The notes beneath the pieces were generated by a model that saw only the letters and a program-made list of their open reading frames with translations, ran no database searches and had not been told where the DNA came from. The translations under genes and the position numbers were made by a program. DNA of 64,000 bases from Zoroaster sp. YZ-2022 (Eukaryota > Echinodermata > Asteroidea > Forcipulatida > Zoroasteridae): the NCBI GenBank assembly GCA_029582265.1, contig CM055816.1:21695843-21759842 (forward strand). The letters run 5' to 3'. Positions 1 through 64,000 of the stretch are shown here, in pieces; the first letter of the stretch is position 1; each line of letters opens with the position of its first letter.

Positions 1-545
1 ATGACTTATAATAATGTCCTTTTCCCAACATTTTGGGAAACATTTGAAAAGTGTATGACGCGCTATATTTGTAATTTATAAAAAAAAATCATTAACTTTC
101 AAGAAAAATTAAACAGAACTTAAAATTAAATGTATACAACGTTTATTCATGGCATTTTCTTGTTAAAACCTGCCAAAATAAGGAAGATGTTGTTCGATGA
201 AAATCGACAGTTCTGATAGACATTGATACAGCCAGGACGTAGTAAGGATATCGTCATTGGAGCGATTATTGCGGATTATTGTGAATATAGAACCCGCCAG
301 CTATCGGACGAGCACTGGGCCGAACAGAACACTGCCACACTGGAGGGCCCACCTGTGGCCCAGCACTGGACCAATAACGCTTCATTCTGGGACAATATGA
401 CATAACTGCAAAGGCCAATACAGAAATTCAATACAAAACATTAAAAAGTCATTAAAAAAATCATTACAAACTCCTAACAGACAAAGTATTGATTGATGTT
501 TAACAACAATTATGACATACACAAATTATGATACAGTTCGCCGCA
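1..545. other. Left edge of duplicated copy A, no gene seen
   Basis: This stretch matches 42,992-43,545 closely and in the same orientation. The window starts exactly on duplicated sequence, so the true left boundary of the duplication may lie outside. A short open frame at 223-405 is not kept in copy B, where it is interrupted and an opposite-strand frame is longer. I therefore do not call a gene. The 200-400 section is richer in GC than its surroundings and may belong to an unrecognised dispersed repeat. Confidence 0.6.
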
Positions 546-918
546 TAATAATAATAATAATAATAATAATGTGTGGATTTATATAGCGCACGTATCCACC
601 AACTAAGTGGTGCTCAAGGCGCATTATATTATTATCCCTGCTCATAAGGCTCATAAGGCTCATAAATCATTCCTGAAACCATCTCAGCTCCCTGGGGAGT
701 AAACAGCTCAATTGCTGCCATTTCTAGCGCATATAGAGCAAACTAACTCTGCCTTCACAGGTACCCATTTAACCCCTGGGTGGAGAGAAGCAATTATGAT
801 TAAGTGTCTTGCTCAAGGACACAAGTGTCACGGCCGTGATTCGAACCCACATTATGTTGCTAACACCAGAACTTGAATCCGGTAAGCTAGACCGCTCGGC
901 CACGACACCCCACGACAC
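546..918 (-). mobile_element. tRNA-derived SINE, long subtype, with (TAA)n tail
   Basis: Read on the minus strand, the element starts with a tRNA-like head: a box A (TGGCCGAGCGG) near 893-903 and a box B (GGTTCGAATCA) near 838-850. A body follows, then a tail ending in TATATAAATCCACACATTA and repeated TTA triplets at 546-570. Such elements are transcribed by RNA polymerase III and moved by a partner LINE. The same body and tail recur at 35,771-36,157. Copy B lacks the insertion (near 43,545). About 64 bp of right flank are duplicated in tandem beside it in copy A, so the exact target duplication is unclear. Confidence 0.85.
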
Positions 919-2145
919 CGCATGAATGTATCAGTAGTTAGTATTGAGTGGGGTGCACCCATACAGCTCGCCGCATGAATGTATCACTAGTTAGTATTGA
1001 GTAGGGTACACCCATACAAACCAATTGTAAATACAAAATGATCAAAAATCATTAAAAAATAATTTACACAAAAACCAAAATATTTAGTGATGTCTAACTT
1101 TATTTTATATTCAATTTAATGTGTATACTCCAGAGGCCCGTCCAATTATTCCAATCCCAAAGGAAACCATCCTCTACACTATAGAGGCAAGCATCCATTT
1201 TGAGAAAATGGTCCTACATTTCTAGGACAATTAGGACCAGGGCATCAAAATTACTCACACTTGGAAGTCAAGGACCCCAGGTCATGATATTGGACCATTT
1301 TTACAAAGTCCCTCAAATGTATATGATTATGGACCTCAAATCTTACTTTTACAAACAAAGTGATGGCATACAAATTAAGAATAATGATCTCGGCAAATGA
1401 ATTTGGTCACTACCGTATTTTATTTTGTAAGGTGCACCCATAATATACCAACAATCATGAATCTCGGCGCATTTACGTCATTGTTCTTCTCTGTAATTCC
1501 TTATTCAGTTTAATGACAGTGTGTTCTTTTGTGTCGTGTTCTCACCGTTCATTTACCATGCAGCCTAGATTCTCCCTGCCTCCAGTAAATACATCCAAGG
1601 GCGTAAATCCCGGGGGATGGGGGATAAATCACCCCCCATATTTTGGACTGGGTGGGATGGTCCATAGAATCATCCACCAGAATTTTCCATGCGTTGAAAA
1701 AATAGATATAATAAAAATACACATGCATAAGTTCAAGCTTTACCGTGCACTCAAATTTCAAAATCATCCCCTTCCTCCATTTTTCATTTACGCCAGTGAA
1801 TACATCATTACTTTCATTGTAAACTATTGATAATCTTAAAAGAAAAGAAAAATACAAAATAAGTCTGTTTTCAGTAAGACCTTATTGTTTACAAGCCAAC
1901 TGTGGGGAGGAGATAAATGGGCTAAATGAGCAAATAAATGAGGTTTTTGGATTTTAATTCCGTAATTGAATGTTATTGTTATTCAGGTTGATCATGTGAT
2001 TGCAATTGAGTCTCAAACCATTGGTGGATCGGGGAGGGGGCGAGGCGGTCATATTCCCCCTTTATATCATCATACATGTAATTTTACCATGTACATTTTT
2101 GTATGCGATTCCTATTTTTCGTCGTGTTTCCACCATTCATTTACC
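919..2145. other. Noncoding part of copy A, collinear with copy B
   Basis: This aligns with 43,545-44,765 at high identity. The short frames at 1,200-1,400, 1,513-1,830 and 1,966-2,208 have shifted limits in copy B and overlap frames on the other strand, so I reject them as genes. From about 1,500 on the sequence belongs to dispersed family R, with its 70-bp motif near 1,555-1,590 and the phrase TCTCAAACCATTGGTGGATC near 2,010. Confidence 0.55.
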
Positions 2146-2148
2146 TTA

Positions 2149-2915
2149 TGGCCCTGTCACACTGTTGCGTATGAGAGAAACGTAAGAGTTGCGTATGAAA
2201 ATTCATAATATAATTTTCATACGCACAAAAAGCCCTTGAAAATACAGAATTGTGCGTATACTTACCGTATTGAACCTATGAGTAGCGTATGGCAAGCGTA
2301 TGACCAGCGTATGGCCAGCGTACTCTGCGTATGGCTAGCGTATGAGGTCCACGAAGAACTGAAGATAAGCTAGAAATGGGAGCCTATATATACACTTTAT
2401 CAAAACGCTGGCAATACGCTGGGGATACGATGGCCATACGCCAATAATACGCTAGTTGTACGTTAAATACGTTACTCAATCGTCAGGCATACGCCAATAT
2501 GTCTATATACGTTGCAGATACGTCAGACATACTTTAGAAGTACGTTACTCATGCGCTATCAATGCGCTATCAATACGCTAGCTGTACGGTACACCTTCAT
2601 GCCAACGTATGGCAACTTATGTCCAGCGTACTCGACCTATGAGTAACGTACCTATATCGTACCTCTAGCGTATTCAGCGTATGCCTAGCGTATGCTTAGC
2701 GTATTAACCATACGTCCGCATACGCACAAAATGTTTAAACATGCTTAACAAATTATTTCTGCTTCAGCGTATGCCAGCGTATGCCACCGTGCTTGAAACG
2801 TATACAACCTATGCCTAACGTACCCCTAGCGTATGTCAGCGTATACCAGCGTATGAGTGATAATTTCCATACGCTGGCATAGGCTAGTACGATACGCAAC
2901 AGTGTGACAGGGCCA
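2149..2915. mobile_element. Non-autonomous Harbinger-like DNA transposon, copy A only
   Basis: The 767-bp element starts TGGCCCTGTCACACTGTTGC and ends with the inverted form, giving terminal inverted repeats of about 25 bp. It is flanked by the triplet TTA at 2,146-2,148 and 2,916-2,918. Copy B has the uninterrupted sequence with a single TTA at 44,762-44,764, so the ends and the 3-bp target duplication are exact. A TTA or TWA duplication with such termini fits PIF/Harbinger. The interior has no transposase frame. It is filled with dozens of GCGTATG-type short repeats in both orientations (for example 2,280-2,345, 2,400-2,580, 2,640-2,870). Confidence 0.85.
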
Positions 2916-2918
2916 TTA

Positions 2919-4057
2919 CAGCCTGGATTCTCACTGCCTCCAGTTAATACATCATTACATTCATTGTAAACTATTGTACAACAATAAATTGAATTCCTTT
3001 GCTAACTTAGAAGGAAAATGATCTAGACCAGTTTCAGTTTCCTAAGCTCAGGGTAAGACATCCCAAAGGTACAAGTGAGGCACAGGTTTACTGACAGGCA
3101 AAAAGGAACGTAGCTTAGAGGAGTCTATGTGGTTAAATGCATCTGACACACTGGCAAACATTACGTCATTGCATCATTTTGTGTTTATCTAAGTTTTCAG
3201 CATTATGTCCACGATGAGCTCAGTTTTTTAAATTATTCATTTTTAGTTACTAACTTTCAAGTGAGACAGAAAACTAAAAATGAGTAGTGAATGCAAATAA
3301 ATACACACAAATTAAAACAATTTATCACGCGATAAAAAGAAGTACTCAAGTTTATACGGTTCGACAACGTTGTGCAGCACTGTGTGTACGCATGCGCCTT
3401 CATTGCCATTCAACAAACGTTCTTCAGCAGATACACTCTGGTCTACTATGGTGGCTCTGAAAGGACCGTGAGGTGTAAAAGAGAAGGAGAACGTGCAATT
3501 TCATTAATAGCACGAGATGAACTTATGATTTCACCCCTTGGAATTGATCCAGGATACAGGGTGATTCCCCCATGTATGTATAACGGCGGGGGGGGGGGGG
3601 GTAGTAATAGTAATATACCCCAAGTAGTAATACACCCCGAGTAATTATCGTTCACAAAACAATATATTATAACAATAAATATTTAAATTTAAAACAAAGC
3701 GCACAAATTATTACAATATTCCACTTCATTTTGATAACAAATTCACACTTAAAAACCTTCCCTTGACGTGTCCATAGTCTCACGTATAGTCTAGCAAGAA
3801 ACAAACTTTGAAATTTAGTAGCAATTTTGTTTGTGGAACAAAATGAAAGCCACCAAATGTTAAATTAAAATAATGGGTGTCGGTAGGGCTTGGGGTGGGA
3901 TGGGGAGGAGTGGGTCAGGGGTCCTGCTTCTTCCTTCACCCTCCCTGCTCTTCCAATCGTCACAAGAAATCGTACCCATTGACAGCCCCTGCGTTTGATC
4001 GTAGTTTCATGTAATACTGAGGATCATTGGCAGATCGTGGGAGCTAGGGGCAAATCA
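2919..4057. other. Noncoding part of copy A with a poly-G run
   Basis: This aligns with 44,765-46,225 apart from the SINE inserted in copy B. An open frame at 3,372-3,644 starts with GTG, and its 15-nt length difference from copy B (45,224-45,481) keeps the frame. It has no ATG, no recognisable domain, and a long G run at about 3,587-3,601, so I do not call it a gene. The empty target site of the copy B SINE is at 4,025-4,043. Confidence 0.5.
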
Positions 4058-4385
4058 TTGACAGTATCATTCATATTATCGTTACAGTGTATAGTTTTGT
4101 TGCCAATTGTTTGAGAGATTCATTACAAATTGATTGTTGACATATCTTTCATTGACAGTATCATTCATAATATCATTACAGTGTATAGTTTTGTTGTCAA
4201 TTGTTTGAGAGATTCAAATTGATTGTTGGCATATCTTTCATTGACAGTATCATTCATATTATCATTACAGTGTATAGTTTTGTTGTCAATTGCTTCAGAG
4301 ATTCAAATTGATTGTTGACATATCTTTCATTGACAGTATCATTCATATTATCGTTACAGTGTATAGTTTTGTTGTCAATTGTAAA
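4058..4385. repeat. Tandem array of 89-bp units, four copies
   Basis: The motif TTGACAGTATCATTCATA recurs at 4,058, 4,152, 4,241 and 4,330. The last spacings are exactly 89 bp; the first is 94 because of a small extra insertion. The same 89-bp unit forms arrays at 28,770-29,220 (six copies) and 46,428-46,620 (three copies), and it is part of dispersed family R. Confidence 0.9.
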
Positions 4386-6280
4386 CTATTGGTAAATACA
4401 CTGAAACCTGGATTCTCCCTGCCTCCAGTAAATACATCATTACATTCACTGTAAACTATTGGTATATACAATGAAACCTGAATTCTCCCTGCCTCCAATA
4501 CATCATTACATTCACTGTAAACTATTGGTAAATACACTGAAACCTGGATTCTCCCTGCCTCCAGTGAATACATCATTACATTCACTGTAAACTATTGGTA
4601 AATACACTGAAACCTGGATTCTCCCTGCCTCCAGTGAATACATCATTACATTCACTGTAAACTATTGGTAAATACAATGAAACCTGGATTCTTTCTGCCT
4701 CAAATGAATACATCATTACATTCACTGTAAACTATTGGTAAATACACTGAAACCTGGATTGTCCCTGCCTCCAGTGAATACATCATTACATTCACTGTAA
4801 ACTATTGGTAAATACACTGAAATCTGGATTCTCCATGCTTCCAGTGAATACATCATTACATTCACTGTAAACTATTGTTAAATACACTGAAACCTGGATT
4901 CTCCCTGCCTCCAGTGAATACATCATTACATTCACTGTAAACTATTGGTAAATACACTGAAACCTGGATTATTTCTGCCTCAAGTGAATACATCATTACA
5001 TTCACTGTAAACTATTGGTAAATACACTGAAACCTGGATTCTCCCTGCCTCCAGTGAATACATCATTACATTCACTGTAAACTATTGGTAAATACAATGA
5101 AACCTGGATTCTCCCTGCCTCCAGTGAATACATCATTACATTCATTGTAAACTATTGGTAAATACACTGAAACCTGGATTCTCCCTGCCTCCAGTGAATA
5201 CATCATTACATTCACTGTAAACTATTGGTAAATACACTGAAACCTGGATTATTTCTGCCTCCAGTGAATACATCATTACATTCACTGTAAACTATTGGTA
5301 AATACACTGAAACCTGGATTCTCCCTGCCTCCAGTGAATACATCATTACATTCACTGTAAACTATTGGTAAATACAATGAAACCTGGATTCTTTCTGCCT
5401 CAAATGAATACATCATTGCATTCACTGTAAACTATTGGTAAATACACTGAAACCTGGATTGTCCCTGCCTCCAGTGAATACATCATTACATTCACTGTAA
5501 ACTATTGGTAAATACACTGAAATCTGGATTCTCCATGCTTCCAGTGAATACATCATTACATTCACTGTAAACTATTGTTAAATACACTGAAACCTGGATT
5601 CTCCCTGCCTCCAGTGAATACATCATTACATTCACTGTAAACTATTGGTAAATACACTGAAACCTGGATTATTTCTGCCTCAAGTGAATACATCATTACA
5701 TTCACTGTAAACTATTGGTAAATACACTGAAACCTGGATTCTCCCTGCCTCCAGTGAATACATCATTACATTCACTGTAAACTATTGGTAAATACACTGA
5801 AACCTGGATTCTCCCTGCCTCAAGTGAATACATCATTACATTCACTGTAAACTATTGGTAAATACACTGAAACCTGGATTCTCCCTGCCTCCAGTGAATA
5901 CATCATTACATTCACTGTAAACTATTGGTAAATACACTGAAACCTGGATTCTCCCTGCCTCAAGTGAATACATCATTACATTCACTGTAAACTATTGGTA
6001 AATACACTGAAACCTGGATTCTCGCTGCCTCCAGTGAATACATCATTACATTCACTGTAAACTATTGGTAAATACACTGAAACCTGGATTCTCCCTGCCT
6101 CCAGTGAATACATCATTACATTCACTGTAAACTATTGGTAAATACACTGAAACCTGGATTCTTCCTGCCTCCAGTGAATACATCATTACATTCATTGTAA
6201 ACTATTGGTAAATACACTGAAACCTGGATTCTCCCTGTCTCCAGTGAATACATCATTACATTCAGTGTAAACTATTGGTA
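4386..6280. repeat. Minisatellite of 70-bp units, about 27 copies, with a 700-bp higher-order period
   Basis: The 70-bp unit reads roughly as AAACCTGGATTCTCCCTGCC, then a CATCATTACATTCACTGTAA section, then ACTATTGGTAAATACACTG. Five private variants recur exactly 700 bp apart: 4,681/5,381, 4,761/5,461, 4,821/5,521, 4,871/5,571 and 4,971/5,671. A ten-unit block was therefore duplicated as a whole. The array is absent from copy B. Single copies of the unit lie in family R at about 2,925, 28,260, 32,110 and 44,765, which suggests the array grew from a family R copy. Confidence 0.95.
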
Positions 6281-6960
6281 ATCTTAAAAGAAAAGAAAAA
6301 CAAAATAAGTTTGATCAGAGTTTTACTATCATTTTGACAAATGATAATTGTTTGGCTTATCAAACTTCTGAAAGAATAAGTACACCGTATTACACTGTTC
6401 TCAATAATAATGTGTGGAATTTTGTGAGCTGAACAATTTTCAGTTTTATGGGGCCAAATTAGAGGATCAATTGGAGGCAGGCAAAGAGGCCAAGACTCAT
6501 TCATCATCTTGCTTTAAATTTATACGTGTCCCCCTTATAGGCAGTCCCCCCCTTTTCAACCACCTTGGATCCGCCCCTGCTTAGGAGCTTGTACTTTTTG
6601 GACTGTAATTGGTTTGTCATCAAATGAGCTTCAAATGTATTGTTTGCACATTTTTCATTGACAGTGTTATTAATATTATCATTATACTGTAGTGGTTACT
6701 CTTTGAGATATAAATAGTCGTTACCAAAACCGAACAATAACTGCCTAAAATTAAAAAGTCTGTTTTCATTAAGAGCTTATTGTTTACAAGCCGACTGCGG
6801 GGAAAACAAATAATGATGTATTTGAAATCAAAAGGTATTTGACTTCTAATTCCATAATTGAATGTTATTGTTATTAATAGCGTGCGATTGTAATTGAGTC
6901 TCAAACCATTAGTGGATCAGAGAGGGGGATGTGTCCCTGTTATATCATCAAACGTTACGT
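6281..6960. repeat. Family R repeat sequence
   Basis: This continues directly from the 70-bp array with the family R order seen elsewhere: GTGTGGAATTTTGTGAGCTG, then a GGATCCGCCCCTGC motif near 6,568, then an 89-bp-like unit near 6,655, then ACAAGCCGACTGCGGGGAAA, then TCTCAAACCATTAGTGGATC near 6,900. Matching pieces lie at 28,500-29,440, 32,330-32,540 and 46,230-46,860. Minus-strand frames here are by-products of the repeat. Confidence 0.8.
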
Positions 6961-7920
6961 TGATCTTTTACTGAGAATGCACACAATGACATTCAACAAA
7001 AGTATATTTGGTCATATATAAGACCCTATTTTTCACAGATAATTTTAACTAGAAATTTTAATAAATTTGGAATTGTTATTAAATATTATTTCTAGTTGAA
7101 TTGAATTGAATTTTGAATTGAATTTTATTTCTATACATCTCCAAAGTTCATGTATGTTACAATTAACAACATTTAAGGAACATGATTAAGAATACTAATA
7201 ATTATACAAAACTGCGTCACCTCAGACCTGCGTGGCGGCATTTTTATTTATGTATTTATTTTTGGTATGATACGATGTCCAATTGCAGCCAAAATTGTTG
7301 GACCGATTGGAATTGTGCGGTGCTGTGTTTTAAACGATTTTTGGCGAGTCAAACGCGTCACCGCACCGTGTTGAAGCCGACCTATAAGCAAAAACCGGAG
7401 ACTGTTTTGGCCCAAGGGAGATTGGTAGGGCGGAGGGGGGGGGGGTGTAATGGGGAGGGAAAGGTCAGGGGTCCTGTCACCGTCCTGCTTCTTCGTTCCC
7501 CTCCCTGCCTTTCCAATCATCACAATATATCGTCCTCACTAACCTCATCATCTCATCAGATCCTCTTTAAACATAATTAGTGCGTTTATTCGTGGATTCA
7601 TGAAATACGTGCATTAGTTGGCAGATCGGTGTAGCCAGGGGATCAAAGTTAGTGGATCAAGGATTCCCATTTAATTATCAAGTTTTGAATTGGTCACGTA
7701 AAATATTGGATAATTACGCAACTTAGGCGATAGACTGATATTGTTGTTGAATTGTGTTAGCTGCAGTATGGAGGCTGGGACTAGGCTATTTAATTTAATT
7801 CCTAAATATTTCCGTAAAATCACTCATCCAAACATTTTATGTGCTAAACAAATTCATATATGAATTAATTCATTTAAAAAAATTAATATTTTGTTTCCTC
7901 AAATTAATTTCTAAACTGTT
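6961..7920. other. Noncoding flank upstream of the copy A fibrinogen-related gene
   Basis: The part from about 7,190 to 7,680 matches 47,220-47,690 and 30,740-31,180, so it is repetitive. A G-rich run lies at 7,433-7,445. About 270 bp present in copy B (47,690-47,945) are missing near 7,685. Overlapping frames on both strands at 7,182-7,580 cross the G run and are not kept in copy B. I see no gene here. Confidence 0.5.
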
Positions 7921-7940
7921 TATTCCGCGTTTGTTGAAGT

Positions 7941-8197
7941 AACCAATCAGCGGTGAGGAAAACACTTTTCCCACCAGAAACATTTAAACAATTCAGGTTG
8001 GGACTATCTTTTATTGAATAATTCTATCTTTTTAAACCAATTTGTGAGGAAACAAAAAACAGATAAAGCTGAGCCTTATCAAGTTTCTGTCAACCAATCA
8101 GGTGATACATGTAAATCACCATTCAGCAATGACTTCACTTTGACCAATCAGTGCTTTACGCATACAATCCTTTGGTTCACAAACATTCAATATAAAC
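7941..8197 (+). promoter_or_regulatory. Candidate promoter: three CCAAT boxes and a TATA box
   Basis: CCAATCA motifs lie at 7,943, 8,094 and 8,144, and a TATAAAC box at 8,191-8,197. The two proximal CCAAT boxes sit about 50 and 100 bp upstream of TATA, the usual spacing for NF-Y binding sites. The whole block from 8,040 is conserved in copy B with CCAAT at 48,419 and 48,470 and TATAAAC at 48,517. Transcription would be expected to start about 30 bp downstream of TATA, which leaves a leader of about 150 bp before the ATG at 8,382. Function is inferred from motifs and conservation. Confidence 0.6.
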
Positions 8198-8381
8198 ACT
8201 CATCGGTCAATGCTGTGTTTCATTTCTACATTGCGCCGTGTGCAGTATAGTCGTGTTTCAATCAAACAGTTGGTCGACTGATGATAACGAAATACTTGAT
8301 TGAATATAAACTGATAGTTCTACTTATTTTATTGAATTTACCTTGAAACCTTTTCACCCGTATACAAACAATACATTGAAG

Positions 8382-9419
8382 ATGACGCAGCAAGTACTCT
8401 TGATGTGCGTACTCCATTTCAAAATGATGTTCGTGTTTATAGTACCACTGATATCACAAGCGGTAAGCTTGGGAAGTCAATGCGGTGGGTTTGCAAACGA
8501 ATATCTCCCTGCAGATAACCGGGCACTCAAAAACTTCACGTATGCCAAGAAAACTGTACCCTATTACGTCATGTGCGGACGAGACTGTAACATGGATAAG
8601 AACTGTAAGTCATTTAACTTCTATAAATGCAATAAACTGTGTGAGTTAAACAACTCCACAAGGTCTGAGTATCCTGAATCATTCGTTGAAGATCAAGCGA
8701 GTGTGTACTTCGATGAAAATGAAGACACACCTCTCTTCTCATTGCCTGATAACGTTCGCTACAGAAGTTGTAAAGCGCTAATGAAGGCATGTTACTACAC
8801 AAGTGGTGTCTACAAGATCTACCCAGACGGATTCAGCAACGGTCTCCCAGTCTATTGTGACATGGACACTGATGGTGGCGGGTGGATTGTGTTTCAGAGC
8901 AGAATGGACGGCAGTGATGGCTTTTATCGCGACTGGAGTCAATACAGGTCTGGCTTCGGTTATCTTAGCGGGGAGCATTGGCTAGGCAATGATAACTTGG
9001 TGAGTCTGACCTCTGATAAATCACACGGGACATGGGACCTCCGCATAGATCTCACAGATTGGAGTGACGGTAGGGCATTCGCGAAATACACGGATTTCCA
9101 AATCACTGGTGAGAAGTACACACTGAATTATGGCGACTACGATGTGAGCAGCACTGCTGGTGACTCTCTTTGGTATCACAAGGGAAGACCCTTCACAACA
9201 AAGAATAATGACAATGATAGACAGTCAGCGGACAATTCTGCAAAACACTTTGAAGGAGCCTGGTGGTTTTATGAAGGATGTTACCACTCTCACTTAAATG
9301 GTCATTATTACCCAAATGGGCAGTATCGGAACACCAAAGGCATTGTGTGGTATCACTGGCATAGAAGCCACTATCCTCTCAAAGCATCCAGCATGAAAAT
9401 GCGTGAAACAAACGTGTAA
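8382..9419 (+). CDS. Secreted PAN/apple-domain fibrinogen-related lectin, copy A
   Basis: This 345-residue protein probably binds sugars or other ligands outside the cell, like ficolins, tachylectin 5 and FREPs. Residues 1 to about 28 are a hydrophobic signal peptide. Residues 34-90 form a PAN/apple-like domain with cysteines at 34, 65, 69, 75, 83 and 87. Residues 128-341 are a fibrinogen C-terminal domain with VYCDMDTDGGGW at 157-168, GEHWLGNDN near 197, AGDSL near 259 and the calcium-loop-like DND at 277-279. The family cysteine of the NCA motif is Ser286, although Cys300 remains, and an unusual Cys137 is present. The frame stays open upstream to a TTG at 8,343, but the first ATG is 8,382, in an AAGATG context. 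The stop overlaps GTAAGT (9,416-9,421), a perfect splice-donor motif, so a further exon is possible. The paralogue is at 48,705-49,763. Confidence 0.88.
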   Translation: MTQQVLLMCVLHFKMMFVFIVPLISQAVSLGSQCGGFANEYLPADNRALKNFTYAKKTVPYYVMCGRDCNMDKNCKSFNFYKCNKLCELNNSTRSEYPESFVEDQASVYFDENEDTPLFSLPDNVRYRSCKALMKACYYTSGVYKIYPDGFSNGLPVYCDMDTDGGGWIVFQSRMDGSDGFYRDWSQYRSGFGYLSGEHWLGNDNLVSLTSDKSHGTWDLRIDLTDWSDGRAFAKYTDFQITGEKYTLNYGDYDVSSTAGDSLWYHKGRPFTTKNNDNDRQSADNSAKHFEGAWWFYEGCYHSHLNGHYYPNGQYRNTKGIVWYHWHRSHYPLKASSMKMRETNV

Positions 9420-9595
9420 GTACACCAATTAGCATTACTAGAAGCATACTGGAAAAAACAGAATAGTTTTAAATAGTTTTTAAAAACGATAGTTTTGGCG
9501 GTCAAAAAACATAAATATATGTGTTTCCCGTCTACCCGCAATCGCCTAACACATCACGCCTACCTTTATCATTTAATTACAAATAATTAAAACTA

Positions 9596-9601
9596 AATAA
9601 A
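9596..9601 (+). terminator. Candidate polyadenylation signal AATAAA
   Basis: An AATAAA lies about 180 bp downstream of the stop codon of the copy A fibrinogen-related gene. Copy B has AATAAA at the equivalent place (49,912-49,921). The conserved position supports use as the transcript end, but AT-rich sequence produces this hexamer often. Confidence 0.4.
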
Positions 9602-9676
9602 ACAATAATAATAATATAAATTATAAATGGAAACACTTAATATTTTGGTCTTAATTTTGAAAATCTCACATTGAAG

Positions 9677-10152
9677 CAGTGTTGGAGCGAGGGCTGGGAC
9701 CCTCAAGGCCAAGGCCGGGACCCTCAGCGTCAAGGCCAGGACCCTCAAGGTCAAGGCCGGGACCCACAAGGCCTAGTCCGGGACCCTCAAGGCCAAGGCC
9801 AGGACCCTCAGGGACAATGCCAAGGCCGGGACAGCCAAAGCCTAATTATTATTATTATAAAACAAGCAACATTTTTACAAATTTCTGGTATACATATGTA
9901 ACAACAAAGAAACTAATATTTATTTGCCATCCACAGTTTACACGCTTTGGTATAGTAGTAACAGTAGGAAATAAGCATCTATTTGGCTAAAAAAAATAAA
10001 AATAAAAATCAAATTTGAAAATGTTACTTTGTCAAAATTTTAGTTTCTTTTAGTTTCTTTGTTGTTACATGTACACCAGCGATTTTTAAAGTTGTGACTT
10101 GTTTTATAATAATAATTGTGGCATTGAGGGTCCGACCTTCGCTCCAACACTG
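9677..10152. mobile_element. hAT-like MITE carrying a 21-bp minisatellite
   Basis: The element starts CAGTGTTGGAGCGAGGG and ends with the inverted form CCTTCGCTCCAACACTG. It is flanked by the 8-bp repeats CATTGAAG (9,669-9,676) and CATTAAAG (10,153-10,160), which differ by one base. A CAGTG start with an 8-bp target duplication is typical of hAT. At about 9,695-9,840 are seven 21-bp units (GGGACCCTCAAGGCCAAGGCC and variants). Subterminal inverted sequences around GTAACAACAAAGAAACT (9,897) and its complement (10,050) make the interior foldback-like. No transposase is present. Confidence 0.8.
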
Positions 10153-10160
10153 CATTAAAG

Positions 10161-10810
10161 GCTAGGGCATTTTGGAAAATTAAATCCCTTGAGATTAGCA
10201 ATATAATTGATAGCCTTGACCAAGGCGCATCGGAACGGTTTGGTCGCGTAATTTTGCCTCACTTACAGTTATCTGAACTCCCCGTTGCAGTCATTACACA
10301 CAGTGCACACACTGTATGTACATGTATAATTATGTAAATACAGACAATGATCACTCGTTGGATAGATGTACATGTACGTGTTCTGTACAATGTATATGTG
10401 TTATGTACATATATGGAAATGAAATGCACAGTGTATGCTGAATTTCTCTGGCCAGAAATCGGTACGGGATGGAGGTACCGTACGATAACAGCCTTGGTCA
10501 ACGCTATTATAATTGACAAAGAGTGGATATGGATAACGAGAAATTAAGTAAATTAATGCATTGATGATGCAGCTGGATTCATTGCTCTTCAAAATAATGG
10601 CACCTACTATAGACTGTTTAACAATGGTTTTACAATGTCACTAACAATAAGTTTGATACATTTCTTACTAAATTGGAAAATATAACTGTACTGGACTTGC
10701 CGGTAAAATATAGCGAATCATTTGGAACATGTATATTAAAAAAAAACGTTCTCATCATTTTGGACATTAACCCTTAAGTGCGCGCGATCGATTTTTATAC
10801 ACTATAACAG
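10161..10810. other. Copy A-specific noncoding sequence
   Basis: No counterpart is visible in copy B. TGTACATGTA-type short repeats occur at 10,315-10,415, and inverted words around GCCTTGACCAAGGC (10,212) and GCCTTGGTCAACGC (10,491) hint at another small inverted-repeat element. Short frames on both strands overlap each other and show no domain. Confidence 0.4.
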
Positions 10811-11975
10811 GAGCTGCCAGTCGACAACTGGCACGCGTAATTCAATGAATGGGGGCATATACCGTTGCATAATCGTTTTCCTAGCATTCCCACATTCTTT
10901 CAGATAGTCTAGAGGTTGTATATAACCATTTCAGGGGCGGATCCAGGAATTTTTAAGGGGGGGGGAGGGCAGGGTGGGGGGTCAAGATTTTCATTTTTTT
11001 TTTCTGATAATAACCACCTGTTATGTTTTGTATTATTTGGGGTTTTTCCCTCTCCCCCACCCCCTCCCCCCACCCCTGGATCCGCGTCGGAATTCCCATA
11101 ATATATTTCCACCCTTTTTAGGGGAGGATTCATGATTTTTTGCAGGGGGGGGCGGTAGGTTTTTCTTTTTCTTTTAAGTTTTTGTACACTCTACTTGGAG
11201 CTGCCAGTCGACAACTGGCACGCGTAACTCAATGAATGGGGGCATATACCGTTGCATAATCGTTCTTCTAGCATTCCCACATTCTTTCAGATAGTCTAGA
11301 GGTTGTATATAACCATTTCAGGGGCGGATCCAGGAATTTTTAAGGGGGGGAGAGGGCAGGGTGGGGGGGTCAAGATTTTCATTTTTTTTTTTCTGATAAT
11401 AACCACCTGTTATGTTTTGTATTATTTGGGGTGTTTTCCCCTCCCCCACCCCCTCCCCCCACCCCTGGATCCGCGTCGGAATTCCCATAATATATTTCCA
11501 CCCTTTTCAGGGGAGGATTCATGATTTTTTGCAGGGGGGGCGGTAGGTTTTTCTTTATGTCCGAAAATTATATTGTACACTATAAAAGGAGCTGCCAGTC
11601 GACAACTGGCACGCGTAACTCAATGAATGGGGGCATATACCGTTGCATAATCGTTCTCCTAGCATTCCCACATTCTTTCAGATAGTCTAGAGGTTGTATA
11701 TAACCATTTCAGGGGCGGATCCAGGAATTTTTAAGGGGGGGGAGGGCAGGGTGGGGGGTCAAGAATTTTTTTTTCTTCTGATAATAACCACCTGTTATGT
11801 TTTGTATTATTTTGGTTTTCCCCCTCCCCCACCCCCTCCCCCCACCCCTGGATCCGCGTCGGAATTCCCATAATATATTTCCACCCTTTTCAGGGGAGGA
11901 TTCATGATTTTTTGCAGGGGGGGGCGGTAGGTTTTTCTTTTTCTTTATGTCCGAAAATAACCCCCTGTTATGTTT
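10811..11975. repeat. Three tandem copies of a 387-391 bp unit
   Basis: Units start at 10,811, 11,198 and 11,589, each with GAGCTGCCAGTCGACAACTG. Every unit contains a small stem (GCCAGT/ACTGGC) and then an inner inverted repeat, GGGGCGGATCCAGG and CCTGGATCCGCGTC, which encloses a G-rich run, a T run and a C-rich run. The inner part looks like a short inverted-repeat transposon multiplied as part of a larger unit. The copies are nearly identical, so amplification is recent. The array is not seen in copy B. The 61-74 aa frames here are repeat artefacts. Confidence 0.92.
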
Positions 11976-12955
11976 GTTATTATTTTTGGTTACATGAGCT
12001 ACAGGGTACCAGATTCCCCTGCAGTGTCCCTTGTCTCACTGTACGACTGTTGTAATAAACCATAGAGCTGAATAAATCATGTCTGTCCACCATGTCCCCT
12101 GGCATTTTCAAGGTCCACTCATTTGTTTACACCATCCTTTTTTTATAGCTCCATGTTTACACTTTGAAAACCCACCTCCCACCATGGAAAAAAAGGGGGG
12201 ATGGGGGGGGGGTGGCTAAATGGGCAGTCAAAACCTACTCTTCCTCCGCTTATAGCTAGATACGCTATGCTTGGCGTGCCAAACAATTATTACTTCCAGA
12301 CATAGCTCCCTTCACGCCACGTGAGTCAAACAGTCGTTTACAGCCAAGTCAAACAGCTGTTTTCAGTCAGGCTTGCTTCAAAGCCCCGCCCCTAACCTCC
12401 CCCCCCCCCCACATACCTAGTAGTAAACAACTCATTCATAAAAAACGTACAATGTATCAAACACTCCTTGACAGTAGCCTGTCTGGCAGCTGGGTCAATT
12501 ACCTCTAAAGATTATGTTGCTGTACAATTTCAATGGGGAAATCCCTTGGGAGCTGACCTCGCCTGACCCTACTTGTAAACAATGCCGCTCCTAAACGACC
12601 GCATGGTGGCCACTCAAACTCTGCAATATGTTTCTCAAGCGTATAATGTACAAAGTCAAGGAAAATGGGGTTTCAACTAATTTCATACCCAGAATAATTA
12701 ACAAAAATGCTTAATTGACCAGTAGGCTACTGGCAGTTTTTAAGATAGAAGTTTAAATATGAAGTTATCTTGACTGAATTGAAGGAATTTTATGTCTGTC
12801 ACGGTACATTATATCATCAGAAATACATAACACTGAATGAACTTGAGATATTTGTCTTGTTAGTTCAGTTAATAATGAAGTTTTCAAAGTTAGGAATCAT
12901 GAAAAAGGCTTCGACCTTTCAGCGATTACACAAAAATGCCTTTAGTTTTTCGTAA
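11976..12955. other. Copy A-specific noncoding sequence
   Basis: I see no gene or strong repeat. G- and C-homopolymer runs occur at about 12,195-12,212 and 12,398-12,411. The frame at 12,770-12,955 has no ATG near its start and no domain. Confidence 0.4.
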
Positions 12956-15285
12956 AATTCCGCACTGGCTTTTCTTGGCCGCTGGAAAAGTTGTGCGCAT
13001 TTTTGTTTGGTCATATAGAAAAATATATTTGGTGTTTAAAGTTTGTCTGAATGTAATTGTAATTATAAATGTATGCACTGCAGTAAAAATGACACAATAT
13101 TTGTAAATGTAGGGCCTAATCATATTAGTATCGTAAACACTGGCCCGTATACTGGGGATCTGTATTTGTGAATGACCCACCCCCCCTCCCCTCCAAGACA
13201 AGTTGCACTTGCTCTGGTGTTTAAAGAGATTGTATACAACACTATTAGTAATATGTCCATAAATGCATCCATACTTTATAAGAATGAAGAGATATTTATA
13301 CAATAAAATAAATGTGAAAGTTTCAGTTTATTCTCGTCGTTTGCATGTATTCAAATGAAGAAAATGGATCCATTCTAAATTTGTAATACATTTCTCACGT
13401 TTTACAGAATCTCAGATTGAATAATTTCTCTAGATGTTTGATATGAGCAAATAACTTCACATATAGCAAGTTTTTAGATTAAAATTTAGTAATCGTGTAA
13501 TCGGGTGATTACCAAAGGTGTACACTAACATTGCACTTTTTCCAATGGAACCCATTACACATTTGTCGCAACTACACAATGATGTTTCAAAATATCATTA
13601 GGGTAAGCCATCCCATCCCTTATTTTCAAACTAGTCTATGGGTCTAAATCATATATGAATGGTGTGTTTAGCTTTGTTTAGTGGATTTTACTTACTACCG
13701 AAAAAGGTTAATACTAAAATGTGAACAAATAACAGACCATGTCAACAAAATATTAATTAAGGTGACGTCCTTGCTCAAACTAATGGATTAGGCCTGACTT
13801 GATTTCTGTTATATAATTTATATCCAATAATTGGTTAAATAATTATCCAATAATAATATAAAAAAAATTAAAAAAATGGCTACGGTAGTTCCAAACGCAT
13901 CTCCCTCCCAGCATATTCGCGACGGATGTGAACGGTAAAATAATCCCAGTTCAGCTGGCCGATAATTTTTCCCCAAACGAGATTACAGTGAAAGCAGCAG
14001 CGTTGTAGCTGTCTGTGGTGAAAATAAATAAATAAATACAATGAATCAACCCGACCTGATTTTTCGATTTGAAAGGACTATCACTAGTTTATTATTTATT
14101 ACATGGTCTTATTAACAATTAATAATAATAAAAAATTACAAAATACAAAAGTACAAAAATATAAACATACCAAAAAAGAAAATTTAAAACACAAAAACAA
14201 AATGATAGTAATAATATAAAAATTATTTTACATTAGCCAGTAATTGTTAGCCAGTTACTCGGGCAAATTGTTGTGTAACTATTTATAAGCATATCTCTTT
14301 CTTAGAAATCTTTGTCGAAATTTGTAAAATGAATATTTTAATGTATTTGTAGAATTTACATATACCCTAGTCTCTTGTCAACAATTACAATCTGTTGAAT
14401 TCTGCGGACTTCGAAATGCCCTTGGTGAAGCACCCGTCAATTGATGTGTTTTCGACCCCTCTTTTGTTCTCTGATTCACGTGAGTGTACATACGGGGAAA
14501 CAAAACATACATGTAAATAGTCTGCAGAATTTAAGCCGTCGTTGTTGACAATGGATTTGAACTGTTTACAATTTACTTAATTGCATAATTAAAGTCATTA
14601 ACGATTTTAATATATTCCATGCTCAAGCGGTGTTGGTCACTAAAGAACATGTCATTTTAAATGAGAAACCATTATAAAATAATTATGAATTATTTTGATT
14701 ACCAAACTAAAACAGCAATTTAAAATTGAAATATATTTCCCAGGTAAACTCACTTTGAGCAAGGAATATCAATCTTTGAGAACAATCGTTGTAATTAAAA
14801 AGAAAATTGCCTGTACATAACGCATTGATGTTTTTAATTAGCTGTCAGAGGCCATCCACAATTTCAGACATTTTCAAAGGAGAATAATGGACGTGTTTGG
14901 CAATTTTTATCTTGAAAATGCTGAGTACTTAATGTCGAAAATCTTGGATAGCCTCAATTAAATTAATACTGTTGAAAACCTGGTTCGAATCAAGTGCAAT
15001 AAACCGATAGGAACCGAATACAAATGTTTTCTTTCATTTCTGAGTTTGTGTATAAACGTAGTCTTGTAAACTTGACTACGTGACCTGACAGTTCAGGACA
15101 AACGGTGACAGGAGGTTTACAGAGATTATAGGTAACTAAACCTCTCTCTGACATTACTGAAGGGACATCTAACATAAACTTACAAAGGGACACTGTTTAA
15201 ATTTTTTTTTTTTCATTTCCAGTATTAAGTCGATAATTTAGTGGACCAGAATAAATGTTCACTAAATTTCAACTTGATGCTCAAT
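12956..15285. other. Copy A block collinear with copy B, no gene seen
   Basis: This matches 50,655-52,440 with indels; for example the section from 13,600 aligns with 50,895 onward. It is AT-rich and full of A and T runs. Frames at 12,926-13,303 (minus) and 14,990-15,193 (minus) are broken or shifted in copy B. I find no RNA gene or domain. Confidence 0.5.
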
Positions 15286-15470
15286 AGGGAGAGGCGTTGG
15301 GTGGGGTGGGAGGAGGAGGAGGTGGGTGGAGAGGAATGGGGAGGGGTGGGAAGGAGGGGGAAGGGGAGGGGAAAGTTAGAGGAAAGGGAAGGAAGGGGAG
15401 TTAGATAAGTAGAGTCCGGGATGAAGGGAAGGGACAACTTCTGGGGTGGGGAGAGGAAGGGGATCAAATG
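15286..15470. repeat. G-rich purine tract
   Basis: About 185 bp of almost only G and A on the plus strand, with many GGGG and GGGTGG runs. It is kept but rearranged in copy B at 52,440-52,740. Such tracts can form quadruplex or triplex DNA. The serine- and proline-rich minus-strand frame here (15,225-15,482) is a by-product of base composition. Confidence 0.7.
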
Positions 15471-16180
15471 CCAAGTTACCAAATAAATATCAAGGGCATC
15501 CTACGTCCCAGCTACTCATTTTGGGGGTATTTATTTCCCCTTGATATTTATCGGATTACACGGCATTTGCTCCCATTCCTCTCTCCCCGCCCATCCTTTT
15601 TCTCCTCTCCGTCTCCTCACAAAAAGAGGGCGCTGTTTAGATTGGGTGAACTCTTGCAGTTACACAAGATTTACCCATTCTGAAAAGCGTCCTCCTATGT
15701 CTGCCACACCTCAAAAAGTCCAATGGGGTTTCAACGTGTTTCCACATGGTCTGATCATTATATCCTTCGTGCCCCAATTTGGAACCAGCAGTGTTGAACC
15801 AGTGTTGGATTCCGGCCACGATCTCTTGGGGGTGTCGCGGGGGGGGGGGGGGTGGGGTTGGCGAGCATAATAGCTACAGTGTATACACAGTGACTTCCTA
15901 ACTCTTTCCCCTAGGCAGAGACAACTGTGATCCAGGAGACGACTGTGATCCAGGTGAAAAGCCCGCTCTCTATCGATGGATAATTGTATTAGTCATCCCC
16001 CGTCAAATCTTTAGGGGATATATACCCCCATCCCTCATGAAGATTTGAGCTCTTGCCCATTGTTGTAGATTTTGTTTATCCTAATCGTCAACATTCCAAT
16101 GACCACCCCTAAACGGATCTCCCTGTCCTAACCCTCCCCCATGACCCAAATCACCTCCACCTGAAAAAAAAATCATTTGG
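15471..16180. other. Noncoding block collinear with copy B
   Basis: This aligns with 52,741-53,680. The frames at 15,541-15,870 and 52,838-53,170 share only part of their sequence, and the 3' half is shifted by a G run (15,838-15,853) in copy A. The copy B counterpart carries an extra small inverted-repeat element at 53,241-53,379. No gene is called. Confidence 0.5.
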
Positions 16181-17019
16181 ATTTTTAGTTTTTCGGCATT
16201 CATGACTTCAACTATGTCATTCTGAAATGTAATGCTTCGCATCTTTTCGTGATTGATGCAATCAAATTAACAATCATCGATGTGCTAAGGATTTTGTAGA
16301 AGTTTGTTATTTTCGCCTTCGTTAATGGGCAATCAATTCCAACGCGGCCTTAATAAATTTCAGTGAGTTTTTTCATGATTTTTGTTGTTGTGAGTTAAGA
16401 AAGTCACTAAGGCCTATTTTTTCGAAACTTTTGCTTGTTTCGCTATCCAATATCTGGATTTTTATTCCTATGTCAATTTGTTTTAAAGTAACGAACAAGA
16501 ATCTGCTTATCCCTATGGGGTCATCTTGCAGACCAGATTTGTTCCCCTTCACTGTGCGCGGACGGCTGGTACCAGCTATAACCACGGACAGACTGAGCAG
16601 CGTAATCTGTAGAAAACATCAAGTTTTTAGTTTGTATTGCAATGTAATACAAAGAAAAAAAACATAGATCTAAGGTATTTATATCTTTTCGTTAGGAAGT
16701 GCATTCGTTTGTCGATACTTATTGGTAATATCGGCCTTACAGAGTACGTACATGGTTGGCGAATAAGCGCCGGCGGCACTTTTTTACAAAGTAATGAATA
16801 AGAAAGTATAGGCATATACGCTGTGCGTGCGTTGAAGTGACGAATAGGCGACCACGTGGCATTTATTATTATTTTTTTTGCATAGTGACGAAAAAGTTCA
16901 AGCCATTGTTACACATAGATAATCAACATTTTAAACAAAGTAAACACAGCAAAGTACCAACCAAGTACTTATTAACACATTAACAAAGCCAAGAAACTAT
17001 CAGCGAAAATGTGTCCAAC

Positions 17020-17052
<33 letters not shown>

Positions 17053-17720
17053 TGTGGACTTATATAGCGCACGTATCCACCAACTAAGTGGTGCTCAAGG
17101 CGCATTCTTTTTTACGTGCATTACACAACACACGGGACCTACGGCTTTACGTCCCATCCGAAGGACGAAGCAATTATGGTTAAGTACCTTGCTCAAGGAC
17201 ACAAGTGTCACGACCGGGGCTCGAACTCACACCCTGCTGCTGGCAACACCAGAACTTGAGTTCGGTGCGCTAGACCGCTCGGCCACGACACTCCACTTAA
17301 AACATGCTGGACGTAAGCCACTTTAATAAAGGCCCACGTGGCTCGGCCTATTGTACTGGATCTGGACTGTATCTGACGCCATCAAAGGTTACCGTTAAAG
17401 CAAATCATTGGTAGCATTTCTAAGGTTTATAGCAGGCATTCAAATTGACAAATCCGCACCGTGGGGGGGGGGGGGGTGGGCGGGGGTGGGCGGGGGTTGG
17501 CGGGCACTTCCCAACCATCTCTTTTAAAAATTGGTCATGTAGCCTTGAGTTTTTCATAAATTATTCAATCCAAAAATCTCCAAAATATGCACAAATCTGT
17601 CAAAACTGCTATTTAAAAAAAAAATTAATGAACATTTTCAGAAATTTCCTTCAAATTGTCCGAAATGATTTCTAATTTTATTATAAAAATATTTTTAAAT
17701 CCAAATTAATGTTTCGAAAC
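16180..17720. other. Segment inverted relative to copy B
   Basis: The 16,180-16,540 end matches the reverse complement of 58,460-58,845, and the 17,340-17,720 end matches the reverse complement of 53,680-54,080. The flanks on both sides (before 16,180 and from about 18,000) match copy B in direct orientation. One copy therefore suffered an inversion. Copy A's version holds a SINE (17,022-17,293) and a G-rich run (17,462-17,506). Copy B's version is about 3.5 kb longer because of a Transib-like element and other sequence. Confidence 0.85.
17022..17293 (-). mobile_element. tRNA-derived SINE, short subtype
   Basis: On the minus strand it has a tRNA-like head (TGGCCGAGCGG box A near 17,275-17,286; GGTTCGAGCCC-type box B near 17,217) and a short body with GGACGTAAAGCCGTAGGTCC. 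Its 3' end, GTGCGCTATATAAGTCCACA followed by TTA triplets, is shared with the long subtype. The partial copy at 35,591-35,760 has the same short body. Confidence 0.85.
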
Positions 17721-17835
17721 GTCGAGTTGTACCTCCAGTTCTTTTCACAACTAATTACTACTTACTTGAAAATTTCACATGGTGTCACCGCAATTAGTCT
17801 TATCCTTCTCACCATGCAAAGCTACAAGTCTTATT
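17705..17835 (+). mobile_element. Penelope-like element terminal fragment
   Basis: The segment contains TTCGAAACGTCGAGTTGTAC, then CTCCAGTTCTTTTCAC, and ends near CACCATGCAAAGCTACAAG. The same terminal sequence flanks the Penelope-like remnant at 34,116-34,758 in inverted pairs. It sits at the right breakpoint of the inversion between copies A and B. Confidence 0.5.
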
Positions 17836-18593
17836 TAATGTGTAATTTTCATCCACTAAACTGCGATCGTTGTGAAGATATCGATCATTTAGTGACGCAA
17901 ACTCGGTTGAACACTAAGTCGAAAATGTTAAAATACGAAGGTCCCCAAAAAGTGACATTGACGTTCTTTGCTGTTCTCAGAATTTCAATAAAATACTAAA
18001 TGCAGTATGATATGAACGAAATAAAAATTGTTTTGAAATCAATTAAATTAAACGCAACAGTATATAAAAAGACATCCTGGATTGATTGGATCACTAAAAC
18101 GGCGTGAATTTGAATGTTCTTGAACGAAAATTAACAAAAAGGTTTTGACATTGGACGGGAAAACCTATATTATTATCCCCAGACAAAATACGATGTCTCT
18201 GGCAGGTATATAGCCCGCCCTCTATCACATTATTGTTAGGGGTGGATTCAGCGTAGGAGAAATAACGCACGTAATACTAGCGTATAAATCTACTCATATG
18301 ACGATGAAAATGGTGAATTGCACCCTTAGCACATCATACGTTATTTGTTTGCTCCCTTGTTTGGCAGTGTAACCCCGCCCCCTTTATCGACACCCAGGAT
18401 CCATCCCTATAATATTACATTATCGTTTTACACCAACAGAACAATAATTGCCCACGTCTACCATAGTCACGTTCCCTATCTACAGGCGGTATCATTATGA
18501 TTAGAGCCATCACATCGTAAGGAACCTGTCTATCTACTGGTTCAGTTGTACATGTGCCTCATTCTGATTCTCATTGACTTGTGTACAGGAAAG
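17836..18593. other. Noncoding block, collinear with copy B from about 18,000
   Basis: From about 18,000 the sequence matches 58,849 onward. The section around 18,470-18,560 (CACGTTCCCTATCTACAGGC) recurs three times in the window, near 18,469, 56,713 and 59,331, so it is a dispersed or locally duplicated unit. I see no gene. Confidence 0.45.
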
Positions 18594-18934
18594 CAAAGAT
18601 GGCTGCGGTTTATTAACTAAAGGTCTGTTACACCTATATGATGAAAGGATTCGGTTGACAAGAGATTTTGTTGAATTTGAGAATGGTTAGTGATAAGAAC
18701 CATCATATCAGTAATTCTGACATAGTCCTTAAAATAATCAAGCTGGCGAACATACTTAACCCCAATGTCAATAACCTTAGTTTTAGGAACAGAAGCCTGA
18801 CACATACATATGTAAATCTTGTGGTGTTTTACCGATCTAATTTAACACTGTCTGATCACCTCACAGGCCTTGAATTTCGTCCTCCTAGGATCAAGGCAAT
18901 TTCCATCAAAATGGATAATATGAGGATAGTATAG
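18594..18934 (+). other. Conserved open frame downstream of a YY1-like motif, unknown
   Basis: AAGATGGCTGCGG at 18,596-18,608 matches the well-known YY1 core promoter motif. About 70 bp downstream an open frame (18,668-18,934; first ATG at 18,683) is shared with 59,534-59,821 at high identity: roughly 70 residues align, with few replacements and some silent changes. A third, broken copy lies at 57,115-57,190. No domain is recognised. It could be an exon of a small gene, a retrocopy or a repeat. Confidence 0.25.
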
Positions 18935-20887
18935 TTTACATCGACCTCGTGTAAGTAAACTAGACATGCATGGTCAAATTGCCATGACTTCATTGTTTTT
19001 TATTTAAAGCAATCATTGCCTGCCATATAGATCCTCATCACATTGAGGCCATTTTGTCTGGTAACGCGACAGCTAACAATAAATCAATATGAGTTTGCAA
19101 GGCACCACACTATTAGACAGCAGCCTCATTTTGATTCCAATAGAGAAGTGCATTAGCAAACCAAAATTGACCATTCTTGGATGAAGTTCTATTTGTCTAT
19201 GAAATAAAGAAAAATCCACGAAGAAAGATATTGACTGTCATGCAGTGTTTTGTAACAAGGATCTGTTCTGCCCTTTTTTAATTATAGATTTATTTTATGT
19301 AAATGAATTTTATTTGTTTGCTTGTATTATTGTGTTTTGTTTTAAATGTAATTCGTCATTTTGCAGTTTTGATTCCAACTAATATATATTAATGTATTAA
19401 TTTTATATGCATTTTAAATGCTTTCTTTATTTTCTCAACACTTAAGGGGAAAACAAAATTATAATTGTAAGCATATGAAACATTTAATAATAGATTAATA
19501 TAATTATGAATGTGCATGGTGCTTGTTCGAGCAGGGACCTTATATTTCTAATGTTATAGGCACAGTAAATGTTAAACTCCCATAAGGACATGTACACAAG
19601 ATACCGGTAAGTAAGACAATGTTACCCATATTAACAAAGAATCTTATTCATATTATAAATACTTAGTAATTGAGTCTTTAGTTTATGTTTTAATTAAAAT
19701 ATTGAATTTTGAATATTTGTAAAACATTTCCACAGAATTCCACAACTTGGGGACCTTCATGGTCAGTTTCTTTGAGTAAGAATGGTTGGAGGAAATGATT
19801 AATGTTAGCCATCAAATTGCCTGGTAAATAGTCATGTACACTTAACAACAGCAATATTGAACATGGAGCAAATAGAGTCGGGCAATTTATTTGTTTAACG
19901 TTGAAACACGAAGGACCCTAACTGAAGAAGATATGTTATTTAATATAAATATAAATTTATAATGAAAAATTATAATGAAGACACACAACACAGAGTAGGC
20001 CTAAAATAAGCTTTGTTGAATTTAATATTTTTGTCTTAAAGGTAGGTCATAGAACTGATATTAAAAAAAAAAAATGTTAATGTACAACTTAGTTGGTATA
20101 AAGATGATGATGGTATCAATCTTCGCAATAAACTATTTAGTCGGAGGAACTGTTGATGATAACTATGAATGTATAAAAAAAAATTATAAAAAAAATGATT
20201 CAAAGAAAAGCAGTTTTGCTAACATTTTACAAATATTGTTGTTCCATCCCTTCAACATTGCATATAATGAATCTGTCCAAAACTTTCATACCCGGGTCTG
20301 AGAATTGAAAGTAAAAATGTGACAAATGAATGCCAATTGATAAAATTGAATTCTTGATCAATCGCTTGCGACTGGTTCTTTTGAAATTGAATGAACTTAA
20401 CGACACTTTTAATTGGAACATGCTTAATGTATCAATGAGTTGGGTTAAATTACGACAGAATGCTCAACTTATGAATTTGAATGTATCTTTTTGCTGATTG
20501 AATGATGATGTAAAGGAGCATTCATTTTCATATCAAATTGAATGAGTCGCGTATTAAATTGAATGCAATTTTTTTTAATTCATCTGAAAAACCTATAATA
20601 AAGTGGATAAAATGAACCCCCTAAACAAATAACTTTGATGCTCATGGGTCTTCATGTAGGGTAAACATTTATTTTAATATCATGATCCATCCTCTCGCTG
20701 AGTCATTTGTAATGTACTCTATATGATTAACATTCGTTTCATTTAGGATTTTCATATATTTACTTTAATTCATTTACTTCACAATGTATTTCCAAAGAAT
20801 TTGCATTTAGTAAAATTAATTATTGTGCTTACAAATGAAGAAGGTCAATCAACTTAAATGTTTATTAATTTCTTGTTGAAATAAAAA
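18935..20887. other. Noncoding, no gene seen
   Basis: To about 19,450 this matches 59,825-60,362, including a transcript-like end (ACACTTAAGGGGA) near 19,439. From 19,450 to about 25,555 copy A has a 6.1 kb stretch missing from the equivalent place in copy B. It is AT-rich. The frame at 20,074-20,301 has many lysine codons from A runs and no domain. Confidence 0.45.
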
Positions 20888-21985
20888 TTGATCTCATGCA
20901 GAGTTCCCCAAGGCAGTGTATTAGGTCCCTTATTGTTTATTATTGATATTAATGATATTTGTAATTCATCAAAAATTATATCCTTTTGTTTATTTGCTGA
21001 TGGTACAAATTTAATTTATATCCATCACAATGTAAATAATGCAGCTCGTATTTTATACACTGAGCTAGTTAAAATAACTAATTGGCTTTTATCTAATAGA
21101 CTTTCTATTCATTTGTTGAAATCCAACTTTATAGTCTGTTGTTCTAGACAACTCAAATATTCGTGATCTGTTCCTCTCAGTTTAAATGGTAATCAACTAA
21201 AGCAAAATAAAAGCACCAAATTCCTTGGTATTTATATTGATGAGAATCTCCCATGGAACGACCATGTTAATATCTTGCCTAGTAAGATTTCTAAAAATGT
21301 TGGTATTATGAGACGATTGAAACATTTTTTAACCAAAAACAGTTCTTTTAACACCTGATTTGAATTATACAATTCTTACTTGGGGTAAACTCACTACACT
21401 TTGTTACAAGCTATTTATTCTACAAAAACGTGCAGTTCGCATTGTAAACAAGGTTCTGTGATCTACCCTTTTTATGAAAACATTTTATCTTAATTTGGGG
21501 GACATTTAGGTTTAAATATGTTCATAACTTACTGGCTGCTAGTTTTCATTCTTGGTTTACATTAATTGCTTCTGTTCACTCCTATGAGACTCGTAGTTCA
21601 TCAAATGGTAATATTTATGTTAATTTTAGTAGGACAACTCACTCACAAAAATAGCATCTTACAGGCAACTGGGGCGAGATTCGAACCCACGACCTCCTGC
21701 ACAGAATGGTGTTAAGTCATACTGACTAAGACAAACTGTTTCACTGATATCTTTTGACAAAAAAAATTAAAAGAATCATTTTACAATTCTTTTTATAATT
21801 TTTTTTCATAATCTCTCAAATGAAGCTACATCCAGTCTTACTCATGTTTTTGTTTGTCCTGTCTTTGTTTTGTATTATGTCATAATGATTGTGTTTTGTT
21901 TGTCCATAGGGAAGGGTACAAAAGCTTTGCTTCCCCATTAATTAATTTACAGCTTATACTTTTGTTGCATTTTGTTGCATCTTAA
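20888..21985 (+). pseudogene. Degenerate non-LTR retrotransposon (LINE) reverse transcriptase, 3' part
   Basis: The frame 20,888-21,166 encodes RVPQGSVLGPLLF, the conserved motif before the catalytic centre. It continues to LFADGTNLI, where the family has FADD, so the second catalytic aspartate is lost. Further in-frame pieces follow after stops and shifts: TKFLGIYIDE near 21,217 and a KISKNVGIMRRLKHF stretch near 21,283. These are typical of the thumb region of CR1/jockey-type enzymes. A GAAGCTACATCCAGTCTTAC 3' region follows, and the sequence ends near AATAAAG at 21,983. The first half of the enzyme and the endonuclease are missing. A paralogous 3' fragment is at 38,110-39,100. Confidence 0.85.
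21661..21730 (-). mobile_element. tRNA-like SINE fragment inside the LINE remnant
   Basis: Read on the minus strand the segment gives AGGTCGTGGGTTCGAATCTC, a box B with tRNA-like context. Closely similar pieces are at 37,980-38,060 (plus) and 41,185-41,240 (minus). No full cloverleaf can be drawn, so it is a SINE head fragment rather than a tRNA gene. Confidence 0.5.
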
Positions 21986-22094
21986 TAAAGAATTGGAACA
22001 AATGATCTAATTTATTTCATAATGTTTCGAAATGTTTCTAAATAATAATTTTTCTGCAAACTTATTTTGTTGATGGTTGCTGATGGTAACATAT

Positions 22095-22340
22095 CGTTTC
22101 AAATTGAACACCAGCGTTTTCTCAGCCTGCCAGCACGACAAGCGTTAGTCTGGGCAGCGAGGAACCCCGGAGACCTCGCTCGGCTTCGCTGAAGCCGTTT
22201 ACATACACTGGCTACAGTGTGTGAAACTACCACACTGTGTATGGATGCAGGTGTGATGAATGGTTTGGGAAACCCCCTTTTAATTATTGAACAACCCAAA
22301 CTTCCCCTGTGGAAAATGTATTAAATTTGTTGATTTCGTA
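22095..22340. repeat. Dispersed repeat with palindromic GC-rich core, copy 1
   Basis: The sequence from AACACCAGCGTTTTCTCAGC to ATGGTTTGGGAAACCCC is repeated almost exactly at 39,180-39,420. It contains the inverted repeats CGGCTTCGCTGAAGCCG and CACACTG/CAGTGTG. Shorter relatives sharing the first 100 bp are at 22,525-22,625 and 39,595-39,680. In both places it lies just downstream of the degenerate LINE, so a LINE-containing segment was duplicated. Confidence 0.75.
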
Positions 22341-22499
22341 TCCCTCTTAATAATTATGTTTTTCCATTAATAAATTAAATGGAAACTAATTTCTTGTTGA
22401 AATAAAAGTTGATCTCATTATGTAATTGGAAAGACGTTTTTTTTTGCAAATGTATTTCTTGATCTTGTGCTGATGGCTAGTATACATATAGTTAACAAT

Positions 22500-22850
22500 A
22501 ATAATAATAAGACGATTCTTATATAGCGCAGATCACCAGCGTTATATCACCCTGCCAGCACGGCAAGAGCCAGTCTGGACACCGGGACGGAAACCCTGAA
22601 GACCTCGCTCGAATATACTCACATGTGTATGCACGTGTATTTGTATATACGTGTATATACATATACGTACACACGAAGAAACACGCACATGCCTCGGAAT
22701 TTTCTCTTTCAGATACGAATAGCTCACAAATATAATTTTTTAGCACATCAATTGATATGGGCAGATACTGCAGTCCTCGCCAAAGATAATTACGTTGATA
22801 TAACTGTCTAGAATTACATCGGGACAGCAAAACTGAGTTGTGTGTTCAGT
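22500..22850. repeat. Related dispersed repeat plus ATGTGTATG-type simple repeat
   Basis: After an (AAT)n run the segment holds TATATAGCGCAGATCACCAG, then the same 100-bp core as 22,095-22,340, then a GTGTATAC/GTATATAC simple-sequence stretch at 22,618-22,680. The overlapping open frames on both strands are produced by these repeats. Confidence 0.6.
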
Positions 22851-23059
22851 TATAAAGATGTTTATTTTTCTTTTATTGTGAACAAGGTAATACATCAAAC
22901 TAGAGATGTTTCTCTTTTTGAACAGACCTCAGAGCTGCCTGTATATATTCCATAAGTGCTCCTGCTAAAAATTATGCAAAATTATTGTGGTTTGATCTAA
23001 TTTTATAATAACAAGAAATCGCATCCTCTTCTAATGATCCTCAGGTTGCTGCTTCCCAA

Positions 23060-23230
23060 GTTGTATTTTATTTATTTATTTCTGATATTTTATCAGGGTA
23101 TCGCGTTCACATAACATGTGGTCTCCCTCGTGGCCCTGGGAATTAAAATGTAATTCAAAAGATAAAATTAAAATGATCAATAAATATTAAACATAATAAA
23201 ACATTTAAACAAATACAACTAAAATAAAAG
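23060..23230 (-). repeat. Retroelement-like 3' tail with (TAAA)n
   Basis: On the minus strand the unit reads GGGCCACGAGGGAGACCAC and ends in repeated AAAT. Copies lie at 40,460-40,560 and 61,390-61,500. The shared A-rich end and constant orientation of the core suggest the 3' end of a SINE or LINE. Confidence 0.6.
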
Positions 23231-24885
23231 ATAACATTAATAACTAATTCAGTTACAAACAAAACCCACTGTGGTATGAAATATATAAGTGAAATAAAAC
23301 ATTATGTTCATTGTACAAAGGTACTTGAGTTGATAGAGATAATCAAATGTTCCTAATTATTGTAAAGTCTATGCACGTCATACACTCTAGATTGGTTAAA
23401 AAACTACCAATTTAAATGGTTAACACTATTTTTATTATTTTAATCGAGAGATTGATCAATGTGGTTTGAAGAGTGTATGTTGGTTGTATCATTTATTTAG
23501 TGCCTGACGTGTTTGTTGTATACGTTTTTACCACATGAAATTCTTGAGCCGTATAGAAGTATTACCCTAACTCTCGCTTTATCATTCATTGTGTTCAAAT
23601 CGAGCGACCCAACACACCTCATCCATAGATCGAGAAAATAGGCCTATACAGCGACTCACTTTGCTCATCAGGTGAGGGATATTGAGATTTGTTGTTTGTG
23701 TATGATTGTTTGGCCCTAAAGAGGATAGGGAATGGACGGTGAGGGACCGGGGCTGGCTTTCAAAAAGACTATTCAAGAGCACAGAGGTGCATGTAGTTGT
23801 ACCACCTCAATTAACCTATCGCCAGCATCATCACCCAAGCCCCTCTCCAATTATTTTACCAAGCAAATTTGTCTTGACTTTTATTTCTTAGATCAATCCA
23901 TATTCAAATATGCAAATATTATGTGCCTCAAATGCTCTTATTAAGCACCTCATTTTCCGGGACAAAACAGTGATGGATCAAGCGGAAGAAGTGCAAATAA
24001 TTTTTACAGTGTATAAGAAAGAGCTAAACATAACAATGTGGTCAGTACCTGACTAGTATAAGAGGAGCTTTTTAGACAAATTGATAGTTTGGATCCTATA
24101 AACGCTATGGTTTAACCAATCACGTCACAAAATGTCAATTTGTATAAATCGCTTAGAGCTCTTCTATAAAATAAGAAATCTCTGTTAAATTCCTTTACTT
24201 CGGAGAACTTTGTTTGTTCACGTATGTTATTACACAAGCAAAGTTGTTTGTTTATCAAAAACCAGCAATGAATTAACTGTCGTGGTTCCATAAATGCATT
24301 GCATGCCCAGAATCGTATCCAATTATGTCGTCTAATTTCATCCACGAGTCTCTAATGGATTATAACAATACGATTATATGAGTTCGTGTAATATCGCTTT
24401 ACCTTGAAACTGTCGTAGATGGAGGATGCTTTCAAGCTACTGCTATTAATTGCCGTTAATTGTGATCACGAATTTCAGTCAAAAAGATACCTTTTATATG
24501 ACGTGTCACATATGTAAACATTGCCCAATCAAATGTCAGTGGCAAAGCTACAGTATTAATGAAATGTTAAGCAATAATATTACAAAGTCCCGTTTTAACT
24601 GGTACTTGGCCAGAACAGTTAACCATCGTTTAGGTCGGACCCTGGTTTATGTTTCGTAAACAAAATTATTAAAATCTTATTCATACAAATTAACAATAAC
24701 AATAGTAATATTGTATTGTCCTCTGATTATACGGTGAAAAAAAAACATCAGTTTTTGTTTCCTCTTTTGGGAGACAAAAATGGGCTGGAATTAACCAGAA
24801 CCTAATTATAGTGTTCACTTTATAACGGTTTTGATAATCCTTTGGAGGAAGAACTTACGTATCGACATATATAACACTAAAATAC
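23231..24885. other. Noncoding, no gene seen
   Basis: AT-rich. The section 23,930-24,060 matches 62,880-63,050 (TGTATAAGAAAGAGCTAAAC). Frames at 23,706-23,944, 24,112-24,345 and 24,450-24,659 lack a recognisable domain, and I find no conserved counterpart. Confidence 0.4.
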
Positions 24886-24889
24886 AGCA

Positions 24890-25050
24890 GAAATTGCAGA
24901 TATTATAATTGTCAAGTTGTTGTAAGAGTAAACATTATAATTGTCAAGTTGTAGTAATAGCAGACATTATAACTGTCAAGTTGTAGTAAGTTGTAGTAAG
25001 GGCAGACATTGTAATTGTCAAGTTGTAGCAAGAGCAGACATCAACATTGT
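24890..25050. repeat. Short tandem repeat of about 38 bp, four to five copies
   Basis: The words ATTGTCAAGTTGTAGTAA and GCAGACATTATAA alternate between 24,897 and 25,045, with one internal duplication of AAGTTGTAGT. The repeat leads straight into two perfect hairpins at 25,063-25,125. Confidence 0.8.
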
Positions 25051-25062
25051 CAGTAATATAAC

Positions 25063-25125
25063 GGTCAGACTTTTACAAGTCTGACCATCGCATCATTAAG
25101 TATGACGTCACAGACGTCATACTTA
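25063..25125. repeat. Two consecutive perfect hairpins
   Basis: The first (25,063-25,086) has 10-bp arms, GGTCAGACTT and its complement, with a TTAC loop. The second (25,097-25,125) has 13-bp arms, TAAGTATGACGTC and its complement, around ACA. Both arm pairs are perfect. They could be the end of an inverted-repeat element or a binding site; TGACGTCA-like CRE words lie in the second stem. Function unknown. Confidence 0.8.
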
Positions 25126-25252
25126 AAGCCCGTCCTCTCGCACTAGCGCGCTAACACTACACAACACAAGTTTGAACATGTTTTTTTGCACACTCATTTT
25201 TGCACATTTTTACGCCACCAACGGGGTCTGAAAAGCTCCTCTTAATCTACTT

Positions 25253-25312
25253 TAGTTGGTAGGGCAACAGTACTTTAACCCGGAGGTCGCAGGTTCAAAT
25301 CCAGCTCAATTA
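25253..25312 (+). mobile_element. tRNA-like sequence, probable SINE head or tRNA pseudogene
   Basis: TAGTTGGTAGGGC (25,253) resembles box A and GGTTCAAATCC (25,292) is a perfect box B. The spacing is that of a tRNA, and GAGGTCGCAGGTTCAAATCC resembles the right half of a lysine-like tRNA. The acceptor stem does not pair (AATCTACT against AGCTCAAT), so a functional tRNA is unlikely. Confidence 0.5.
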
Positions 25313-25554
25313 ACTTGTTCTGTGTTAATTCTAAACATTATCATTAGTAACATTATATGTAATTCAAATGATTACCTTTACTGTTACGTACATTTTTAGT
25401 CTGATTAACACAATTACAAATGTCTCATAGGTTTTTGATGGCTGCTGAATGTTGACTCTTTGGAACAGTTGTAACAAGCTAGAAAATTAAAGAATACATA
25501 TTTCCAAGTTCATACCACAGCGCAGTTTATCAATATTATCAAGTATTTTTATGT

Positions 25555-26170
25555 GAAAATGTCTTGAATTAAAAATAAATCTTAAAATGTAAATAACTCA
25601 AGTATACAGTGTACCATTTACAGGCTACAGTTGAATATCCTACATTGTGTCAAGGAAAACATAGACTTATGCTGATCAGTTCACACCTCAACTGGCTACA
25701 ATGAACAATAAATGATGCGGAAAGCTGAAAACGGAACTACGTGCAGTGTGTTAGTTATGCTTGGCTAACATAATTGACTTTGCTGTCAGTAACTCTACGT
25801 GACAAAAGACTGTCGTAGCTGCTTTAAATATCAAGGTTGTTTAGTATTACAAGTCAACAAGTGAGATGGAGAACAATGTTGATTTACAAACCACGTCTTG
25901 CTTTGCCTCTTCTTTCCTCCATTAGGCCAAACAGAAATAAGTTGTGTTTATCCAGTACTGTACCTCCACCATACTTATGCAATATTGAGTATTTTCAGAG
26001 ACCAAAACACTTGCATGTGTTAAACTCGAAAAGGTTAGACACAACAACAAATGTAAAACCTCTTCTACCATTATACAGCTTTATTGTTACACCAAATTGA
26101 AACTACACCTGAGATTTACAAAGTATTTGCTCATTATCATCATAATTTTTTTTTAATTGTAATTGTATTG
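25555..26170. other. Copy A block collinear with 60,363-60,970; unrecognised short frame
   Basis: The block starts with AAAATGTCTTGAATTAAAAA and recurs in copy B at 60,363, 62,215 and 63,130, so it is locally repeated there. Frames 25,837-26,100 and 60,649-60,837 share a stretch of about 30 residues (PLLSSIRPNRNKLCLSSTV) and then diverge by frameshift. I do not recognise a protein family and do not call a gene. Confidence 0.4.
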
Positions 26171-27607
26171 TAATGTGCTGTGACCCCCCCTCCCCCGATT
26201 CACCCTTGACTGAAGTAAATTTAGTAAAATTCCACCCCTGCCTGGGTGGCACAATATTATGAATTAAGATATGAATTATTTCCTGCTGACATCTCATTAA
26301 AATTGAAGATTTAATGGTTTTCATTGACATAATGACTAGATTATGAATAGATACGGAATTCACATTAAGATTATTAGTTTGGTTTGCGGTAATAAATTAA
26401 GATTGATTGATAAATTGATTTCCTGTCATGGGAACTTGAATATAGCAATAGCGTAAATTTGTTGACATGACATGCATGGTTCGGTTCCAAATGTTGAATT
26501 TCAATATCCGTCCCTGATGAACATGAACTCAAGTATTACACAAACACCGTGATCCCTGAATAATTCGTCGGTATTCTGTAATGTTGAAGATAAGCGTTCC
26601 GTGATAACCTCGTTTACAGGGTCTACCTCGTTCTCACTACAAGACTCTGGTGGGAAAAAATGATTTCCACAACGCTGATTGGTTAGTACAAAATATATAG
26701 GCTTGTCGTGTCAATGAAGGGGGAATTCAACTTTCACATTTTACAAGTACTATGTAGGTTTTTTTCTTTGAATTTAAACTGCTCTTTTTATGAATTAGGA
26801 ATTCAGATTTATGTTCTGAAAATAATATAAGGGGTAAAACGAGGTTTAACCGCAAGCAGTAAACTGATTTAAAAATTGTTCAATATTTGTTTTTCATTTC
26901 GAATGTACGTCATTGTACTCAAGTTGCTCAAGCTCGTAATCTTGGTAACATATTTTATTCTACAATGTCACTAAATTCTCATGTTTCTAATATTGTTCGT
27001 ATTGCATCATTTCATCATTTCACTCTGTTGTAATTTCTCGGTTAGACATGGGCAACTCACTTTTAATTGGTCTTCCACGTACACAAATTGATTTAAACCA
27101 GTGTTGAATATCATTTATTTTTCCGTAAATGGCGTCATTGAAAAGATCGCACTTTTACAAGTCTATCACATTTTTTTTCTGATAAAGATAGACACATTCC
27201 AACAATATTCCGTAATACATCATGGTTTCGATGTCAATGTAATGCGATAAACTCAAAGAAAACTGACCTTAAATCTTAGCTTTAAGTTCCAAAACGCAAA
27301 CCCAAAATAAATGTTTTCTAAGAGAGGGAAGTCTAGGCGACTGTGTTTATTCTTATTTCGTTGGTATATTTGTATTGACATACAAAATGTACAACGGTTG
27401 TTTTATGTTGCTGTTTATCTTTAATTATTGTACTGCATGTAATAACATGCGATCTTTTGAGGCTACGTCTGGCAGCAATCGTCAAACAGTCGTAACAGTG
27501 TTTTATTGGACGAGGCATAGCATTTCAATTTTTTGTGCAAAAATTGCTTAAAAACGAGTACTAAGCTACCGTTTCAGCAAGTCTGCCACATTTTCTTTGG
27601 AATTTTC
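26171..27607. other. Noncoding, no gene seen
   Basis: AT-rich, with no counterpart visible in the part of copy B that lies in the window. The minus frame 27,333-27,518 overlaps a segment (AATAACATGCGATCTTTTGA near 27,440) that recurs at 42,020-42,100, so it is repetitive. Confidence 0.4.
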
Positions 27608-27811
27608 TTGGACAATATCGTCACGATCATAGCAGACTTTCAACAGGGCATGGAATCAGTGTCATAGTTTAAGAGGAGCACACTGACTGAAAATTACTGA
27701 CTCATTTATGCAGCAGCAAAACGTAATAATATGACCTTATCAAGTGGGTATTATTTTCAGTCACTGAGTTAATCTAAAACTAGCACTCCGATTCCATGCC
27801 CTGTTGATCAT
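27608..27811. mobile_element. Inverted-repeat MITE (GACAATATCGTCACGATCA family), copy 1
   Basis: The ends GACAATATCGTCACGATCA and GATTCCATGCCCTGTTGATC form an inverted pair around CAACAGGGCATGGAATC (27,641) and its complement (27,790). The interior CAGTGACTGAAAA and TTTTCAGTCACTG arms fold back as well. Complete relatives are at 37,633-37,905 and 42,208-42,427, and a right half is near 31,490-31,550. No coding capacity. Confidence 0.8.
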
Positions 27812-27819
27812 GTATATTT

Positions 27820-28769
27820 AACTTAGGAGTTTGGAGTTATAGTCTGCTACAAGAGCGTGTGCCGCAGTATGTATGCCGGGATTAGACCATACGCATTCTA
27901 AGTAGAAATAAATTTCGTCATATTCGGCATTCTTTTTCGATAAAATTAATTATTCCAACATTTTAAGCGTTAAGAAAAATAAGGCATAATACAAGCCGAC
28001 TGCGGTAGACCACTTAACACTACAATTGGCCTGTCATCAAAAAGACTTCAAATTTATTGATTTCATATCTTTCGTTGACAGTGTTATTAATATTATCATT
28101 TTACGGATGAGATAATACTCGTTACAAGCACAACAATACCGAACAAAAACCGCTTAAAATTCAATAGTCTGTTCTCAGGAAGAGGTGAAACCTCTCCATA
28201 TATTATTTACAAGCCGACTCTGCGGATGAAAACAATTAGCCATTTCTATTTACCATGCAGCCTAGATTCTCCCTGCCTCCAGTTAACCCATCATTACATT
28301 CACTGTAAACTATTGGTAATCTTAAAAGAAAAGAAAATCAGAGTTTTATATAAAGCTCGATGTAAACTGACAGTCAAACATCTTTGAAATATTCCTTTCT
28401 GAAGAGCTATCCTTTTAGTAAAATTTGACAAATGATATTTTTATTGAACTAAAAATTCTTAGCTTATCAAACTTCTGTAGGAATAAGTACACTATTACAC
28501 TGTTCTCAATAATAATGTGTGGAATTTTGTGAGCTGAAAAATTAACCGTTTTGTTTGGGGGGGGGGCCAAATAAGCGGATCAATTGGAGGCAGGCAAAGA
28601 GGCCAAGTGCTCATTCATCATCTTGCTTTAAATGTATACATGACCCCCTTATAGGCAGTTCCCCCCTTTTCAACCACCTTGCATCCGCCCCTGCTTAGGA
28701 GATTGAACTTTTTGGACTGTAATTGGTCTGTCATCAAAAAAGCTTCATATGTACTGTTGGTATATCTTT
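27820..28769. repeat. Family R repeat sequence, first large unit
   Basis: The order of motifs from 27,820 to 28,230 (GGAGTTTGGAGTTATAGTCT, then ATTCGGCATTC, then ACAATTGGCCTGTCATCAAA, then AGCCGACT) is repeated about 3.7 kb later at 31,570-31,990 and again at 42,440-42,860. A single 70-bp-array unit lies at 28,255-28,325, and the GGATCCGCCCCTGCTTAGGA motif near 28,683. No gene. Confidence 0.75.
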
Positions 28770-29220
28770 CATTAACGGTATCATTCATATTATCATTACA
28801 GTGTATAGTTTTGTTGCCAATTGTTTGAGAGATTCAAATTGATTGTTGGCTTATCTTTCATTGACAGTATCATTCATATTATCATTACAGTGTATAGTTT
28901 TATTGCCAATTGTTTGAGAGATTCAAATTGATTGTTGGCTTATCTTTCATTGACAGTATCATTAATATTATCATTACAGTGTATAGTTTTGTTGCCAATT
29001 GTTTATGAAATTCAAATTGATTGTCGGCTTATCTTTCATTGACAGTATCATTAATATTATCATTACAGTGTATAGTTTTGTTGCCAATTGTTTATGAAAT
29101 TCAAATTGATTGTTCGCATATCTTTCATTGACAGTATCATTACAGTGTATAGTTTTGTTGCCAATATTGTTTATTAAATTCAAATTGATTGTTGGCTTAT
29201 CTTTCATTGACAGTGTTATT
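28770..29220. repeat. Tandem array of 89-bp units, about six copies
   Basis: Unit starts are spaced exactly 89 bp at 28,772, 28,861, 28,950, 29,039 and 29,128. A shortened copy ends near 29,207. The sequence is the same as at 4,058-4,385. Confidence 0.9.
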
Positions 29221-29619
29221 AATAATTATCATTATACTGTATTGGTTACTCTTTGAGTGAGATAATAATCGTTACCAAAACAACATTACCTAAAATTAGA
29301 AAGTCTTGTTTACAAGCCGACTGAGGGAGAAACAAATAATGATGAATTTGAAGTCAAATAGGAATTTGACTTTTAATTCCGTAATTGAATGTTATTGTTA
29401 TTAATAGCGTGCGATTGTAATTGAGTCTCAAACCATTGGTTGATGGCGGGGGTGGGGGGGGGGGAGGGGAGTGAGACGTGTTCCTTTATATCATCATACA
29501 TGTTATTTTACCATTCATTATTTAGGCGTCCCCCCCCCCGTTTCTTGCAGTGTACCCTTCCTTTGCCGTATTCACCCCTTTCATTTACCCATCAAAGCTA
29601 TTGTACAATATTGGTAATC
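29221..29619. repeat. Family R repeat with G and C homopolymer runs
   Basis: This is family R from the ATTATCATTATACTG motif to TATTGGTAATCTTAAA. A G-rich run lies at 29,448-29,465 and a C run at 29,530-29,539. Its end is interrupted by the TTAA element that follows. Confidence 0.7.
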
Positions 29620-29623
29620 TTAA

Positions 29624-30523
29624 AGGTCATGTGAAAAGTATATTTACCAAACTTTATTTCTTGGTGCTGCTATATTGATTGGTATAAATTAAAACCAATT
29701 TTAAATGTTATTTTTTTAATCGAGTGGATTATTAATGGTTTATCTAATAATCCAAAATTGACTCCCGAATTGTCGAAGTTTTAACGAAACGTTCGTGACG
29801 TACACAAAGGCAGAGAATTTCAACGCAGCGCAAGCCCCCATCATGCGGTCGGAACACACACCGAAGGCAATGCTAACATTACTGTGTTATTTTATGAAAT
29901 AACAGAAACAGTTGAGTCAAAGTTCTGATCATACTCAAAACAAGCGCAGGCATAATGAGAAAGGTTTAATGTTTTTATGTTTGCCTTGCCAGCATATAAA
30001 ATCAGACACGATGTTTTATTAATGCGGAAAATCAAGGCATGTTTTCATGCCGTGAACGCTGAATGTCTTTTGGCACGGAAGTGGACGGGGTTATGCATGG
30101 GAGAATAACTAAAGTAAATGGCCACTTATCCCGAGTCTTTCTCGCTTAAAAAGCACCTCTCTTCTTCGTTGGAGCCTTCACAGCTTTCTTACTTAGCGCG
30201 AATATCGTTGGAATTGCATCTGGTAACAGCATGGCCTCATAAGCCATACCGAACTGGCTGTGAAGGCCCCGTTCAAAGCATTGGTGCGTTGTATACGACG
30301 CATACTTGAGCAAGTGCTGTGGTCGCGGATCGGGAATTGCCTAAGTGTACGTCACGAATTTTATGTTAATGAGGGGACATGGGCGTGTCGAAAAGCACCC
30401 CCTAAATTTAAAAATTAACATTTTTATGGTGTAAACGTGAGGGGAAAAATTTACAAATGACAAATGTATGTTCCAGTAGACATACTTTATTGTATACAAT
30501 AAACAACCTATTTCATAGGACCT
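29624..30523. mobile_element. TTAA-flanked foldback DNA transposon, non-autonomous
   Basis: The 900-bp insertion starts AGGTCATGTGAAA and ends with the inverted-like CATAGGACCT. TTAA flanks both sides (29,620-29,623 and 30,524-30,527). Other family R copies read straight through here (46,995-47,035). Further inside, TTCGTGACGTACAC (29,790) is inverted at GTGTACGTCACGAA (30,346), so the element folds back over much of its length. TTAA duplications fit piggyBac or Kolobok. The 63-residue frame at 30,118-30,309 shows no transposase motif. Confidence 0.7.
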
Positions 30524-30527
30524 TTAA

Positions 30528-32541
30528 ATGAGAAGACAAGATTAAAGTTTTATATTATTAAAAGCTTGGTGTAAAATCTCAATAGTCAAAAATATTGATG
30601 ATTGTCAAAGAAGCTTGAACTATTCATTTCTGAAGAGCTATCCTTTTAGTTACATCAGTCTCAGAAATTATTGTGTGGAATGGTTTGAGGTAAAAGCTTA
30701 ACAGGTTAAACAAATTACTTGATCTTCATTAAGCAAAAAAATAAAACACCCACAAATCTTCGGATTTTGTTCTCCGCGCGCGTCACCTCAGACCTGCGCG
30801 TCGGCAATTTTAATTGCTGGATCGATTGGATTTCTGCAATGCTGTGTTATAAACGACTTTTTCACATAGGGGTATGAACATTTGCACCTAAAAAAGTGCG
30901 TCACTGCACCGATTTTGAATTGGACCTATAACCAAAAACCGGAAACTTTTTGGCCTTTGGGAGATCGGTAGGGCGGGGCGAGGGTGTAATGGGGACAGGA
31001 AGGTCAGGGATCCTGCTTCTTCGTTCCCACTCCCTGCCTTTCCAATCGTCACAAGATATCGTCCTCACTAACCTCATCCCCTCATCAGATCCTCTTTAAA
31101 GACATAATTAGTGCGTTTCTTTCGTGGATTCATGTCGTGCATTAGTTGGCAGATTGGTGGAGCTAGGGGAGCAAGCTATCAGATCTCCTACGACTGTTTA
31201 ATGATGGCTTGTAGAAGTTGATGATTTTCGATGCAGTAAAATAAGCTAAATGGCTTATTTTCAAGCAGCCGTTGTGCACGTGCGTCATTTCAACAAAAGA
31301 AATATCAGCTGGAACAGTCATCAATGAGGCATTGGGCATTTTCTCTTTAAATTATGTTTTTGGGAGTACATATTTCATACTTTTATAACATCACCTTGTT
31401 TTCAATAGTAAAATATTAGCGATTGAAAACATAACGCCTATATTTGGGACCGTCTTTTGTAACCCCTAAATATTGATTTGAAGTTTTAATTTCAGTCTCT
31501 GAGTTAATCTAAAACTAGGACTCCGAATCCATGCCCTGTTGATCATAACGACATTTTTCCTTTAACTTAATTGCTCGTATCCAATGGAGTTTGGAGTTAT
31601 AGTCTGCTACAGGGTAAATAACATGAGCGCGTGCTGCATTTCTATTCATACGCATTCTAAGTAGAAATAAATTTCGTAATATTCGGCATTCTTTTCGATA
31701 AAATTAATTATTCTAACATTTTAAGTGTTAAGAACAATAAGGCATAATACAAGCTGACTGCGGTAGACCACTCAACGAAACACTACAATTGGCCTGTCAT
31801 CAAAAAGACTTCAGATTTATTGATTTCATATCTTTCGTTGACAGTGTTATTAATATTATCATTATACGGATGAGATAATACTCGTTAAAAGCTCAACAAT
31901 ACCGAACAAAACCCGCTTAAAATTCAATAGTCTGTTCTCAGTAAGAGCTGAAACCTCTCATATATTATTTGCAAGCCGACTTTGCGGATGGAAACACTTA
32001 ATTAGTCATTTATATTGCGTCTCAAATCATTTGATGTATTGGGGAGGGGATGTGGTGGTTGGGGGAGTGGGAAATTGAAAAGAGAGGTTTCCCCTTGATA
32101 TCATTATACCTGCTTCCAGTGAATACATCATTACATTCATTGTAAACTATTGGTAATCTTAAAAGAAAAGAAAAACAAAATAAGTTTGATCAGAGTTTAA
32201 TATAAAGCTTGATGTAAAATGACAGTCAAACATCCCTGAAATCTTTCTTTCCGAAGAGCTGTCCTTTTAGTAAAATTTGACAAATGATATTTTAATTGAA
32301 CTAAAATTCTGTAAGAATAAAATAAATTATTACACTTTTCTCAATAATAATGTGTGGAATTTTGTGAGCTGAAATATTAACAGTTTTTTGGGGCCAAATA
32401 AGCGGATCAATTGGTTCCCCTTTTCAATCACCTTGGATCCGCCCCTGCTTAGGAGATTGTACTTTTTGGACAGTAATTGGTCTGTCATCAAAAGAGCTTC
32501 ACATGTACCATTGGTATATCTTTCATTGACAGTGTTATTAA
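30528..32541. repeat. Family R repeat sequence, second large unit
   Basis: Pieces in order are 30,740-31,180 (also at 7,190 and 47,220), the right half of the GACAATATCG MITE near 31,490-31,550, then the 31,570-31,990 block (also at 27,820 and 42,440). A single 70-bp unit at 32,110 and the GGATCCGCCCCTGCTTAGGA motif near 32,437 follow. All frames are repeat by-products. Confidence 0.7.
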
Positions 32542-33744
32542 TGTGAGGATATGTATTTTTATCACATTGTTTGATTATTTCATTCACACACACACCGGGT
32601 TGCTTATTTGACCCTTTTCAAACTATGCTTAACCTTGTTACATACCAGTTTCATTAGTACACTGAAAGAACATAGAACCCGATGACGTCATCATCGGCAA
32701 CATTGTAGGTGTGGCTTTTTGTAATGAGGGTTGCAATCCCATAACGGACCTTCTATCTAGTAATAGTAAGGGACCCTTTATCTAGTAAGCATTTCTATAC
32801 ACATTTAACACCATATCAATAGTCTGAAGCCGTTTTTGTTTATTGTTGACAAACATTAAAGCCCACTGATACATTAGTTCGGTTTCGTGATTCGGTCGGT
32901 CTCTTGCAATCTTAACTTGCCAGTAGCGTCAGAAGACATTCTTCTCGGTAAGAGACTATTTTTACCTATTTTCTTGCTTAAATATTGATCTACAAAGACT
33001 CTGTTGTTTTTGATTAGTTATAACAATTATCAGCGGTCATGTAGGTGGGTCATTGTGAGCATTTGTTTTGCGTTCTACTTTTAGATCAGCCATTTTGTAC
33101 CTGTTGTATACAGCGTATATATACCGTCGCGTTGTATGTAACGTTTAGTGTGTATGCGGGAATTGTATTACATGTAGTCTCATGTGTGAGTATGTATAGT
33201 TACGCGCGTTGAATGCATGGCGCATTACGGTACTGTTGTTCGTGGCTTCTATCAAAGAACCATAAACGGAATGCTCATAATGTTTAATTCTCAGTAACTT
33301 TTCTGCTGATAGGCTATACAATATAAATTGCTCATAGAGGAATATGTATCACATCCCTAGGTTACTCAGTCATTGCCACTTTTGAAGTTGGGCTACATTG
33401 CAATAGTTAAGCTGACCTGGAAATAACCAGATGCTGGGTGAGTCCAAGTGAAATCATTTTCCTTTGGTACACTTGTACGGTTGACTGCGCATGTATTTCT
33501 CAATAGTTTCTATATCTGATTAAACACTAATGTGAGCATATTGTATGTGTATCTTATTGCAGGGGTTTTGAATTTATTTTGGTGGACTCTATTGCAGATA
33601 AAAGAGACACAGCCGGTTCCACTCCACTTATAATTTTGTGTTGGCGTGACAGTTCTTCCAGTCCTCCTTATCCATGGGATCACTCCCTACCCCACTGAGA
33701 GCTAAAGCCTCAATAAGGTTGTCCACCTCCGTGGAAATACTACA
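32542..33744. mobile_element. Candidate solo LTR of an LTR retrotransposon
   Basis: The 1,203-bp insertion interrupts family R. It starts TGTGAGGATATG and ends GGAAATACTACA, that is TG...CA. It is flanked by TTAA at 32,538-32,541 and 33,745-33,748, consistent with a 4-bp target duplication. The uninterrupted family sequence is seen at 46,610-46,640. It has no coding region, which suits a lone LTR left by recombination. The clade is unknown. A non-LTR insertion with 4-6 bp duplication cannot be excluded. Confidence 0.5.
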
Positions 33745-33984
33745 TTAATATTATCATTATACTGTATTGGTTACTCTTTGAATGAGATAATAGTCGTTAC
33801 CAAAACAACATTACTGAACAAAAACTGCCTAAAGTTAAAAAAATTGTTTTTAGTAAGAGTTTATTGTTTACAAGCCGACTGCGGGGAAAACAAATAATGA
33901 TGAATTTGAAATCAAAAAATATTTTACGTTAAATTCCGTAATTAAATGTTATTGTTATTTAGCAATAGCGTGCGATTGTAATTG

Positions 33985-35270
33985 CAGAGAATGGATCATC
34001 TGTGACATGGTGACATTTTGTGACAACATTTCATTGACCAAAAATCTGTGACATTCTGTGACATTTTGACAATTTTGTGACAAAATTTGACAAAAGGAAC
34101 TTAAACAGAAGTAAGTAAGAATAATTGCGGTGACACCATGTGAAAAAATCTCAATTGAGTGGTAATTAGTTCTGAAAAGAACTGGAGGTACAACTCGTCA
34201 TTTCGATCAGTATGCTGTGATCGTCCTCAGGAGAACGCCAAACTCTGGGAAATGCTGCTGCTTAAGTAGACTGCTGGAGGATCATCCCTTGAATGGATGC
34301 CGGAGGATTAGTTCGTTGAGGCGCGCAGGCGGGAACTGTTGACACTAGGATCCTTGGGGTTGGGGAGAGGAGTGTGTGCTCACTGAACTGAATCAGTTGT
34401 TAACAAGCACAGGGGGATGGAGGGTGGTTGACTTAGGATATAAGAGATCCCTCAGTCTGGGGTGGGTTATGGACTTTGGATATAGAAGATCCTTCAGTCC
34501 GTAGTAGTGGTCGCCAAATGTCGCTGATGTAGAAGCCGACGTCCTGTGGCACAGTGTCGTGTTTGACGATCTCGATGGCCTCTCTCATGCGTCTGGGGTG
34601 CCATGCGTCGATGGGTGTGATGAGTTGGGCTGCCTGCCAGTCTACCTGGCGTCGAGTTGTACCTCCAGTTCTTTTCAGAACTAATTACCACTCAATTGAG
34701 ATTTTTTCACATGGTATCACCGCAATTATTCTTACTTATCCTCCTCACCATGCAAAGCTACAAGTTCTACTTAAACAGAAGTATTAAAAAAAATTAATAT
34801 AGATGACTTAACAAATAAAATGAAAAATTTCCTTGAAAACCTCAGAAATTTGGACAAAGAACTTTGCTAGGTGATAGCCTTAATATTGGTCCATTCACTA
34901 TCCTGAGGCTAGTGGGCAATGCAACATCTTTAGTTTGATTATACTTCAGAGGCACTTTGGGCAATCTTTCACTTTTTCCTGATTTTTCTTTTGTACTTTC
35001 GAGTCTTCAGTGTAGATTTACACAGAGTGTAATCTGATGTTGCATTTTAGTGGTGGTTCCATTTTTCATGAAACAGACATGAGTATCACCGGTCAACTGG
35101 TCATGATGTTTTAATCTATGCCAATCAAATGCGACAAAGGCAAAACTGATGTGACATTCTGTGCAAAAGGTGACAAAAATTCTGTGACATTTGAAACATT
35201 TATGTGACAAATTTGAAATTTTGTGACGTGACATTTTGTGACAAGCCATCAATCATCAATCCATTCACTG
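33985..35270. mobile_element. DNA transposon with CAGAGAATGGAT ends, carrying a nested element
   Basis: The left end CAGAGAATGGATCATC mirrors the right end GATCCATTC-like ATCAATCCATTCACTG. The 6-bp sequence TAATTG is present on both sides, where other family R copies have it once. Both subterminal regions (34,000-34,095 and 35,150-35,245) are packed with TGTGACATT/TTTGTGACA words, the usual look of transposase-binding subterminal repeats in hAT-type elements. hAT normally gives 8-bp duplications, so the superfamily is uncertain. A Penelope-like piece is nested inside. Confidence 0.6.
34116..34758 (-). mobile_element. Penelope-like retroelement remnant, endonuclease end
   Basis: A 15-bp repeat (ACTTAAACAGAAGTA) borders the piece at 34,108-34,122 and about 34,766-34,780. 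The minus-strand frame from about 34,660 to 34,503 is open and reads DAWHPRRMREAIEIVKHD, then GFYISDIWRPLL. This resembles the C-terminal GIY-YIG region of Penelope-like elements. Downstream the minus strand has TCTCCTGAGGACGATCACAG, a hairpin, then TGATCGAAATGACGAG, similar to the 3' region common in such elements. About 90 bp at each end are inverted copies of each other, as in Penelope pseudo-LTRs. The assignment rests on remembered family patterns. Confidence 0.5.
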
Positions 35271-35590
35271 TAATTGAGTCTCAAACCATTGGTGGATGGC
35301 GGGGGCGTGTCCCTTTATATCATTATACATGTTATTTTACCGTTCATTATTTAGGCGTCCTCCCGTTTCTTGCAGTGAACCCTTCCTTTGCCGTATTCAC
35401 CCTTTCATTTACCCATGAAAGCTATTGTACACTATTGGTAATCTTAAATGAAAAGACAATTTTGATTAGAGTTTCATATAAAGCTTGATGTAAGATACTA
35501 ATAGTCACAAAGATGATGATTGTCAAAGAAGCTTGAACTACATTTCTGAAGAGCTGTCCTATAAGTTACATCAGTCTACTTTTAGGCTTA
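35271..35590. repeat. Family R repeat sequence
   Basis: This resumes exactly where 33,984 was interrupted, with AGTCTCAAACCATTGGTGGAT. It then follows the family order to GGTAATCTTAAATGAAAAGA and CATTTCTGAAGAGCTGTCC before the SINE pair. Confidence 0.7.
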
Positions 35591-36118
35591 TGTCGAGCGG
35601 TCTAGCGCACCGAACTCAAGTTCTGGTGTTGCCAGCAGCAGGGTGTGGGTTCGAGCCCCGGTCGTGACACTTGTATCCTTGAGCAAGGTACTTAGCCATA
35701 ATTGCTTCGTCCTTCGGATGGGACGTAAAGCCGTAGGTCCCGTGTGTTGTATAATGCACGAAAAGTGGATTGTCGTGGCCGAGTGGTCTAGCGCACTGAA
35801 CTCAAGTTCTGGTGTTGCCAGCAGCAGAGTGTGGGTTCGAGCCCCGGCCGTGACACCTGTGTCCTTGAGCAAGACACTTAACCATAATTGCTTCTCTCCA
35901 CCCAGGGGTTAAATGGGTACCTGTGAAGGCAGAGATGGTTTGCTCTCTATGCGCTAGAAATGGCAGCAATTGAGCTGTATACTCCCCAGGGAGCTGAGAT
36001 TGTTTCAGGAATGATTTATGAGCCTTATGAGCCTTATGAGCCTTATGAGCAGGGATAATAATATAATGCGCCTTGAGCGCCACTTAGTTGGTGGATACGT
36101 GCGCTATATAAATCTATA

Positions 36119-36157
<39 letters not shown>
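35591..36157 (+). mobile_element. Two tRNA-derived SINEs in tandem
   Basis: A short-subtype head and body (35,591 to about 35,765) lacks its tail and is followed directly by a full long-subtype copy (35,771-36,157). The latter has box A TGGCCGAGTGG at 35,777, box B GGTTCGAGCCC near 35,834, four CTTATGAGC repeats at 36,018-36,050 and a (TTA)n tail to 36,157. Both subtypes share the tRNA head, so the pair may have arisen by insertion into, or template switching with, the first. The frames on both strands are artefacts. Confidence 0.85.
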
Positions 36158-37632
36158 GTTTTAGGCAGTATGTCACCACTGTGTTACCATTGGTGGATAC
36201 ATATTTGTATTCAATCCCTCCAGCTCATTCTGTACCGTGTTTCCCCCTTTCATTTACCCTACAGCCTGGATTCACACTGTCTTCAGCTAATACACCATTA
36301 CAATCATTGAACACTCCTGGCATTCTAAAGAGAAATAAATTAGAAATGCTATTTTGGGGGTCACCAAGTAAATGAAAACAAAACGAATAATGCCATAGTA
36401 ATTGGGCTGAATAGTGTTCAGTATGATGAATGAAAACATCGTCTGCAGGATTTTCCTGTAGTTTATGTATACCTCGTACCCACTGGTCTCTCGCCCTGGG
36501 AGGAGACGGTTTCAATATTGGATATGCAAATTAGTCGATAGACTGATACTGTTGTTGAATTGTGTTAGCTACATTGGGGAGGCCGGGACTAGACCATTTA
36601 ATTTATTTCATAAATATTTCGGTAAAATCACTCATCCAAACATTTTATGTGCTAAACAAATTCATATATGCATTCAAATGACGAATGCTCTAACTGGCTA
36701 TTTTTGTAATTTGGCAACCGCCTATATACATGTACCGGGTATTTCGCTGGTTTTGAAGCCGACATGTGATCAGAATCAACAAAAACAACAACGAGAAAAT
36801 AAACAAATTAAAAATTCTACATAGTTCCGGGGGATCGGGAGAGGTCCAGAGTCGTGTAGGGGTACTAGGTTAGCTAGGGGTCCTACTTATACCATCCCTG
36901 TCGTCGTCTCTAGAAATCACCACCACTTTTAAACCTTACTCCCTCATCAGACACCACGTAATGGCACAAATGCATTTGCTTGTGGCTTCATGAAAATTAA
37001 TACTAAAGATCATTGGCAGATCGGGAGGGGGCAGAGGGAAGATTAGCGGATAAAGGACGCAGGCAAAGAGGACAAGTGTCCATTCATCACCTTGCAATAC
37101 ATTTACCCTATACTTTATATAATATTGGTCTGTCATCACAAAACTTCAAATTTATTTATTTCATATCTCCAGTTGACAAATGATTTATATTAATATTCGG
37201 TAGTTTTATTGTCATTTTGTTTCAGATAATAACCGTTACAATCACAGCAATACCGAACAAAAACCGCTTAAAATTCAATAGTCTGTTCTCAGTAAGAGCT
37301 GAAACCTCTCATATAATACGAGCTGACAGCGGGCGGAAAAACGTAATGAAACAATAAATTGGCCTGTCATCAAAAAGACCTCAAATTTATTGATTTCATA
37401 TCTCTCGTTGACAAATGATTTATATAACATTCGGTAGTTTTAATGTCATTTTGTTTGAGCTAATAACCGTTACAAGCACAATTAATAATACCGAACAAAA
37501 AAACGCTTAAAATTCAATAGTCTGTTCTCAGTAAGAGCTGAAACGTCTCATTATAATACGAGCCAACAGCGGGCGGAAAAACGTAATGAAACACTAAATT
37601 GTCCTGTCATCAAAAAGACAATTATACCCTTA
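36158..37632. repeat. Family R-related and copy B-shared repeats, no gene
   Basis: The section 36,160-36,760 matches 47,690-48,260. Two tandem blocks at 37,130-37,370 and 37,375-37,610 repeat the TCAAATTTATTGATTTCATA ... AAAATTCAATAGTCTGTTCT unit. The frame 36,465-36,824 (119 aa) is kept only partly in copy B and has no domain. Confidence 0.6.
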
Positions 37633-37905
37633 TTAAAGGGACAATATCGTCAGGATCAAACAGGGCATGGAATCGGAGTACATGCGAGTTTAGATGAACT
37701 CATCAGTGACTGAAAATAATACAGCACATAATAAAGTCATATTATCATTGACTGAAAATAATACACCACATAATAAAGTCATATTATCATTGCTGCTGCA
37801 TAAATGAGCCAGTAATTTTCAGTCACATTTTTTATCTTAAACTAGATCACTGATTCAATGCCCTGTTGAAAGTCTGCTCTGATCGTGACGATACTGTCCC
37901 TTTAA
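37633..37905. mobile_element. Inverted-repeat MITE (GACAATATCGTCACGATCA family), complete copy
   Basis: The ends TTAAAGGGACAATATCGTCA and TGACGATACTGTCCCTTTAA are near-perfect inverted repeats. Further in, AACAGGGCATGGAATCGG is mirrored by a diverged GATTCAATGCCCTGTTG. The interior carries a direct duplication of about 45 bp (ATAATAAAGTCATATTATCA twice). TTAA at both outer ends may be the target duplication. Confidence 0.85.
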
Positions 37906-37979
37906 CAAAGAATCTTATTCATATTATAAATACTTCCTCAGTAATCGAGTCTTTAGTTTATGTTTCAATTAAAATATGT

Positions 37980-38060
37980 TAAGACGTCTGTAATAGTCAG
38001 CATGAGGTCGTGGGTTCGATTCCCACCCGAGTCGCTTATGAATTTGTTTACAGACATTTT
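37980..38060 (+). mobile_element. tRNA-like SINE fragment
   Basis: GAGGTCGTGGGTTCGATTCC is a box B in tRNA-like context, followed by CACCCGAGTCGCTTATGAA. It is the same family as 21,661-21,730 and 41,185-41,240. As at 21,661 it is associated with the LINE remnant. Confidence 0.5.
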
Positions 38061-38109
38061 GGAAAGCACTGAGTATGCAGTGTTACACAAGTCGGTGTAG
38101 GGAAAAATT

Positions 38110-39100
38110 AAATCAATGTTAATATATTGTCTGGTAAGATTTCTAAAAACAATTGTATTATGACACGATTGAAACTCGTTTTGCCGAAGACAGTTCTTCT
38201 AACACCTGATTTTAATTATGCAATATTTACTTGGGGTAAAGCCACTGTATTTTGTTAGGGTTTCTACGGAAACGAGCAGTTCGCATTGTAAACAAGGTTA
38301 TGGGTTCCGTGATCTTTTATTTTGAAAATCCCAGTTTATTTGAAAATCTCAAACTTTTAAAACTGAGAAACATCTATTATTTTAATTTGGGGAAATTTAG
38401 TTTTATTATATTAATAACTTATTGCCAGTTAGTTTTCAATCTTGGTTCATCAAATGGTAATATTTATGTTAGTTTTAGTAGGACAACTCACTCAAAAATA
38501 GCCTATTACAGAGTCGTGTTTTGTACAGACTTAAGACAAGCTGTTTCCCCGACATCTTTTGGCCAAAAACTTAAAAGTAGTATTTTAGAATCTTATATAG
38601 CATGTTCAAAAGTATTTTGACTTAATCATAAGTCCACTTTTCCTAATTTTTATGAAATAAATTTTCATTTTAATGAAAACGTTTTTAATTTAATAATTTT
38701 TATGAAAGAAATTATCATTTTATTGCAATTTTTCTAAATTCGACTTTATTTACCATAATTTATTTCATAAAAATTAGAAAAAGTGTATTTATGATTAAGT
38801 CAAAATACTTTTAAACGTGTTATATGTAGATAACCTGATTTTACATCCAGTCTAAAGCTACATCCAGTCTTACTTCTGTTTTTGCTTGACTTGTCTTTGT
38901 CTTGTATATATCTCATGTTAATTGTGTTTTGTTTTCGTTTGGGAAGAGTACAAAAGCTTTGCTTCCTCATTTTCCTTACATGTTAACATTATTTAATTTG
39001 TTTTGTTTAGTTGTTTATTTTGTTTATTTTCTGTTTATTAATTTACAGCTTATAGATTTGTTGCATCTGTCCTGGTATATGAATTGGAACAAATAATGTA
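38110..39100 (+). pseudogene. Degenerate LINE 3' fragment interrupted by a MITE
   Basis: Broken frames from 38,110 encode GKISKNN, then KRAVRIVNKV (38,268) and NIYYFNLGKF, then SRTTHSKI. These are the C-terminal part of a CR1/jockey-like reverse transcriptase protein that is also present at 21,283-21,700. A palindromic element is inserted at 38,604-38,816. The LINE 3' region resumes after it (AAGCTACATCCAGTCTTACT) and runs to about 39,100. The segment with 39,170-39,420 parallels 20,888-22,340, so the two loci are duplicates. Confidence 0.8.
38604..38816. mobile_element. Palindromic AT-rich MITE
   Basis: The element starts GTTCAAAAGTATTTTGACTT and ends with the inverted AAGTCAAAATACTTTTAAAC. 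Inner arms ACTTTTCCTAATTTTTATGA and their complement extend the palindrome to most of its 213 bp. A second copy begins at 63,853 and is cut by the window end. Confidence 0.85.
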
Positions 39101-39169
39101 AATTTATTTCTTAATAATGTTGGCATGAAATAAATGTTTCGAAATAATCATTTTTCTGCTGATTGTTAC

Positions 39170-39720
39170 ATATCGTTTCAAATTGAACACCGGCGGTTTC
39201 TCAGCCTGCCAGCGCGGCAAGCGTCAGTCTGGGCACCGGGGAACCCTGGAGACCTCACTCGGCTTCGCCGAAGCCGTTTACGTACACTGGCTACAGTGTG
39301 TGAAACTACCACACTGTGTATGGATGCAGGTGTGATGAATGGTTTGGGAAACCCCGTTTTAATTATTGAACTACCCAAACTTCCCCTTGTGGAAAATGTA
39401 TTAAATTTGTTGATTTTGATATCCCTCTTAATAATTTAGTTTTTGCATTTATTAATTAAATGTTAATTAATTTCTTGTTGAAATAAAAGTTGATCTCAAG
39501 TCATTAGAAAGACGCTTTTCTGCAAATTTATTTCTTGATCTGGTGCTGATGGCTGGCATACATAGGTAAAAAAAAGTTCTTTATTTCAAATTGAACACCA
39601 GCGTTTCCTCATCTTGCCAGCGCGGCAAGAGGCAGTCCGGACACCGGGCCGGGAACACTGGAGGCCTCGCTCGAATATACTCGCATGTGTATGCACGTGT
39701 ACTTGTATACTTTTAAAGGT
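39170..39720. repeat. Dispersed repeat with palindromic GC-rich core, copies 2 and 4
   Basis: 39,180-39,420 nearly repeats 22,095-22,340. 39,595-39,690 shares the first 100 bp (CCTCATCTTGCCAGCGCGGC) and the ATGTGTATGCACGTGTA stretch with 22,525-22,650. Both pairs keep the same order and spacing, which supports duplication of one segment of about 2 kb. Confidence 0.75.
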
Positions 39721-40334
39721 GTTTATTTTTCTTTTATTGTGGACAAGGTAACGCATAAAACTAGACAAGTTTTTCTTTTTGAACAGACATCAGAGCTGTT
39801 CTGAGTTTTCTTGACAACATTTTTTTAGAGGTATGAATGTAAATGACATGTTCATTAACACATCAAAAACGTGAAACGTAAGGGTTTGTAAGTAAAATGT
39901 TATAAATATGTAATTTGGCACCTTATGACGTAATACTTATGTAACTTCAGAATTAGCCCTACAAATATTCGTATTTCATACTTCTTATGTCTCGTCGCGA
40001 TCGGACGTTGTTAGTATTGATAAATAACACATGCCTATATTGATGATGTAATGATGACGCGTGTAAACGAAATATGTCAGTTTCAGAAGTGAGTCTATTC
40101 TGAACAATACAGACGAAGTTTACAAGTCAGGTTTAATTAAGTCTAATCTGAATGTTATATATGAACAAAATAAACCAGACTTGAACCAAGACTAGTATTT
40201 AATAGAATAATTATGTTGATAGCATTAATCCCTTGCACCTCCACCAGTGGCATTGCAGAGAGTAGGATATTGACGCTTGAGCCAAGACTACTCTTTGATA
40301 TTCAATATTGTCTGTATGTACAATACAGACACCA
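39721..40334. other. Noncoding, no gene seen
   Basis: AT-rich. The first 80 bp match 22,850-22,930, continuing the duplicated segment. I see nothing recognisable after that. Confidence 0.4.
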
Positions 40335-40384
40335 ACATAATATGTACAGGTATTTATACATATTTATACCTGTACATATTATGT
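40335..40384. repeat. Perfect 19-bp-arm hairpin
   Basis: ACATAATATGTACAGGTAT is followed after 12 bp by its exact reverse complement. It could be a tiny palindromic element or a cruciform-prone site. I found no second copy in the window. Confidence 0.85.
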
Positions 40385-40454
40385 TTTTCTATTGAAAATT
40401 GTGTGAAATTGTATCATAACAAATATCGAATCCTCTTCTAGTGATCCCCAGGTT

Positions 40455-40560
40455 GCCGCTTCACAGGATTTATTTATTTATTTTTGATCTTTTATCACGG
40501 TAACCTGTTCACAAAACATGGCCCTGAGAATTACAATATAATTCAAAAGATTACATTTAA
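40455..40560 (-). repeat. Retroelement-like 3' tail
   Basis: This is a copy of the unit at 23,060-23,230, slightly deleted, reading ATTTATTTATTTTTGATCTT and then CCTGTTCACAAAACATGGCC on the plus strand. Confidence 0.55.
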
Positions 40561-41184
40561 AGTGATCAAAATGATCATGAAAATAATTAAGTGCACTGGC
40601 AGATCGGGGAACTATATAAAGGAGGAAGTTATAGCGGATAAAGGAGGCAGGCAAGAAGGACAAGTGTCCATTCATCACCTAAATTGGTCCGTCATCAAAA
40701 AGAACTGAAACCTCTCTATATATTATTTACAAGCCGACTGCCGAAACACTAAATTGGTCTGTCATCAAAAAAGCTTCAAATTTATTGATTTCATATCTCT
40801 ACGGTTGACAAATGATTATATTCGGTTGTTTTATTGTCATTTTGTGTGAGATAATAAACTCAATAGTCTCTTCTCAGTAAGAGCTGAAACCTCTCATATA
40901 TTATTTTACAAGCCGACTGCGGGTGGAAACACTTAATGAGCCATTTCAAGTTCAGGACTTTGACTTTTAATTCAGTAATTGAATGTTATTGAAATTCAAA
41001 TTCAACACGCGATTGCAATTGCGTCTCAAAACCATTGGCGGATCGAGAAGGGGGCGGGGTCAAGGGGGGCAGTTTATAATCATCATAATATGTAATTTAA
41101 CGACTTATTACAATGCGTTTTCCCCTTTTTTTTAGCAGCGTGCCCCTTTTTTTGCCGTGTGATGAGTGTCTTTGAACAAATCCA
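40561..41184. repeat. Family R repeat sequence
   Basis: The section holds CAAATTTATTGATTTCATATC, AAGCCGACTGCGGG and TCTCAAAACCATTGGCGGATC in the usual family order. No gene. Confidence 0.65.
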
Positions 41185-41400
41185 CATGCGACTGGGCTGG
41201 ATTCGAACCCACAACCTCCCGCACTGAAAGCACTGAGCAAAGTGTTTCATACATAACGTCGATATAAGAGCAAAATCAAATCAATATTGTTATTAAATCA
41301 CCCAATGCAAGAATTTCATCAATCTATACATTTGGCAGTGATGTTAAGACGTCTGCAGAGAAAGGACACAGTCTGTGGCCTTTCTCTATGGTTCTTCATA
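41185..41400 (-). mobile_element. tRNA-like SINE fragment and adjacent hairpin
   Basis: On the minus strand GGTTGTGGGTTCGAATCCAG is a box B. The family also occurs at 21,661 and 37,980. Downstream at 41,357-41,387, AGAGAAAGG and CCTTTCTCT form a 9-bp stem extended by CACAG/CTGTG inside. The phrase TTAAGACGTCTG just before the hairpin is also found beside the SINE fragment at 37,980, so the two belong to one element. Confidence 0.5.
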
Positions 41401-41839
41401 CACTAGAATTTCAACAATCTATAGATACACTCTTAATCAATACTAATACTGTAGTATAGGGACTATTATGGTGGCTCTGAAATGACCATGATGTCATATA
41501 CGTAACATACAGCCCTCTCAAAAGACTGACTTGTGTTAATAACAGAAATTCAATAAACTTTTATTCACAAACCAATCCTGTATGATGAGCGATGAGGTCT
41601 TGCTTGTGACGTTACAGCGTATAGGACAAACCCATTCCCCTCCCCCACAAAAAATAACTATTAATAATAAAATAAAATACAAAATACACAAGACAAGCAC
41701 ATACTAGTACAACAGCAAAATAAATAAATAAATAAATAAATAATAATTTTATACCGTACAGAAATTGACTGGAAATCAGTTTGGAAAAATAATCATAGCA
41801 ATACATTACTTGATAATGAGGACAAAGACCTCTGATTTA
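41401..41839. other. Noncoding, no gene seen
   Basis: Contains an (AAAT)n run at about 41,715-41,745. The minus-strand frame at 41,612-41,806 is hydrophobic only because it crosses this run. Confidence 0.4.
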
Positions 41840-41995
41840 AGATAAAACACAGGATTCTCCCTACTAAAAGCCTTCTTCATAAAATGAAAATCACTGCCAA
41901 TGACATTTGCCCCTTATGTGACAGCGAACCAGAAACAATTGAACATCTATTCATTTACTGCAACAAAAAACCAAGAAGCCTGGATTTATGTTGAA
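41840..41995 (+). pseudogene. LINE C-terminal zinc-knuckle-like fragment
   Basis: The frame FKIKHRILPTKSLLHKMKI then ANDICPLCDSEPETIEHLF and IYCNKK shows the CPLC...H...C pattern of the zf-RVT-type region at the C-terminus of many LINE polyproteins. It is flanked by unrelated sequence and has an upstream stop, so it is a short dead piece. It differs from the LINE at 20,888 and 38,110. Confidence 0.7.
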
Positions 41996-42207
41996 TCATA
42001 ATTAAAAAGGTACTGCGTGTAATAACATGCGATCTTATCAGGCTACGTCTGGTAGCAATCGTCAAAAATCGCTCAAAACGAGCACTAAGCTACTGTTTCA
42101 GCAAGTCTATCACATTTTGTTTGAAATGTTCATATTTTATAATGAATTAGTCCCTCCAGATGGTACCGAAGTATTACCTGGCTTATGGACTAATAATATC
42201 CACACAT

Positions 42208-42427
42208 CTTGGACAATATCGTCACGATCAGAGCAGACTTTCAACGGTCATGGAATCGGTGTCCTAGTTTAAGATGAACACAGTGACTGAAAATTACTGG
42301 CTCATTTATGCAGCAGCAAAACGTAATATGACCGTATCATGTGGGTATTATATTCAGTCACTGAGTTAATCTAAAACTAGCACTCCGATTCCATGCCCTG
42401 TTGATCGTGATGATATTGTCCCTTTAA
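42208..42427. mobile_element. Inverted-repeat MITE (GACAATATCGTCACGATCA family), copy 3
   Basis: The ends GGACAATATCGTCACGATCA and TGATCGTGATGATATTGTCC are inverted repeats. TTTAA follows the right end. The interior matches 27,640-27,790 closely. Confidence 0.85.
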
Positions 42428-42991
42428 ACTTAGGTGCTTGTATCCAATGGAGTTTGGAGTTATAGTCTGCTACAGGGCAAATAACAAGAGTGTGTGCTGC
42501 ATTTCTATTCATACGCGTTCTAAAGTAGAAATAAATTTCGTCATATTCGGCATTCTTTTTTATAAAATTAATTATTCTAACATTTTAAGTGTTAAGAAAA
42601 ATAAGGCATAATACAAGCCGACTGCATGTGGACCAATTAACGAAACACTACAATTGGCCTGTCATCAAAAAGACTTCAAATTTATTGATTTCATATCTTT
42701 CGTTGACAGTGTTATTAATATTATCATTATACGGATGAGATAATACTCGTTACAAGCACAACAACACCGAACAAAAACCGCTTAAAATTCAACAGTCTGT
42801 TCTCTGTTCTCTGCTGAAAACTCTCATATATTATTTACAAGCCAACTTTGCGGATGGAAACATTTAATGAGCCATTTCTATTGCGTCTCAAACCATTTGA
42901 TGTATTGCGGAGGGGATGTTCCAACGCACATTGATCAAGGCTAATACGTGTGACGAGCAGAGCGTTAACAAAAGTAAAGAACATTGAAAAA
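42428..42991. repeat. Family R repeat sequence, third large unit, up to the start of copy B
   Basis: This matches 27,820-28,230 and 31,570-32,050. After GATGTATTGCGGAGGGGATG the family match ends, and about 70 bp of unmatched sequence lead into the duplicated block at 42,992. Confidence 0.7.
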
Positions 42992-45853
42992 ATGACTTAT
43001 AATAATGTCCTTTTCCCAACATTTTGGGAAACATTTGAAAAGTGTATTACGCGCTATATTTGTAATTCATAAAAAAAATCATTAACTTTCGAGAAAAATT
43101 AAACAGAACTTAAAATTAAATGTATACAACGTTTATTCATGGCATTTTCTTTTTAAAACCTGCCAAAATAAGGAAGATGTTGTTCGATGAAAATCGACAG
43201 TTCTGATAGACATTGATACAGCCAGGACGTAGCAAGGATATCGTCACTGGAGCGATTATTGCGGCAGAACTAAGCGACATGTATGAACATACGTGAATAT
43301 CGAACCCGCCAGCTATCGGACGAGCACTGGGCCGAACAGAACACTGCCACACTGGAGGGCCCACCTGTGGCCCAGCACTGGACCAATAACGCTTCATTCT
43401 GGGACAATATGACATAACTGCAATGTCCTGTACAGAAATTAAATACAAAACATTCACAAATCATTACAAAATCATTACAAACTCCTAACAGACAAAGTAT
43501 TGATTGATGTTTAACAAACATTATGACATACACAAATTATAATACAGCTCGCCGCATGAATGTATCACTAGTTAGTATTGAGTAGGGTGCACCCATACAA
43601 ACCAGTTGTAAATACAAAATAATCAACAATCATTAAAAATAATTTACACAAAAACCAAAATATTTAGTGATGTCTAACTTTTATTTTATTTTCAATTTAA
43701 TGTGCATACTCCAGAGGCCCGTCCAGTTATTCCAATCCCAAAGGAAACCATCCTCTACACTATAGAGGCAAGCATCCATTTTGGGAAAAGGGTCCTACGC
43801 TTCTAGGACAATTAGGACCAGGGTATCAAAATTACTCACACTTGGAAGTCAAGGACCCCAGGTCATGATATTGGACCATTTTTACAAAGTCCCTCAAATG
43901 TATATGATTATGGACCTCAAATCTTACTTTTTCAAACAAAGTGATGGCATACAAATTAAGAATAATGAGCTCGGCAAATGAATTTGGTCACTACCGTATT
44001 TTATTTAGTAAGGTGCACCCATAATATACCAACAACCATGACTCGGCAACGCTTCAGTTGACTGAACCTCGCCGCATTTGCGTCGTTGTTCTCTCTAATT
44101 CCTTATTCAGTTTAATGGCAGTGCGTTCTTTTGTGTCGTGTTCCCACCGTTCATTTACAATGCAGCCTAGATTCTCCCTGCCTCCAGTAAATACATCTAA
44201 GGGCGTAAATCCCGGGGGATGGGGGATATATCACCCCCATATTTTGGACTGGGTGGGATGGTCCATAGAATCATCCCCCAGAATTTTCCATGCGTTGAAA
44301 AAAAATATATAATAAAAATACACATGCAGAACTTCAAGCCTTACCGTGCACCCAAATTTCAAAATCATCCCCTTCCCCCATTTTTCATTTACGCCAGTGA
44401 ATACATCATTACTTTCATTGTAAACTATTGATGATCTTAAAAGAAAAGAAAAATACAAAATAAGTCTGTTTTCAGTAAGACCTTATTGTTTACAAGCCAA
44501 CTGTGGGAAGGGGATAAATGGCCTAAATGAGAAACTAAATTGAAATTGAAGTCCAAAGGCTTTTGGATTTTAATTCCGTAATTGAATGTTATTGTTATTC
44601 AGGTTGATCATGTGATTGCAATTGAGTCTCAAACCATTGGTGGATCGGGGAGGGGGCGGGGCGGGCATATTCCCCCTTTATATCATCATACATGTAATTT
44701 TACCATGTACATTTTTGTATGCGATTCCTATTTTTCGTCGTGTTTCCACCGTTCATTTACCTTACAGCCTGGATTCTCACTGCCTCCAGTTAATACATCA
44801 TTACATTCATTGTAAACTATTGTACAACAATAAATTGAATTCCTTTGCTAACTTAGGAGGAAAATGATCCAGACCAGTTTCAGTTTCCTAAGCTTAGGGT
44901 AAGACATCCCAAAGGTACAAGTGAGGCACAGGTTTACTGACAGGCAAAAAGGAACGAAGCTTTAGAGGAATCTACGTGGTTAAATACATCTGACACACTG
45001 GCAAATATTACGTCATTGCATCATTTTGTGTTTATTTTTGACAAAGTTTTCATCATTATGTACACAATGAGCTCAGTTTTTTTAATTATTTATTTTTAAT
45101 TACTAACTTTCAAGTGAGACAGAAAACTGAAAATGATCAGTGAATGCAAATAAATACACAACAAATTAAAACATAATTTATCACACGATAAAAGAAGTAC
45201 TCAAGTTATGGTTCGACAACGTTGTGCAGCACTGTGTGTATGCATGCGCCTTCATTGCCATTCAACAAACGTTCGTCAGCAGACACACTCTGGTCTACTA
45301 TGGTTGCTCTGAAAGGACCGTGAGGTGTAAAAGAGAAAGAGAACGTACAATTTCATTAATAGCACGAGATGAGCTTATGATTTCACCCATTGGAATTGAT
45401 CCAGGGGACAGGGTGATTCCCCCATGTATGTATGGTGGTGGTAATTGTAATATACCCCAAGTAGTAATACACCCCGAGTAATTATCGTTCACAAAACAAT
45501 ATTTTATAACAATACATATTTAAATTTGAAAACAATTAAAGCGCACAAATTATTACAATATTCCACTTCATTTTGATAACAAATTCACACTTAAAACCTT
45601 CCCTTGACGTGTCCATACTCACACATATAGTCTAGCAAGAAACAAACTTTGAAATTAAATACCGATTTTGTTTGTAGGACAACATGAAAGCCACCAAATG
45701 TTAAATTAAAAAAAAAGGGTGTTAGTAGGGCTTGGGGTGGGATGGGGAGGAGTAGGTCAGGGGTCCTGATTCTTCCTTCACCCTCCCTGCTCTTCCAATC
45801 GTACCCATTGACAACCCCTGCGTTTGATCGTAGTTTCATGTAATACTGAGGAT
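42992..45853. other. Copy B of the duplication, left block, no gene seen
   Basis: This is collinear with 1-4,024 minus the SINE at 546-918 and the Harbinger-like element at 2,149-2,915. The sites of both absences are intact. Frames here are shifted relative to copy A except 45,224-45,481, discussed with 3,372-3,644; none has a domain. Confidence 0.6.
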
Positions 45854-45872
45854 CATTGGCAGATCGTGGGAG

Positions 45873-46201
45873 TTGGGGTGCATGGTCGAGCGGTTTGGTG
45901 CATAGGATTTGTGTTCTGATGGCTGAGTCGTCAGAGTGTGTGGGTTCGAATCCTTGCCGCGACCACGGTGCTTGTGTCCTTGAGCAAGACACTTTACCAT
46001 AATTACTGCGAGGGCCGAATTGAACCCAGCCACTGGGGATGTAAATGCCAGTGCATGCTTAGTGCCGGTCCCAAGCCCGGATAAATGGGAGGGTTGCGTT
46101 AGGAAGGGCATCCAGCGTAAAACCTATGCCAAATCAAATATGCGGATCATGATCCGCTGTGGCGACCCCTAACGGGAGCAGCCGAAAGAGGACAACAACA
46201 A
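45873..46201 (+). mobile_element. Full-length tRNA-derived SINE with LINE-like 3' tail, copy B only
   Basis: The 19-bp sequence CATTGGCAGATCGTGGGAG flanks the element at 45,854-45,872 and 46,202-46,220. It occurs once, uninterrupted, in copy A at 4,025-4,043. The head has box A TGGTCGAGCGG (45,882) and box B GGTTCGAATCC (45,942). The body includes TCCTTGAGCAAGACACTTTA. The tail GGAAGGGCATCCAGCG ... CCGCTGTGGCGACCCC ... AGCAGCCGAAAG ends in (ACA)n and looks like the 3' end of L2/RTE-type LINEs known from fish and invertebrates. This SINE family differs from those at 546 and 35,591. Confidence 0.92.
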
Positions 46202-46220
46202 CATTGGCAGATCGTGGGAG

Positions 46221-47000
46221 CTAGGGGCAAATTACCGGATCAGTTGAAGGCGGACAAAGAGAGCAAGTGCCCATTCATCTTTCTTTGAATTTATACGTGG
46301 CCCCCTTTTAAGCAGTTCCCCCTTTTCCATCACCTTGGATCCGCCCCTGCTTAGGAGATTGTACTTTTTGGACTGTAATTGGTCTGTCATCAAATGAGCT
46401 TCATATGTATTGTTGGCATATCTTTCATTGACAGTATCATTCATATTATCATTACAGTGTATAGTTTTGTTGCCAATTGTTTGAGAGATTCAAATTGATT
46501 GTTGACATATCTTTCATTGACAGTATCATTTATATTATCATTACAGTGTATAGTTTTGTTGCCAATTGTTTGAGAGACTCAAATTGATTGTTGACATATT
46601 TTTCATTGACAGTGTTATTAATATTATCATTATACTGTATTGGTTACTCTTTGAGTGAGATAATAATCGTTATCAAAACAACATTACCGAACAAAAAACA
46701 CCTAAAATTAGAAAATCTTGTTTACAAGCCGACTGCGGGGAAAACAAATAATGATGAATTTGAAGTCAAATAGGAATTTGACTTTTAATTCCGTAATTGA
46801 ATGTTGTTGTTATTAATAGCGTGCGATTGCAATTGAGTCTCAAACCATTGGTGGATCAGGGAGGGGGATGTGTCCTCTTTATATCATCATACATGTTATT
46901 TTACCATTCATTATTTAGGAGTCCCCCCCCCCCCGTTTCTTGCCGTGTACCCTTCCTTTGCCGTATTCACCCCTTTCATTTACCCATGAAAGCCATTGTA
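46221..47000. repeat. Family R repeat with three 89-bp units
   Basis: Unit starts at 46,428, 46,517 and 46,606 are 89 bp apart. The block matches 6,460-6,960 and 28,600-29,600. The long 70-bp array of copy A is absent between 46,225 and 46,240. A C run of 14 lies at 46,922-46,935. Confidence 0.85.
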
Positions 47001-48415
47001 CAATATTGGTAATCTTCAATGAAAATAGAAGATTAAAGTTTAATATTAAGCTTGGTGTAAAATCTCAATAGTCAAAAAGATGATGATTGTCAAAGAACCT
47101 TGAACTATTAATTTTTGAAGAACTATACTTTTAGTTACATCAGTCTCAGAAATTAATGTGTGGAATGGTTTGAGCTAAATTAATAGGTTCAAAAAATTAC
47201 TTGATCTTCATTGGGCAAAAAAAAAAAACACCCACAAATCTTCGGATTCTGTTCTCCGCGCGCGTCACCTCAGACCTGCGCGTCAGCATTTTTAATTGCT
47301 GGATAGATTGGATTTCTGCAATGCTGTGTTTTAAACCACTTTTTCACATAGAGGTATGAATATTTGCCCCTAAAAAAGTTCGTCACCGCACCGATTTTGA
47401 ATTCGAAAAACCGGAAACATTTTGGCCTTAGGGAGATCGGTAGGGCGGGGCGGGGCTGAAATGGGGAGGGGATGGTCAGGGCTCCTGCTTCTTCGTTCCC
47501 CCTCTGCCTTCCCAATCGTCACATGAAATCGTCTCCACTAACCTCATCCCCTCATCAGATCCTCTATAAAGGCACAATTAGTGCGTGTATTCGTGGCTTC
47601 ATGTCATGCATTAGTTGGTAGATCGGTGGAGCCAGGGGGCAAGTTATCAGATCAAGGAGGCCCACTAATCACCTGGCTTTAAATTGACCCAACTTTTAGG
47701 CATATGTTTTAGGCAGTGTGTTACCACTGTGTCACCATTGGTGGATACATGTTTGTATTCAATCCCTCCAGCTCATTTTGTACCGTGTTTCCCCCTTTCA
47801 TTTACCCTACAGCTTGGATTCACACTGTCTTCAGCTAATACACCATTACAATCATTGAACACTCCTGGCATTCTAATGAAAAATAAATTAGAATTGCTAT
47901 TTTGGGGGTCACCAAGTAAATGAAAACAAAACGAACAATGCCATAGTAATTATCAAGTTTTGAATTGGTCACGTACGTGAAAGTTGGGCTGAATAGTGTC
48001 TAGTATGATCAATGACAACATCGTCCCCAGGATTTTCCTGTAGTTTATGTATACCTCGTACCCACTGCTCTCTCGCCCTGGGAGGGGAGGGTTTCAATAT
48101 ACAACAATATTGGATATGCAAATTAGGCGATAGACTGATACTGTTGTTGAATTGTGTTAGCTGCATTGGGGAGGCCGGGACTACGCCATTTAATTTATTT
48201 CATAAATATTTCATAAAATCACTCATCCAAACATTTTATGTGCTAAACAAATTCATATATGCATTAATTCATAAAGGCAAAATTTATATTTTGTTTCCTC
48301 GAAACATTAAAACAATTCAGGTTGGGACTGTCTATTATTGAATAATTTTATCTTTTTTAACCAATTTGTGAGGAAACGAAAAAACAGATAAAGCTGAGCC
48401 TTATCAAGTTTCTGT
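47001..48415. other. Noncoding flank upstream of the copy B fibrinogen-related gene
   Basis: 47,220-47,690 matches 7,190-7,680; 47,690-48,260 matches 36,160-36,760; 47,945 onward matches 7,685 onward. No gene is seen; the open frames span these repeats. Confidence 0.5.
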
Positions 48416-48418
48416 CAA

Positions 48419-48523
48419 CCAATCAGGTGATACATGGTAAATCACCATTGAGCAGTGACTTCACTTTGACCAATCAGTGCTTTACGCATACAATCCTTTG
48501 GTTCACAAACATTCATTATAAAC
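48419..48523 (+). promoter_or_regulatory. Candidate promoter of the copy B gene
   Basis: CCAAT boxes at 48,419 and 48,470 and TATAAAC at 48,517-48,523 match the copy A promoter in spacing and sequence. The most distal CCAAT box of copy A (7,943) has no equivalent, because about 100 bp are deleted upstream here. Confidence 0.6.
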
Positions 48524-48704
48524 ACACATCGGTCGATGCGTTTCATTTCTACATTGCACCGTGTGCAGTATAGTCGTGTTTCAATCAAACAGTTGGTCGA
48601 CCGATGATAACGAAATACTTGATTGAATAAAAACTGATAGTTCTACTTATTTAATTGGATTTATCTTGAAACGTTTTCACCCATATACAAACAATACATT
48701 TAAG

Positions 48705-49763
48705 ATGACGCAGCAAGTACTCTTGATGTGCGTACTCCATTTCAAAATGATGTTCGTGTTTATAGTACCACTGATATCACAAGCGGTAAGCTTGGGAAGT
48801 CAATGTGGTGGGCTTGCAAACGAATATCTCCCTGCAGATAACCGAGCACTCAAAAACTTCACGTATGCCAAGAAAACTGTACCCTATTACGTCATGTGCG
48901 GACGAGACTGTAACATGGATAAGAACTGTAAGTCATTTAACTTCTATAAATGCAATAAACTGTGTGAGTTAAACAACTCCACAAGGGCTGAGTATCCCGA
49001 ATCATTCGTTGAAGACCAAGAGAGTGTGTACTTCGATGAATACAACGATACACCTCTCTTCTCATTGCCTGATATCTCCTTTGCTCACAACAGAAGTTGT
49101 AAAGGGCTAATGGACGCAGGTTACCGCACAAGTGGTGTCTACAAGATCTACCCAGACGGATTCAGCAACGGTGTCCAAGTCTACTGTGACATGGACATTG
49201 ATGGCGGCGGATGGATTGTGTTTCAGCGGAGAGAGGACGGCAGCGTTGACTTCAATCGATACTGGAGTCAATACAAGTCTGGCTTCGGTGATCTAATCGG
49301 GGAGCATTGGTTAGGCAATGATAATTTGGTGAGTTTGACCTCTGATAAATCACACGGGACATGGGACCTCCGCATAGATCTCACAGATTGGAGTGACGAT
49401 ACGGCATTTGCGAAATACACGGATTTCCAAATCACTGGTGAGAAGTACACACTGAATTATGACGAATACGATGTGAGCAGCACTGCTGGTGACTCTCTTG
49501 AGCATCACAACGGAATGCACTTCAGTACAAAGGATAATGACAATGATGAGTATGTGCCGTTAAATTGTGCACAACGCTTGGAAGGAGGTTGGTGGTTTTA
49601 TGCCTGTTACGCATCTCACTTAAATGGTCCTTATTACGCAGATGGGCTGAATCGGTATGGCGATGGAATTGTGTGGATGAGCTGGCCTGGCAACTGGAAT
49701 CTTATCAAAGTATCCAGCATGAAAATACGTGAAATAGTTGAGACATGTAAGTACACCAATTAG
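48705..49763 (+). CDS. Secreted PAN/apple-domain fibrinogen-related lectin, copy B
   Basis: This 352-residue paralogue of 8,382-9,419 has a signal peptide (1 to about 28), a PAN/apple-like domain (cysteines 34, 65, 69, 75, 83, 87) and a fibrinogen C-terminal domain (about 130-343). It keeps the canonical lectin framework: Cys132, VYCDMDIDGGGW at 159-170, HWLGNDN near 201, AGDSL near 261, an aspartate-rich calcium-loop-like DNDND at 277-281, NCAQ with Cys288, WWFYACY with Cys301, and MKIRE at the end. The first 123 residues differ from copy A at five positions, the lectin domain at about 60. The ATG at 48,705 is the first methionine codon; an open TTG lies 39 bp upstream. GTAAGT at 49,747-49,752 lies just before the last codons, so the final residues VETCKYTN may be an intron read-through. 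Likely role: recognition in innate immunity or adhesion, by family analogy. Confidence 0.92.
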   Translation: MTQQVLLMCVLHFKMMFVFIVPLISQAVSLGSQCGGLANEYLPADNRALKNFTYAKKTVPYYVMCGRDCNMDKNCKSFNFYKCNKLCELNNSTRAEYPESFVEDQESVYFDEYNDTPLFSLPDISFAHNRSCKGLMDAGYRTSGVYKIYPDGFSNGVQVYCDMDIDGGGWIVFQRREDGSVDFNRYWSQYKSGFGDLIGEHWLGNDNLVSLTSDKSHGTWDLRIDLTDWSDDTAFAKYTDFQITGEKYTLNYDEYDVSSTAGDSLEHHNGMHFSTKDNDNDEYVPLNCAQRLEGGWWFYACYASHLNGPYYADGLNRYGDGIVWMSWPGNWNLIKVSSMKIREIVETCKYTN

Positions 49764-49911
49764 CATTCCTGAAAACATACTCGAAAAAAAAACATAATCG
49801 AAAGAAATGAATAGTTTTAATTGGCGGCCAAAAACATAAATATGTGTGTTTCCGGTTACCAGCAACCACCTAACATATCACACCTACCTTTATCATTTAA
49901 TTACAAAGATA

Positions 49912-49921
49912 AATAAATAAA
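49912..49921 (+). terminator. Candidate polyadenylation signals, two overlapping AATAAA
   Basis: AATAAA at 49,912 and 49,916 lie about 150 bp after the stop of the copy B gene, in the place equivalent to 9,596 in copy A. Confidence 0.4.
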
Positions 49922-50014
49922 ACATGTTATTTAGGCCTTATATTTTGTGTATAGGCCAACAAAGTGTGTTTCCAACCCTAATTATTTGTTTACAAATAAT
50001 AAAATATAATAGGC

Positions 50015-50890
<876 letters not shown>

Positions 50891-52439
50891 AAGCCATCAT
50901 ATCCCTTATTTTCAAACTAGTCTACGGGTCTAAATCATATATGAATGGTGTGTTTAGCTTTGTTTAGTGGATTTTACTTACTACCGAAAAAGGTTAATAC
51001 TAAAATGTGAACAAATAACAGACCATGTAAACAAAATATTAATTAAGGTGATCGTCCTCACCTAATGGATTAGGCCTGACTTGATTTATGTTATATATTT
51101 TATATCCAATAATTGTCCAATAATACAAAAACAAAAATATGGGTACGGTAGTTCCAATCGTATTTCCCTCCCAGCATATTCACGACGGATATGAACGGTA
51201 AAATAATCCCAGTTTAGCCGGACGGTAATTTTTCCCCAAACGAGATTACAGTGAAAGCAGCAGCGTTGTAGCTGTATGTGGTGAAAATAAATAAATACAA
51301 TTAATCAACCTGAACTGATTTTTCGATTTGAAAGGACTGTCACTAGTTTATTATTTATTACGTGGTCTTATTAATAAGTAATTATAATAATAAATAATTA
51401 AAAAATACCAAAAAATAAATAAATAAAACATACAAAAAATAATTAAATTGAATGTATTTGTATAATTTACATATACCCTAGTCTCTTGTCAACAATTACA
51501 ATCTGTTAAATTCTGCGGACTTTGAAATGTCCTTGGCGAAGCACCCGTCAATTGATGTGTTTCCAACCCCTCTTTTGTTCTCTGATTCACGTGAGTGTAC
51601 ATACGAGGAAACAAAACATAAGTAGTCTGCAGAATTTAAGCTGTCTTTGTTGACAATGAATTTGAATTGTTTACAATTTACTTAATTTTATAATTAAAGT
51701 CATTAAAGATATTTATATATTCCATGCTCAAGCGGTGTTGGTCACAAAAGTAAAAAATGTCATTTTAAATGAGAAACCATTATAAATAATTATGAATTGA
51801 TGACGTAATGTTATAAACTTATGTAAGTTTTATATAACCATTATTTTTTTAATTCCTTATATTGATTACCCAACTAAAACCGGAATTCAAAATTGAAATA
51901 TTTTTCCGAGGTAAAATCAGTTTGAGCACGGAATATCAATCTTTAAGAACAATTGTTGTAATTAAAAGAAAATTGCCTGTACATAACGCATTGATGTTAT
52001 TAATTAGCTGTAAGAGGTCATCCACAATTTAAGACACTTTCAAAGGAGAATAATGGGCATTTTTGGGAATATTTATTTAGTGTTTTCTTGAATATGCTGA
52101 ACAACAATAAACGCACCATTTCAAGGGAGGTTAAGGTTACACTGAGCGAGTACTCAAATGTCAAAAATATTGGATAGCCTCAATTAAAATCAGTAATACT
52201 TTTGAAAAACCTGGTTCGAATCAAGTGCAATAAACTGAGTGATAGGAACCGAATACAAACTTTGAGTTTTCCTTCATTTCTGAGTTTGTGTGTAAACGAA
52301 GTCTTCTAAACTTGACATTATTGAAGGGACATCCAACATGACATTACGACGGGACACTGTTTTGTAAATTGATACAACCCTTCAGAATCCTTTGCATTTA
52401 GTGAACCAGAATAAATTTGCACTGAATTTCGACTTGATG
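50891..52439. other. Copy B block collinear with 13,600-15,285, no gene seen
   Basis: High identity with copy A, interrupted by small indels. About 50 bp (51,797-51,850) and about 55 bp (52,090-52,145) are extra here. No conserved frame is seen. Confidence 0.5.
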
Positions 52440-52740
52440 CTGAGAGGGAGAGGAAGGGAGGAGAAGGAGGGGTAGGGAGGAGTAAAGAGGAGTGGGTAGG
52501 AATGGGGAGTGTGGAAGGAAGGGGAGGGGAAATGGAAGGGGATTGAAGTTAGGTGGGTAGAGTCCTGGAGGAGGGAAGGGGAGACTTCGAAAATGTTGCA
52601 CTAAATTTTTCACTTGATGCTAGAGAGGGGGGGGGGAGAGGAATGGGTGGAAGGGGAGAGGGGAAGGAGTGGCGAGGAAGGAGAGTGGATGGGGTGGTGG
52701 AGAAAGGGGAAGACTTGTAGGGGCGGGGAGGGGAAGGGGA
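52440..52740. repeat. G-rich purine tract, longer than in copy A
   Basis: Nearly pure G and A on the plus strand in two blocks, 52,440-52,590 and 52,622-52,740, separated by CACTAAATTTTTCACTTGATG. That phrase also precedes the first block, so the tract and its flank were duplicated in tandem in copy B. Confidence 0.7.
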
Positions 52741-53240
52741 TCAAATGCCAAGTAACCAAATAATATCAAGGGGATGTTCTACGTCCTCATTTCTGGTTAT
52801 TGAAGTATTTATTGCCCCTTGATATTGATAGGATTAGATGACATTGCTCCCTTTCTTATCTCCCCGCCCATCCCTTTCATCCTCTCCGTCTTCTCACAAA
52901 AAGAGGGCGCTGTTTAGATTGGGTGAATTCTTTTGCAGTTACGCAAGATTTACCCATTCTGAAAAGCGCCCTCCTATGTCTGCCACACCTCAAAAAGTCC
53001 AATGGGTTATCAACGTGTTTCCACATGGTCTGATTGATCATTATATCATTCGTGCCCAATTTCGAACCGGCAGTGTTAATCCAGTGTTGGACTCTGGTCA
53101 CGATCCCTTCTGTTGGGGTGGGGGGTTGTTGGCGAGCGCAATAGGAAGGCTGCTTTTCCCCTTCCTCTAGCTACAGGGTATACACACTGACTTCCAACCC
53201 ACTTCCTCATCCTAGGTAGACGCAGGCGCCGCGGTTCGCA
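52741..53240. other. Copy B block collinear with 15,471-15,930
   Basis: Noncoding. The frame 52,838-53,170 overlaps that of copy A for about 60 residues but diverges after an indel. No domain. Confidence 0.45.
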
Positions 53241-53379
53241 TTTTTTTCTGCAAACAAGAATTGCCATCCCGCGATATTTCAGCCAATCAGATGTCTTATA
53301 CATATTCGTCATCTTAAATAACGTGCCATGTGATTGGCTGAAATATTGTGGGATGGCAATTCTTGTTTGCAGAAAAAAA
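53241..53379. mobile_element. Short MITE with near-perfect 45-bp inverted repeats, copy B only
   Basis: The left arm TTTTTTTCTGCAAACAAGAA continues to GATATTTCAGCCAATCA. The right arm is its complement with very few differences, ending TGCAGAAAAAAA. An 11-12 bp near-repeat (CGCCGCGGTTC left, CGCCCGCGGTTC right) flanks it and may be the target duplication. Copy A lacks the insertion near 15,920. Confidence 0.85.
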
Positions 53380-53679
53380 TCGCCCGCGGTTCATGAGGGT
53401 ATATAATAGCATTTTCAATGCGAAATAATCTGCCCCAAGACTAGAGACGACTGTGATCCAGGTTAAAGCCCGCCCTCTATCGATGGTCATCCACCGTCAA
53501 ATCTTTAGTGGATATATACCCCCATCCCTCAAGATTTGAGCTCCTGCGCATTTCTGTAGATTTTGTTTACGTTAAATTTATCATCAACATTCCAATGACC
53601 ACCCCTTAACGGATCTCCCTGTCTTAAACCCCCATGGCCCAACCCAGCTCCACTTGAATAAAGCAAATCATTTGGGTTT
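53380..53679. other. Noncoding, collinear with 15,935-16,180
   Basis: Contains the GAGACGACTGTGATCCAGG phrase, present once here and duplicated in copy A (15,915-15,955). No gene. Confidence 0.4.
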
Positions 53680-54089
53680 GAAACATTAAAAAAAATATTA
53701 GAAATCATTTTAGAAAAGTTTAAGGTAATTTATGTAAATGTTTATTAATTTAGTTAAAATTTTAAGAATATATCGGTTTTAAAAGGTTGTATTTTTTATT
53801 TATTTATTTATTTATTTTTTATAGATTTTTGTATTTAATAATTTAGGAGAATCATTATTCAACACTCAAGGCGACATGACCAATTTGGTTGAAAAGTTGG
53901 GAGACCCAGGTCCTTTTTAAAAGTGATGGTTGGAAAGTGCCCCCCCCCCCCCCCCCCCCAACGGTGCGGATTTGTCACTTTGAATGCCTGCTATAAACCT
54001 TAAATATGCTACCAATGATTTGCTTTAACGGTACCCTTTGATGGCATCGGATACGGTCCAGATCCAGCAGAAAAGACCGAGCCACGTCG

Positions 54090-56610
54090 CACAGTGGGCC
54101 AGGGCGAAACCAAAGTGCGCCAAAAGCGGTCATTTGCGTATATTCCAGATTGTATTTCTTTTCCATTTCGTAGGTTGCTAAGACCCCCTACGACTGTTTC
54201 ACAGTCAAATTAATATTTAGTGACTGTAGAACTGCCTTACAATCCCAAAAACGGGAAAAACGTTTGATAAAAGCCGCTTGCTGGTAACAAATTTAAAATT
54301 GCCATTGTGGGCTTTTGACAGAAGCTATCGTCATGTAAACAGAAGTAATCTACATTACTTGATCTACATTGTTTAAAAATTAAGTCGATTGTAAATTAGC
54401 CTTTTGATTTCATCAGCAAATACTGAGGAATTTGGTTAAATTTTTTTTAAATATAGCTTTTTTTGTTCAGCTATGGTGGAACTAAAAATTCCCGCCGATT
54501 CCCGCCTAAATTCTCATACTTCCCTGAAGCTGAACCTTTCAGTAACATCTTGATACCAAAATTAGCTGCGACCACCTGCGACCTGCGATTTTGTAGCTAT
54601 TTTTGTAAACCCCATCCCAACATTTTTGAACCTTTTTTTGTAACTCGACTGTCAGTAGCGCGCGCCACACAGCGAAAATGACATGACTTGATTATTTCCT
54701 TGCGTCCGCTTCGTAAACAAAGGCAAGTCTTTCGAAATGATAGCCATGATAAACAATTGTGCAGTTAAAATTGTTATCAGTGTCTTGATAGTGGAAAGCA
54801 AGACGTATCTAAAAATAATATTCAGTCAGTAAGCCCCTACTGGTAAATTCGCAAAACAAAAATGATCACAGGTCTACATGAAACATATTGGTGTTAAATT
54901 GATCATGGTATCAAACAAATATTTTGGTCTCATGTGCTATCAAATTAGTAAAATAGTGAAACAATGTCCAAAAATAATTGCTGTCCCTCTGGAAACAAAA
55001 ACAAATCAACTTAAGAATGAATACGAAACAACTAAATGCATTTTAATTATTTTCTCGGTTAATGACAAATAATAAACTGAAACTGTTACAGGTTGGTTGT
55101 TTAATGTATATCTTGATTCTAAGAAAGTAAGCTTGGGCGAAGTCGATTTTTTTTCATCCACAATTTATCGGCAAACATAAATTGCGATTTTCGATAATAT
55201 CGCGATTTTTTTTTCATTCATGCATGATTGCTTTAGAGCCGATAACCACAGGCAAGTACCTTTTACAAGCATCACAATAAATTGCAAATTCGTTTGCGCT
55301 GTGTGTACTTCTGAAGGAGTTCACTTTTGTTTTTCACTTTCAAATGACAGTTGTAATTTTGTTTCCATGGAATCCCTGACTTGACTCACAATCGTGTTAT
55401 CGCCCAAACTTAAAAGTAAGGATACTTTTAGGAACATCTTTCTTACAAGCATTACCAATATTGTATAATGGATTTAAATCACAAACTTCCTCATATTGTT
55501 TAACGATACTTTTATCCTTAAAATAATTGACAGCCGTAACACACACACTCGATTAGTGTAATACAGCCGTAACACACACACTCGATTAGTGTAATACAGC
55601 CGTAACACACACACACTCGATTAGTGTAATACAGCCGTAACACACACACTCGATTAGTGTAATACAGCCGTAACACATACACTCGATTAGTGTAATACAG
55701 CCGTAACACATACACTCGATAAGTGTAATACAGCCGTAACACATACACTCGATTAGTGTAATACAGCCGTAACACATACACTCGATTAGTGTAATACAGC
55801 CGTAACACATACACTCGATTAGTGTAATACAGCCGTAACACATACACTCGATTAGTGTAATACAGCCGTAACACATACACTCGATTAGTTTAATACAGCC
55901 GTAACACATACACTCGAATAGTGTAATACAGCCGTAACACATACACTCGATTAGTGTAATACAGCCGTAACACATACACTCGATAAGTGTAATACAGCCG
56001 TAACACATACACTCGAATAGTGTAATACAGCCGTAACACATACACTCGATTAGTGTAATACAGCCGTAACACATACACTCGATTAGTGTAATACAGCCGT
56101 AACACATACACTCGATTAGTGTAATACAGCCGTAACACATACACTCGATTAGTGTAATACAGCCGTAACACATACACTCGATTAGTTTAATACAGCCGTA
56201 ACACATACACTCGAATAGTGTAATACAGCCGTAACACATACACTCGATTAGTGTAATACAGCCGTAACACATACACTCGATAAGTGTAATACAGCCGTAA
56301 CACATACACTCGAATAGTGTAATACAGCCGTAACACATACACTCGATTAGTGTAATACAGCCGTAACACATACACTCGATTAGTGTAATACAGCCGTAAC
56401 ACATACACTCGATAAGTGTAATTTAAAACGAACAAAAACTCAATATTGAGGCTATAAAGCGTGAATTATCCGCGGTCCGATCAGAAATCAGTATTTTGAT
56501 GACGTCACAAATGTTTAAAAACACTTCCATTCACATCTGCGGGTCCGAAACTCTGGGTGTAATATGCCATCAAAATATTGGAAAATTTGGTTCCACCGTG
56601 GCCCACTGTG
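54090..56610. mobile_element. Non-autonomous Transib-like DNA transposon
   Basis: The left end is CACAGTGGGCCAGGGCGAAA, and the right end read inwards is CACAGTGGGCCACGGTGGAA, giving inverted repeats of about 22 bp. Both flanks carry CGTCG (54,085-54,089 and 56,611-56,615). A CACAGTG-type terminus and a 5-bp GC-rich target duplication are the hallmarks of Transib, whose transposase is related to RAG1. CACAGTG is also the consensus heptamer of V(D)J signal sequences. The 2,521-bp interior has no transposase frame and carries a 33-bp minisatellite at 55,530-56,420. The equivalent site in copy A (reverse complement near 17,330) lacks it. Confidence 0.72.
55530..56420. repeat. 33-bp minisatellite, about 27 copies, each with a hairpin, 297-bp higher-order period
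   Basis: The unit is CAGCCGTAACACATACACT then CGATTAGTGTAATA. In each unit TACACT and AGTGTA form a 6-bp stem around CGATT. The variants GATTAGTTT (55,883 and 56,180) and the following GAATAG/GATAAG variants repeat 297 bp apart, that is nine units. Because 33 is divisible by three and the unit lacks stops in two minus-strand frames, long repetitive open frames appear (to 272 aa); I do not regard them as genes. Confidence 0.95.
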
Positions 56611-58459
56611 CGTCGGTGAGGGCGCCAATTATTCCATTTATTGTTTTACACAAATGGAACCATTATTGGCCACTGTGTATTGTTTTTCCCCCTCACACGC
56701 GTCTAACTATAGTCACGTTCCCTATCTACAGGCGGTATCGTTATGATTGGAGGAAACACATGGTAAGGAACCAGTCTACTGGTTCAGTTGTACATGTGCC
56801 TCATTCTGGTTCTCATAGACTTGTGTACAGCAAAGCAAAGATGGCTGCGGTATAATACTTAAAAATCTGCTGCACATGATGGAAAGATTAGGTTTACAAC
56901 GGATATGGATGTGTAAGATGTGCATTTTTCAAGATGTTTTGGCTAATTAATGTTTGAAGGGGTTCAAATAAGCCTTGCTATAGATGCAAAAAAATCCCAC
57001 TTGTGAAAAGTGTTAAGCCTGCTGCTGTTGGTCGCAACTAAATCTATCAGCTAGAACAATTATGTTTCTTTTGTTTACTACTGTGGGCAATATCAGCCAT
57101 TATAATGTTAAAGTTTTTGTTGAATTTAAGCATGATTAGGGATAAGCCCCATCTTATCAGTCATTCTGACATCTAGTCCTTAAATAACCGTCTGAAAATA
57201 TTATATGTACACTCATAGCCATATCAAGTCCAGTTAAACTTACACTGCACTAATACAACTACAAACATGTGATGGATTTTGCTTTTATTTTAAATTGTTT
57301 GTATTTCATTTGTATAATTGCACACACAGCCCAGACTGTGTTTGGTGTCAGTGACTCAGTTTATAGGGCAATGATATGACAGCAATTCAGATGATATTCT
57401 GCCTTTGAGCGCACTCTTGAGTTCATTTAAGGGGATGAAGTATTTATTATAATTATTAAAGGTTTTTGTCCTAATGTTCTTTGTACACGTCTTTCTTTGA
57501 GTATGCATTTATTGTATGAGTTAGTTTTGCTTATTTAAGAAAACAAAATTTGAACTTCACATTTACCAATGAAAGTTTAAAACTGCTAACAGTATTGAAA
57601 CAAACCAAGAGACATTGATTTGAATGGTTCTGTAAGCTGAATAGTTTAAATTGGGGCGAACCATTGAGTGTTTTTGTATTATTGATTTATAATATTGACA
57701 TGAGAGGTATTGATAATTACTAAAATTATAGTTGGGAACCATTAGAATTTGTTTTACAAACATGCTAAGCAGATTTATAATTATGCTATAATCATCTCTG
57801 TCTAACATGTATAGTCATTCGAAAAAACTGTTAAGCAGATTTATCTGCTATAATGTGATTCCAGTATTTTTTTTTCCGATCAAGTTTTATTTTGAACACT
57901 GAATATGCGTTTTGTCTGTTTTGTCAACTTCAGTTGAGCATTCTATTGTCATTTAACCCAACTCATCGCAAAAACAAGTACGTTCCAAATGAAAGTGTCA
58001 CTAAGTTCATTAAATTCCGTCATTTCGTCTAATTTTGGTGTTGTTTTTTATTTAATATTTAATACAAAGAAAATAAGTTTATACAGGTATGCATTTTTGT
58101 GATATTTAATATTTTAATTCCTATTTGTATATTTTTGGCTGCGATAAGTGAAGCAATAAACCAATAAATAAAATAAAATGAAAGTGTCACCTAAGTGTCA
58201 TAAATTCCATCAGAACCAGTCGCAATCGGTTGATCAAAAATGTCATCAATTGCCATTCATTTGTCGCCATTTTACTTTCAATTCTGAGGCCTGGGTATGA
58301 GATTTTAGAACAGATTTTTGAATGTCTCATTTGCCTAGCGCGTCAGTAGATTACAGGCAAAAGAAAGCAAAAGAAAGGGGAAAAATAAAGGAAAGAAAGA
58401 TAAACTTTGGGAAACGGAAAAATGAGGTTGAAATATTGCAAATTAAGAGGAATGTGTCT
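56611..58459. other. Copy B noncoding part of the inverted segment
   Basis: A unit at 56,640-56,880 with TTCCCTATCTACAGGCGGTA and the YY1-like AAGATGGCTGCGG (56,838-56,850) repeats 18,440-18,610 and 59,265-59,470. A broken relative of the 18,668 frame follows at 57,115-57,190. The rest, AT-rich, shows nothing recognisable. Confidence 0.4.
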
Positions 58460-58845
58460 GTCATGCAAGATGACCCAGTAGGGATACTCAGATTCTTGAT
58501 TCGTACCAGTTGATTATTTATTTATTTTTATTAATTTTTTTGTTTTTACATTGGAATAAAAATCTAGAAATTGGATAGCGATAAAAAAAGAAGAAGATTA
58601 CGCTTAGTGACTTTCATAACTCACATCGGAAGAATTCATTGGAAAACTCAATGAAATTTGCCAAGGTCAGGTTTGAATACCACTAAGATGAAATTGATTA
58701 GCCATAAACGAAAGCGATAATAAATTTCCACAAAATCCTTTGCGCATAGATAACTGTTAATTTTATTTCATCAATTGGAAAAAGATGCCAAACATCAAAT
58801 TTCAGGATGACATAAATGCCAAAAAACGAAATAGAACTAAATAAA
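58460..58845. other. Right end of the segment inverted relative to copy A
   Basis: The reverse complement matches 16,180-16,540, with shared words such as AAGGATTTTGT, GAAAGTCACTAAG and GCTATCCAAT. From 58,849 the match to copy A returns to direct orientation at about 18,000. Confidence 0.8.
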
Positions 58846-60362
58846 TGCAGTTGAGTATGATATGAATAGAATAATGATACAAATTAATTTGAATGCGACA
58901 ACAGAGAAAAAAGAAACCTTACATGTAGTTTGATTGGAACACTAAAACGGCGGTTTTGAAATTGACCGGTAAAACCTATACTATCTCACTGACAAAATAC
59001 GATGACTCGGACAGGTATACAGCCCACTCTTTATTGCTGTTATTGTTTCATCAGTTTTATTCATTCGATAACAGAGGTGGATTCAGGGTGGGAATAAAGA
59101 TAACACGTAATTAGAGTATAAATTTACTTCCATGACAATGAAAGTGGTGAATTGCACTCTTTCCACATCAATTTATCATGTGTTATTTGTTTGCTCCCTT
59201 GTTTGGCAGTGTAACCCCGCCCCTTTATCGACACCCTGGATCCACCCATGTATTACATTATCGTATTACACCAATGGAATGATAATTACCCATTGTGTAT
59301 TGTTTGTTCCTCACACACGTCTGCTGCAGTAACGTTCCCTATCTACAGGCGGTATAGATATCGTTATGATTGAAGCCATCACATTGTAAGTAACCTGTCT
59401 ACTGGTTCAGTTGTACATGTGTCTCATTCTGATTCTCATAGACTTGTGTACAGGAAAGCAAAGATTGATGTGGTTTATTAAATCAAAGGTATATTACACA
59501 TATATGATGGAAGAATTTGGTTGACAAGAGATTTTGTTGAATTTGAGAATGGTTAGTGATAAGGTCCATCACATCAGTTATTCTGACATAGTCCTTAAAA
59601 TAATAAAGCTAGCGACCATACTTAACCCCAATGTCAATAACCTTAGTTTTAGGAACAGAGACCTGACACATACATATGTAAATCTTGTGGTGTTTTACCG
59701 ATCTAATTTAACAATGTCTGATCACCTCACAGGCCTTGAATTTCGTCCTCCTAGGAGAATAGGTAGGAGAAAGGTAATTTTCCCAAAAGAACTTTTCCAT
59801 TACATCAAAATGGATAGATAGTATAGTTGACATCGTAAAGCATGTAAAGTAGACATGCATGGTCAATTTGCCATGACTTTATTGTTTTTGATTTAAAGCA
59901 ATCATTGCCTCTCCATGCTTCTCAATAGATTCTCATTACATTGAGGTTATATTTGTCTGGTAACCGGACAGCTATTCATAAATTACTATGAGTTTGTAAT
60001 GCACCACACTATTTAAGACAAGAGCCTCATTTTGATTCCAATAGAGAAGTGCATTAGGGAAGCAAAATTTACCATTCTTGGATGAAGTTCTATTTGTCTA
60101 TGAAATGAAAAAATCCACAAAGCAAGATGTTGACTGTCAGGCAGTGTTTTGTAACAAGGGAGTGTTCTGCCTTTTTCAATTAGTTTTATTTGATGTAAAG
60201 GAAAGTTTATTTATTTTCTTGTATTATTGTGATTTGTGTTATGTTTTAAATGTAATTCGTCATTTTGCAGTTTTGATTCCAACTAATATAATAATGGATT
60301 CATTTTATATGCATTTTAAATGCTTCCTTTATTTTCTCCACACTTAAGGGGACAATAAAATC
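58846..60362 (+). other. Copy B block collinear with 18,000-19,450, with the conserved unknown frame
   Basis: The open frame 59,534-59,821 (first ATG at 59,549) parallels 18,668-18,934. The YY1-like motif is decayed here (AAGATTGATGTGG near 59,461). The block ends in CACTTAAGGGGACAATAAAA near 60,343, which resembles a transcript end. No family recognised. Confidence 0.3.
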
Positions 60363-61523
60363 ATGAAAATGTCTTGAATTAAAACATCTTAAAATGTAAA
60401 TAACTCAGGTATATAGTGTACAGTTGAATATTCTCTCAAGGAAAACATAGACTTGTGCTGATCAGTTCACACCTCAACTGGCTACAATGAACAATAAATG
60501 ATGCGGAAAGCTGAAAACAGAACTACGTGCAGTGTGTTAGCTATGCTTGGCTAAAATATTGACTTTGCTGTCAGTAACTCTACGCGACAAAAGACTACCG
60601 TAGCTGCTGTAAAATATCAAGGATTTTTAGTATTACAATTCAAGTGAGATGGAGAAAATTATTGATTTACAAATCAGATCTTGCTTGCCTCTTCTTTCCT
60701 CCATTAGGCCAAACAGAAATAAGTTGTGTTTATCCAGCACTGTACCTCCACCATATGCTAATGTAATATTGAGTATTTTACGTGACCCAAACACTCACAT
60801 GTGTTTAAAACAACCTCAAAAAAGGGTACTGCTTTAGCTAGTAGAACAAACCTGAAACCTATTTTCTGTCATTATACAACTTTATTGTACATCAAATTGA
60901 AACCACATCTGAGATTTACAAAGTATTTGCTCATTACCATCAAAGAAAACCATATTTAGTTGTAATTGTATTGTAGTGTGCTGTGATGAACACAAGTGAA
61001 ACAGGCCACAGCATGCTAGCGGCAAGTGAACATGTTGGCTCGCCTGGATCCCTGACACAGTCCGTGGGGAAATTACTGAAATGAAAAACTTATAATATAC
61101 TTTGCGTTTTCAGACCTTTTGTGAATTTTTCCATTTTATTTAAATATTAATTTGTCAGGAACATTGAAAGAGTTGTAAGTTTAGTGCCTGCTATGAGAAT
61201 AAATGTAAGTGATGCTTATTACTGTGCTTTTTAAACACTTTGTTCTAACTTTTCTGATTTAACTCCGTAAACTGTATGGTCAAACGTAGGCATATATGTT
61301 TTTATTTTATTTACAAATTTATTATGAACTTAAAATACTACTTCTGTTTATGAAGGTGGATCAAAACGTGATCAGACTAAGTACGAACTGTATTTTATTT
61401 ATTTATTTCTGATCTTTTATCATGGTAACCCGGTCACATAACACGTGGTCTCCCTTGTGGCCCTGAGAATGAAATTATAAGTAAAGTGACAAATAAATAT
61501 TAAACAAAATATAAACAAATACA
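60363..61523. other. Copy B block collinear with 25,555-26,170, then a retroelement tail
   Basis: 60,363-60,970 matches copy A directly, so the 6.1 kb stretch 19,450-25,555 is missing here or inserted there. 61,390-61,500 is a copy of the (TAAA)n-ended tail at 23,060-23,230. No gene. Confidence 0.5.
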
Positions 61524-61950
61524 ATTGTGACCGCACGGCGAAACCCGCAAAAAGTCGCTGAACCCCAATGCAAGATACAGCCAATTTTCGACCAATGGGG
61601 TGTTATACAGCCTTTTGGAGTTTTTACTGATTATAGTTCCCGGATGTTTATTTCACAATTTCCTGCAAACAAAATTACTGAAATCGATTTATAAGTGTGT
61701 GAAAAAGCGAAATTCCGAGCACCATTTTGCGGTTGTTAGTGCGTTGTTTTTTTCAAAACTTCCTGTATTTCTCGAAAACGTAATTTCATTATTTTTCGAC
61801 TTTCAAAGTCCATAACTTTCCAACATAATGCATGATGGATATAATTTTTTCACCATTGAAAAGCTAAATAGTTGCCCTTTCATATGATACCTATAACTCA
61901 TTTTTTATTTCTGTGACGTTTTTGTGGGTTTTGTCATGCTGGGTCACAAT
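61524..61950. mobile_element. Candidate DNA transposon with ATTGTGACC ends
   Basis: The left end ATTGTGACCGCACGG ... AAACCCGCAAAAA mirrors the right end, which read inwards is ATTGTGACCCAGCATG ... AAACCCACAAAAA. The 427-bp element interrupts the retroelement tail sequence after ATATAAACAAATAC. No transposase. The target duplication is unclear. Confidence 0.55.
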
Positions 61951-63852
61951 TAATTAGACAAATAGCTAATTCAATTACAACAGCTAAACATTGGCCCAGT
62001 ACTTGATACATTCTGGTAAAAGTACATACTAAACAATAGAACATATAAAATAATGTATATATTTATGTTGTATCGTAACAGGGTTCTTTTGTTCATTAAA
62101 AACAAGATTATTAGTGGTAATATTATATATAATTAAATTGATTACTTTCACTGTTTCTTACTTTGTTACTAGATTTAAAAAAAAATGTATCATAACCACA
62201 GCTCATCTAAGTATTTTTATATAAAAATGTCTTGAATTAAAAAGCTTGAAATGTAAGTAACTAAAGTGATGGTACCCTTCTACAGTGTACGATTTACAAT
62301 TCACACCTCAACTGGCTGCAGTGAGTAATAAATGAATTGGAAAGGGTAAATAGAACAACGCAGAGTGGTAGTCATGCTTGGCTAAAATGACCAAATTGAT
62401 AAATATTAACTTTGCTGCCAGTAACTCTACAATATTAATATTTAACGAGTCAATATGGGAGATGGAGGGAAATATTGATTAAAAACCAACCTTGACTGCC
62501 AAATAAAGACTGTCGTAGCTGCTGTGAAATATCAAGGTTGTTTAGTATTACAATTCAACAAGTGAGATATGCTAATGTATTATGCTAATGTAATAATGAG
62601 TATTTTACGTGATCAAAACACTCACATGTGTTTAAAACAAACGCAAAAAGGGTACTGCTTTAGCTAGTAGAACAAACCTGAAACCTATATTCTGTCATTA
62701 TACAACTTTACACATGTTAAAATAAAACATCATCTGTTTAAGCTTCAAAGCAGCTCAGGTATAGAATAAAATAAGGATAGTTCGGTTTAGGGGCCTCAAG
62801 TGTCTGTACTATGCCAGTTATTTTGGGACAAGATAGTACTGGTCTAAAGTCACAAATAAAGTATCGGTCAAGTGTCAAATATTAAGCACTTCAAGTGCAT
62901 TAAATGCTCTTATTATGCACCTCATTTTTGTCGTGACAAAATAGTGATGAATTTTAAACGGAAAAAGTGCAAATAATGTTTACAGTGTATAAGAAAGAGC
63001 TAAACATAACACTGTGGCCAGTACTTGAACAACACTTAGAATATAGAATACACAAAATAAAATATATATTATTTTGTATCGTAACATGGGGCGTGATCAC
63101 TGGCTACAAAAAGGGTACTGCTTTAGGAAAATGTTTTAAAAAGCTTGAAATGTAAATAACTAAAGCATTGGTACCCTTATACAGTGTACGATTTACAGAG
63201 TATAGTTGAGTATTCTTCTACATTGCAATAAATTGATTTGGGATTTGCATTTGTGTTGATTAGATCATACCATAACTGGCTACAATGACCAACGAATGAT
63301 GCGGAAAGTGGAAATGGAACTACGTGTAGTGTGTTAGTTACGCTTGGCTAAAATATTGACTTTGCTGTCAGTAACTCTACGTGACAAAAGACTGTCGTAG
63401 CTACTGTAAAATATCAAGGTTCTTCTATGAGGCCAAACACTGTATCTCTAGCATACATATGCAGTATTGACCAAAACACTTAGATGGGCGTCGACCGCTA
63501 CTTACAGTGTGTGTGTGGGGGGGGGGGGGCGTTGATTTTGTTTCTTGCAGTAAATAAAACTGCATGCCCACAGTTGGCCTCAAATCAAAACCGATTATAC
63601 CAATGGACGGGGAAATGGGTAGTCAATTCTTGCTCCATTGTCCTAACAAGTCTGTCCAAGATTATAGATTCGTCGCTGTGGGAGCACGTAGCTAGCTGCG
63701 GCGCAGAGGTCTGCCTTACAGCATTCAGAGTCGCGAAAATTGTTCAATTATGGACGCTCTGTGGTGCGTTCTGATCGCTTTATTAGAGTTTCGGCCTGGT
63801 CACCGACATCCTATTGTTTTCGTACGTTTATGTTAGGTGTTTGCGTTAACAT
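61951..63852. other. Locally repeated noncoding sequence, no gene
   Basis: Parts of the 60,363-60,660 unit recur at 62,215-62,570 and 63,130-63,425 (CTGTCAGTAACTCTACG, AAAGACTGTCGTAGCT). 62,880-63,050 matches 23,930-24,060. A G run lies at 63,518-63,529. The frame 63,484-63,774 has no domain. Confidence 0.45.
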
Positions 63853-64000
63853 GTTCAAAAGTATTTTGACTTAATCCACTTTTCCTAATTTGTATGAATT
63901 TAATTTTGGTAAATAAAGTCGAATTTAGAAAAATTGCAATAAAATGATAATTTCTTTCATAAAAATTATGAAATTTAATTTTTTTTCATAAAAATTATAA
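63853..64000. mobile_element. Palindromic AT-rich MITE, truncated by the window end
   Basis: Starts GTTCAAAAGTATTTTGACTT like the copy at 38,604-38,816. The interior middle part runs in the reverse order of that copy, as expected for a palindromic family. Confidence 0.75.

Follow-up and report, generated by a model that had tools for sequence, protein, structure and literature searches.

Transib transposons are among the closest relatives of the RAG1 core, and the RAG enzyme rearranges vertebrate antibody genes. Transibs have been reported in echinoderms, and heptamer-like ends are described as a known trait of these elements (PMC7204232). HzTransib from Helicoverpa zea has heptamer-like ends (PMC8289069), and D126, D225 and E436 are given as the catalytic residues of its transposase (PMC6941560). 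Most Transib families are described as having symmetric ends with the heptamer but little similarity to the nonamer (PMC8289069); 12/23 spacing has been reported for some families (PMC8355894). TransibSU/RAGL from Patiria miniata and ProtoRAG from amphioxus likewise combine an RSS-like heptamer, 5-bp duplications and a RAG1-related DDE enzyme (PMC4411706; PMC7204232; PMC8289069), and pairs of RAG1L and RAG2L are known in Patiria (PMC4411706). The 'Transib seed' idea proposes that a RAG-type enzyme adopted a Transib end as a recombination signal (PMC8355894). Among the titles listed in a search of the literature, with Repbase and most subscription papers outside its reach, none concerns the family described here.

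The element described here lies in a window, i.e., the entire 64-kb stretch of DNA that was analysed (C1:21695843-21759842), from a 1.0-Gb assembly of 616 contigs. In the following, C numbers denote contigs and L numbers loci in this genome. With a probability of about 95%, the element belongs to a sea star Transib family as a nonautonomous member and would have been moved by the RAG1-related DDE transposase of longer members. It has a GC-rich 5-bp duplication, its inverted ends begin with a CAC that resembles the RSS heptamer, and within the family a RAG1-related DDE transposase without RAG2 is encoded by an element on C17. The family adds a member to Transib and is no new system; the window copy, taken as an element, is ordinary. 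Its parts are listed in Table 1.

Table 1. Features of the element and its flanks, in window positions.
Feature	Position	Strand	Remarks
Nonautonomous Transib element (subfamily A)	54090..56610	.	2,521 bp; no transposase homology detected
Left target-site duplication CGTCG	54085..54089	.	Sequence, and empty sites with a single CGTCG
Right target-site duplication CGTCG	56611..56615	.	Sequence, and empty sites
Left terminal inverted repeat, 36 bp, both conserved blocks	54090..54125	+	
Left heptamer CACAGTG, equal to the RSS consensus heptamer	54090..54096	+	Consensus as reported in PMC8289069
Second conserved block AAAGTGCGCCAAAA	54112..54125	+	Overlaps nonamer-like CCAAAAGCG (54120-54128)
33-bp minisatellite, 27 units	55530..56422	.	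Inside the element
Subterminal stretch, 74% identity to transposase-bearing subfamily B	56477..56550	.	
Right terminal inverted repeat, 25 bp, block 2 lost (net 16-bp deletion)	56586..56610	-	
Right heptamer CACAGTG	56604..56610	-	Sequence
Left flank, belonging to an older dispersed repeat	53900..54089	.	Relatives: 17336-17530 (-), L012, L013
Right flank	56611..56899	.	98% to L012 over 199 bp; repeated at 59246-59539, 18455-18673

The Element and Its Insertion Site

The first 12 bases of the element, CACAGTGGGCCA, are found as an exact reverse copy at the opposite end, and 19 of 22 bases match between the left and right ends as read off the sequence. The inverted arms, with the CGTCG duplications included, are 30 nt long and show 87% complementarity. 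The window contains one 12-base inverted pair that is accompanied by a matching 5-bp repeat in the flanks, and 11 of 100 dinucleotide shuffles have one as well. The window by itself makes the ends a suggestive case only; the genome data are decisive.

Joining the two flanks around one CGTCG gives GAGCCACGTCGGTGAG, which has 55 exact matches in the genome and 123 at one mismatch or less, against 0 for the control. Most or all of the 94-base joined flank, moreover, aligned at 82-90% in the 40 sites scored among 142 candidates. These empty sites, 55 exact and 40 aligned, demonstrate the exact ends of the element and its 5-bp duplication. The inverted ends with CACAGTG and the perfect CGTCG duplication proposed by an initial annotation of this DNA, which had been made from the sequence alone, are thereby established; its equation of CACAGTG with the RSS consensus heptamer was correct as well. 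Within the window, the stretch 17336-17530 (-) was rejected as an empty site, as it matches the left flank alone and then departs, which is why the genome was searched for empty sites instead. This partial copy of the left flank adjoins 17050-17300 (-), by eye a tRNA-like SINE that ends in an ATT repeat.

At the empty sites, the host repeat of the left flank extends into the first bases of the right flank, and this dispersed repeat is common at C1:20-28 Mb. L012 has both flanks of the window element as well as the same right-end deletion. L103 has the right flank and the deletion in common with the window copy, and L104 the left flank and the left end. The flanks common to these three loci indicate that the window insertion was copied together with its surroundings.

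Inside the element, the 33-bp minisatellite unit has 27 copies, compared to a single copy in 12 of 13 relatives examined and two in L011. A tblastn search of the window with the C17 transposase (E 0.05) detected no transposase homology; the window copy is thus classed as nonautonomous, as the Transib superfamily allows. Because its right block 2 has been lost and its minisatellite has grown, this copy is probably immobile now.

Copies in the Genome and Target Preference

CACAGTGGGCCA occurs exactly 595 times in the genome, versus 13 times for the pattern read backwards. The places examined are the 100 listed of these 595 matches, all on C1 and C2. At 69 of these 100 places block 2, i.e., AAAGTGCGCCAAAA with at most three mismatches, is present: at the same distance from the end in 64, one base nearer in four and one base farther in one. 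The other 31 were divided by eye into nine damaged ends, the right end of the window element among them, and 22 other repeats. Taking all 595 matches as element ends was therefore rejected, since these 22 of the 100 listed are by eye unrelated repeats that share the word. One separate dispersed repeat bearing CACAGTGGGCCA is represented by L005, L006, L102, L106 and L145; within it, L006 contains a 395-codon frame with a DDE_3 domain.

Eighteen paired elements were compared. Their 5-bp duplications, which the initial annotation had suggested checking across copies, are perfect in 13, agree at four of five bases in three (L011, L012, and L019) and are missing in two (L013 and L014). Seven of the 13 elements with a perfect duplication share flanks and are counted as a single insertion, amplified together with the DNA around it. 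On C2, eight elements (L018-L020, L022-L026) have common flanks round a TACCG duplication, corresponding to one insertion amplified with a host repeat. L013 and L014 lie 15 kb apart at C1:48646072-48669413. The former, a member of family B (see below), shares its left flank and CGTCG with the window insertion (88% over 191 bp) but has no right duplication, and its right part resembles that of L014 (85%).

To describe the target, 33 distinct flanks of block-2 ends were used, some insertions contributing both of their sides. The five bases adjacent to the end are C in 27, G in 28, any base, C in 29 and G in 23 of these flanks, giving the target consensus CGNCG. An exact CGNCG is present in 15 of the 33 flanks; the entire 64-kb window contains 45. 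The transposase-bearing element L016 is flanked by CGCCG, and for those at C17, C15 and C3 the duplications are perfect and, in the direction of the element, read CGCTG, CGGCG and CGCCC. Perfect duplications are thus found in three of ten transposase loci with both end positions, and the remaining seven have damaged or shifted ends. Conservation of the heptamer is built into the listed CACAGTGGGCCA ends because they were found via their first 12 bases. At the 11 transposase loci that the protein search gave (L016 is not one of them), CACAGTG is exact at 12 of 21 ends.

Architecture of the Ends and the V(D)J Signal

The end consensus consists of CACAGTGGGCCAG, approximately nine variable bases and then AAAGTGCGCCAAAA. 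Block 2 is located on both ends at nearly equal distance in 15 of the 18 pairs; the other three, like the window element, have a damaged right end. When the first 12 bases of the end are compared with the sequence 21 bp further inward, 10 of 12 agree (shuffle p 0.0014). In our reading, the end comprises a putative transposase-binding motif in two copies, spaced about two helical turns (21 bp) apart.

Compared to other copies, the right end of the window element is missing a net 16 bp that include block 2. Judged by their end sequences, the right ends of L012 and L103 likewise lack this net 16 bp with block 2. The deletion explains the poor nonamer match at 12 bp on the right side, which had been observed correctly in the initial annotation, as well as the apparent 23/12 asymmetry of the window copy.

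The ends share with the V(D)J recombination signal the heptamer and A-rich tracts near 12-13 and 22-23, but their nonamer is weak, they do not form a 12/23 pair and they belong to a transposon. In the window, CCAAAAGCG, 23 bp past the left heptamer, agrees with the nonamer ACAAAAACC at six of nine bases. Over 43 ends, the mean nonamer match is 4.6/9 and 4.5/9 at spacings 12 and 13 and 5.1/9 and 4.6/9 at spacings 22 and 23, and does not exceed 3.7/9 at any other spacing between 8 and 28. The consensus ends reach 5/9 at both 12 and 23, as do 6.7% of random sites with this composition. Since each end has A-rich tracts near both spacings and block 2 is symmetric, a 12-signal and a 23-signal cannot be told apart.

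The heptamer and the peaks of the nonamer match near the RSS spacings are what would be expected of working V(D)J-type signals, with heptamer, 12/23 spacer and nonamer, used for programmed rearrangement. However, the match never exceeds 6/9 in any of the 43 ends, both tracts are found on each end with block 2 symmetric in 15 of 18 pairs, and the window copy sits within a dispersed repeat and has a deleted right end. We give this reading next to no credence. From the RSS interpretation proposed initially, the heptamer and the A-rich tracts are retained; the combination of nonamer and 12/23 spacing was rejected, as the matches peak near the RSS spacings yet are weak, the pairs are symmetric and the 23/12 asymmetry is caused by the deletion.

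The Transposase and Two Subfamilies

Searching the genome from the ends, a check suggested in the initial annotation, led to a longer relative: L016, a paired element with protein pieces that match HzTransib (E 6.2e-51 and 4.2e-21). A genome search with one of these transposase pieces gave 30 matches in 15 places, 12 of which are substantial. The element at C17:27157268-27160593 is 3,326 bp long and contains an unbroken transposase frame of 751 codons. This is its only frame of at least 100 codons, whereas TransibSU/RAGL and ProtoRAG encode both RAG1L and RAG2L.

The C17 protein can be aligned to HzTransib (PDB 6pqn and related entries) over nearly the entire solved chain (E 5.6e-102 to 6pqn, residues 195-700), and about 190 residues of the frame precede the aligned part. 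D, D, and E are all kept at chain positions 109, 208, and 419, which in our reading would correspond to D126, D225, and E436 by a constant offset of 17. The sea star family differs from HzTransib in its host and probably also in the exact CACAGTG and in the second conserved block. Among Pfam families, RAG1 included, the C17 protein has no match; it matches ProtoRAG RAG1L weakly (E 0.0017). For a transposase piece of 259 aa, the best named relatives are LOC115927723 of Strongylocentrotus purpuratus (72%) and LOC129266800 of L. pictus (66%), identities over 80% of the piece; both are sea urchin Transib-like proteins.

The elements of C17, C15, and L016 are pairwise 99.1-99.2% identical over 3.3 kb, which indicates that the family spread recently. 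Together with the open frame, these near-identical copies make recent activity of the family likely. A transposase group of approximately 40-50% identity (C21, C15) was considered as separate and rejected, as it consists of decayed family-B copies with 85-95% DNA identity.

All transposase loci examined are of type B at the DNA level. The paired elements of subfamily A, to which the window copy (2.5 kb) belongs, are 1.2-2.4 kb long, save L019 (5.0 kb). Both subfamilies have only the terminal block structure and a subterminal stretch of 69-163 bp (70-76%) in common, and, of 36 bases, the left end of the window element shares 30 and 31 with the two family-B ends. As the likeness is limited to these parts, we infer that subfamily A may have been moved by the enzyme of B, or otherwise by an A enzyme that was lost or escaped detection.

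Ends that start with CAC occur in other superfamilies too, and one A element, L019, contains a Tc1-like transposase frame of 364 codons at 1215-2306 (-), with DDE_3 and HTH_Tnp_Tc3_2 domains. Both would fit a different cut-and-paste superfamily with look-alike ends, such as hAT, CACTA/Chapaev or similar. Yet the L019 transposase is confined to a 2.9-kb stretch that is absent from L018 and is thus taken as a nested insertion, and both the 5-bp CGNCG-like duplications and the Transib transposase carried by elements whose ends are nearly identical to these make such an origin most improbable. The Transib assignment of the initial annotation is upheld by these same duplications and transposase-bearing elements, along with the shared ends. 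In L014, a B element, a reverse transcriptase frame is located inside, which we read as another nested insertion.

RAG-Like Genes in the Same Genome

The initial annotation had also suggested that a RAG-like or Transib transposase may exist in this genome, and both were found. A genome search with the profile PF12940 gave 28 matches, 13 of them over the cut-off (best E 1.2e-109), in nine loci by our count. L060 (C22:3650982-3655652) contains a RAG1-like gene at 1426-3204 (-) with a frame of 593 codons that matches ProtoRAG RAG1L (E 4.7e-150). Beside it, at 3-614 (+), lies a RAG2-like frame in convergent orientation; it includes a kelch motif as well as a PHD finger, and its best solved relative is ProtoRAG RAG2L (E 4.9e-06). 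Further RAG1-like loci on C2 and C1 (L059, L061-L064) are, by eye, of a second RAG1L type; the N-terminal frame of L059 matches the RAG1 importin binding domain and RING zinc finger.

These PF12940 matches and the C22 pair raise the question whether the window element is a nonautonomous derivative of the RAG1L-RAG2L transposons of this genome, moved by RAG1L/RAG2L, the more so as RAGL transposons are likewise reported to give 5-bp GC-biased duplications and to carry RSS-like heptamers (PMC7204232; PMC8289069). Against it, the genes flanked by nearly the same ends as those of the window element encode a Transib transposase, not RAG1L and RAG2L. Moreover, CACAGTGGGCC was not found in L059-L078, a limited test, as these loci from the RAG1 search include weak matches and reach approximately 1.5 kb beyond the match. 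Derivation from RAG1L-RAG2L transposons is accordingly judged very unlikely.

Proposed Mechanism and Implications

For the preferred reading, a member of Transib moved in trans, the following course of events is proposed. The RAG1-related DDE transposase, encoded by longer members at other loci, would bind the two-block ends, with block 2 possibly acting as a second binding motif, and would cut at CACAGTG, thereby excising the element. As reported for HzTransib and RAG, cutting may leave hairpins on the flanks. The excised element would then be joined, with a stagger of 5 bp, to a GC-rich target (CGNCG), resulting in CGTCG on either side. The window's subfamily A is presumed to have been moved in trans by the B transposase. 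The insertion took place in a dispersed repeat and was later duplicated together with this surrounding DNA; in the window copy, block 2 was lost on the right and the minisatellite grew.

In this genome, a family that has spread recently, with exact CACAGTG ends and an open frame for the transposase, occurs next to RAG1L loci and a RAG1L-RAG2L pair. The family is a good natural set for asking what end sequences are required by a Transib enzyme and whether these are recognised by RAG-type enzymes. As a young Transib family with the exact RSS heptamer occurs together with RAG1L-RAG2L genes in this sea star, it is conceivable, although unlikely, that the enzymes act on each other's ends. If so, two-block ends with A-rich tracts would model the takeover of a Transib end as a recombination signal.

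Other Features of the Window

The marine deuterostome origin that the initial annotation had considered is supported, as the closest named proteins are from sea stars. The protein coded at 8310-9419, which contains PAN and fibrinogen domains, is closest, among named proteins, to those of the sea stars Patiria miniata and Asterias, so that the host should be a sea star or a near relative of one. This gene and the one at 48627-49763 are two PAN/fibrinogen genes in a duplicated region that is 88% alike. An AAT repeat of approximately 136 units is located at 49995-50399.
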